A stretch of 40,758 nt of DNA from contig CALBFP010000042.1 of assembly GCA_937894115.1 (NCBI GenBank), positions 1 to 40,758 of the forward strand. Direction: 5' to 3'. The notes beneath the pieces were generated by a model. That model ran no database searches, was not told the origin of the DNA, and worked only from the letters and a program-made list of their open reading frames with translations. The stretch is from an uncultured euryarchaeote (GTDB lineage Archaea; Thermoplasmatota; Poseidoniia; Poseidoniales; Poseidoniaceae). The translations under genes and the position numbers were made by a program. Positions 1-40,758 of this stretch are shown one piece after another. Every line of letters begins with the position of its first letter. Within the stretch, counting starts at the first letter, position 1.

Positions 1-2
1 AG

Positions 3-161
3 CGTCGATGGGAAGAATCGGAACGCAACGATCCCGACCTGATTGAAGCAGGAGTCGAACGTTTAGGCGACCTTGTCACAACAGACTACTTTGAAAAAAA
101 TCACGATGCGAATGCAGTATCGAATTTAATGGAGCGTCAATCTTCCAAGGACGACAGTTGA
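3..161 (+). CDS. C-terminal fragment of an unidentified protein (truncated by window edge)
   Basis: Open frame from the window start: RRWEESERNDPDLIEAGVERLGDLVTTDYFEKNHDANAVSNLMERQSSKDDS*, stop at 159-161. Confidence 0.5.
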   Translation, partial: RRWEESERNDPDLIEAGVERLGDLVTTDYFEKNHDANAVSNLMERQSSKDDS

Positions 162-352
162 ACCAGTAACGCATCAACGGAATCGCGCAGTGCTCGCAGT
201 GATTCCGCCTGAACCGTAATTTCAAGTTGAGTCAAACCGTTTTCCCTTTCAACAGCATAAGGAACGTTCTGCCGTTGAAGCAGTTGAACGATTGGTTGTG
301 AATCGGAATCGGTTCCTGACCACGTTACGAGGACATGATGTCCGTTCGACAT
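137..352 (-). CDS. Possible KEOPS subunit Pcc1-like small protein
   Basis: 71 aa; C-terminal LEITVQAESLRALRDSVDALLVQLSSLED resembles the Pcc1 dimerisation helix pattern; convergent with the CDS at 3..161. Confidence 0.45.
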   Translation of the reverse strand: MSNGHHVLVTWSGTDSDSQPIVQLLQRQNVPYAVERENGLTQLEITVQAESLRALRDSVDALLVQLSSLED

Positions 353-524
353 ACACGTCCCTCACGGCGGATACATATGAGAATGATGCAATCCAAACCA
401 ATGGAGTGTTCGCCTGTACGCCTCTGGACAAGAACAAATCGAAAACGTCCTTCATGTCCATTGGTTGCATTTTGTTGTTGTGTCCAATGCATGCAATCAA
501 ATGGGGATTGGCCCTGCGACTCTT

Positions 525-1886
525 ATGGCAGATTCAGACGTCGACCTCCTTGCTGGTGCAGGTGGTTTGCTCATGGATGATGCGCAATCCGATCACAACG
601 GCCGAAAAGCCCTGTTGTTGGTTCGAAACAATGAGGATTGTTCCGAATTTGTTGCGCTTGCTCATACGATGGGGATACACATCGTGGAACGCATTGATCA
701 ACGAGGGAAATCCGATTCAAAGTGGTTTATGGGACGAGGGAAATTGCAAGACGTTGTCGAGGATCTTCGCTCATCTTCTGAAGGACATCCGTGGAACGGT
801 GTCGACTTGCTGTTGCTCCATACCAATGCAACTCCTCGTCAATTGGTTGGTGTCAATGATGCGGTTGGTGTCGAAGTCTGGGATCGCGTACGCTTGCTTC
901 TGGCATTGTTTACTGCCCATGCTTCAAGTGTTGAGGCACGCACCCAAGTGCGAATCGCTCGTTTGCAGTCCGATCGAACGGTCCTTCGTGAAATTGTAAA
1001 ATTGCAAACGACCGGTGAACGTGCTGGTTACGGTGGTGCTGGACAAACTGCTGCCGGTTCCATACTAAACAACGTTAATCGCGAACTTACCGCATTAAGA
1101 AAACGGCAAAGAAGACAAGTGAAATCGGCAACAGAACGACGGAGACAACGAAAACAACATGCCATGACAATCGGACTTGCCGGCTACACCAATGCAGGCA
1201 AATCAAGCCTGTTCCGTCGATTGTCGGGCAAGGAGGTTCTTGTTGAGGACCGACTGTTTTCAACATTGGAATCAACGCTTGGCCGATTGGAGTCAAGCCC
1301 GCGCATTCTTTTGGCCGATACGATTGGATTTATTGATGGACTTCCAAACGCAACCCTAGAGGCGTTTCGCGCTACGCTTGCTGAAGCAATTGAGTGCGAT
1401 CTGTTGTTGCTGCTTATCGATCTTAGCGACAACATAACAGAAATGGAGCGAAAAATCAGGACATCCATTCGTGAATTGACAGAACGTGCGCTCGACGCTG
1501 ATGACACCTCCATCATGGAGCGAATGCAGCCTGTGCTGACAAAGGCAGATGCGGTCGTTACCAAATCTCTTGATGCTGTGCAGCCCATGCTTTCTGAGTA
1601 CGGTTTGTCAAACCCATTGGTGGTTTCATCGCACACTGGAGAAGGTTTGGATGAGCTTAAATCAACGATTTTGAATACTCTTTTGGGACCCAAAAAAACA
1701 CTTGTCATACTCGATGGGCAATCCCAAGAGATGGCATCGAAAGCCATCCTTTCAAGGATTTACGACGCTGTTTATGTTCATGAACACACCAAATTACCAA
1801 ACGGCATTGAAGTCCAAATCAGTGCAACCGATGAAACAATTTCAATGCTGAGTGTAAATCACAACGGACGGATTCAACTCAAGTAG
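525..1886 (+). CDS. hflX: GTPase HflX
   Basis: N-terminal HflX domain (GRGKLQDV) and GTPase motifs GYTNAGKSSLF, DTIGFIDGLP; ORF open from 465, start may be 465, 501 or 525. Confidence 0.9.
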   Translation: MADSDVDLLAGAGGLLMDDAQSDHNGRKALLLVRNNEDCSEFVALAHTMGIHIVERIDQRGKSDSKWFMGRGKLQDVVEDLRSSSEGHPWNGVDLLLLHTNATPRQLVGVNDAVGVEVWDRVRLLLALFTAHASSVEARTQVRIARLQSDRTVLREIVKLQTTGERAGYGGAGQTAAGSILNNVNRELTALRKRQRRQVKSATERRRQRKQHAMTIGLAGYTNAGKSSLFRRLSGKEVLVEDRLFSTLESTLGRLESSPRILLADTIGFIDGLPNATLEAFRATLAEAIECDLLLLLIDLSDNITEMERKIRTSIRELTERALDADDTSIMERMQPVLTKADAVVTKSLDAVQPMLSEYGLSNPLVVSSHTGEGLDELKSTILNTLLGPKKTLVILDGQSQEMASKAILSRIYDAVYVHEHTKLPNGIEVQISATDETISMLSVNHNGRIQLK

Positions 1887-1891
1887 ACCGA

Positions 1892-2821
1892 ATGGGTGGG
1901 CTTTACATGAGAGAAGATGAATCGGACTGGATTGGCCTAGAAGGCCTTCCTGAAACAGAATCTTCAGCACTGTTTGCAACGTCGAACGCAACATTCACCA
2001 TCCCAGATACAACGCTTCACCCCATCACAAAGTCGATTGCTGTTTTTGTGTTGTTCATTGCAGCTTCTGGTTTCCTTAACGGACTTGATTACGCTTCTCC
2101 TGATTCAGGATTGGTTCAGCCCGATGAATTTGTGTATCGTTTGTCGCAATCAGCGCCCCCAAATTCAGCCATGTTTGATGGTATGGTCTACGATCACCAA
2201 GGCGATCCGTTGGAAGGAATCGAAATCAAACTTGAGTGGGAAGAAAAACCAGGGTGGTTCAACTCAAGCGTCACCCAAACCGACGGAAACGGGACATTTT
2301 CTTTTGAGTACGTAAAGCCTGGACTTGCTCGAATCGACATAACGATTGAGAGAGACAATTATTCCGACACGTTGGTTGAACGAGTTTTACTATCGCCACC
2401 TGCATTGATAGAGCCCTATGGTTTTACTCGACTCGAGTTCATTATGCCGTCTCCTGATACTTTTGAGAACGAACCTTGTCCGTATGGCCAAGAGGAATGT
2501 ACGAAAAGGTTGATCGACCGCAATGAAGAACAAAAGAAGAACCCGCGAATGGACCCCAGCGCAGCGGGAATCTACATCATGCTTGGCTATGGATTCATGG
2601 GGGTCTCGATTATCTCGGTTGGTTTTGTTGTGTGGGCGCTTCGAAGTGGCTCCGTTGCGGTTCTCAGAATGAGCACCGTATTCGCTTTCTTTGGCGTAGG
2701 ACACTACTACGCAGCGTGCATTCTCGGATTGACTGCATTTTTGCTTACCTTCGCCATCCCCAAACGAAGTAAGACATTGAATCATGATGCTTTTGATGCA
2801 AACATGCAATCTTCCTTATGA
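1892..2821 (+). CDS. Membrane protein with carboxypeptidase-regulatory-like (Ig-like) domain
   Basis: 309 aa; GMVYDHQGDPLEGIEIKLEW...TDGNGTFSFEYVKPGLARIDI plus several TM segments; ATGA overlap with next gene. Confidence 0.6.
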   Translation: MGGLYMREDESDWIGLEGLPETESSALFATSNATFTIPDTTLHPITKSIAVFVLFIAASGFLNGLDYASPDSGLVQPDEFVYRLSQSAPPNSAMFDGMVYDHQGDPLEGIEIKLEWEEKPGWFNSSVTQTDGNGTFSFEYVKPGLARIDITIERDNYSDTLVERVLLSPPALIEPYGFTRLEFIMPSPDTFENEPCPYGQEECTKRLIDRNEEQKKNPRMDPSAAGIYIMLGYGFMGVSIISVGFVVWALRSGSVAVLRMSTVFAFFGVGHYYAACILGLTAFLLTFAIPKRSKTLNHDAFDANMQSSL

Positions 2822-3900
2822 GGGCAAAAGCATCGGGAACCATGGACCTGAGCAGTTGTACGTGGATGGTTCGAGAATTGGGAGAAGCCGTGAGTTGTGT
2901 GCATCTTCTCGATGACAATTCAATCCTTGTTGGTGGATGGGATGGGAAAGTCAAATGTTGGTCGGATGAAGGTGATTTGATTTGGGAAAGCCAAACACCG
3001 AATCGGGTTTCCTCAATACTCGTCAAGGATAACTTTGTTTACACAACCTCCGGCTTACATCTCGTTTGCATGGCGCATGATTCGGGTGAGATCGTTTGGG
3101 AAACTGCCCTCGAAGGGTCTGCAGATGCCGTTGTTGCAACCGATGAATGCTTGCTGGCCTCATCCTCCGTGTATGATATCGAGCACAACGATTTCATTGA
3201 ATCCGCTGTATGGGCCATCTCCTTCGATGGAAACGTGCTTGAAACACACCGTATGGATGAGCGCCCGTGGACGTTTCAAACCTACAAACACGGCGCAATA
3301 GCGGGACTTGGAAGGCCGATGAACGGGTATTTGATCCTCGACCAAAAGGGAGGAATTGTTGAACAAAATACCGAATGGGAAAGTCCCACAATCTGTTCGA
3401 CAAAAGGTTCAACTCCTCTGTTCGGTCTTGCCAATGGTTGTGTTTACTCAATTGATGGGACATTGTTGAAAACAATGGACGCTGCTGTTAGCAACATCAT
3501 ACAACAGTCAGGAGGTTTGCTCCTGTCTGACGATGGAGGCCATCTTGAATTTTACAAGGAAGGGGTTCAGTGGGAATGCAAAGGGGACGAGATTGGTAAT
3601 CTCTGTGCAGGGTTTGATGTCCATGGGAGCCCCTCATGCTGGGTTTCTCGTTGGAAAGGCTCGAAAGGTGAAGTTTTGGTTCACAACATGATTGATGGTG
3701 CGATTCTAGCAAGTCTCGACGGCCCAAGGGTTCACGACATGACGTCAAATTTGCATCGCGTAGCATTGGGTTGCGACAGCGGACAGGTCTACGTTTGGGA
3801 AAAGAAACTTTTCCAACGAAGACTCACCCAGCCGATGCACCAAGAAAACGATGCTGCAAGAAGCGCAATGTTGGAAAAACTCAGATCTTTGAGGAAATAA
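2818..3900 (+). CDS. Beta-propeller (WD40/PQQ-like) repeat protein
   Basis: 360 aa; repeated blades such as ILVGGWDGKVKCWSDEGDLIWE and VALGCDSGQVYVWEKK. Confidence 0.65.
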   Translation: MRAKASGTMDLSSCTWMVRELGEAVSCVHLLDDNSILVGGWDGKVKCWSDEGDLIWESQTPNRVSSILVKDNFVYTTSGLHLVCMAHDSGEIVWETALEGSADAVVATDECLLASSSVYDIEHNDFIESAVWAISFDGNVLETHRMDERPWTFQTYKHGAIAGLGRPMNGYLILDQKGGIVEQNTEWESPTICSTKGSTPLFGLANGCVYSIDGTLLKTMDAAVSNIIQQSGGLLLSDDGGHLEFYKEGVQWECKGDEIGNLCAGFDVHGSPSCWVSRWKGSKGEVLVHNMIDGAILASLDGPRVHDMTSNLHRVALGCDSGQVYVWEKKLFQRRLTQPMHQENDAARSAMLEKLRSLRK

Positions 3901-3990
3901 TTTCCTGAAGCAACGGAGCTCTTCGTAATGAGATGGTTCGGTCGATTGAAAGGGCAAAGAACTTCAATGCAAACTTGTTGAGGTAACTCG

Positions 3991-4743
3991 ATGAAGACAA
4001 GAGCCATCCTTGTTGCAGGAGGAAAAGGTTCGCGTTTGTATCCGTTTACACGCTACACTCAGAAGACATTGTTGCCACTTTATGACCGTCCTGTTATCGA
4101 TTATGCGCTTGGTACCATACGAAGAAGTGGAATCTCGCGCACAACGATCGTGTCAAACGAACACATCGGTCACATCGCAAAGCATGTTGGACAGAGTTTG
4201 GAACACGAGCAACTTCACTACGTGCTTGAGGAAGAACCGTTAGGGGTAGCTCAAGCACTCCTGCTGGCTCGCCCGCACAATGAAAATTGCCGTCTGTTGG
4301 TCTATTTCTCCGATAACATCACCACGGTTGAATTCGATAAGTTAGTACACGATTTTTCTGAAGCTGAATCACCCCCTGGTTGCGTCCTTCTAGCAAGGGA
4401 AGAGGAGCATCCACAAGCATTCGGAGTGGCTGTTTTGGATGAAAGCGGTTCAATTATTGATGTCGTTGAGAAGCCCGAAAATCCTCCCTCGAATCTCGCC
4501 ATCGGAGGCATTTACCTGTTCGACGAAACGTTCTGGGACAAACTTGACAGCGCTGTCAAACAAAAACAGGATGCTTTTTCAATCTCCGATATCAATCGAA
4601 TGTACATCGCTGAAGGTAAGGCAACTCTTGTATCGGTTGGAAGTGAAACTTGGGTTGATTGTGGCACACCCAAAACACTTCTTCAAGCAAGCATTATGGC
4701 ACGAGACGGGAAACTTAACCCGAGGCCGTATCGGGAAAGGTGA
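3991..4743 (+). CDS. Sugar nucleotidyltransferase (glucose-1-phosphate thymidylyltransferase-like)
   Basis: N-terminal [38 protein letters not shown]-like gaggtaac upstream. Confidence 0.85.
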
Positions 4744-4747
4744 TGGT

Positions 4748-5572
4748 ATGAAAATAGGCATTATTGGTGCAGGAATGGTTGGAGGAGCAATTGAGCATTG
4801 CTTTCAAAACACTCATGATTTGTATGTTCATGACCCGGCGCGAGGGACTAGCTTATCGGTCGTTATCGATAATGTTGACTTTGCTTACATTGCAGTCCCA
4901 ACACCGCAACATCCAGAGACAGGTGCATGCGATACAAGCATTGTTGAGGCAACTCTCGAGGCTCTGCCAAATGGATTTACTGCGGTGATCAAAAGCACAA
5001 TCGTTCCTGGCACAACCCAACACTTCCATGAAAAATACCCTCACCTCAAAATCGCCTATTCGCCAGAATTCCTTGTTGAACGACAGCGACTGGAAGACTT
5101 TGCCAATCAGGACATCTTGGTCTGCGGCACGCATCATGCAGATGTTGCAGAACGCGTGTTTGAACAGCATCGAAAAGCTGGCGTTCTGCGAAAAGAGCAG
5201 ACGTTTCATGTAACACCAACACAAGCGGAATTGGTCAAGTACACAAAAAATACCTTTTATGCACTAAAGGTCATCTTTGCAAACCAATTGTACGATGTTT
5301 GCCAACAATTGGATGAAGATTGGTATACCATCCGTGAAATCATAACTGCTGAGCAGGCACAGCCAATTGGCCCTTCTCACCTCGACCCAATCTTCGGATT
5401 GTATCGAGGTTTTGGAGGCAAGTGTTTGCCAAAGGATTCACTCGCATTGGGTGTCCTCGCTGAACAACTCGGTGTCAAATACGAGTGGATGGATGCAATG
5501 CAAGAAGACAACGAACGTTTACGGCGCATTCTAACTGGGAAATCAAGCGATGTGGTCACCAATGACGACTGA
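4748..5572 (+). CDS. UDP-glucose/GDP-mannose dehydrogenase family protein, short form
   Basis: [19 protein letters not shown] Rossmann motif and catalytic FGGKCLPKD; 274 aa from ATG 4748, no C-terminal UDP-binding domain visible. Confidence 0.8.
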
Positions 5573-6017
5573 AGCTGTAATGCTACATGAGCGGTTGGCT
5601 CCCCGTGGATCATTGGGGCGGTTCGCACTCGCCGGGGCGTTTAACAGCGCTGTTTTTTACGTCTCTTGGACCTTTTCGATGTTCCTGTTACCAGGGGTTG
5701 ATGTCGAGATTTTGTGGGGTACATTTTGGGGCCTTACTGGCCTTATGGCACACTTTGTGCATCGGCATTACACCTTTGACAACCACAAACCACTCAACTG
5801 GACTTTGCCAACTGCGATTCCTGTTTATGTTGGCAGTTTGCTTGGTTCCAGCGTAACCATTGGATGGCTGTCGAAAGAATACCCCGCACAGATAGAATGG
5901 TTGGGGATTCCCAACATGCTGTGTTGGGGCATTCTCATCTGGTTGACGATGCGAATTTTTGTGTTCCAATTCTCACCGTCTAAACCGCATGCGTCTCAAG
6001 CAGGTCAAACGGAATAA
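5550..6017 (+). CDS. GtrA-like membrane protein
   Basis: 155 aa, [26 protein letters not shown] and other TMs; FVHRHYTFD typical of GtrA family. Confidence 0.7.
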
Positions 6018-6342
6018 TCTTCAGTGCTTCTTCATGGGTTGCTTCGAGATCAACTGGACAAGCAGAACCTGCATGAACGGCTGCGAGCCATGTTCGTGCA
6101 CAAACACACCATGAATCACCTGGCTTCAGTCCTGGGAATGAAAAATGTGGAGCTGGTGTCATCAAATCGTTCCCTTGTGATTTTGCATACTCAAGGAAAT
6201 CTTGAGTCACGACACAACACACTGTGTGAGAGCCCCGGTCGTTTGCATCTGTATTGCAACAACCATCGCGATACCAGCCTGTAAGCGGCTCTGAAGAGCA
6301 GGTTTTCAATTCGGTTCCAAGGACGTTAACGGATGGATGCAT
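5980..6342 (-). CDS. DUF2237 family protein
   Basis: NVLGTELKTCSSEPLTGWYRDGCCNT...GSHTVCCVVTQDFLEYAKSQGNDL...FPGLKPGDSWCVCARTWLAAVHAG...LEATHEEAL; ORF open to 6480, start ambiguous (6342 or 6375). Confidence 0.85.
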   Translation of the reverse strand: MHPSVNVLGTELKTCSSEPLTGWYRDGCCNTDANDRGSHTVCCVVTQDFLEYAKSQGNDLMTPAPHFSFPGLKPGDSWCVCARTWLAAVHAGSACPVDLEATHEEALKIIPFDLLETHAV

Positions 6343-6466
6343 GCCGCAACCAAAAAGCGCTTCCCTATGAATCATCGTGTGGAAGCAAGAGGTTCGCTGC
6401 AAAACAAGAGTTTTGTCGCGATTGGAGGCGAGAGGTTCTTGATGGAGAAGCATCAGAGTCCATAAT

Positions 6467-6898
6467 ATGCTACCCGACATTCTCCAGACCTTACCCCGCG
6501 ATGAACGATACGCCTATGCTCGTTTGCTAGCTTACATGGCTCGCGTCGATGAGGAAATTACGGTTGACGAACTCGCCATGTTTGAACAACAACTCGGAAA
6601 AGCACTCCTATCACCGAATCAGCGGGAAGTATTGCGGAGAGCCCTGAAAAGCCCCCCCACTTTAGAAGAATGCTTGGACGGACTTGGTCCAGAGGCTGGT
6701 AAACTGGCACTCAGGGATGCAGTTCTTATGGCGGCCTCCGACGGCACTGTTGATGATGATGAACTTGAAGTTCTGAAAGAAATTGCAGAACATATTGGCC
6801 TTGTTCCTGATGCCGTCCAGCAACTGATTGACTGGACAAAGGTTGGGTATGCTTGGATGCAAGACGGATATGATTTGCTCAATACCCTTCAAGGCTGA
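6467..6898 (+). CDS. TerB-like domain protein
   Basis: 143 aa acidic helical: YARLLAYMARVDEEITVDELAMFEQQL...LRDAVLMAASDGTVDDDELEVLKEIAEHIGL. Confidence 0.65.
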   Translation: MLPDILQTLPRDERYAYARLLAYMARVDEEITVDELAMFEQQLGKALLSPNQREVLRRALKSPPTLEECLDGLGPEAGKLALRDAVLMAASDGTVDDDELEVLKEIAEHIGLVPDAVQQLIDWTKVGYAWMQDGYDLLNTLQG

Positions 6899-6904
6899 AG
6901 TCCT

Positions 6905-7354
6905 ATGTTTTGCGACGGAGTCGCTGATTTGGAGCCGTCTGAGCGTACGCGATATGCTGACTTACTGGTACTGATCGCGGCCGCAGATGGAGAGCTTGTT
7001 CGAGAGGAAATCCAAGTACTGGAAGGTTTCATGGGAAGAGCCATGGTTCATCCAGAGGCACGGACCTCAATTCGACGAGGTTTGTTTGATACGACTCGTC
7101 TTGCAAATTTACTCAAGAATGCTGAGACCAGAACATTGCGTTACGCCCTCCGTGATGGTGCTCTTGTCGCTGCTGCAGATGGTGATTATGATCGGCGTGA
7201 ATTGAGGATACTAAAGAAAATCGCGACCGCTGCGGGAGTGAGTGAAGCGGAGCTAAAAGACCTGTTCGACTGGGTTTCAAGTGGGTGGGACTGGCATGCA
7301 AACGGCATTCATCTCACAAAATTACCCGCTCAAAACGATTCACTCTCAGAATGA
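6905..7354 (+). CDS. TerB-like domain protein (tandem paralogue)
   Basis: 149 aa: YADLLVLIAAADGELVREEIQVLEGFM...LRDGALVAAADGDYDRRELRILKKIATAAGV; same architecture as preceding gene. Confidence 0.65.
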   Translation: MFCDGVADLEPSERTRYADLLVLIAAADGELVREEIQVLEGFMGRAMVHPEARTSIRRGLFDTTRLANLLKNAETRTLRYALRDGALVAAADGDYDRRELRILKKIATAAGVSEAELKDLFDWVSSGWDWHANGIHLTKLPAQNDSLSE

Positions 7355-7392
7355 ATCATTTCATGATTTCAACAGGCACATTCAAACCATGA

Positions 7393-9414
7393 TTGAATAC
7401 CCACTGGATGGGGCGGACTATGCAAAACGGGGTTAGCGGCTGGTATGCAAGATTAGATCGATGCTTAGACAACAGACAAACACAAATCGAAATGTGGCTT
7501 GACGCTTGGGAAAAATCTCTTCGAACCCATCAACCAATTGCTGCTCTTTTACCTGATGAGTGGCCTACACTCCCTGCAAATCTTTTGACCGACCCAGGTC
7601 ATGTTCTCGACCATCTGCTTGCACGGCACGATGCGGAATCAGACGGTCGCTCACCACGTGGAGCACACCCCACGCCGCCCCGGCTTGCAGATTCTATTAT
7701 TTCATCCGAAATGCTCGAGACGACCATTCAACCAAAAGTCAAGAAGCAGACAACAAACATGCATCTTGCAGACCTCCCTCCTGGATTTCACAAACACATT
7801 AAACAACTCAATTTTCCACCAAGCGAAGATGAGGTCACTCTTGATGAGGATGCATTGAAGGCTGTAAAACACAATCAACGAACCAGCAGCGGCATTCCTC
7901 TTCCATTCTCCGACATGTCATGTGGCGGAGGTATTTTCCATGCTCGCATGTTACGAAAACACAGCGAGTTGTTCGAAGGTCAAAACTCTGAATTACGTAA
8001 GGAAGATACGGAGCGGTTGTTCCGTGGTTTTCAGCTTGTTGATGTGGATGAGCTTGTCGTTCAATCAACTCGAAAGCGCTTGTTGCTTGAATCGATTCGT
8101 CTCAACCTGGTTGCATTGGCTGGAGATGAGGAAGGAAAATTATCCCGAACACTTGCGGAAGAGATTCTTGAACAAAACGTGGTGCGCTGCGACACATTAC
8201 AAGAGGACTGGCCGTGGAAGGAAGACCCGCGCCTTATCATTTCCAACCCGCCGTGGTTGCGAATCAAAGATCGATTTCGCGGTATGGAAGACGGTTCGCA
8301 ACGGCGCAAAGATTTGAGTGAAAAACTCCGCAGTATTGCAAATGAGGACGGTCCTCGATTCTCAACCATGCGCGGAAACGTAAACCTGTATCGATTGTTC
8401 ATCGAGCGAGGAATGCAAGTCCTCTCAACCGAAGGAAAGATGCGCATTGTCGCTCCAGACAGTCTCCTTCGTGAACAATCCTCTCACCCGCTGCGCAAGT
8501 TGCTCGTTGAAAAGCACACTTGGAACGAAGTTTGGGCGATCGAAGAAGCCAACCTCTTGTTTCCTGGAATGACTCAAGGTGTTGCTATTCTTGGAATTTC
8601 ATCAACCCCGAATGGTACTGCGTCTCTCAATATCATAGGTCCAGTTACAAGATCCGATTTGCGACGTGTCGGTAACGGGCTTTCGTCCAGAGTGCCATCG
8701 TTTACCCTTAATCGAGATCAATGGGTCCAGTGGGCACGGAACACTTGGGCTGTTCCGCGGCTTCCACGAGATCAGATCGAACGCAAAAACATCCTCAAGA
8801 TTCTTGATAACATGTCACAGCTACCAAGGCTTGGCGATCGAGAACACTGGCTTGCAACCCAAGAACAGACGGTGAAAGTCCGAGTTGGTGAAATCGACCA
8901 AACTGCCCATTCAAGCAACATATCAAGTTGGGACAAAACAAAATCATCGCGACCGTTCATACGTGGAGTTCACTTCACAGAAGACGAGGCAGGCAATGTT
9001 TACATCCGACATCCCGCATTTAGGAAAGACATCCCCTCCCGAGCCAGTGAACGTCAATTGGCAATGTGGTCTGGGAAAACCGAAGTCCAAACCTACGGGC
9101 CTCGTCTAGCATGCCAAGCGATTGTCAACGCACACCAAGAGCGAAGGCTTCGATGGGCAGTTATACCCAAAGGATGCATTCTCGGCAACAGCGTGAACCA
9201 TATTGAGATGAACCAAGCGATTCTAAGTCGCCTTACAGCGACAAAGGGCGATCTCCACAAAGCGCTGGAATGGATGTGTAAACAGCTCAACGCACGAAAT
9301 TTGGACGATTGGGCAAAGGCATGGTCTGCCAACAACAACGTAAACAATTACGAACTCGAAATGCTTCCACTGCAACTCGGGGTTGAAACGGCGGTTGAAG
9401 GAGCCATCAACTGA
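7393..9414 (+). CDS. N6-adenine-type DNA methyltransferase
   Basis: Motif I-like DMSCGGGIFHARML, motif IV NPPW (LIISNPPWLRI), C-terminal region resembling a target recognition domain; start TTG 7393 or ATG 7408. Confidence 0.8.
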   Translation: MNTHWMGRTMQNGVSGWYARLDRCLDNRQTQIEMWLDAWEKSLRTHQPIAALLPDEWPTLPANLLTDPGHVLDHLLARHDAESDGRSPRGAHPTPPRLADSIISSEMLETTIQPKVKKQTTNMHLADLPPGFHKHIKQLNFPPSEDEVTLDEDALKAVKHNQRTSSGIPLPFSDMSCGGGIFHARMLRKHSELFEGQNSELRKEDTERLFRGFQLVDVDELVVQSTRKRLLLESIRLNLVALAGDEEGKLSRTLAEEILEQNVVRCDTLQEDWPWKEDPRLIISNPPWLRIKDRFRGMEDGSQRRKDLSEKLRSIANEDGPRFSTMRGNVNLYRLFIERGMQVLSTEGKMRIVAPDSLLREQSSHPLRKLLVEKHTWNEVWAIEEANLLFPGMTQGVAILGISSTPNGTASLNIIGPVTRSDLRRVGNGLSSRVPSFTLNRDQWVQWARNTWAVPRLPRDQIERKNILKILDNMSQLPRLGDREHWLATQEQTVKVRVGEIDQTAHSSNISSWDKTKSSRPFIRGVHFTEDEAGNVYIRHPAFRKDIPSRASERQLAMWSGKTEVQTYGPRLACQAIVNAHQERRLRWAVIPKGCILGNSVNHIEMNQAILSRLTATKGDLHKALEWMCKQLNARNLDDWAKAWSANNNVNNYELEMLPLQLGVETAVEGAIN

Positions 9415-9453
9415 TTCAAGAATGGCTTCATCACAATACATTGAATACGATAT

Positions 9454-9460
9454 TTTATAT
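9454..9460 (+). promoter_or_regulatory. Putative TATA box upstream of the THEP1 gene
   Basis: tttatat about 50 nt before ATG 9512 in a 97-bp AT-rich intergenic gap; SD-like ggagg near 9499. Confidence 0.5.
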
Positions 9461-9511
9461 TCAAACCCGGGGTAGTTAACTACGTTATTTGTCAATTGGA
9501 GGATTCAGGAA

Positions 9512-10090
9512 ATGGGCATTCATCCAAAAATTGGCATCACGGGACTGCCCCGAAGCGGTAAATCTGCCGTCATGGAAAAAGTCCTCTCAATGCTCAAAGA
9601 AGAACGTGTCCGTGAATTGTCTGCACGTAATTTGGGAGATACAGAAATTATTGGCGGTATTTGCACGGAACCGATTCTTGAAAATGGAGAACGGTTGGGG
9701 TACAAAGTCCGCAACCTTGTTACAGGAGAGGAAGGTGAAATCGCTCACAAAAGTATCGATTCGCGACTACGAGTTCTTGGTTATGGGCTCAATACAGCCG
9801 AATTGGAACGTGTTGCGATTCCAGCAATTGAACATGCAGTCGAGAATTGCGAGGTAATCGTTATTGATGAAATCGGTAAATTTGCGGTTGAATCCGAAGC
9901 TTTTGTCAATGCTGTCAGAAACGCACTTGAAATCGACAAACCGACGCTTTTGACCCTCCACAAGAAAAGTCGCCATCCCTTGTTGCAAGACATACGTCGC
10001 CGCGATGATGGACGGATTTTGGAGGTCACTCCAGTCAATCGGGCGCTTTTACCTTACAAGATTCACAAATTGATGCGAGAAACGTACTGA
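9512..10090 (+). CDS. THEP1-family nucleoside-triphosphatase
   Basis: Walker A GLPRSGKSAVM, Walker B VIVIDEIGKF, THEP1-like order and length (192 aa). Confidence 0.85.
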   Translation: MGIHPKIGITGLPRSGKSAVMEKVLSMLKEERVRELSARNLGDTEIIGGICTEPILENGERLGYKVRNLVTGEEGEIAHKSIDSRLRVLGYGLNTAELERVAIPAIEHAVENCEVIVIDEIGKFAVESEAFVNAVRNALEIDKPTLLTLHKKSRHPLLQDIRRRDDGRILEVTPVNRALLPYKIHKLMRETY

Positions 10091-10100
10091 AAACGGTGGT

Positions 10101-10454
10101 TTGATACCGCACGTCATGCAGGCGCTTTTGATGACTCCTGCTGATAGGGCAAGAAAAATTCTCATCGGGACTGGGATGTGCTTGATGCTTGTTTTCGCCA
10201 TTGGCCTAGATTCTGGACGTTATTCTATGGATCTACAACTTGGTTGGATGTTCCCTCTCATTGGCTTGTCACTGATTGGAATCGGATTTATGCGCACCAC
10301 TTTAGGCCAACAATTCCCGAACGAATCCGATGAAGAAATGACCCGTCGTGTGAAAAACGATGTTGATCAGAATGAACGTGAAAAGAACGTGGGCAAGGCT
10401 TGGGCATCCCTCGAACAGCACGTCTTACAAACCGAAATTCACGAGGCAGAATGA
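10101..10454 (+). CDS. Small two-TM membrane protein
   Basis: 117 aa with two hydrophobic segments; start may be 10101 (TTG) or 10113 (ATG). Confidence 0.5.
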   Translation: MIPHVMQALLMTPADRARKILIGTGMCLMLVFAIGLDSGRYSMDLQLGWMFPLIGLSLIGIGFMRTTLGQQFPNESDEEMTRRVKNDVDQNEREKNVGKAWASLEQHVLQTEIHEAE

Positions 10455-10513
10455 GATGTGCTTGAAGCGGTTGATTCATACCCTTGCTCCGCTTGCCTAT
10501 AGGTGGTGAGAGC

Positions 10514-10897
10514 GTGAGTGAAATACCTGCAGAATTGTTTTACACAAAAGAACACGAATGGATTCGAATGGATGGTGATATCGCAACCATCGGCATTACA
10601 GACCATGCACAAGATGCACTAACCGACATTGTTTACATCGAACTACCTGAAGGTGGAGAGATGCTCGATGACATGGGTGAGTTTGCTATTGTTGAGTCGG
10701 TTAAGTCTGCATCACCAATCTTCGCTCCTCTGGCCGGAGAAATTGTCGAGGTCAATATGGATCTTGAAGACACTCCCGAACTCATGAACTCCAGTCCTTA
10801 TGGAGAAGGGTGGATTGTCAAAATGAAACTCAGCAACCCTGATGATGTTTCGACTCTCATGTCTGCAGATGCTTATCGAAGCATGTTGGGCGAGTGA
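10514..10897 (+). CDS. gcvH: Glycine cleavage system H protein
   Basis: FYTKEHEWIRMDGDIATIGITDHAQDALTDIVYIELPEGG...FAIVESVKSASPI (lipoyl-lysine ESVKS); GTG start 10514. Confidence 0.95.
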   Translation: MSEIPAELFYTKEHEWIRMDGDIATIGITDHAQDALTDIVYIELPEGGEMLDDMGEFAIVESVKSASPIFAPLAGEIVEVNMDLEDTPELMNSSPYGEGWIVKMKLSNPDDVSTLMSADAYRSMLGE

Positions 10898-10901
10898 AAG
10901 A

Positions 10902-11441
10902 TTGACTGAACCTACTCGACTCACATTGTACGTCGATGGTTCTTGTGATGGTAATCAAAATGTGGATGCTTCAACCTCTGCTGGCTGGGGTGTTGTCGTC
11001 GTTCAAGGTGATTCTGGACTGGGTCGAGGAAGCGGTGAAATCATAACAGAACTTTCTGGACCTGTCAAGACCTCCACAGACGATGAGGAGTTTATCGGAG
11101 CAGAGGTTGGCTCAAACAATACGGCAGAGTTGTCCGGACTTTTCGCAGCTCTTCGCTGGTTGTTAACCGAAGAGGAAATGGACCCAGTTCGTATTCGTCT
11201 TGACAGTCAATACGCAGGCAATATCGCCACCGGTGCGTGGCGAGCAAAGGCAAATAGAGAGCTTGCTGCACGCGTCCAGTCCGTTTGGAATGAGGTCGCA
11301 TCACGTCGAACGCTTTCCTGGGATCATGTACGAGCTCACCGGGGTCATCGTTGGAATGAGCGAGCCGACCATCTTGCAAAAAGAGCGATGAAACGCGAGC
11401 GCCCTCTCCCTCTTTCGTTTTGGAAACCTGGAGTGGATTAA
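10902..11441 (+). CDS. Ribonuclease HI
   Basis: LYVDGSCDG, NNTAELSGL, LDSQYA, HRWNERADHLA acidic catalytic motifs; TTG start 10902. Confidence 0.85.
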   Translation: MTEPTRLTLYVDGSCDGNQNVDASTSAGWGVVVVQGDSGLGRGSGEIITELSGPVKTSTDDEEFIGAEVGSNNTAELSGLFAALRWLLTEEEMDPVRIRLDSQYAGNIATGAWRAKANRELAARVQSVWNEVASRRTLSWDHVRAHRGHRWNERADHLAKRAMKRERPLPLSFWKPGVD

Positions 11442-12298
11442 TTCATTCGTTCATCAAGCCACTGTTTGAATTGTTCAGCATATTCTGGTCTTCGCAATGC
11501 ATGATCGACCTGCGATTTGAGCCACTCTAACGGCAAACCTGAATCGTACCATGCTACTGAGCTTGGCAGAATGTGGGCTCGAAGTTTTCCTTGACGCATC
11601 CAATGACGCAGCAATTCAATGGATTGCATTTCTCCGAACTCTTCCACTGAATATTGCTCCAAGAGTTCAAACGTATCCTCTCCATAGATGTAGCGTCCAC
11701 ACAATGCAAAGGTAGAGGGTGCTGTTTCTTCATTGGGCTTCTCAACGAGGGCAACGATTTCACCCTCATTCAATGAAACGATACCGTAATTGGCCACTCG
11801 TTCAATTCCAACATCATACACCGAAGCACATGGGTGACCATGCAACTTGTACAATTCCACAAGTTGTTTGGATACATCCGAGGCTTTGAACTCTGATAAA
11901 ATAGAATGATTTGACGTCAGAATGTTATCTCCTAAGAGAACAAGGAACGGCCCTTGTATCGCATCCTTTGCCATCATAATTGCATGGCCAAGTCCTTTTT
12001 GTTGATGCTGTGTATGGAAAAATACTTCCGTTCCTCCGAGAGGATTTAGAAGTTCATTCCCATCTTCGTACATTGAATACACCGATGCAAGATCCTTTTG
12101 GAGTGTTGTGAAATCTTTGCTTGGAGAAGTGATGATATGAATGCGATCGCAACCTGCTTCTTTCGCTTCAAGAATGAGATGATGCAACACTGGGACATCA
12201 ACAAGCGGCAACAGCTCCTTTGGAATGTAAGCGCTGGTCGGCAGCATGCGCGTGCCCAGTCCTGCAGCAACGATGACCGCATCACGAACTCTGCCCAT
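11438..12298 (-). CDS. galU: UTP--glucose-1-phosphate uridylyltransferase
   Basis: MGRVRDAVIVAAGLGTRMLPTSAYIPKELLPLVDVPVLHHLILEAKEAG...; GalU-type motifs; likely start 12298. Confidence 0.88.
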   Translation of the reverse strand: MGRVRDAVIVAAGLGTRMLPTSAYIPKELLPLVDVPVLHHLILEAKEAGCDRIHIITSPSKDFTTLQKDLASVYSMYEDGNELLNPLGGTEVFFHTQHQQKGLGHAIMMAKDAIQGPFLVLLGDNILTSNHSILSEFKASDVSKQLVELYKLHGHPCASVYDVGIERVANYGIVSLNEGEIVALVEKPNEETAPSTFALCGRYIYGEDTFELLEQYSVEEFGEMQSIELLRHWMRQGKLRAHILPSSVAWYDSGLPLEWLKSQVDHALRRPEYAEQFKQWLDERMN

Positions 12299-12350
12299 GG
12301 AGGTCCTCGTAAGCGACAGGCTATCAAGCGTACTCCTCTTCGATGGTTCA

Positions 12351-12761
12351 ATGCAGTCGAAGCGAAAAGAGGTTTTGCTGGCGACTGGACTCATCTTTTT
12401 TTCATTCGCCTTTGTGGATTTCCTCCCCCCTGGGCCGTGGGATGATGTCTCGTTCACGAAAGGTGTTTTTGGCCTCACTGGATTGTGTCTACTCTATCTC
12501 AGTTGGTTCGAATTTACATTTGCTGAATTTGGTGTTGTCCCCACAATCAAAAAATGGAAGCAACCACAAACGACTTGGGCGAGGGTTGCCGGAATTGGGT
12601 TCATCATCCTTGCTTTTTCTTGGCTTTCTGGAAACACAGCTATGCGTGAGCATTTACCAGAGCCATCTGGAATCATTCTCATGCTTATTGGTTTACTTGT
12701 CACCTATACGGGATTCTACGCTTTTTTGATTACGCGCGGACCGCTTCGTGAAGAGGAATAA
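12351..12761 (+). CDS. Multi-pass membrane protein, unknown
   Basis: 136 aa, four hydrophobic segments. Confidence 0.5.
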   Translation: MQSKRKEVLLATGLIFFSFAFVDFLPPGPWDDVSFTKGVFGLTGLCLLYLSWFEFTFAEFGVVPTIKKWKQPQTTWARVAGIGFIILAFSWLSGNTAMREHLPEPSGIILMLIGLLVTYTGFYAFLITRGPLREEE

Positions 12762-12762
12762 T

Positions 12763-14796
12763 TCACTCTTCTTCAAAAAAAGCGTGCTCCAATTGTCCAG
12801 GCTTTCGAGTAAAAATAATCAGAATATAGCCACTGATTATTGCGATTACTGCAAGAAGCGGAAACGATACAGAGTCATCAACTGCAACGTTTTTTTCGTC
12901 TACTGGTTCGGTGGTATCGGGCGTTTGCTGTTCGTTGATTTGCTCATCGGGCCAGTCGATACCAATACGCACAATATGAATCTCAGCGTTCGCATTCGTC
13001 GATTCAATATGAATAAGATTGGTCGGCTCTTCTACAGTAAGCGAAAATTCATTTCCCGTTTTTGAGGCAGAAGACCAAAATGGATTCGAATTTAATGCAT
13101 CCGTCCACCGAATCGTCGAATTTTCCTGAGAGTGTGTAAACTGCAGTGTGAAACTTCCGTTTGTTGTTGATTCGAGGGTGACCCAATCTCCATTGGATAA
13201 TGAGAGATTTTGATCGTCGAGCATCAACTCAAAATCTGGTAAGTCAAATACTTCAGTGGACTTTGAATCGTCCGTCACTTCAGAGGCCGCTTCTTCACTT
13301 GAAGGTGTAAACAAAACAGCGTTACTTCCCAGATAAATTCGGTCGTCGATATGTGTGCTTGGCGAAGACCCCCATGTACCTTCAAGCGTTAATGCATACC
13401 ACCCCTCTTCAAGTGTGTAGAATGTGATGTGATGCTCAAGCATGTTCGGATTAAGTCGCGTTACCGATTCCCAAGAAGGCGTCATGTCAGAATTTGGTGA
13501 TGAAGAGGTCCACAATACCGCCTCTCCGCCCAAAAATTGAGAATCGAGTTCCCATTGGAAATGCAATGTGGAATTCTGTTGCTGAATTGTAAACGATGCA
13601 ATCGAGATGGGTAAATTACGCTCGATAATCGGACCTACTTTTCCTGAAACATCAAATTGATCGACCTGGATGTTGCCTTTGGAATCGATTAGCCCGATTG
13701 CATAGTATGAGGTTAGCATCCAGTCCGAGGGAAGATGATGAATGAATTCAACGCTTGTTGGCTCCAATTCTGCAAGGACTTGTATTCCACTCTGTTCCAG
13801 TGAGACAATCGGTTTGGATGCGTGATAAATCCGAATTTTCGAAATGTCTGGTTGGGTCACTTCACTCCATTGCAGCACCGTTTGATCCTCATCAGGATTG
13901 AATTGTGCAGATAATGAACCTCCATAACGAGGTGCTTGATTGTCTTCCTGCAAAGATATTGCAAGTGTGTTTCCACTATGAAGTCGGGTGTCTTCTCTTG
14001 CTTGATAGCACACATCTCCCTCGCAGTACGGTGGATAAAAACAGGTGAGCGTGTAATACACAGATCTGTCAACCGACTGGTTTGTCCAGTCAATACTGTA
14101 AGTTGAGGCGCTGGCAGGGATGAAATTCGTCACCAGAGTTACGTCCATGCTATCCCATGTTGATTTTGTTGCTGGAACACTGTGTTCGTAAAGAGCATGG
14201 AAGAAGTTCGTTCCTGGACAAGAAGGTCGCCAGGAAAACACTGTTGATTGATTGACAACATCGTATGATGCTGTAAATTGTTCAGGTGCTACCGATTCAG
14301 CTACAATTTCCAAATGTCCCATCGGAGTTTGAGACATTCCGATGGTCACAGCTTCGGTTCGGGTACCATCTCGAAGAATCGTTACAATGGCGTAAGAAAC
14401 GCTGCTTTGCGTCCCAGGCTCAGGTTCATAATACAACGAATGGTACTTCCCCGAACAAACTTCATTCAAATCGTTCATGTAACATGCAGGTATATCCTCC
14501 GCAATGATGGTTTCAGGAGTAATTGCATTTGAATAGAAACGCCCGCTTTCTGAGCGGTGAACTTCGTAGGTTGCCATCTTTAATTGATCGAGTAACAATA
14601 CGTCTGAAGTTGCGATGTTGCGCCATTGGAGGATAGTTGCCTCCATATCGGGTAAAAATTCAGCCTGAGCTTCTCGCGCTTCAAGCGTTGAATCGTCTTC
14701 TTGTGCTGCTATGTTTTGCAGCGGCATTGCCAACAGAAGGAGAAGAACGATACCTATCGCTTGACCCCTCATGCACCTCAACAAGGCTGCATCCAT
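12763..14796 (-). CDS. Secreted/surface-anchored protein with fibronectin-like modules
   Basis: Signal peptide GQAIGIVLLLLLAMPLQNIAAQ, repeated TVLQWSEVTQPDISKIRIYH-type modules, C-terminal TM VSFPLLAVIAIISGYILIIFTRK. Confidence 0.6.
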   Translation of the reverse strand: MDAALLRCMRGQAIGIVLLLLLAMPLQNIAAQEDDSTLEAREAQAEFLPDMEATILQWRNIATSDVLLLDQLKMATYEVHRSESGRFYSNAITPETIIAEDIPACYMNDLNEVCSGKYHSLYYEPEPGTQSSVSYAIVTILRDGTRTEAVTIGMSQTPMGHLEIVAESVAPEQFTASYDVVNQSTVFSWRPSCPGTNFFHALYEHSVPATKSTWDSMDVTLVTNFIPASASTYSIDWTNQSVDRSVYYTLTCFYPPYCEGDVCYQAREDTRLHSGNTLAISLQEDNQAPRYGGSLSAQFNPDEDQTVLQWSEVTQPDISKIRIYHASKPIVSLEQSGIQVLAELEPTSVEFIHHLPSDWMLTSYYAIGLIDSKGNIQVDQFDVSGKVGPIIERNLPISIASFTIQQQNSTLHFQWELDSQFLGGEAVLWTSSSPNSDMTPSWESVTRLNPNMLEHHITFYTLEEGWYALTLEGTWGSSPSTHIDDRIYLGSNAVLFTPSSEEAASEVTDDSKSTEVFDLPDFELMLDDQNLSLSNGDWVTLESTTNGSFTLQFTHSQENSTIRWTDALNSNPFWSSASKTGNEFSLTVEEPTNLIHIESTNANAEIHIVRIGIDWPDEQINEQQTPDTTEPVDEKNVAVDDSVSFPLLAVIAIISGYILIIFTRKPGQLEHAFFEEE

Positions 14797-14827
14797 TATC
14801 AGCGTGTCGCATTTTTGACAAAACAAG

Positions 14828-16306
14828 TCATTCGTCAGCATCGACGGAACTGTCCAACGCATTCAGGGCATCTTCAAGATTTGGGAGTTGCTCAGGTACT
14901 GTTCCGCTGCTGCGGTGAATTTCCTTGATGAACACGACCGGGTTGGGAAGGGGCCCCTGTCCCGATAGCCAGTCCTTCCACAATTGACTTCTTTCAGCTC
15001 TTCTGGCATCCATCGTCATCCATAGTGCCTCAAGGCGTTCGGGTTTCAATAAGGGAAGATGTTTGGAAAATTGGTCTGGATGGATTTCGTCCATACGCAT
15101 TAACAACTCACGAAGGCGGGCTTGAACCACTTCGTCTCCATCGTTCCACAATGCGGGAATGATTTGCAGAGAATCCCCGGGGAATGCCTCAACGTAATCA
15201 CGTAAATTGAGTACAATGTTCCTGCGTACAATAGGAACGTCATGCCTCATGAGTGAAGCCAGATGTTTCACCCAGAGATCCTCATCAAGAGATTTCAGTT
15301 GGCCAACCGAAGCGGATGCGGCAGCGAGTACACTTTCATCATCATCCTTAAGCATTGACTCCAAAAAGGGCACTGCGTGCCAACCCGTGTGGCGGAAGAG
15401 CGCTGGAAGTGCATCGGCCATTCCACGACGAACGCTTAATTCCTTCCGAGCATGCAGGATTTCTGCAATCTCAAGGCCTTGGGTTTGATTGTATTCAAAA
15501 AGACGAGAAAGACACCGTATCACTTTCACTGCAACGTCTTCGTTGTCATCTTGAGAACGGCGTTTCAAAACAGCAACAAGTTCGAGCGGTTCGATTAGAA
15601 ACGAACGCTCGAAAAGAAGTTTTACCCATTCCATCAACAACAACCGCCGTTCCAGAGTATCGTCTTCCAAACAGTTGAACAACCACATCGCTGCTTCTGT
15701 ACCGGATTCGTGAGCAATCGCAGTAGTGGTCCGAGGAATCACTGCATTTGGGTTCCAACCCATATTCTGAGGCCCATCCGCTGGCTCTGTGTGCCAAGTT
15801 CCTGGCCGTTGAGCCAAAGCAATTGATTCTACGAGATGATATCCTTGATGTACGGGCTGGCCAAAGGGTTCTACTGAAAGTCCATTGATTAACGCAATCG
15901 CCAGCCACCAGCGATCCGTATTCGGCGCATCGGGATCAAAGGCTTGTGCAAGCCAATCTGTCGCTATACAGAACAGCAGGCGCTTAGCAACATCGCCTGT
16001 GCGGCGCTCCAGCCATTTTTGATGGACTTCAAACGCATCGTCGACCAAATTCATGCGGTGAGGTACAATGAAATCAACAATGAAAGACAAATGACGATCG
16101 AACATCCCCACATCTGAATGAAGCATCGACAACCCTTTTGCAATCAGTTCTTGATCACGCTCAGGCGTTCGAACAGGAAACTCTGGGTCGGTCAGCGGAG
16201 GGGGTGGTAGAGGCCAGACTTTGGTCCCTACTTCCAATGCCTGAACCAATTCAACAGCCACAAGTTCGAACGTTGCTTTCGCGATAGCATCCCGGCTCTT
16301 ACTCAT
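14828..16306 (-). CDS. HEAT-repeat-like protein
   Basis: Helical repeats, e.g. VPFLESMLKDDDESVLAAASASVGQL and LASLMRHDVPIVRRNIVLNLRDYV. Confidence 0.5.
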   Translation of the reverse strand: MSKSRDAIAKATFELVAVELVQALEVGTKVWPLPPPPLTDPEFPVRTPERDQELIAKGLSMLHSDVGMFDRHLSFIVDFIVPHRMNLVDDAFEVHQKWLERRTGDVAKRLLFCIATDWLAQAFDPDAPNTDRWWLAIALINGLSVEPFGQPVHQGYHLVESIALAQRPGTWHTEPADGPQNMGWNPNAVIPRTTTAIAHESGTEAAMWLFNCLEDDTLERRLLLMEWVKLLFERSFLIEPLELVAVLKRRSQDDNEDVAVKVIRCLSRLFEYNQTQGLEIAEILHARKELSVRRGMADALPALFRHTGWHAVPFLESMLKDDDESVLAAASASVGQLKSLDEDLWVKHLASLMRHDVPIVRRNIVLNLRDYVEAFPGDSLQIIPALWNDGDEVVQARLRELLMRMDEIHPDQFSKHLPLLKPERLEALWMTMDARRAERSQLWKDWLSGQGPLPNPVVFIKEIHRSSGTVPEQLPNLEDALNALDSSVDADE

Positions 16307-16323
16307 GAAGAACCCTCAATTCC

Positions 16324-17250
16324 TCAAATATCCAGTTCAATGTTGAGGTTTTGAATCAATTCCTTGTACCGATTACGAATCGTAACTTCGGTTACACCAG
16401 CGACCTCTGCGACTTCACGTTGCGTTCGGCGTTTTCCACAAAGGACGGATGCGATGTAAATGATCGATGCCGCAATTCCAGTTGGCCCACGCCCGCTGGT
16501 GAGTTCTTTTTCCTGTGCTGCTTTGATCAACTCGTATGCTTTTGCTTCAACCTCTGAATCCAATCCGAGACCGGAACAAAAACGAGAAATGTAGTCCTCT
16601 GGCCCGGTTGGCATGATTTTCATTTTCAATTCTCGAACCATGAAACGGTAAGTTCTCCCGATTTCTTTTCGCCCAGTCCTTGAGGCTTGTCCTATCTCAT
16701 CGAGTGTTCGAGGTACGCCACACTGACGACATGCTGCATAGAGCGATGCTGCCGCAACGCCTTCAATCGACCGGCCGCGAATAAGTCGCTTGTCGACTGC
16801 TTTTTTGTAATTCACAGCTGCTGCTTCCCGGACGGTCTTAGGGAGTTCAAGGCGGCTCGCCATTCGATCGAGTTCAGCAAGAGCCATTGCAAGATTGCGT
16901 TCGGTTGCGTTGCTAACCCGGCTTCGTTTTTGCCACTTCCGCATTCGGTAAAATTGTGATCGATAGCGTGAATTGATGGTTTTTCCGGAATAATCCTTGT
17001 TCTGCCAGTCAATATCGGTTGACAGCCCTTTGTCATGAAGCATAACGGTCATAGGTGCCCCAGTTCGCGCCCGCTGATCACCTTGTTCTGGTGAGAACAC
17101 ACGCCATTCGGCACCCTGATCGATAACGTTGTCTTCCAACACAAGTCCACAATCGTCACATGTGACTTCTCCACGGGTTTCGTCTCGCGTTAGGCTTCGT
17201 CCACCGCATTCAGGGCATTTTACAATATCTTCAACTTGCTGATCATCCAT
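16324..17250 (-). CDS. tfb: Transcription initiation factor TFB
   Basis: Zinc ribbon [39 protein letters not shown] plus two cyclin repeats and C-terminal HTH ([21 protein letters not shown]). Confidence 0.95.
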
Positions 17251-17358
17251 AACATATCACCTCAAGAACATTGAGAAATAGATATTTCAACGATTGGCAA
17301 GGTGTTTTTAAACCTTATTCCAATATGGTCCTTTGGACAATGAGGCGTCGGTAGCGAA

Positions 17359-19386
17359 TTGGTTAAACCACAAGGGCCCCTGAGTAGAATGGGGTTGCGG
17401 ATGCAAGGGGGGCCGAATTCAGTTTCGCTGAAACCTGGTAAGCGCATTTTGTTCCTCACGAAAGACCTTGATTTGATACGACAACAATTGTACGAAGGTC
17501 TTGACTTGAGAATGGAAGATTTGGAGGTTGAGGACCTCTTAGACGACATCAATACCGATGTAATGACGCCTGCGTGGGTTTGTTTCGATCATGAGCCCGC
17601 AATGATTGCTAAAAATGCATACGCTGGATTGTTGCACAATGGCCTTCGCGTCTTCAGCGAGAATGCCCTCATCGACGGTAATTTTGAAGTGATTGTTTCA
17701 GGTCAACGAAAGGGTACTGGATCAAGTCGAGAAACTGCTGCGCAGTGTGAGCGCTGGGCTGGTATTCGAATTGTCATTGCAGCATCCTTTGCTCCAATCC
17801 ATGAACGCAACAACATCAATCTTGGTCAACTGATGGGTGACCATGAAATGCTCAAACGCTTGCAGAATGGAGAAGCCTTGGAACTGGATGAATTTACCTC
17901 GCAATACGATGAAGTAACAGCCCTTATTCTAGAATCAGGGGGATTGTTTGAATTCTCAAAGCGATTGAAAGCTGGCGACATTAAACTCCCTAAGTTGCCT
18001 ATGGAACGACGCCCGATGACGATGGCTGAGAAAATAATCGCTCGAAATCTTGTTGGGCAGCCGGATGGCGTCTGTGTCAAACCCGATGACCCCGTTATCG
18101 CACAAGTTCAGGGAGGATATTCACATGAGTTCACAACTGCTCAGGTCCACACCTTTCTTCAGGAAACATATGGGAAAGACTACAAATTAACCAACCCAAA
18201 GAAGTTCGGCGTCTTTGAAGACCATCTTCTCTATGCACATCACAATCCGAAGTTCGTACCGTTTATGGATAAGGTCGAAACATTACGGCATCTACAAAAT
18301 TCATTTCAAGCCCATACCGGCGTTCGAGATTACTCGGCTGTGGACGGCATTTCACCAGGGATTTGCCACCAAGTCGCTCGTGAGGAATTTATCGAGATCT
18401 CGGATTTTATTCAAGCCACTGATTCCCATACGTGCATGGGTGGTGCATCCAATGCCTTGACTTGGGGCGTTGGGGCGACAGAGTACGCCAATCTGGTTTC
18501 TGCTGGATTTACGTTTGTAAAGGTTCCAGAGTCGATTCGTTTCGAACTCATTGGAACTCTAAGCGAAGGTTGTACTGCCAAAGATGTTATTCTGTACATC
18601 CTTGCAGACCATGCGAGAAAAGAATTAACGCTCAATCGTTCAATGGAGTTTGGCGGACCTGGACTGAAATCCCTGTCTGCGGATGAGCGCGCAACACTTT
18701 GCAACATGGCAACAGAATGCTCGGCAAGAACAGGAATCTGTGAAGCTGATGATGTGTTGTACGATTGGATGGAAAAACAAATGCCTCACCTTGACATGAA
18801 TGAACAGCGTAGCCGAGCAATTCTACCGGACGAGGGGGCACATTACGATGGAGGAATCCATCAAATTGACCTCTCATCCATTCGTCCAATGGTTGCACAC
18901 CCCGGCAATCCTGACGAGGGTGTCCCCAGTGACCCCACGAACGGTGCTTACATCGATGATATCGGCGACGTTTCAATCGATATTGCATATGGAGGCTCTT
19001 GTACGGCTGGTAAAGCCGATGATATGGCCTATTATGCACTGGTTTGTCAAGCTGCGAAAGAGCAGGGTTTGTCGGTCAAAGAGGGTGTTGAGTTCTTCAT
19101 CCAATACGGTTCTGGAATTGTCAAAGACATGGCTATTTCCAAAGGCTGGCACCAGCTTTTCCTTGACGTCGGTGTGAAGCTCATCGATCCTGGATGCGGT
19201 GCTTGCATCGGAGCAGGCCCAGGGGTTTCAATGAATTCTGAACAAGTTACTGTATCTGCAATTAACAGAAATTTCCAAGGCCGATCGGGTCCTGGAAAAT
19301 TGTATCTCGCCAGTCCACTGACCGTTGCAATGAGTGCTTTCTCTGGAATTATTCGGCCGTGGAAAGCCGAAGCGATTGGGAACTGA
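17359..19386 (+). CDS. Fused aconitase/isopropylmalate-dehydratase superfamily enzyme, swivel domain first
   Basis: LeuD-like KGTGSSRETAAQCERWAGIRIVIAASFAPIHERNNINLG followed by LeuC-like ATDSHTCMGGASNALTWGVGATE and DPGCGACIGAGPGV (cluster Cys); start TTG 17359 or ATG 17389-17391 region. Confidence 0.85.
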   Translation: MVKPQGPLSRMGLRMQGGPNSVSLKPGKRILFLTKDLDLIRQQLYEGLDLRMEDLEVEDLLDDINTDVMTPAWVCFDHEPAMIAKNAYAGLLHNGLRVFSENALIDGNFEVIVSGQRKGTGSSRETAAQCERWAGIRIVIAASFAPIHERNNINLGQLMGDHEMLKRLQNGEALELDEFTSQYDEVTALILESGGLFEFSKRLKAGDIKLPKLPMERRPMTMAEKIIARNLVGQPDGVCVKPDDPVIAQVQGGYSHEFTTAQVHTFLQETYGKDYKLTNPKKFGVFEDHLLYAHHNPKFVPFMDKVETLRHLQNSFQAHTGVRDYSAVDGISPGICHQVAREEFIEISDFIQATDSHTCMGGASNALTWGVGATEYANLVSAGFTFVKVPESIRFELIGTLSEGCTAKDVILYILADHARKELTLNRSMEFGGPGLKSLSADERATLCNMATECSARTGICEADDVLYDWMEKQMPHLDMNEQRSRAILPDEGAHYDGGIHQIDLSSIRPMVAHPGNPDEGVPSDPTNGAYIDDIGDVSIDIAYGGSCTAGKADDMAYYALVCQAAKEQGLSVKEGVEFFIQYGSGIVKDMAISKGWHQLFLDVGVKLIDPGCGACIGAGPGVSMNSEQVTVSAINRNFQGRSGPGKLYLASPLTVAMSAFSGIIRPWKAEAIGN

Positions 19387-19533
19387 TGGCGCTAAGGCTT
19401 CTGCAATTTGAAACAATATTGCATCGTTTACGTCCGCAACGGGCCGAAATATCAAGTAGCCTCGCCAATGGACTGCTGTTACCTGCTGGCCCGAAGTCAT
19501 GGACGGAGGAGGACCAGAGGTGGATGTGTCGGT

Positions 19534-21594
19534 ATGAGCATTGCAGAAAAAATGGCAGCAAACCAAAAGCAGGTTGCAATTTCAGAATTCTTTGAGAAAA
19601 ACAAACACTTTCTCGGATTTGATACCCTTAACAGAGCTCTTATCACTGCAGTAAAAGAAGCGGTTGATAACGCCTTAGACGCATGTGAAGAGGCACGAAT
19701 TTTGCCTGATATTATCGTTAAAATATCAAAACTCGACAACAAAAAGGACATCCTTCAGGTAGAAGTTGAAGACAACGGCCCAGGAATCCCACGAGCGAGT
19801 ATCGCAAAGGTGTTTGGCCAATTGTTGTTTGGTTCTCGGTTCCACGCTATTCGACAGTCCAGAGGGCAACAAGGTATCGGAATAACCGGTGTAGTCATGT
19901 ATTCACAATTGACAACTGGTGATCCAACCCATGTGGAATCAAAAATCGCAAAAGAGGCTACAGCGGTTTCGGTTGATATTGGCCTCGATACAAGAAAAAA
20001 TAAGGCCATTAAATCAAATCAAGACCGCATCGATTGGGGAGAAAAAGTCCACGGGCTCCGAATCAGAACGACAATGAAAGCGAAATATCAGCGCGGGCGC
20101 CAATCTGTTTGGCAATACCTCCGAATGACAAGTATCGTCAACCCTCATGCAGATATTCTGTTCATCGATCCTGATGGGGAAAAACATCATTGGCAGCGCG
20201 TGACGGAACGTCTGCCCGGGCGAGTTGAAGCCATCAAGCCCCATCCAAAAGGAATCGAATTGGGTCAACTTCAGCGTCTTTGCTCCGAATCCACTGAATC
20301 GAGAATGACAACCTTCCTCCGGCGTACTTTTTCTGGTGTCTCTCAGCGTGCAGCCAAAGAACTGTGTGAGGTTTCTGAACTTGAAGAGAAGCTCAAACCA
20401 AAGTCCTTGTCTGCACAACAAGTTCGGGCACTGCTCGAAGCGTTTCAAGGGGAACGTCAACTCAAAGGCAAATCGGTCAAACTACTCAACCCGCCTACAT
20501 CATGCCTTTCCCCTATCGAGGAATTGTTGATCAAAAAGGGTCTTTCAAAAACCATCGATTCAAAATTCGTTACCACCATGACTCGCGCGCCAAGCGTTGC
20601 ACAAGGCAATCCATTCCAAGTGGAGGTTGGCTTGATTTTTGGTGAAGGGATGACAGCAGATAAGCCAGTGGAAATACTTCGGTTTGCAAATCGCGTCCCT
20701 CTGATGTATCAGCAAGGTGGTTGCTTGTTGACCAAAGCGATTGAGAGCGTGGATTGGCGGCAATATGGTTTGGATCAAGCGGGTGGCCGGGGCGTCCCCA
20801 AAGGCCCCGCAGCAATTCTTGTCCACCTCGCAAGCACCAACGTACAATTTACATCCGAGGCAAAGGAAGCGCTTTCTGATAATGAAACAGTGATGGAAGA
20901 AGCGCGCAAAGCGATGCTTGAGATGGGGCGAGGGTTAAGGAAGCATCTGGAAAAGCAGAAAAAAATGGGCAAGACAAAAGAGAAATTCGAACTTATCAAT
21001 GACATCATTCCAGCCATTGCGGAGAAATCTGCTTCCTTGCTTGAACTCCCGGTTCCAGATTTAGCTGCTTCAATCACCAAGATTATGTCTGCGGTAATAG
21101 CAGAGACCACAACAACATGGAATAAAGCGACCAAACAAACCGACGTCCATATCACACTCTACAATTACACCTCTCGCGCGAGATCGTACACCATGCTTGT
21201 CAATTGGCCTGAACGTCAGGGTGCGAGCATGGTGAACAATAATCTGGGCGGTCGAAAAGAAGCAATGGGCGTTTGGGCTTGGAAACTTGAAACGTTGCAA
21301 CCCGGAGTACAAACGGTCATTTCATACAGCCTTGCGGACTTAGAGAAGGGCGATTGGAATGAAACCGACGTCTTTTATCGAGGTTCTCAAGAAGTCATCG
21401 GTGCAACAAAAATGGATGAAAAATTGCTTGAAGAGATTCGAAGACAAGAAGAAGCGCTTAATGCCCCGCTCCCTGAAGACGATGAACCATTGGATGTGAA
21501 CGAAAGCTCAGACGATGAAAGCGTGGATGAATCTGAACCAAACGCCCCTCCCAGTGACACGATGCAGACAACGTTGTTCGGAGGTGATTACTGA
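19534..21594 (+). CDS. top6B: DNA topoisomerase VI subunit B
   Basis: GHKL ATPase motifs EAVDNALDACEEA, DNGPGIP, GQQGIGI; overlaps the top6A start. Confidence 0.95.
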   Translation: MSIAEKMAANQKQVAISEFFEKNKHFLGFDTLNRALITAVKEAVDNALDACEEARILPDIIVKISKLDNKKDILQVEVEDNGPGIPRASIAKVFGQLLFGSRFHAIRQSRGQQGIGITGVVMYSQLTTGDPTHVESKIAKEATAVSVDIGLDTRKNKAIKSNQDRIDWGEKVHGLRIRTTMKAKYQRGRQSVWQYLRMTSIVNPHADILFIDPDGEKHHWQRVTERLPGRVEAIKPHPKGIELGQLQRLCSESTESRMTTFLRRTFSGVSQRAAKELCEVSELEEKLKPKSLSAQQVRALLEAFQGERQLKGKSVKLLNPPTSCLSPIEELLIKKGLSKTIDSKFVTTMTRAPSVAQGNPFQVEVGLIFGEGMTADKPVEILRFANRVPLMYQQGGCLLTKAIESVDWRQYGLDQAGGRGVPKGPAAILVHLASTNVQFTSEAKEALSDNETVMEEARKAMLEMGRGLRKHLEKQKKMGKTKEKFELINDIIPAIAEKSASLLELPVPDLAASITKIMSAVIAETTTTWNKATKQTDVHITLYNYTSRARSYTMLVNWPERQGASMVNNNLGGRKEAMGVWAWKLETLQPGVQTVISYSLADLEKGDWNETDVFYRGSQEVIGATKMDEKLLEEIRRQEEALNAPLPEDDEPLDVNESSDDESVDESEPNAPPSDTMQTTLFGGDY

Positions 21595-22688
21595 TGGCTG
21601 AACGAAAATCCATTGAGGAAACGAAGACGGCTCTTCATGATGTTGTTCGTGAAATGTACGACCGAATCGTCAAGGGGGAGCCTCCTACAATGACGTTACC
21701 TGTTCGTACAAAAAACAACATTGGGTTCGATGCCAAACTTGGCGTTTACAAGTACGGGCGAAAACAGACAATTCGTGATGCTACAAGCCTCGGATCTGCA
21801 AAACAATTGCTCAGAGCGCTGCATGTTATTGAATTCATAGAAAGCATGATCGATGATGGGAAATCATCCACCCTTCGTGAAATGTATTACATATCGGAAG
21901 GTTGGGGACTTGGAAAATTCCAATCTCAAAACGAAAGCAACAACCTCGCAGAAGACCTGGAGATTGTCACACGTTGTCTCCGAGAAGACTTCAAACTACG
22001 TCCTGAAGAAGATGGGGCTCGAATGATAGGAAACCTAACACTTCGTGAACGAAACCGTCGCGGTGAATGGATGCGTATCAATGCTCGAGACGACGTTGGC
22101 GACAGTGGTTATGGTGTTCCATACAATGTTGAAGCAGAGAAAATCGAATTCTTAGAGCATGACGTTAACTTCATCATGGCAATAGAAACTGGAGGTATGT
22201 TTGACCGCCTCGTCGAGAATGGTTTTGATGAAGACTTTAAGTGTGCATTACTGCATCTAAAAGGCCAACCTGCTCGTTCAACGCGCCGAATTATGAAGCG
22301 TATGAGTGAGGAATGGGATTTGCCCGTTGTTGTGTTCCTTGACGGAGACCCCTGGTCGTTCCGAATCTTTGCTTCAATTGCCTATGGTGCGATTAAAACA
22401 GCCCATATTTCAGAATATTTAGCAACGCCAACCTCAACCTACCTCGGAATTACTGCGGATGATATTCTTGCCTACGATTTGCCCAGTGATGATCTTTCTA
22501 AGAAAGACATTGAAGCGCTTAATGCTGAATTAAGCGATCCGCGATTTGCTGATGGTTGGTGGCAAGAACAAATCAATATGATGCTCGAAGTCGGAAAGAA
22601 AGCTGAGCAACAATCGCTTGCAAAATACGGTCTTGATTTCGTAACCGAAACGTACCTTCCTGAAAAATTGCAAGCCCTTGGATTGTGA
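21594..22688 (+). CDS. top6A: DNA topoisomerase VI subunit A
   Basis: LREMYYISEGWG (catalytic Tyr) and Toprim VVVFLDGDPWSFRIFASI. Confidence 0.95.
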   Translation: MAERKSIEETKTALHDVVREMYDRIVKGEPPTMTLPVRTKNNIGFDAKLGVYKYGRKQTIRDATSLGSAKQLLRALHVIEFIESMIDDGKSSTLREMYYISEGWGLGKFQSQNESNNLAEDLEIVTRCLREDFKLRPEEDGARMIGNLTLRERNRRGEWMRINARDDVGDSGYGVPYNVEAEKIEFLEHDVNFIMAIETGGMFDRLVENGFDEDFKCALLHLKGQPARSTRRIMKRMSEEWDLPVVVFLDGDPWSFRIFASIAYGAIKTAHISEYLATPTSTYLGITADDILAYDLPSDDLSKKDIEALNAELSDPRFADGWWQEQINMMLEVGKKAEQQSLAKYGLDFVTETYLPEKLQALGL

Positions 22689-22715
22689 AAGGAAAAAGCG
22701 AGCCTTCTTTGGGGA

Positions 22716-23720
22716 GTGGTACTTCCACGATGCATGGAGAGCGAAAAGAAGAACCCCTGGCCGCTCCGTATGCTCATTGCATCAATGGCGTGTTTCGTCA
22801 TTGGTAGCATCATTGTCATCGGTCAGATGAACACCTTCGGGGACGCTCTCGATCCACAAAGAAACAACGAACTGTCCGTTGATGCAACCGGTTCTGTGAA
22901 CCAAGAAGCCGTTACAATTGATGAGGCAGGGTGTTATCGTGCGTACGGTACAGATTTTGAAGGCAATGTGACTCTCTTTGAGCGCAACGGCTCTGAAATA
23001 AATGACGCTGTAAGTGAATCGAAGTGTAAGCTCGACTGGGGAGCACTATCCGCAGATGGCAGTGTCGAGTATGCGGTTCTTGGAACATGGGAGTTGGAGA
23101 AAGGCGAGTATCTCCTGCGGATTGAGTGTGAAGGCCCATGCTCAAACGAGACGGTTTGGCTTACTTCCATCGACAAAATGGAGAGCGATTTGGTTGGTTC
23201 TCCATGGGTTTTAATCGGGGGTTCCTTCTGTTGCCTAGGCATCTTCCTGTTACCTCTTTCCGGTGTTCTTCTCGCATTTGCACAAAATCGAAAAAAGGGC
23301 GTAATGATGGTCGTTGGACCTGATGGAAAATTGATTCCGCTAACCGATTTGACTCCAGATGTTGTTCAAGAACAAATCAACAGCATAAATGAAGGCACAA
23401 CAGAAGACATAGGATTTGACGTCCGGACCGGAGAATACATACAACAACGAAATCAATCCGCGCCTGCACAAATGGATGGTGCACAGGATGTACAATCTGG
23501 AAGTATGCTCACAACGGAACAAGTGTATGCATTGATGCGGGGTGATGTTGAATCTGCAACGCCACAACAGCAAGAACAGGAGGTTGCCGATCCGTTTCCG
23601 ACGCCACCCATCCAACCAAAACCAAGCACACCAGCGGTTGTGAAGAAAGAAAAACCATCGAACGACCGGAAAATTCCTGTTGCAAAAGACGAAGCTTGGC
23701 AATCATGGGATGAAGACTGA
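22716..23720 (+). CDS. Membrane protein with two TM segments, unknown
   Basis: Hydrophobic segments MLIASMACFVIGSIIVIGQ and WVLIGGSFCCLGIFLLPLSGVLLAF, Gln/Pro-rich tail; GTG 22716 or ATG 22734. Confidence 0.55.
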   Translation: MVLPRCMESEKKNPWPLRMLIASMACFVIGSIIVIGQMNTFGDALDPQRNNELSVDATGSVNQEAVTIDEAGCYRAYGTDFEGNVTLFERNGSEINDAVSESKCKLDWGALSADGSVEYAVLGTWELEKGEYLLRIECEGPCSNETVWLTSIDKMESDLVGSPWVLIGGSFCCLGIFLLPLSGVLLAFAQNRKKGVMMVVGPDGKLIPLTDLTPDVVQEQINSINEGTTEDIGFDVRTGEYIQQRNQSAPAQMDGAQDVQSGSMLTTEQVYALMRGDVESATPQQQEQEVADPFPTPPIQPKPSTPAVVKKEKPSNDRKIPVAKDEAWQSWDED

Positions 23721-23787
23721 AGAAACCGCTCTGTTTTTCCGACGAGTTCAAATGAGTCCTTCTCTACCTAACTACAGGTTGAGTAGT

Positions 23788-24522
23788 ATGGATAATCTTG
23801 AACGCTCGTTAATGTTGCTTCAAAACAAAACACGCCGGCTGATTCTTGAGCGATTGGTCCGCGAACCACACTACCCAATGCAATTGGCTGAATTGATAGG
23901 TGTAAGCCAACAAGCAATTGTGAAACATCTCAAAGAACTCGAACGCGGTAATCTTGTTGAAAAAATGAAAGTTCCAAGTGAGAAAGGTGGGCCTCCCCGA
24001 ACCATTTTCAGAGTATGTGAAGCATTCTCACTACGAGTTGACCTCGGTCCGGATTTGTTCAAAATAGAGCGTCGAAGGCTACCGTCTGGAGGTCCACTGA
24101 GGTTGAGTTCAAGATTGCCTGAGCATGTTCAGCCAATTGCGGAAGTTGTAAGTGGACGGAAGAAAATCAGCGTGACTGAAGGGGTTGTTCATCTTGAACA
24201 GTTGAACGAACAACTCGAACAATTGGACCGCCAGCGGGATGCCGTCATTGCCTTACATCAGCAAATCCGAGGTCGCGTCTCTGCCGCAGTCGATACTGAT
24301 TTCGAGGATTATTCCCAGCGAACAATGGTCCATGCGTTGATTGAAACACCGAGAGTTAAACCCAACCTTGGATTGATGGCAAAAGAGTTGAACCTCAGCG
24401 AGAACGACATTACAGCAGTAATGTCACGAGTACGAGAACTCGTCGAACAGCAAAGAGCTGATCGTTCGGGCGAATTCGTCGCCATCGACGACAATCCTGG
24501 CCTCCGATGGTGGCTTGGTTAA
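23788..24522 (+). CDS. Winged-helix (ArsR-like) transcriptional regulator
   Basis: LQNKTRRLILERLVREPHYPMQLAELIGVSQQAIVKHLKELERGNLVEK; start 23788 or 23752. Confidence 0.75.
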   Translation: MDNLERSLMLLQNKTRRLILERLVREPHYPMQLAELIGVSQQAIVKHLKELERGNLVEKMKVPSEKGGPPRTIFRVCEAFSLRVDLGPDLFKIERRRLPSGGPLRLSSRLPEHVQPIAEVVSGRKKISVTEGVVHLEQLNEQLEQLDRQRDAVIALHQQIRGRVSAAVDTDFEDYSQRTMVHALIETPRVKPNLGLMAKELNLSENDITAVMSRVRELVEQQRADRSGEFVAIDDNPGLRWWLG

Positions 24523-24527
24523 ATCAC

Positions 24528-27500
24528 TCAATCGTTGGCTTCATCGCCAAGGACGGACATTAGTGAAGACTGCTCTGCAATCCTATCCTTAACCGCTGCT
24601 CTGCGGCCGCGGCCAACAAGATAAAGCACACTGAAGAGCGAGAGTGTAAGCAAGATAATCATGGTCGGAAGGGCGACCTTACCCACAACCTCTCCTGCTA
24701 CGTCCATGAATGGATTGGAGGATCCAAGCTCGTTATCAATTCTCATGACGTTGTCGCCTTCATCTGCTTCGACAATCTTGTTGCCCGGGTCAACAACAAC
24801 GTAGACGTTCTTACTTCCTGCTGTAACAGGATACAACATGTAGAATACAACCGACGTCGGATCTCCAGTTGCATCTGGCTTATCCAGTGCTCCAATTACT
24901 TGGCGCATGACAACGCTGTCTTCATCACAGGTGTTCTCATTCCTCTGGATTTCCTTTCGCATGTCGTCATCATCGTACTCACAAAGAATTACTTCGATGT
25001 CGGTAGCGTGCACGTTCCCGTCGTTCCAGACTTCAATCTTGATTGGGATCGACTCGCCAACATCTGCTGACTTCGTATCTTCCTTTGCAAGTTCTATTTT
25101 GAGGTTTGGAGCGCGTAGATTAACGGTGATGATAATTTCGTTGCTATCCAGCAAATCGCCGTCCCATGATGGCGTGTCATCGTGGTCTCCTCCAGCTTCT
25201 GCGTCGCCCATCATCGAGACAACTTTGAGGCCAAGACTTCGAGTGAGGAGTTGTGCTTCTGGATTAACTGCCACAACTGCAACCATCGTATATGTTTCAT
25301 AAGGTGCCATTTCGGGCAGACGGTACTCATCGATGTCTTGCAGATAGACACAACGATCTTCTGGGAAGGAAGAAACTGTTGAGTCAGTTGTTTCACACTC
25401 TTCCTCGGTTTCCAAGTCGAGACCGACTTGACGAAGAACACGCCAAGAGACATCCCAATCGGTTAGAACTCCCATCCCGGGAATCTCATCGACCGTTATA
25501 TCATTGCCTGACCGAGTTGTTGAGTGATTGTTCAATGTCGGAGTGTCAGGTACATTCCCTGCATTGGTAACGTTAACCGTGAACCGTACAACACGACCTG
25601 GTGCAGAGGTCTTCACATCGTTGTCAACGGTGGGATCCATTGTGATTTGCATGTCATAGAACTCGCGAACAGTGACGGTTATCTCAGTAACGTCGCGCAA
25701 GCGAGTCATACGACCCGATGCGTCCTCATCCTTTTGTTCGGATTTGGTATGGAACACAACGGTATAATCTCCTGCTGGAACTTGTTGTGGTACGTTCATC
25801 AGTACCTCGAACGATTGGAAGGAATTCGAGTCCAACTCTTCAAGTGTGTTTCGTGGAATGGTGATGTCCCAAATGACATCCACGCCCGAGGAGTCGGTTA
25901 CTCGCGCAAGTGTGTAGTCAAATCGGTCTGGACCGTTTCCGTCGTTGTAGACCGTCGTTGGCAGCACAATGGATTCACCTGGATTAACGCTAAGCTCTTC
26001 ATTATCGACTAAATCGATGCTGGTCGAGAGGCTGAAGACGTGGTCGACGTCAACCTGGAGAATTTTTGCGGCGGAAATTTTTGGATAGCCTTTCAGGTGT
26101 GCTTTGATGGTGACGGCTTTACCGAGGCCAGCTGGGGCATCATCGGGCGCACAAATCTTAACCTTCACAACGTGCATTCTGAATTCATCACCTGACATGA
26201 GAACCCACGGATAAGATAAGCCATCTGGATTCAGATTAAGCCCATTCGGGAAGATTACTTCTGTTGTCCAGTTATCATCGTTTCCAGTAGTTCCAGGTGT
26301 TGTGAATACAAGGTCACCAGAATCGAAATATTTCTCAACTTCGATTTCAAAGACATGGCAATTTGGATCGAGTGCATTCAAAGCATACGGCTTTGGCGTA
26401 ACCATTGCTTCCTGGTCCGTAATGTTGAACACAATGTTGTTCGATGAGCGGATGGATACGAATACACCCAATTCAAGGATATCGTATGTTCCCTTTTCGA
26501 CAGATTTGATCGGTTCGCCAGCAGACCAGCCCTTGAGCAAAATAACGAAGGCACCGGGATCTTCCGATGTTGGAACGTTGATTTCTAGATTTTTGGTGAC
26601 GGTTTGCTGTGGATCAAGTTGAACACTTAATGGGAAATTGACATCCCAGGCGAACGGCAGCAGCCATTCTTGGCGTCCTTCGAGGGTCTGTGGATCCCAA
26701 AACAAGAACGTGTCTGCCACGTTTCCTGTATTGGTAATCGTGATCGAGAAAATCGCTGTTTGTCCCTGCTCGACATCCGCTACACTGTGCGATGCATCAA
26801 GGTCGATTCCATGAACAACATCCATCAGCGTTAGTGTAGTAATTTCGGAACGAATTGCAGGATCCTTGTAGGACTTTGCATCAACACGGATTTCCGCAAG
26901 TTCATCCGCATTTGCCTGATAAATGGACGGAGCGCGCACACGGAGATAGAATCGGATTGATTCTCCTCCCTCAAGGAAGATTTCTGTGTCTGGGAAGATT
27001 GCGGTGTGGTTATCGGCAAAGAAGAGTGTAGCCGTCCAATTGGTTGGAACACCCGTGATGTTGAGTCCGTATGAATCCGCGACCAGGTCTTTCGGACCGG
27101 GCGTTGAGTTGTTCATCGTCAGATTGTAGATGGTTTGTTCACCCGGTTCAATAACGTGGTAGAAGGTTTCACCGTCGTCAAAGTCAACGTCAACCTGTCC
27201 GGTGAGAACGTGCGAATAACAAATCGTAAATCGATTGTTGTTGGTTTCATCGTTGCATTTGTTGGTGTCTGACCAAGCGACGTGGGCTCCACTTCCAAGA
27301 TCGTTTGAGAATGCAGGCGGCATCCCAATGCTTGGTTTGTAACCTGAGTTGGGACCCAATTTGTTTGATGACCAAGAGGTGATTGCAACCGTTTCCCAAG
27401 GGTCCAATGCAACGAAACCATCACCTACGGCTGATGTATAATTCAATCGAACGTAGAGAAGTTCCTCGCCTGCCGATGCGTTACCCGAGTCTACCCAAGC

Positions 27501-29537
27501 GATGTGAATTTGATTCTGATCATCGGTCAACAGGGATGGGAACACAGAATTTCCACCCCATGGTGCGTTCGGGGCCAGCCCAGAATTCGTTTCAACATTC
27601 GAGATTGGCGTATCGTTAATTTTCTTGATGGCGTACGTAGAAAGTCCATCGTCCCGACCATCGAATTCACCGGCACCTTGAAGGCGAAGTTTTGTGTAGT
27701 AAATTTCGTAATTCACGTCTTTTTCAAATCCGTAGTCACGGCCGTCCATCCAAGCGATGTGTGTGTTTCCTTCCATGTCAACGCCGATCGATGGGTGGAA
27801 TGAATATGCATCATCGATAGTGACACGAGTGTCGTTGACGACAACAAGGTGTCCTTCTGATCCTTTTCCTGTATCTTCGATGTAGTTACCGTTCTGGGCA
27901 ACTGTACCAGAAACACCCGGGGTCCAGCTTGGGTCATTGTTCATCTTTCCATACGGGTCGAGAACCGACATGTAAATTTCACGAGAGTTGTTGGTTGAGA
28001 TGTAAACCATTGCCTCAACGAGGAGGGCCATCTGACTTGCGCCACCGCTACCGGATGGGAATTCGTAGACTTGCCCACCTGCATCGGTTGATCGAATGGT
28101 ATTACCAGGGCAGTTGCGTGCTGCTGTACTCTGAACCCCGTTTGGACACTGTGCCAAATCCTTGAAGTGTGATTGTACGCTTGTTGCACCACCGTAGGTT
28201 TGTCCGTACATTCCAACCGGTACAACACCAGCATTGACGCAGTTGTCGTGTGCTTCTTCAATCGAGGTTGTATCGTCTGCTTGCTGTGCGGGGTCGCCGT
28301 CTTTTGGACCCTCATCGGAAATTGGAATAGCGATTTTCGTGGCGTTTGGATTCCATTTGTGATCGTCTTGAGTAGGAGGGTTTCCTGGTACATTTCCTTG
28401 TGCGTCTTTCCAAGAAAGGCACGCCCAATTGGTTCCTGGGCCCCAATCTTCACCAGAATAACCGGAATATGTGTTTCCGTTGTATACCGTTCCCGGTAAT
28501 TTACGAATTCCACCAGAATCGTCGCCTGGAGCGATCCCCAGAGCGGTTTGGCGTGGTCCTGCATTCTTATTGTGCGTTTGGCAGTTTCCACTGCTTGCTG
28601 CGCCTGGTAATGTGTTGCCGAGTCCGTATATGGTTTCATAAACCGTCATGTTACCTTCTTCAAGCATCGGTTTTAGCCCTTGGAAGTATCCGCCAGCAGC
28701 AAAGTTTCCGCCGTAAATAACGGTACATACGTCGGCCCACTCGGAATACATTGAACCCGAGGTATCGACCAAAAAGACGAGTTCGACTTTACCCCCACGA
28801 GTATCGTCCCAAGCGATTTGAACCAAATCGTTTGAATCAACAACAATGTCCGGATGTCCTTTGTGTCCGATGATTGGAGTGAGTAGCGTATCCTCAAACA
28901 ACGTCAGTACCGTACCGCCGTTAAACTCAGGTTGAATCATCGAATAGTAGATTTGCGGCTGATTGAAAAATCGCTGCAATTCATCGTATGAATCTTGCCA
29001 AGCGATATGAAGATTGCCTTGGCTGTCAACATCGATTGAAGGCCAGTCACGATCTTGTGCGCGCATGGAAATAATAGTGTCATCGATGACAGAGATTGCG
29101 GTATCTTGGGCCGCCATACCATCAAGCGGAGCAAGGTAAGGATTGATGGAGGTGTACATGATTTTGTGTTGGCCCGATTTGTCCGCCCAAACCAGATGGA
29201 TACGATCATTGTCATCGATGACCATGTCGGGATGCCAAACTTTGTGAAGGCCCGGACTGGTGATTTGTGTTGCGTCAATCAGGATTTCACCTCGGGGTGA
29301 AAGCATCGAGTAGTACAGATGTTGCGTGTTTCGAGCCCAAACAATGTGCACGTTTCCTTCGCTGTCAGAAGCAACTGCAGCTTGGTTGTCGGAAGAGGTC
29401 CCTCCATCCGCAATTCGAACCGCTTCTGTAATGACAACTTGAGATGCTTCCGCCCGTTCTGTACCGATTGCCATACCTGAGAATAACGAGAGGAGGAAAA
29501 GAGTTACGAGGGTTATCGATTTGGTTGTTTGACGCAT
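24528..29537 (-). CDS. Giant surface protein: signal peptide, propeller-like repeats with inserted vWA domain, CARDB/NEW3-like modules, C-terminal TM
   Basis: 1669 aa; repeats NVHIVWA/IHLVWAD/NLHIAWQD/NTHIAWMDGRD; MIDAS VFLVDTSGSMYS; TNTGNVADTF, YNDGNGPDRF, NAGNVPDT, WNDGNVHATDIEV modules; terminal TM LPTMIILLTLSLFSVLYLVGRGRR. Confidence 0.8.
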   Translation of the reverse strand: MRQTTKSITLVTLFLLSLFSGMAIGTERAEASQVVITEAVRIADGGTSSDNQAAVASDSEGNVHIVWARNTQHLYYSMLSPRGEILIDATQITSPGLHKVWHPDMVIDDNDRIHLVWADKSGQHKIMYTSINPYLAPLDGMAAQDTAISVIDDTIISMRAQDRDWPSIDVDSQGNLHIAWQDSYDELQRFFNQPQIYYSMIQPEFNGGTVLTLFEDTLLTPIIGHKGHPDIVVDSNDLVQIAWDDTRGGKVELVFLVDTSGSMYSEWADVCTVIYGGNFAAGGYFQGLKPMLEEGNMTVYETIYGLGNTLPGAASSGNCQTHNKNAGPRQTALGIAPGDDSGGIRKLPGTVYNGNTYSGYSGEDWGPGTNWACLSWKDAQGNVPGNPPTQDDHKWNPNATKIAIPISDEGPKDGDPAQQADDTTSIEEAHDNCVNAGVVPVGMYGQTYGGATSVQSHFKDLAQCPNGVQSTAARNCPGNTIRSTDAGGQVYEFPSGSGGASQMALLVEAMVYISTNNSREIYMSVLDPYGKMNNDPSWTPGVSGTVAQNGNYIEDTGKGSEGHLVVVNDTRVTIDDAYSFHPSIGVDMEGNTHIAWMDGRDYGFEKDVNYEIYYTKLRLQGAGEFDGRDDGLSTYAIKKINDTPISNVETNSGLAPNAPWGGNSVFPSLLTDDQNQIHIAWVDSGNASAGEELLYVRLNYTSAVGDGFVALDPWETVAITSWSSNKLGPNSGYKPSIGMPPAFSNDLGSGAHVAWSDTNKCNDETNNNRFTICYSHVLTGQVDVDFDDGETFYHVIEPGEQTIYNLTMNNSTPGPKDLVADSYGLNITGVPTNWTATLFFADNHTAIFPDTEIFLEGGESIRFYLRVRAPSIYQANADELAEIRVDAKSYKDPAIRSEITTLTLMDVVHGIDLDASHSVADVEQGQTAIFSITITNTGNVADTFLFWDPQTLEGRQEWLLPFAWDVNFPLSVQLDPQQTVTKNLEINVPTSEDPGAFVILLKGWSAGEPIKSVEKGTYDILELGVFVSIRSSNNIVFNITDQEAMVTPKPYALNALDPNCHVFEIEVEKYFDSGDLVFTTPGTTGNDDNWTTEVIFPNGLNLNPDGLSYPWVLMSGDEFRMHVVKVKICAPDDAPAGLGKAVTIKAHLKGYPKISAAKILQVDVDHVFSLSTSIDLVDNEELSVNPGESIVLPTTVYNDGNGPDRFDYTLARVTDSSGVDVIWDITIPRNTLEELDSNSFQSFEVLMNVPQQVPAGDYTVVFHTKSEQKDEDASGRMTRLRDVTEITVTVREFYDMQITMDPTVDNDVKTSAPGRVVRFTVNVTNAGNVPDTPTLNNHSTTRSGNDITVDEIPGMGVLTDWDVSWRVLRQVGLDLETEEECETTDSTVSSFPEDRCVYLQDIDEYRLPEMAPYETYTMVAVVAVNPEAQLLTRSLGLKVVSMMGDAEAGGDHDDTPSWDGDLLDSNEIIITVNLRAPNLKIELAKEDTKSADVGESIPIKIEVWNDGNVHATDIEVILCEYDDDDMRKEIQRNENTCDEDSVVMRQVIGALDKPDATGDPTSVVFYMLYPVTAGSKNVYVVVDPGNKIVEADEGDNVMRIDNELGSSNPFMDVAGEVVGKVALPTMIILLTLSLFSVLYLVGRGRRAAVKDRIAEQSSLMSVLGDEAND

Positions 29538-29625
29538 GGTATCACCTGTGTGAATACCAGCAACGTTTACCAGTACTTAACCGCGACCCTTTCGCGTCAG
29601 TTCGATGCGACTCAGAATGACGCAA

Positions 29626-30252
29626 TCATGCCCATTCTTCAGGGTCGAGCCCGGTTCCGAACGGCATCATGTCATTGTACTCTATTTCGGCAGGTTCAAC
29701 AATCTTAGCTTGTGATTTCTTGCCCTTCTTTTGTCCCGCCCAATCGTCGACTGGCCCTGGCTCGCCTTTACCCGGGCCATAAGCGAATTTAATTTCATGA
29801 ATCATACTCAATTTCGCAAGCCAAAGCCGTCGAAGGCTGTGCATCAATGCGTTCTTGTTTAGACCGTCGTACCAAATTGGTAAACTCACGTTAAACGCTT
29901 GAAGTGGTCCTGGCTTTTCTTTTCCGTTGTGACCCATGTGTATACCCCAGTCAAGCTCGGCACGCATCAAAGACAGGCGGCACTCGTGCACCCATTCAAA
30001 CCAGACTTCTGGCTCCTCCTCCATATGCTGCTTCATTTGATCTTGTTGCCCCAAGTCGACACGCGTCATGCTCGAAACAAACACAAGATCTCGCCCTTTT
30101 GGAAGGACAACAGCGAACATGTGACCTTGAGGCCCGGGAGGGTAACGCACTAACAAATGCGACTCTGCGCGAGGGTCATTTTTGTCTCTAATTTCGAGCC
30201 GTTCACTAGCAAGCCACTGACGGATTTTCTGCGCATGACCTGAATCGACCAT
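29626..30252 (-). CDS. DUF2299-like conserved archaeal protein
   Basis: QKIRQWLASERLEIRDKNDPRAESHLLVRYPPGPQGHMFAVVLPKGRDLVFVSS pattern. Confidence 0.45.
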   Translation of the reverse strand: MVDSGHAQKIRQWLASERLEIRDKNDPRAESHLLVRYPPGPQGHMFAVVLPKGRDLVFVSSMTRVDLGQQDQMKQHMEEEPEVWFEWVHECRLSLMRAELDWGIHMGHNGKEKPGPLQAFNVSLPIWYDGLNKNALMHSLRRLWLAKLSMIHEIKFAYGPGKGEPGPVDDWAGQKKGKKSQAKIVEPAEIEYNDMMPFGTGLDPEEWA

Positions 30253-30282
30253 ACCCCACCGGTGCGATGGGGTAATTTGAAC

Positions 30283-31815
30283 TCAACGCTCTAAAGTGGA
30301 ATGCAATTCATTGATTAGGGCTTGCAATTGAAATTCAAGATTTTGTCTGTATTGCTTGCTCGCAGTAATGCGTTTGAAGCCTTTGCGCATGTCGACATAA
30401 CTGTCCCACCAAAGACCGAACATACGGCCTGAACACCAAAAGAGCGGAAACATCAAAACGTAGATTGAAAGCATTGCAAGGACCGACCCGGTTTCGATGA
30501 ATCCCTCGAAGTCAACCGAAAAAATCGTGCTGAGGTTCGTTGCATTCCAATATATCAGCCCTGCTCCAATCAATGCAAAAAAAGGCCACAGTAGCACTGA
30601 CCCAAACATCGCTGCAAGGAATTGATACGTTGTCCTCGCGTCGACACCTTCATCGGTTCTATCTCCTAAAAACCGCCCAAGAATTAACTGCGGGGAAAGA
30701 GAGAGAATGAACACCGGGAGAAGAGCGGCCATAAGCGCAGTTTTTACACAGAAGCCTACGAATTGGACTGGATTGCCCATTCGCAATTTTCGTCCAGATG
30801 AATCTAAATCGCGTCCGTCGAGGCCCCGTTCGGAAAGTTGCCGGTGAATGGTTTTCGCTTGAACAACAACAGGATCGTTTACTTCAGGGGGTTTGGAATC
30901 TTCAACGGCTTGCTCGGTTTGATACCGATCCCTTACTGAGCGGGCTGCTAGAACTTCACTACGCCATGTATTCAACCGTTTCTTGTTCATTCTAGCCTCA
31001 ACTTGAGCAATAACGTGGTAAGCTCCATGCTCATCCCAGCTGGAAGCGTTTGGTGTGATTGGAAGAAGGTGGGGTCGCAGACCATCCCGGAGTGAACGGA
31101 CAAGATCGCCAGGTGGTTCAACCCACTCCCTTTTTTGTACTGCAGCAATCAAATCTTTAGGGATTTCATCCTCTGGAAGGTGAAAGGGCTTCACAAATTC
31201 AACCCACATATCGGTTCTGTAGTGGTGTCGTACTCGAAAATGGAGGCCTACTGGTTGCAATACTGGACACTTCTTTCCTGCTCCCTTTGCAATGGCTGCA
31301 GCTGCGAGGACGGTTCGCATTGGCCCAGTTCGGAAACGTATCATATGGGCTAAATCATGACTGGTCCCCTCAGGAAACAAAACACATCCAAACCCACTTG
31401 AAATACCCGTTGCGAGCGTAAGAAGCGAACGCCCATTGAGATTTGTGGCCTCTTCCTCAGAACAACCTCCTCGAAGAAGTTCTGCCTTACGGACAACCGG
31501 CTGAACCGCTAATCTTCGCGTCCAAAAAGACAGGATTGGTCGTGTTACCAGATCGTGGCGTCCACCCATCACGAATTCTTTTGGATGAGCGAGCATAATC
31601 CCAAGCGGATCGATGAGTCCGTTGGTGTGCCACGATGCACAGAGTGAACCACGATCGCGCGGGATGTGCTCCATTCCAGAATATTCAATCGTACGAAATT
31701 GGTTTGCAGCAGTTCTGCGGCAGAAAAAAAACGCAAGTTTAGTCCAAAAAGGGCTCCCTGGTGTTTTTTTGTCGAAAGATGGCATCGGAGTATTGAGAAG
31801 TTTCTCCATTTGCAT
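30283..31815 (-). CDS. GPAT/PlsC-superfamily acyltransferase with C-terminal TM segments
   Basis: Acyltransferase motifs SWHTNGLIDPLGI (H-x5-D) and LFPEGTSHD; likely start 31815 or 31809, longer ORF overlaps HIT gene. Confidence 0.8.
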   Translation of the reverse strand: MQMEKLLNTPMPSFDKKTPGSPFWTKLAFFFCRRTAANQFRTIEYSGMEHIPRDRGSLCASWHTNGLIDPLGIMLAHPKEFVMGGRHDLVTRPILSFWTRRLAVQPVVRKAELLRGGCSEEEATNLNGRSLLTLATGISSGFGCVLFPEGTSHDLAHMIRFRTGPMRTVLAAAAIAKGAGKKCPVLQPVGLHFRVRHHYRTDMWVEFVKPFHLPEDEIPKDLIAAVQKREWVEPPGDLVRSLRDGLRPHLLPITPNASSWDEHGAYHVIAQVEARMNKKRLNTWRSEVLAARSVRDRYQTEQAVEDSKPPEVNDPVVVQAKTIHRQLSERGLDGRDLDSSGRKLRMGNPVQFVGFCVKTALMAALLPVFILSLSPQLILGRFLGDRTDEGVDARTTYQFLAAMFGSVLLWPFFALIGAGLIYWNATNLSTIFSVDFEGFIETGSVLAMLSIYVLMFPLFWCSGRMFGLWWDSYVDMRKGFKRITASKQYRQNLEFQLQALINELHSTLER

Positions 31816-31901
31816 GTTCGCTGATGATTTTGATAGCACGGGCAGCGCTTCCCCCCTGTGGTCTACTGCGCCATCGAAAGGTGCAACTCCTTTCGCCAAG
31901 A

Positions 31902-32333
31902 TTAGCCCCCCGAGGAAATTTTTTCCGCAAGCAGAGCCAATGCTTCGTGATTCGGCTGATTGGTATCGGTTATCGGCCACATCGCTGCTAAAGTCGTCCC
32001 TGAATCACCCGGTGTTCTCGGCAAAATGTGAACGTGAACGTGAGGGACTTCCTGACCAGCGAGTGGCCCATCGTGGACAACCACTGTGAAATCGGTTGTA
32101 TCGTAGTGCCTTGAGAGGAGATTTTGCACCAAAACCACGCCCTCAAACAAACAAGAGCGTTCGTGAACGTCCAGTTCAGCAATCCGCTGAACGGGTTTTG
32201 TTGGTATGACGAGTGTGTGTCCTTCTCGCCGGGGAAAAATGTCAAGAAAAGCATACCAGCCTTCACCGGACGCAATCTTATGGGAAGGAATCTCTCCAGA
32301 CAAAATACGTTGGAAGAGTGTACCTTCTGACAT
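31902..32333 (-). CDS. HIT family protein
   Basis: LFQRILSGEIPSHKI...GHTLVIPTKPV...GQEVPHVHVHILPR (HxHxH). Confidence 0.92.
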   Translation of the reverse strand: MSEGTLFQRILSGEIPSHKIASGEGWYAFLDIFPRREGHTLVIPTKPVQRIAELDVHERSCLFEGVVLVQNLLSRHYDTTDFTVVVHDGPLAGQEVPHVHVHILPRTPGDSGTTLAAMWPITDTNQPNHEALALLAEKISSGG

Positions 32334-32361
32334 GTACGTCCCAGTCGGACGGGACAAATAA

Positions 32362-33996
32362 TCAAACCGCAGAGGATGGGGGTAAAATCCAGTTTCCGGA
32401 TGGTCCTTTACGCAGCGCTAATGTTGCACAGGTACCATCATGGAAAATCAGGTTGTGGTGAAGTTGTTCATCATCGGACTGGGGGAAATCTGAGCGCTGA
32501 TGAAGGCCACGAGATTCGGTTCGTCGTAATGCAGATTGAACATAGGCCAAAGCCATGCGTATAGCGGATTGAATGCGTAGGATTTCCAAGAGATTTTGAT
32601 TTGCAATCAGTGATGTCTGATCGCAATACAATTGTTCGCTCTGAACGGATAGTTGTTCCAGCACTTCAAGGGCTTGTTCATAATCTGAGGCTACGGTTGC
32701 AGGCGTTTGTAAGGAAGTCAGAATCTCCTTGAGGCGGGTGACAACTGGATTAAGACGTTGAACCGCACCCTCCGTTTCTTCGCCGAGCATACTCAATTCT
32801 GCCTCAGCAAGTCCAAATGCTTCTTCAAGCTTTGCGGTGCCAGTAAATTTGCGTTTCACAATCCAATCTGCGGCATGTGATCCAGCTGCTTCCCCGCCAG
32901 CAATTGCATCGAGGAGGCGATTGCCTTGGAGGACATCTGCTCCATGAAAACCGCTGGATGAGGCGGATCCCGCAGCATAAAGTCCTGTGAACCAACGGGC
33001 CCAAGATTGGAGAACAACTCTACCGTTTTCATCAACTGGGAGGCCCCCCAACGTGTAGTTTGGAATTGGTGCGACTTCAATGGTTTGGCGATTCATGTCA
33101 ATTCCTGTTCGTTGTTTGACGTTGTCAAATAAGATCGTCCACCAATCGGCATGCTCTCCAAGATTTCGTGCATCGAGAACGGTCACTCCTGCTTCATGCA
33201 TCTTGGAGCATATTTCCGATGTCGGCGTGCTTGGTGAAGTTTCTAAGGCTGTTCCTGAAGGGGTGTGGAGGGTGGCTCCATCGGAAAGAATGGATTGAGG
33301 AATAACGAGGTTTGTTCCAACAACTCCAAGTGGGGTTTCTGAAATAAACTCCATATTTCGTAATGGGGCACCAGCACGGTGTGCAAAATCCATCCCAAGA
33401 GATGCGGAGCCGCTGGTAAATGCGCCTTCAAATCCACCGTCTGCGACAATAAGTGCTTTGCATTGAATGGAAAGGATTCGCCCGTTCAACATGTCTAAGG
33501 CGATCAACCCATTGATTGAAAATTCCGTATGCATTAACTCGAGAGGAATCTGGTCGCCACGTCGAGTAACCCCGTGTTTCATACACTGTTCCTCTAACAC
33601 CTGTTGTATTTCTCTAACAGTTGAATCTCCTGCGTTGCACAGGCGCGGCTTGGAATGTCCTGATGCATAATGGCCTTTGACGATGCCTTTTGCATCGCGG
33701 CGAAAATTTACGCCTCGGCGCTCAAGAAGGTCTACAATTCTCAAAGCCTTCGTTGTATGGCTCGCTACAATGTCTTGATCGCATAAAAAAACGCCCGTTT
33801 TGATGGTGTCTTCCCGATGCCCGCGATTGCTCTCTTCTTGGATGTGGCAGGCGATTCCACTCATTGCATCCATCCCTCCGTCACCAAGACCTGAAGAGCT
33901 CATCAACAGAACACTGGCTCCATCTTTGGATGCTTGTGCGGCGGCGGACAACGCTGCAGGGCCATCGCCCAGAACCACAACATCCCATGCTTCCAT
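32362..33996 (-). CDS. FAD-dependent SdhA/FrdA/NadB-like flavoprotein, divergent
   Basis: VVVLGDGPAALSAA nucleotide-binding motif, NGRVVLQSWARWFTGLYAAGSASSSGFHGADVLQGNRLLDAIAGGEAAG. Confidence 0.8.
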   Translation of the reverse strand: MEAWDVVVLGDGPAALSAAAQASKDGASVLLMSSSGLGDGGMDAMSGIACHIQEESNRGHREDTIKTGVFLCDQDIVASHTTKALRIVDLLERRGVNFRRDAKGIVKGHYASGHSKPRLCNAGDSTVREIQQVLEEQCMKHGVTRRGDQIPLELMHTEFSINGLIALDMLNGRILSIQCKALIVADGGFEGAFTSGSASLGMDFAHRAGAPLRNMEFISETPLGVVGTNLVIPQSILSDGATLHTPSGTALETSPSTPTSEICSKMHEAGVTVLDARNLGEHADWWTILFDNVKQRTGIDMNRQTIEVAPIPNYTLGGLPVDENGRVVLQSWARWFTGLYAAGSASSSGFHGADVLQGNRLLDAIAGGEAAGSHAADWIVKRKFTGTAKLEEAFGLAEAELSMLGEETEGAVQRLNPVVTRLKEILTSLQTPATVASDYEQALEVLEQLSVQSEQLYCDQTSLIANQNLLEILRIQSAIRMALAYVQSALRRTESRGLHQRSDFPQSDDEQLHHNLIFHDGTCATLALRKGPSGNWILPPSSAV

Positions 33997-34063
33997 ACCG
34001 AATCCCCAGTGTTCTAGCCGATGTTAAACCCCGCAATAAGCAAAGCGCTTCTGTTCCTATTAC

Positions 34064-35608
34064 TCAATTACTGGAAAAGGCGGGAAGGTCCAATTCTGAG
34101 AAGCGTCGAACGCGAAGCAATTGACGAATTCGTTCAATACGTTGCCGATTTTCCCGAGGTAGTACGTTCGTCCTTACAATTCGTGATCCTAATACTAAAT
34201 TGTCGTCATCCCTAAGAGTAACTTGTACTTGTGCATCACCTTTGAAGCCTCGATCCCATGCAACGTTAACCCACAAGACAACAGTACGCTCAAGATATCG
34301 GGGCAGCCAACTCAACACATCGTCTTCCGATGAATTGCTAAGTTCAATCGCCTTGAGTGGCGGGGGGCATGGCGCCAATTCAAATCGATGGTCAATGGAT
34401 TGAGGTTCTCCACCCGGTACTTGGACTTCGACACGAACGTGGGTTGCGTCAAATGTCTGATTGTTGAGAACGATAAAGAGACTTCCAGATCCATCATAAC
34501 ATGTTGAATCAAGTGAAATGTCCATCCTCCATGGAGAAAGGAGAATTTCTGAAGCACCGGAAAGAAAGTCGTTCTGAAGTCGTTCAAAGAGTCTAAAAGC
34601 GCCTGGTTGCCAAGCCCTTGCGTGTTCGAGGGTACGTTGAATTGTACGCCAGTTAAAGAATGATTCTTCTGAAAGCAGGATTCGTTCTATGGCATCTGGA
34701 GACATGAAATCCCGAAGTGATTCAAAGACTTCTGTATCGGTAATGATGTCGTTTGCATTCAAATGAAGTAGGAACAACAGGCGTTCTCTTGCTTGGATAG
34801 GATCTGTTCCTGGCAAAATCTGTTCATGAAAACGATGTTCCCATTCGCCCCACTCAATTTGTGAATCAGGATCCAAATGTGATTGCAACAACTGCCCGAG
34901 AGGGGAACCCAATTGTGTGGGGTGATGTGTCGGAGCGTAGTGAATAAGTAAAGGCATTGAGTCTGCCTGAAGACGGATGTAGTACGTGGTGAGAATGGAG
35001 TGAATGCTCAATCCAATCCCTGCCGTCATCGAAATTAACAGCAGTAAATTCCACGCAGGGGAACCCGGTGTAATCAACATTGAGAGGAACAACGCCAGCA
35101 GCGACGTTGTTGCCAAGAACGCGCTGATGTAGTTTTGGCGCCGTCCATCGCGAAGCCCTTCAAGTACCCGATCCATCCCTGGCTGTGCTCTTAGGGTGTG
35201 ACGTTTCCCGTCACCGAAACCACCTTGTTCGCGCAGAGAGATTTTCGCCTCCACTGCGGACCATGTTGCCTCACTTCCAGCAATTGGTGGCACGAACGCA
35301 GCCAAAACGGGAATCAACCATATTGCGAGGATGAGCAATGGTGTTTTGTAAGGAAAAATTGTCGAATCGATCACAAACAGGACAGCCGTTGTTGCAATTC
35401 CGAGGCCTACCACATTACGAAAAGCGAGGAAGAAGGTGTTGTTTGCAATTTGACCGCTCTTCATCCTGAACATCTCGCTCTTCTGCCACGCTTCACGCGT
35501 TCGTTCCAAAGGATCCTCACTTCTTGAGAACCCATGTCCATATGGATCAGGCAGGGATTTGAGGGTTCGCCGTGTTCGAGCAACGATGGATTCTTCTTCG
35601 GGTTCCAT
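34064..35608 (-). CDS. Membrane protein, unknown
   Basis: TM segments VVGLGIATTAVLFVIDST, LLILAIWLIPVLAAFV, LLALFLSMLITPG; long soluble C-terminus; start among 35608-35626. Confidence 0.55.
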   Translation of the reverse strand: MEPEEESIVARTRRTLKSLPDPYGHGFSRSEDPLERTREAWQKSEMFRMKSGQIANNTFFLAFRNVVGLGIATTAVLFVIDSTIFPYKTPLLILAIWLIPVLAAFVPPIAGSEATWSAVEAKISLREQGGFGDGKRHTLRAQPGMDRVLEGLRDGRRQNYISAFLATTSLLALFLSMLITPGSPAWNLLLLISMTAGIGLSIHSILTTYYIRLQADSMPLLIHYAPTHHPTQLGSPLGQLLQSHLDPDSQIEWGEWEHRFHEQILPGTDPIQARERLLFLLHLNANDIITDTEVFESLRDFMSPDAIERILLSEESFFNWRTIQRTLEHARAWQPGAFRLFERLQNDFLSGASEILLSPWRMDISLDSTCYDGSGSLFIVLNNQTFDATHVRVEVQVPGGEPQSIDHRFELAPCPPPLKAIELSNSSEDDVLSWLPRYLERTVVLWVNVAWDRGFKGDAQVQVTLRDDDNLVLGSRIVRTNVLPRENRQRIERIRQLLRVRRFSELDLPAFSSN

Positions 35609-35681
35609 CGCACTCATGACAACCATGCGCAGCCCACATATCTCTTCTTCGCTGGTCTCACACTCAAATAAGCGCATAAAG

Positions 35682-35755
35682 CGGGCGTGGCAGGATTCGA
35701 ACCCGCGATCTTCGGCTTAGGAGGCCGACGCATTATCCAGCTGTGCTACACGCCC
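35682..35755 (-). tRNA. tRNA-Arg(CCU)
   Basis: Minus strand GGGCGTG...TCGGC-CTCCTAA-GCCGA...GGGTTCGAATCC...CACGCCC; anticodon CCT; cloverleaf pairs; CCA not encoded. Confidence 0.93.
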
Positions 35756-35786
35756 AGCGTTGCCAAAACGCCCTCTCTGATGGAGA

Positions 35787-36911
35787 TTACTGTTGTCGTA
35801 TTGCTGCGAAAGCATGCAGCATTTGTTCAATTTGGATGCGCCCTTGAGAGGATCGGCGAAGCCGCACATCACAATCCGCTATGGCTCCAAGTGCTGCGTT
35901 CAGTTGTTCTTCTGGAAGATTAAGCCGTCCCCCTGTAAGAACCTGATGCGCTTGCTCAACAACATCTTCAGCTTCGAGGCTCTGTTGAGAGATTATATCA
36001 TCGTAGATTCCGAGTGCTCCCTTGAGCTTCCGGACGTTCTTGTAGCCTTCCTTCTCCCATCGCCAATCGACGACCTGCCCCCTGAGTGCTGCTTCTATCA
36101 TCCGTTGTACCTCATTCGTTGAAATCATTGTGAGCAGACGGTGAAGATTTGCTCGCTCTCCAAGTAAATTACGTAATGCAAGGACTTCGGTTGTAAAAAT
36201 GGCCTTGCGCAAGTTACCTTCAGAAATGTGCGCAATGTCACCGAGAATTCCGCGTACTGCTTGAACGCCTTCTGCTTCGCAAAGTTCCTTCAATCGGGCT
36301 TCGATTCGTCTTCTTGGTACTGCTGTAAGACGAAGGTGTTGCATCCGACTACGAAGTGCGTCGATCATTCTGGAAGGTGTTTGCGCAGTGAAGATAAAGC
36401 GGGAGGTTTGGCTTGTAGCCTCCATCATCCGGCGCAGGAGTGGTTGCCTTTTATGGCCGAGATAATCTGCATCTTCGATGATGATGATTCTCGAAATGTG
36501 GACTCTGTTTTGGCTTCCACGTTCAGACTCATGCCCTGCTGGAGCGACATCCTCTTCAGAAACACGTGAGAATGTTGAGTCGAAGGCATCGAGAGAAGTG
36601 CGGCTGGCGAGCGTATCGCTTGAATCCTTTCCACCCGGTCGAAGAAAGGACTCAAAGGCGGCCATTGCACCGGCTGACCTTACCAAATCTTTTGCCTGCA
36701 AGACATGCGTGGTAGAACGCCAAGCGGGACCAAGCACCTGGCGAACGATGAGGTTCCACGTGGCTGTTTTACCGGAACCGGGTGGTCCCGAAATAAGGAG
36801 ATGAGGGGGGTTGGCTTGAAGCGAAACCCTTTCAATCGTCTCAAGCGTTGATTCATCGAGCGCCAACTCCGAGAAACGACGAGGAGGATACTTCTCAAGC
36901 CAACTCGCCAT
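35787..36911 (-). CDS. rfcS: Replication factor C small-subunit-like clamp-loader AAA+ ATPase
   Basis: SWLEKYPPRRFSELALDE, Walker A SGPPGSGKTATW, Walker B-like IIIIEDADYL, LRSRMQHLRL near sensor/arginine finger. Confidence 0.85.
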   Translation of the reverse strand: MASWLEKYPPRRFSELALDESTLETIERVSLQANPPHLLISGPPGSGKTATWNLIVRQVLGPAWRSTTHVLQAKDLVRSAGAMAAFESFLRPGGKDSSDTLASRTSLDAFDSTFSRVSEEDVAPAGHESERGSQNRVHISRIIIIEDADYLGHKRQPLLRRMMEATSQTSRFIFTAQTPSRMIDALRSRMQHLRLTAVPRRRIEARLKELCEAEGVQAVRGILGDIAHISEGNLRKAIFTTEVLALRNLLGERANLHRLLTMISTNEVQRMIEAALRGQVVDWRWEKEGYKNVRKLKGALGIYDDIISQQSLEAEDVVEQAHQVLTGGRLNLPEEQLNAALGAIADCDVRLRRSSQGRIQIEQMLHAFAAIRQQ

Positions 36912-36954
36912 AGGCCTTATTCAACGACAAGGGTCTTTGACCATTTGCTTGGAC

Positions 36955-37116
36955 TTACTCTGCCTTGAGCGTCTTCTTCTTCTGATCTCCACTGCTTCGG
37001 CGGAGTTTCATGAATATCTTTGAGCCACAGTGACTGCAATGAATTCCGTTTCGCTCTCTGTCAAAGCTTTCGTGGGTGCCGCAGATTGCGCACTTGTAAT
37101 CTACAAGTTCCGACAT
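36955..37116 (-). CDS. rpoP: DNA-directed RNA polymerase subunit P-like (Rpb12-like) zinc ribbon
   Basis: 53 aa not in supplied ORF track: MSELVDYKCAICGTHESFDRERNGIHCSHCGSKIFMKLRRSSGDQKKKTLKAE*; CxxC...CxxC with basic tail as in RpoP. Confidence 0.8.
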   Translation of the reverse strand: MSELVDYKCAICGTHESFDRERNGIHCSHCGSKIFMKLRRSSGDQKKKTLKAE

Positions 37117-37168
37117 AAACTGTCCGACCTACCCATTGGTTTTGAACCTGTCCGTTGGTTTACCCAGC

Positions 37169-37789
37169 TTATTGGCCACCAACGAGTGGTCGCGTCATGC
37201 GAATCTCGGTCGCCTGACCAAGGTCTGTTTCCGCGATGGCGCTTGCAGCGATCATCTGACCGTCAACGAAAACCCAATTGTTGGCTTCCTTTGCGCTCGT
37301 TGCGATTTCTTCCTTGGTCATCTCGCAGACTGAGTGTCCTGAAGCGTCTGTAATCTGAACCGTGAAAGTCTCAGATCCACCAACGATGGATGGAACCAAT
37401 CTCAAGACGTTGTCTTGGCTGAGTTCGGTGTTCTCAATGGTTGCTGCATCAACCATTTGACCGTCAATGAAAAGCCAATTTGCATTGTTGCTCGTGAGTT
37501 TATCGCTGAGCTCTTGCTTGGTCATGAGGATGGATTCGTCACCCTCTCTGCTTGCAACAAGAACAGTGAAGGTTTCTCCACCTCCAACCATTCCAGGGTT
37601 GATTCGAATCTCTGTAGCATCGCTTAACTCGATGTTCTCGAGTTCTTCGACACTGACCATTTGTGAGTCGACAAACACCCATGTGTTTTCGTTTGCTGAC
37701 AACGTATCAACGATGTCTTTTCGAGTCATGAGTTCTTGCTCATGACCTGATTCTCGGGCTACGTGAACTGTGAATTTCTTATCCGACAT
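37169..37789 (-). CDS. Tandem triple ubiquitin-like (ThiS/MoaD-type beta-grasp) protein, each repeat ending Gly-Gly
   Basis: 206 aa from ATG 37789 (longer ORF overlaps divergent guaA gene); repeats KKFTV...NPGMVGG / ETFTV...VPSIVGG / ETFTV...TRPLVGG, then Q*; 67, 67, 66 residues. Confidence 0.88.
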   Translation of the reverse strand: MSDKKFTVHVARESGHEQELMTRKDIVDTLSANENTWVFVDSQMVSVEELENIELSDATEIRINPGMVGGGETFTVLVASREGDESILMTKQELSDKLTSNNANWLFIDGQMVDAATIENTELSQDNVLRLVPSIVGGSETFTVQITDASGHSVCEMTKEEIATSAKEANNWVFVDGQMIAASAIAETDLGQATEIRMTRPLVGGQ

Positions 37790-37820
37790 TGTTCTTCCTC
37801 GCAATCTCTCAATATCCAGA

Positions 37821-37828
37821 GTATATGA
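37821..37828. promoter_or_regulatory. Putative TATA element in divergent intergenic region
   Basis: gtatatga, about 32 nt from the minus-strand start at 37789 and about 44 nt from ATG 37872 on the plus strand. Confidence 0.35.
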
Positions 37829-37871
37829 ACGCGTCAAATTCGGCAGATTCAAGGATGTTCTCGAAACTCGT

Positions 37872-38471
37872 ATGAACATGGGCGGTGATGCACCTCTTGT
37901 CATCGATGTTGTTGACAACGGTGGACAGTGGACGCATCGAGAATGGAGAATGCTGAGGTATCTTAAAGTGGATACACAAATCATTCCAAACGATACACCC
38001 GTTGAACAGCTTCGAGAACTTGACGGCCTTGTCCTATCAGGCGGGGCCGCCCGCATTGGTTTGTCTGGAGAGCTTGGTAATTGTGCGGAATTCTTGAAAC
38101 TTGACATCCCCATTCTGGGCATCTGCGCAGGTCATCAGTTTATGGCACGCTTCTACGGTGGCGATGCAAGAGAATCGCCGATTCCCGAATTCGGTGCAAT
38201 GGAAATTCAACTCCATGATGGGGGTGGCAAAATCTTTGCTGGAACCTCGGAAACACAAACCGTTTGGGAATCCCACAACGATGAAGTTCACGTAGTCCCA
38301 GATGGTTTCTTTGTCACTGCGAGTAGTCCATCCTGTGAAGTCCAAGGCATGGAAAACAACGCTGGTGATCGATTTGGTTTGCAATTTCACCCCGAAGTGA
38401 ACGACTCTGAATACGGAAAAGAGATGTTTGAAAACTTCGTCGAAGTGTGTCGACAGGCTCGAAGCGATTAA
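37872..38471 (+). CDS. guaAA: GMP synthase glutamine amidotransferase subunit (GuaAa-like)
   Basis: Class I GATase: DGLVLSGGAARIG, ILGICAGHQFMARFYGG, LQFHPEVNDSEYGKEMFENF; start 37872 or 37878. Confidence 0.88.
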   Translation: MNMGGDAPLVIDVVDNGGQWTHREWRMLRYLKVDTQIIPNDTPVEQLRELDGLVLSGGAARIGLSGELGNCAEFLKLDIPILGICAGHQFMARFYGGDARESPIPEFGAMEIQLHDGGGKIFAGTSETQTVWESHNDEVHVVPDGFFVTASSPSCEVQGMENNAGDRFGLQFHPEVNDSEYGKEMFENFVEVCRQARSD

Positions 38472-39895
38472 AGTTTCAAATTCGCTTGACGTGCGAGCAG
38501 TAGAATGTGCATAGAATGTTCAAGCATGGCTGCGTTTGCCATTGCTTGATCGAGATTGGCCCCCACTGCATAAGCGCCATGACCGCGCACAACAACGCAC
38601 CGCATTCCGCCTTGTTGCAGGGCTTCGGCGACTTGGCGAAGAAATTCTTCTTGTGCATCATCATCAGGGTCAACAATGACAACCTTGCCAATCTGTTCTC
38701 TTCCAAGTACGTCGATTGGTTGGACCAGTATCAAGTCTTTCTCGCAACTGGCGGCTGTTGTGTAGGGCCCTTGCATGTGAATGCAGGCAGCAGGTCCGCC
38801 AGTTACCAAAGCAACTGAGGCAAGGAGGACTTCATGAACCTTCCAATCGGTTATGGAACCCCTCGGAGAATCGCCCCCCAGACGTCCTCCAATAATGCCT
38901 CGATCGTCAAGTCTTGCTAACATTGTTGAGTGGCGTGTACTGATCATCAACCCAGGTTCATCGGGATGGAGCATTGAAATGGACCCCATTGCTCCTTTCA
39001 CCAAGCCTTCTCGACTCAGTTGACGCCCCATACGAGCAAAATCCGCAACGAGATGGGGTGGCACAACGATGTTATCGAGAACAACAGGTGGCATGGGAAC
39101 TTCTTCGATTTCTTCGATAATTTCTGCAGCGCCCACTAGACTTCCACGCAAACGTTCAATCTCTGCGGTTAATCGGGCTATTTCCATCTCGCGTTCAACA
39201 TCATCAGATGATTCGTCCGATAATGGTTCTAAATTCGCTTCGTCTGAATCTTCCGGTTCGGTCGGTTCCGATTCTGCAGGTGATTGTGGCGCATTCGCCG
39301 ATTGCTCAGATGAGTCTGTCTCTGAATCGGCTGACGTTTCCGATGACCCAGCGTCTTCATCTTCCAACGCTTCTTCTTCTGCAGTTACTTCCAGCTCTTC
39401 AACAACTTCGTTTTCTTCTTCGGTACTGGAAGGTTCTTCTGTGGTTGTCTCGGGCGACTCTGCTGTTTCTTCAGAATCATCATTCTCTTCAGTCGTTTTT
39501 TCCTTTTCTTCAGCTGATGGCTCGGTTGGTGGTCCTGTTGGTGGACCTCCGGGCGGTCCTGTTGGTGGTCCCGTTGGCGGGCCTCCGGGCGGCCCTGTTG
39601 GTGGCCCTGTTGGTGGGCCTCCTAGTGGTCCTGTTGGTGGCCCTGTAGGTGGGCCTCCTGGCGGTCCTGTTGATGGCCCCTCAGTTGGACCGGGCGATGG
39701 TTCTGAGGGAGGTTCTGCAGAAGGTTCTGTGGATGTGTCTGATGGCGATTCCGCTGGCGGACCAGACGGGACTTCGGAAGGAAGGGTTGCTTCAATGCCC
39801 TCCATGGCGCCAAATGCACCGTCAAGCATTGATCCCAGAGCGGCTTCCTCTGCTTGTTCTCGGGCTGCTTCTGCGGAGGTTTTCTTGGTCGCCAT
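38468..39895 (-). CDS. Class II aldolase/adducin-like domain fused to a long acidic, Pro/Gly-rich disordered N-terminus
   Basis: C-terminal LVADFARMGRQLSREGLVKGAMGSISML...ACIHMQGPYTTAAS...VVVRGHGAYAVGANLDQAMANAAMLEHS; N-terminal GPPTGPPTGPPG repeats and Glu/Ser-rich stretch. Confidence 0.75.
   Translation of the reverse strand: MATKKTSAEAAREQAEEAALGSMLDGAFGAMEGIEATLPSEVPSGPPAESPSDTSTEPSAEPPSEPSPGPTEGPSTGPPGGPPTGPPTGPLGGPPTGPPTGPPGGPPTGPPTGPPGGPPTGPPTEPSAEEKEKTTEENDDSEETAESPETTTEEPSSTEEENEVVEELEVTAEEEALEDEDAGSSETSADSETDSSEQSANAPQSPAESEPTEPEDSDEANLEPLSDESSDDVEREMEIARLTAEIERLRGSLVGAAEIIEEIEEVPMPPVVLDNIVVPPHLVADFARMGRQLSREGLVKGAMGSISMLHPDEPGLMISTRHSTMLARLDDRGIIGGRLGGDSPRGSITDWKVHEVLLASVALVTGGPAACIHMQGPYTTAASCEKDLILVQPIDVLGREQIGKVVIVDPDDDAQEEFLRQVAEALQQGGMRCVVVRGHGAYAVGANLDQAMANAAMLEHSMHILLLARQANLKL
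39552..39675. repeat. 36-bp tandem repeat, at least three full units plus partials
   Basis: Units 39552-39587, 39588-39623, 39624-39659 then partial ggcggtcctgttgatgg; encodes (GGPPTGPPTGPP)n on minus strand; a degenerate partial unit precedes at 39529. Confidence 0.85.
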
Positions 39896-39925
39896 GGCCG
39901 TCCCTAACCTCGCGAAACCTCGCGG

Positions 39926-39934
39926 CTTAAATAG
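39926..39934 (+). promoter_or_regulatory. Putative TATA box for tRNA-Asp
   Basis: cttaaatag about 30 nt upstream of the tRNA 5' end. Confidence 0.45.
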
Positions 39935-39961
39935 CGGTTCCGTTACGGAAGGATGCTTACG

Positions 39962-40033
39962 GCCCGCTTGGTGTAGAGGTTATCATGCAGGATTGTCATT
40001 CCTGCGACCCGGGTTCAATTCCCGGAGCGGGCG
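39962..40033 (+). tRNA. tRNA-Asp(GUC)
   Basis: gcccgct...caggaTTGTCATtcctg...cccgggttcaattcccgg...agcgggc; anticodon GTC; CCA not encoded. Confidence 0.94.
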
Positions 40034-40035
40034 CC

Positions 40036-40191
40036 TCACTCCCCGCGCTTGTGAATCGTTACAGATCCGCACACGCGACACCAAACCTTGATTCCGTCAA
40101 TTCGAGGCGTCGCTCCAGCGATATCAATACTGGCCCCGCACTGACATTGGATGACGTTGCGCATGATACGTGGGGGGGAGTGGTTGTTCAT
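40036..40191 (-). CDS. Small zinc-ribbon protein
   Basis: 51 aa not in supplied ORF track: MNNHSPPRIMRNVIQCQCGASIDIAGATPRIDGIKVWCRVCGSVTIHKRGE*; CxC...CxxC; 4-nt gap to upstream Trm5-like gene; alternative start 40164. Confidence 0.6.
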   Translation of the reverse strand: MNNHSPPRIMRNVIQCQCGASIDIAGATPRIDGIKVWCRVCGSVTIHKRGE

Positions 40192-40195
40192 CAAA

Positions 40196-40758
40196 TCAGC
40201 GATTGTTTGCCCTCGATAAGATCAATTCATATCGGTACATCGCTTTTGATGTTGAGAATCCTTTGATCTCCTGAATTTCATATGTTCGAATTGACCTTTT
40301 TGATGCCTGAACCTGCGTGTAGATGTCGCTCAAAACATCGGTTTCTCTATCCACAATTGTCCACCCGCACACCAGTGTTTCTTCATCCTTGAGAAGCGGT
40401 AGAAGTTCAGGCAGGTGTTCTATGCCGTCATGTGGAAGATTTACCAGTAACACATCAGCACAACCTGCGTACTCTGGTCGGGCTGCGGCGAGTTCCCTTG
40501 CATCCATGCAATCGACAAAGTACTCACCTCCTTGTTTCCTCATCTCATGGAATTTCTCCATGTTTGCTGCAAGAAGGCGCTTTGCTGATGGATTCATATC
40601 GTTCACGTAGCTTGCAGATACAAGTTCTGCATTGGAATGCAAAAGGGCCAATGAGGGCCCCACTCCTGCGTATGGATCGCACAAAACAAGCGGTCTGCCT
40701 TTTGTTTGTTTGAATGATTTTACGGCTTCGAATGTGCTTTTTCTCTGTGTGCTTAGGC
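40196..40758 (-). CDS. Trm5-like (Met-10+) class I tRNA methyltransferase, N-terminus truncated by window edge
   Basis: Open frame through window end: ...FEAVKSFKQTKGRPLVLCDPYAGVGPSLALL...NDMNPSAKRLLAANM...ADVLLVNLPHDG. Confidence 0.75.
   Translation of the reverse strand, partial: LSTQRKSTFEAVKSFKQTKGRPLVLCDPYAGVGPSLALLHSNAELVSASYVNDMNPSAKRLLAANMEKFHEMRKQGGEYFVDCMDARELAAARPEYAGCADVLLVNLPHDGIEHLPELLPLLKDEETLVCGWTIVDRETDVLSDIYTQVQASKRSIRTYEIQEIKGFSTSKAMYRYELILSRANNR

Follow-up and report, generated by a model that had tools for sequence, protein, structure and literature searches.

Polyubiquitin precursor genes are usually regarded as a eukaryotic hallmark, and the archaeal ubiquitin-like proteins (Ubls) characterized so far, i.e., SAMP, Urm1 and CsUb, are single domains. 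A gene in the stretch of 40,758 nucleotides analyzed here (the window), which comes from Candidatus Poseidoniales (Marine Group II), raises the question of whether an archaeon can encode several such modifiers in a row. Our preferred answer, which we consider probable, is that this gene (polyUbl) encodes a polyprotein precursor of modifiers tailed by Gly-Gly (GG), which would be matured by a JAMM protease and activated by an E1 enzyme. The gene and its parts are as follows.

37169..37789, minus strand: triple ubiquitin-like (polyUbl) gene, MSDKKFTV...PLVGGQ-stop, 206 aa (ORF translation, orthologues, codon-position pattern)
37580..37780, minus strand: Ubl repeat 1 (residues 4-70), ending in MVGG (repeat alignment and repeat HMM)
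37580..37585, minus strand: Gly-Gly end of repeat 1, with a predicted cleavage site after it (sequence and conservation)
37376..37576, minus strand: Ubl repeat 2 (residues 72-138), ending in IVGG (repeat HMM; AlphaFold model m40e10a69ef35)
37376..37381, minus strand: Gly-Gly end of repeat 2, with a predicted cleavage site after it (sequence and conservation)
37175..37372, minus strand: Ubl repeat 3 (residues 140-205), ending in LVGG (repeat alignment and repeat HMM)
37172..37180, minus strand: Gly-Gly end of repeat 3 and its one-residue tail, Q (sequence; tails are common in the family)

The open reading frame starts with an ATG at 37789 and stops at 37169. It is a real gene, because 12 further genomes of the genus carry full-length orthologues of the 206-aa protein (65-98% identity) and most differences from relatives lie at third codon positions (e.g., 21/19/76 by codon position; 58-64 synonymous and 27-37 non-synonymous codons against relatives). 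The repeats are 67, 67 and 66 aa long with pairwise identities of 43/39/39%, corresponding to 29, 26 and 26 identical residues, whereas 20,000 shuffles of each pair gave at most 14. All three close with Val-Gly-Gly and one further residue (G, S and, before the stop, Q). The preliminary description had located this frame, divided it into the same three repeats, noted exactly one residue after every GG and estimated an identity of about 35-45% by eye; all of these observations stand, the aligned value being 39-43%.

To what fold do the repeats belong? An AlphaFold model of repeat 2, built from its alignment with 66 relatives (pLDDT 85.7, pTM 0.70), displays the topology beta-beta-alpha-beta-beta-beta with an extended C-terminal tail, which is that of a beta-grasp. 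Its Foldseek neighbors in the PDB are nearly all ubiquitin-like (TtuB, an archaeal ThiS-like protein, MoaD, SUMO, ubiquilin, SAMP1 and ubiquitin). The best TM score is 0.64 (TtuB) and the E-values are modest (0.015-0.1, none at 0.001) because the domain has only 67 residues. The model is consistent with the beta-grasp ubiquitin-like fold and C-terminal tail that had been proposed earlier for these repeats.

Sequence affinities are weaker. The alignment of repeat 2 and its 66 relatives has just three invariant positions (G12, W34 and the final Gly). The profile of the 67 repeats aligns without gaps to ubiquitin residues 40-76, GG on GG, at a non-significant E of 0.2-1.2 for single ubiquitin. 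The Pfam ubiquitin family (PF00240) stays below significance (best E 0.12, in 1/67 repeats), and ThiS (PF02597; 15.5 of 22.5 bits) and SAMP1 (NF041918; 15.4 of 60 bits) do not reach their cut-offs; both matches stop precisely at repeat 2's GG. That every sequence match to known Ubl families is under its cut-off counts against a precursor. The multi-ubiquitin Pfam domain is absent among the matches listed for the 67 repeats (25 of 34 families, E<=1) and among those listed at E<=10 for the whole protein. We rejected as evidence the phmmer matches between the window protein and PDB chains of polyubiquitin (E as low as 1e-16), because the score adds up many identical copies and the GG residues do not coincide by the reported coordinates; the Pfam matches GbpA_2 and Aida_C2 are at chance level.

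The closest folds include TtuB, ThiS-like proteins and MoaD, and the repeats may accordingly be viewed as sulfur carriers, in which the E1 would activate the GG tail for thiocarboxylation, serving cofactor synthesis or the thiolation of tRNA, and maturation of the carrier would fall to the JAMM. Bacterial JAB genes do occur with sulfur carriers (PMC1779556, rows 4a-4e), but tandem arrays would be unexpected among them, and the enzymes discussed below argue further against this reading.

Homologues of the Ubl are present in 134/294 genomes of the order, and the named records bearing it are MAGs labelled Candidatus Poseidoniales, Poseidoniaceae or 'Euryarchaeota archaeon'. A plasmid search gave no match, and no relative was found in viral contigs using an array of genus g3 as the query. 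One 87%-identical copy in a MAG record labelled uncultured Rhodobiaceae bacterium (L155, CALDQY010000169.1) is most likely mislabelled or contaminated. Architectures were taken from more than 70 loci. Single Ubl genes (GG plus 0-2 residues) belong mostly to the second family of the order (f2). Among the genes linked to an RFC-like gene, the repeat number is 1 in genera g5 and g8, 2 or 3 in g2, 3 in 13/13 genes of g1 (the window's genus), and mostly 2 or 3, once 4, in g3, where one gene scored as a single repeat is masked by Ns. Thus, array size ranges from 1 to 4 repeats at one syntenic place. At L044, L053, L056 and L057 an in-frame fusion joins two repeats to a ThiF/E1 domain, and at L080, L102 and L107 the Ubl carries other C-terminal domains, so that its GG is not free. 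At L102 (4154-4798, G008), beside a threefold array, the gene joins one diverged Ubl to an unassigned domain of 143 aa.

The repeat ends bear directly on whether the array is cut or kept whole. Internal ends comprise 82 GG and 13 Ala-Gly (AG), terminal ends likewise 82 GG and 13 AG, and fused ends 9 GG; the AG ends are those of one group. In the AG arrays AG is found at both internal and terminal positions, so the ends change together, and constraint on the internal ends equals that on the terminal ones. The GG that the preliminary description expected at all repeat ends of homologues is therefore conserved, as GG or AG. The main rival to a precursor is a fixed modifier of several domains, of the kind known from ISG15 and bacterial BilA, in which only the last GG would be exposed by the JAMM and conjugated and the linked repeats would provide avidity. 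It would fit the short inter-repeat linkers (at least one residue) and the short, trimmable tails on most terminal ends (1-6 aa in 91/95 family members, often with a final Cys), and BilA itself is a two-domain Ubl trimmed by its own JAMM (PMC11354881). But a scaffold would not need internal ends that are strictly GG, or AG at both positions in 13 arrays, nor would it lead one to expect a repeat number varying from 1 to 4.

The history of the repeats differs between genera. In the window's genus the nearest neighbor of 33/33 repeats is a repeat of another genome and that of 0/33 is a sister, which places the triplication before the genus. In genus g3, a sister from the same gene is the closest relative of 25/42 repeats over the C-terminal half (last 36 codons), with nucleotide identities of 93-100% in many arrays, compared to 7/42 over the N-terminal half. 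Judging from these neighbors, concerted evolution of the g3 arrays is largely limited to the C-terminal half. This half includes the Gly-Gly tail, and the tail of known Ubls is the part that enters the E1 and the protease. The earlier view of non-interchangeable repeats is borne out in the window's genus, with all its repeats nearest elsewhere, and less so in g3, whose C-terminal halves are homogenized. Unlike those of eukaryotic polyubiquitin, the repeats of the window's genus are diverged and position-specific, which counts against a precursor; their divergence, with positions kept across the genus, would suit a fixed modifier, whereas the homogenization between g3 repeats speaks against one. 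On balance we judge the fixed modifier unlikely.

The preliminary description had looked to E1-like and JAMM-like genes in the same genome, and such a pair does exist, with the two genes mutually adjacent on another contig (G000:C75, locus L003, JAMM at 2106-2648). The window array is not adjacent to this operon, which we count against a precursor; in relatives the enzyme genes adjoin or are fused to the Ubl. In family f2, a single Ubl lies directly upstream of an E1-JAMM fusion (L081-L084, L086, L097 and L098) or is followed by separate E1 and JAMM genes (L085, L091, L092, L099 and L104). In family f1, the order is Ubl-E1-JAMM at L093 and Ubl fusion, E1, JAMM at L080.

The E1 partner has a short ThiF domain (Pfam ThiF, E 5.5e-13) without a rhodanese domain, invariant nucleotide-site residues and Cys (GxGG, D, D, N, Q, K, D and one C), and profile matches in the PDB to UBA6, UBA1 and MccB (E~1e-9). 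By its Rossmann domain, ATP-site residues and conserved Cys, it classes as a predicted E1/ThiF activating enzyme. In the JAMM partner all five residues of the motif E...HxH-x(6-7)-S-x2-D are invariant in 18/18 sequences. Its profile matches an AMSH-like protease (E=0.0015), Pfam detects it weakly (Prok-JAB, best 0.0018), and its model (pLDDT 91) has Foldseek matches to CSN5, Rpn11, AF2198, CsRpn11 and BRCC36; motif and modelled fold are those of a JAMM/MPN+ metalloprotease.

The distribution of these genes points in the same direction. The JAMM is found in 143/294 genomes of the order and is confined to Poseidoniales within a phylum-wide sample of 296 genomes. Among the 294, 121 have both Ubl and JAMM, 13 Ubl only, 22 JAMM only and 138 neither (Fisher p=2e-43, a statistic that ignores relatedness). 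The 13 and 22 genomes with only one of the two, many of them incomplete MAGs, count against a precursor. The specific E1 tracks Ubl and JAMM in 11/11 sampled genomes (present in 7/7, absent in 4/4), and it adjoins the JAMM in 7/7 genomes of the order having both.

For the sulfur-carrier reading, the lack of a rhodanese domain in the E1 and of any sulfur genes noticed beside the Ubl-E1-JAMM operons that were read makes it less likely, and a ThiS-family protein and an E1-rhodanese (L001, rhodanese by inspection) are already encoded separately in the window's genome. A TYW1-like radical SAM gene, which adjoins the array in several f1 genomes, could be taken in its favor, but this gene is not conserved as a neighbor in f2 and we dropped it as a hint of tRNA thiolation. 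Altogether we consider sulfur carriage quite improbable. Still further from what we expect is a non-covalent adaptor, in which the Ubl domains would be interaction modules and the association with E1 and JAMM incidental or regulatory. The Ubls of L080, L102 and L107, fused C-terminally to other domains, are what such a role would look like, but E1 fusion, operon linkage and universal GG/AG ends suggest chemistry at the tail, and the chance of an adaptor seems to us very slight.

Other genes recur at these operons. TFB-like zinc-ribbon genes lie next to the Ubl-E1-JAMM operon in both families (L044:373-1368; L056:103-1215; L081:4871-6001; L082-L084, L086, L092 and L097-L099); the assignment is based on similarity and the zinc ribbon, the L081 copy having no Pfam match, and the protein is a possible regulator or target of the Ubl system. 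A Cys-rich, putatively metal-binding family of 350-550 aa with an N-terminal CxxC...CxxC, often in 1-3 copies beside Ubl, E1 or JAMM genes (e.g., L056:1203-2852; L085:2812-3912; L076:1021-3683; L093:4-2872; L182:2183-3283), is also common; a Pfam scan of three of its members returned nothing. A protein of 80-97 aa just after the JAMM in several f1 genomes (L003:2594-2884; L184:3625-3864) has no convincing Pfam match.

The array itself is flanked in the window by two genes.

35787..36911, minus strand: clamp-loader (RFC-like) AAA gene, downstream (Pfam AAA, RFC lid and Rep_fac_C; synteny)
37770..38471, plus strand: glutamine amidotransferase-like gene, divergent neighbor, whose true start is probably further in

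The RFC-like gene is a conserved neighbor of the array in family f1. Since their linkage is confined to f1, we set both genes aside as functional partners and regard them as syntenic bystanders. Another conserved neighbor in the genus (38468-39895 of the window) encodes a protein that contains extended low-complexity stretches rich in Pro/Gly and in Glu.

Neither an E2 nor an E3 was recognized for the polyUbl system, and this counts against a precursor. The canonical E2 family UQ_con (PF00179) has no match in the window's genome, a result that is uninformative because the same search gave no match in any control genome. The two proteasome subunits of this genome count in favor. The genome also has two further JAB/JAMM-like matches (G000:C55, L109; G000:C129, L110), neither near the Ubl array. 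A second, separate ubiquitin-like system is found in 11/294 genomes, including this one (L002:1378-3614 on G000:C295; L177:1256-11627 on G182:C4; L178:1498-12155 on G234:C1). It comprises E1-like proteins of ~500-520 aa (the L177 and L178 operons have two each), a Cdc48-like AAA protein and fusions of the types UBL-E2-like (...NIY...C...PNPDD), UBL-UBL-JAMM and UBL-X, with weak PADLOC matches to BilD/E1-E2/JAB. Judged by eye, its N-terminal UBL (ending in VAGG) is identical in three L177 genes and almost identical in two L178 genes, which would fit upkeep by gene conversion.

The nearest precedent is the bacterial type 6e polyUbl operons, which encode 2-3 Ub-like domains, a JAB-E1 fusion, an inactive E2/RWD protein and a metal-binding protein Y (PMC1779556). 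Iyer, Burroughs and Aravind likened them to polyubiquitin in 2006, in a list that is bacterial only (PMC1779556). Poseidoniales share the tandem Ub-like domains with E1 and JAMM/JAB, often fused, and the Cys-rich putatively metal-binding protein as a frequent neighbor. The linkage of tandem Ubl to E1/JAMM is present in relatives, whereas the window's genome has array and enzymes on different contigs. In contrast to type 6e, the Poseidoniales system is archaeal and without a multi-ubiquitin Pfam match, its JAMM is C-terminal rather than N-terminal to the E1, its 1-4 repeats lie apart from the enzymes at a chromosomal position that is conserved, and no E2/RWD protein was recognized in the operons read.

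Other systems are less close. The bacterial BilABCD system likewise has tandem Ubl, E1 and JAMM maturation (PMC11354881), which in Poseidoniales would be the predicted route; the polyUbl system differs in that no BilB-type E2 was found for it and its E1 is not of the two-domain (IAD/AAD) BilD type. In Caldiarchaeum subterraneum (Ub-E1-E2-RING-Rpn11), an archaeal Ub-like precursor is cut by a JAMM after GG (PMC5654768, PMC6043591), as we predict for Poseidoniales, but CsUb is a single domain with E2 and RING, neither of which was recognized with the Poseidoniales arrays. Haloferax shares small archaeal GG-ending Ubls (SAMPs), one E1 (UbaA) and the proteasome, and its HvJAMM1 cleaves linear fusions and isopeptides (PMC4443979, PMC4895103); SAMPs are single-domain. 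The Poseidoniales E1 belongs to another, short branch that lacks rhodanese, and its dedicated JAMM is adjacent or fused. An archaeal survey reported Ubls of the ThiS and MoaD types and seldom saw JAB genes close to Ubl genes (PMC2948915). Literature on Poseidoniales or Marine Group II and ubiquitin, in which subscription papers were little covered, gave no account of such arrays; we found no earlier description of archaeal polyUbl arrays, though one may exist. Eukaryotic polyubiquitin resembles the arrays in its head-to-tail beta-grasp repeats with GG at their C-termini, the few residues that follow the final GG, variable copy number and concerted evolution (among the arrays, in genus g3). The differences are the 39-43% identity of the window's repeats, their length of 67 aa, at least one linker residue between them, the non-significant match to single ubiquitin and the lack of an E2 or E3 among the genes found.

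We favor a precursor on account of the predicted fold, the conserved ends, the identity of the E1 and JAMM, their fusion to or operon linkage with the Ubl in relatives, the co-distribution, the copy-number variation and the g3 homogenization, and the polyprotein interpretation of the preliminary description is supported. For internal-site cleavage, activation by the E1, conjugation, its reversal and the targets, we infer the following course. Translation would yield three consecutive beta-grasp modifiers, and the JAMM (G000:C75) would cut after each Gly-Gly to release three distinct Ubls of ~7 kDa, with the final residue trimmed. The E1 encoded beside it would adenylate the exposed C-terminal glycine, and the Ubls would be attached to target amino groups without a dedicated E2, by analogy with the SAMP system of Haloferax, which to our knowledge has no E2. 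The same JAMM may also remove conjugated Ubls.

The polyUbl arrays look like an archaeal counterpart of eukaryotic polyubiquitin, apparently without the need for an E2. A wider proposal, which we offer tentatively and with the balance tipping slightly against it, is that Poseidoniales possess a full polyubiquitin economy, with precursors of 1-4 modifiers, a short E1 and a JAMM, no E2, reversible conjugation and perhaps proteasomal turnover, and that polyubiquitin-style genes arose independently of eukaryotes. A widespread uncultured marine archaeal order bears Ubl arrays whose copy number differs at one locus, which are partly homogenized and have a dedicated E1 and JAMM, and the origin of polyubiquitin, E2-free conjugation and the co-release of different modifiers become testable with small, expressible proteins. 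If the wider proposal is true, precursor genes of the polyubiquitin style would have evolved in archaea independently of eukaryotes, and the window's genus would make three sequence-distinct modifiers in a fixed 1:1:1 ratio from one gene.
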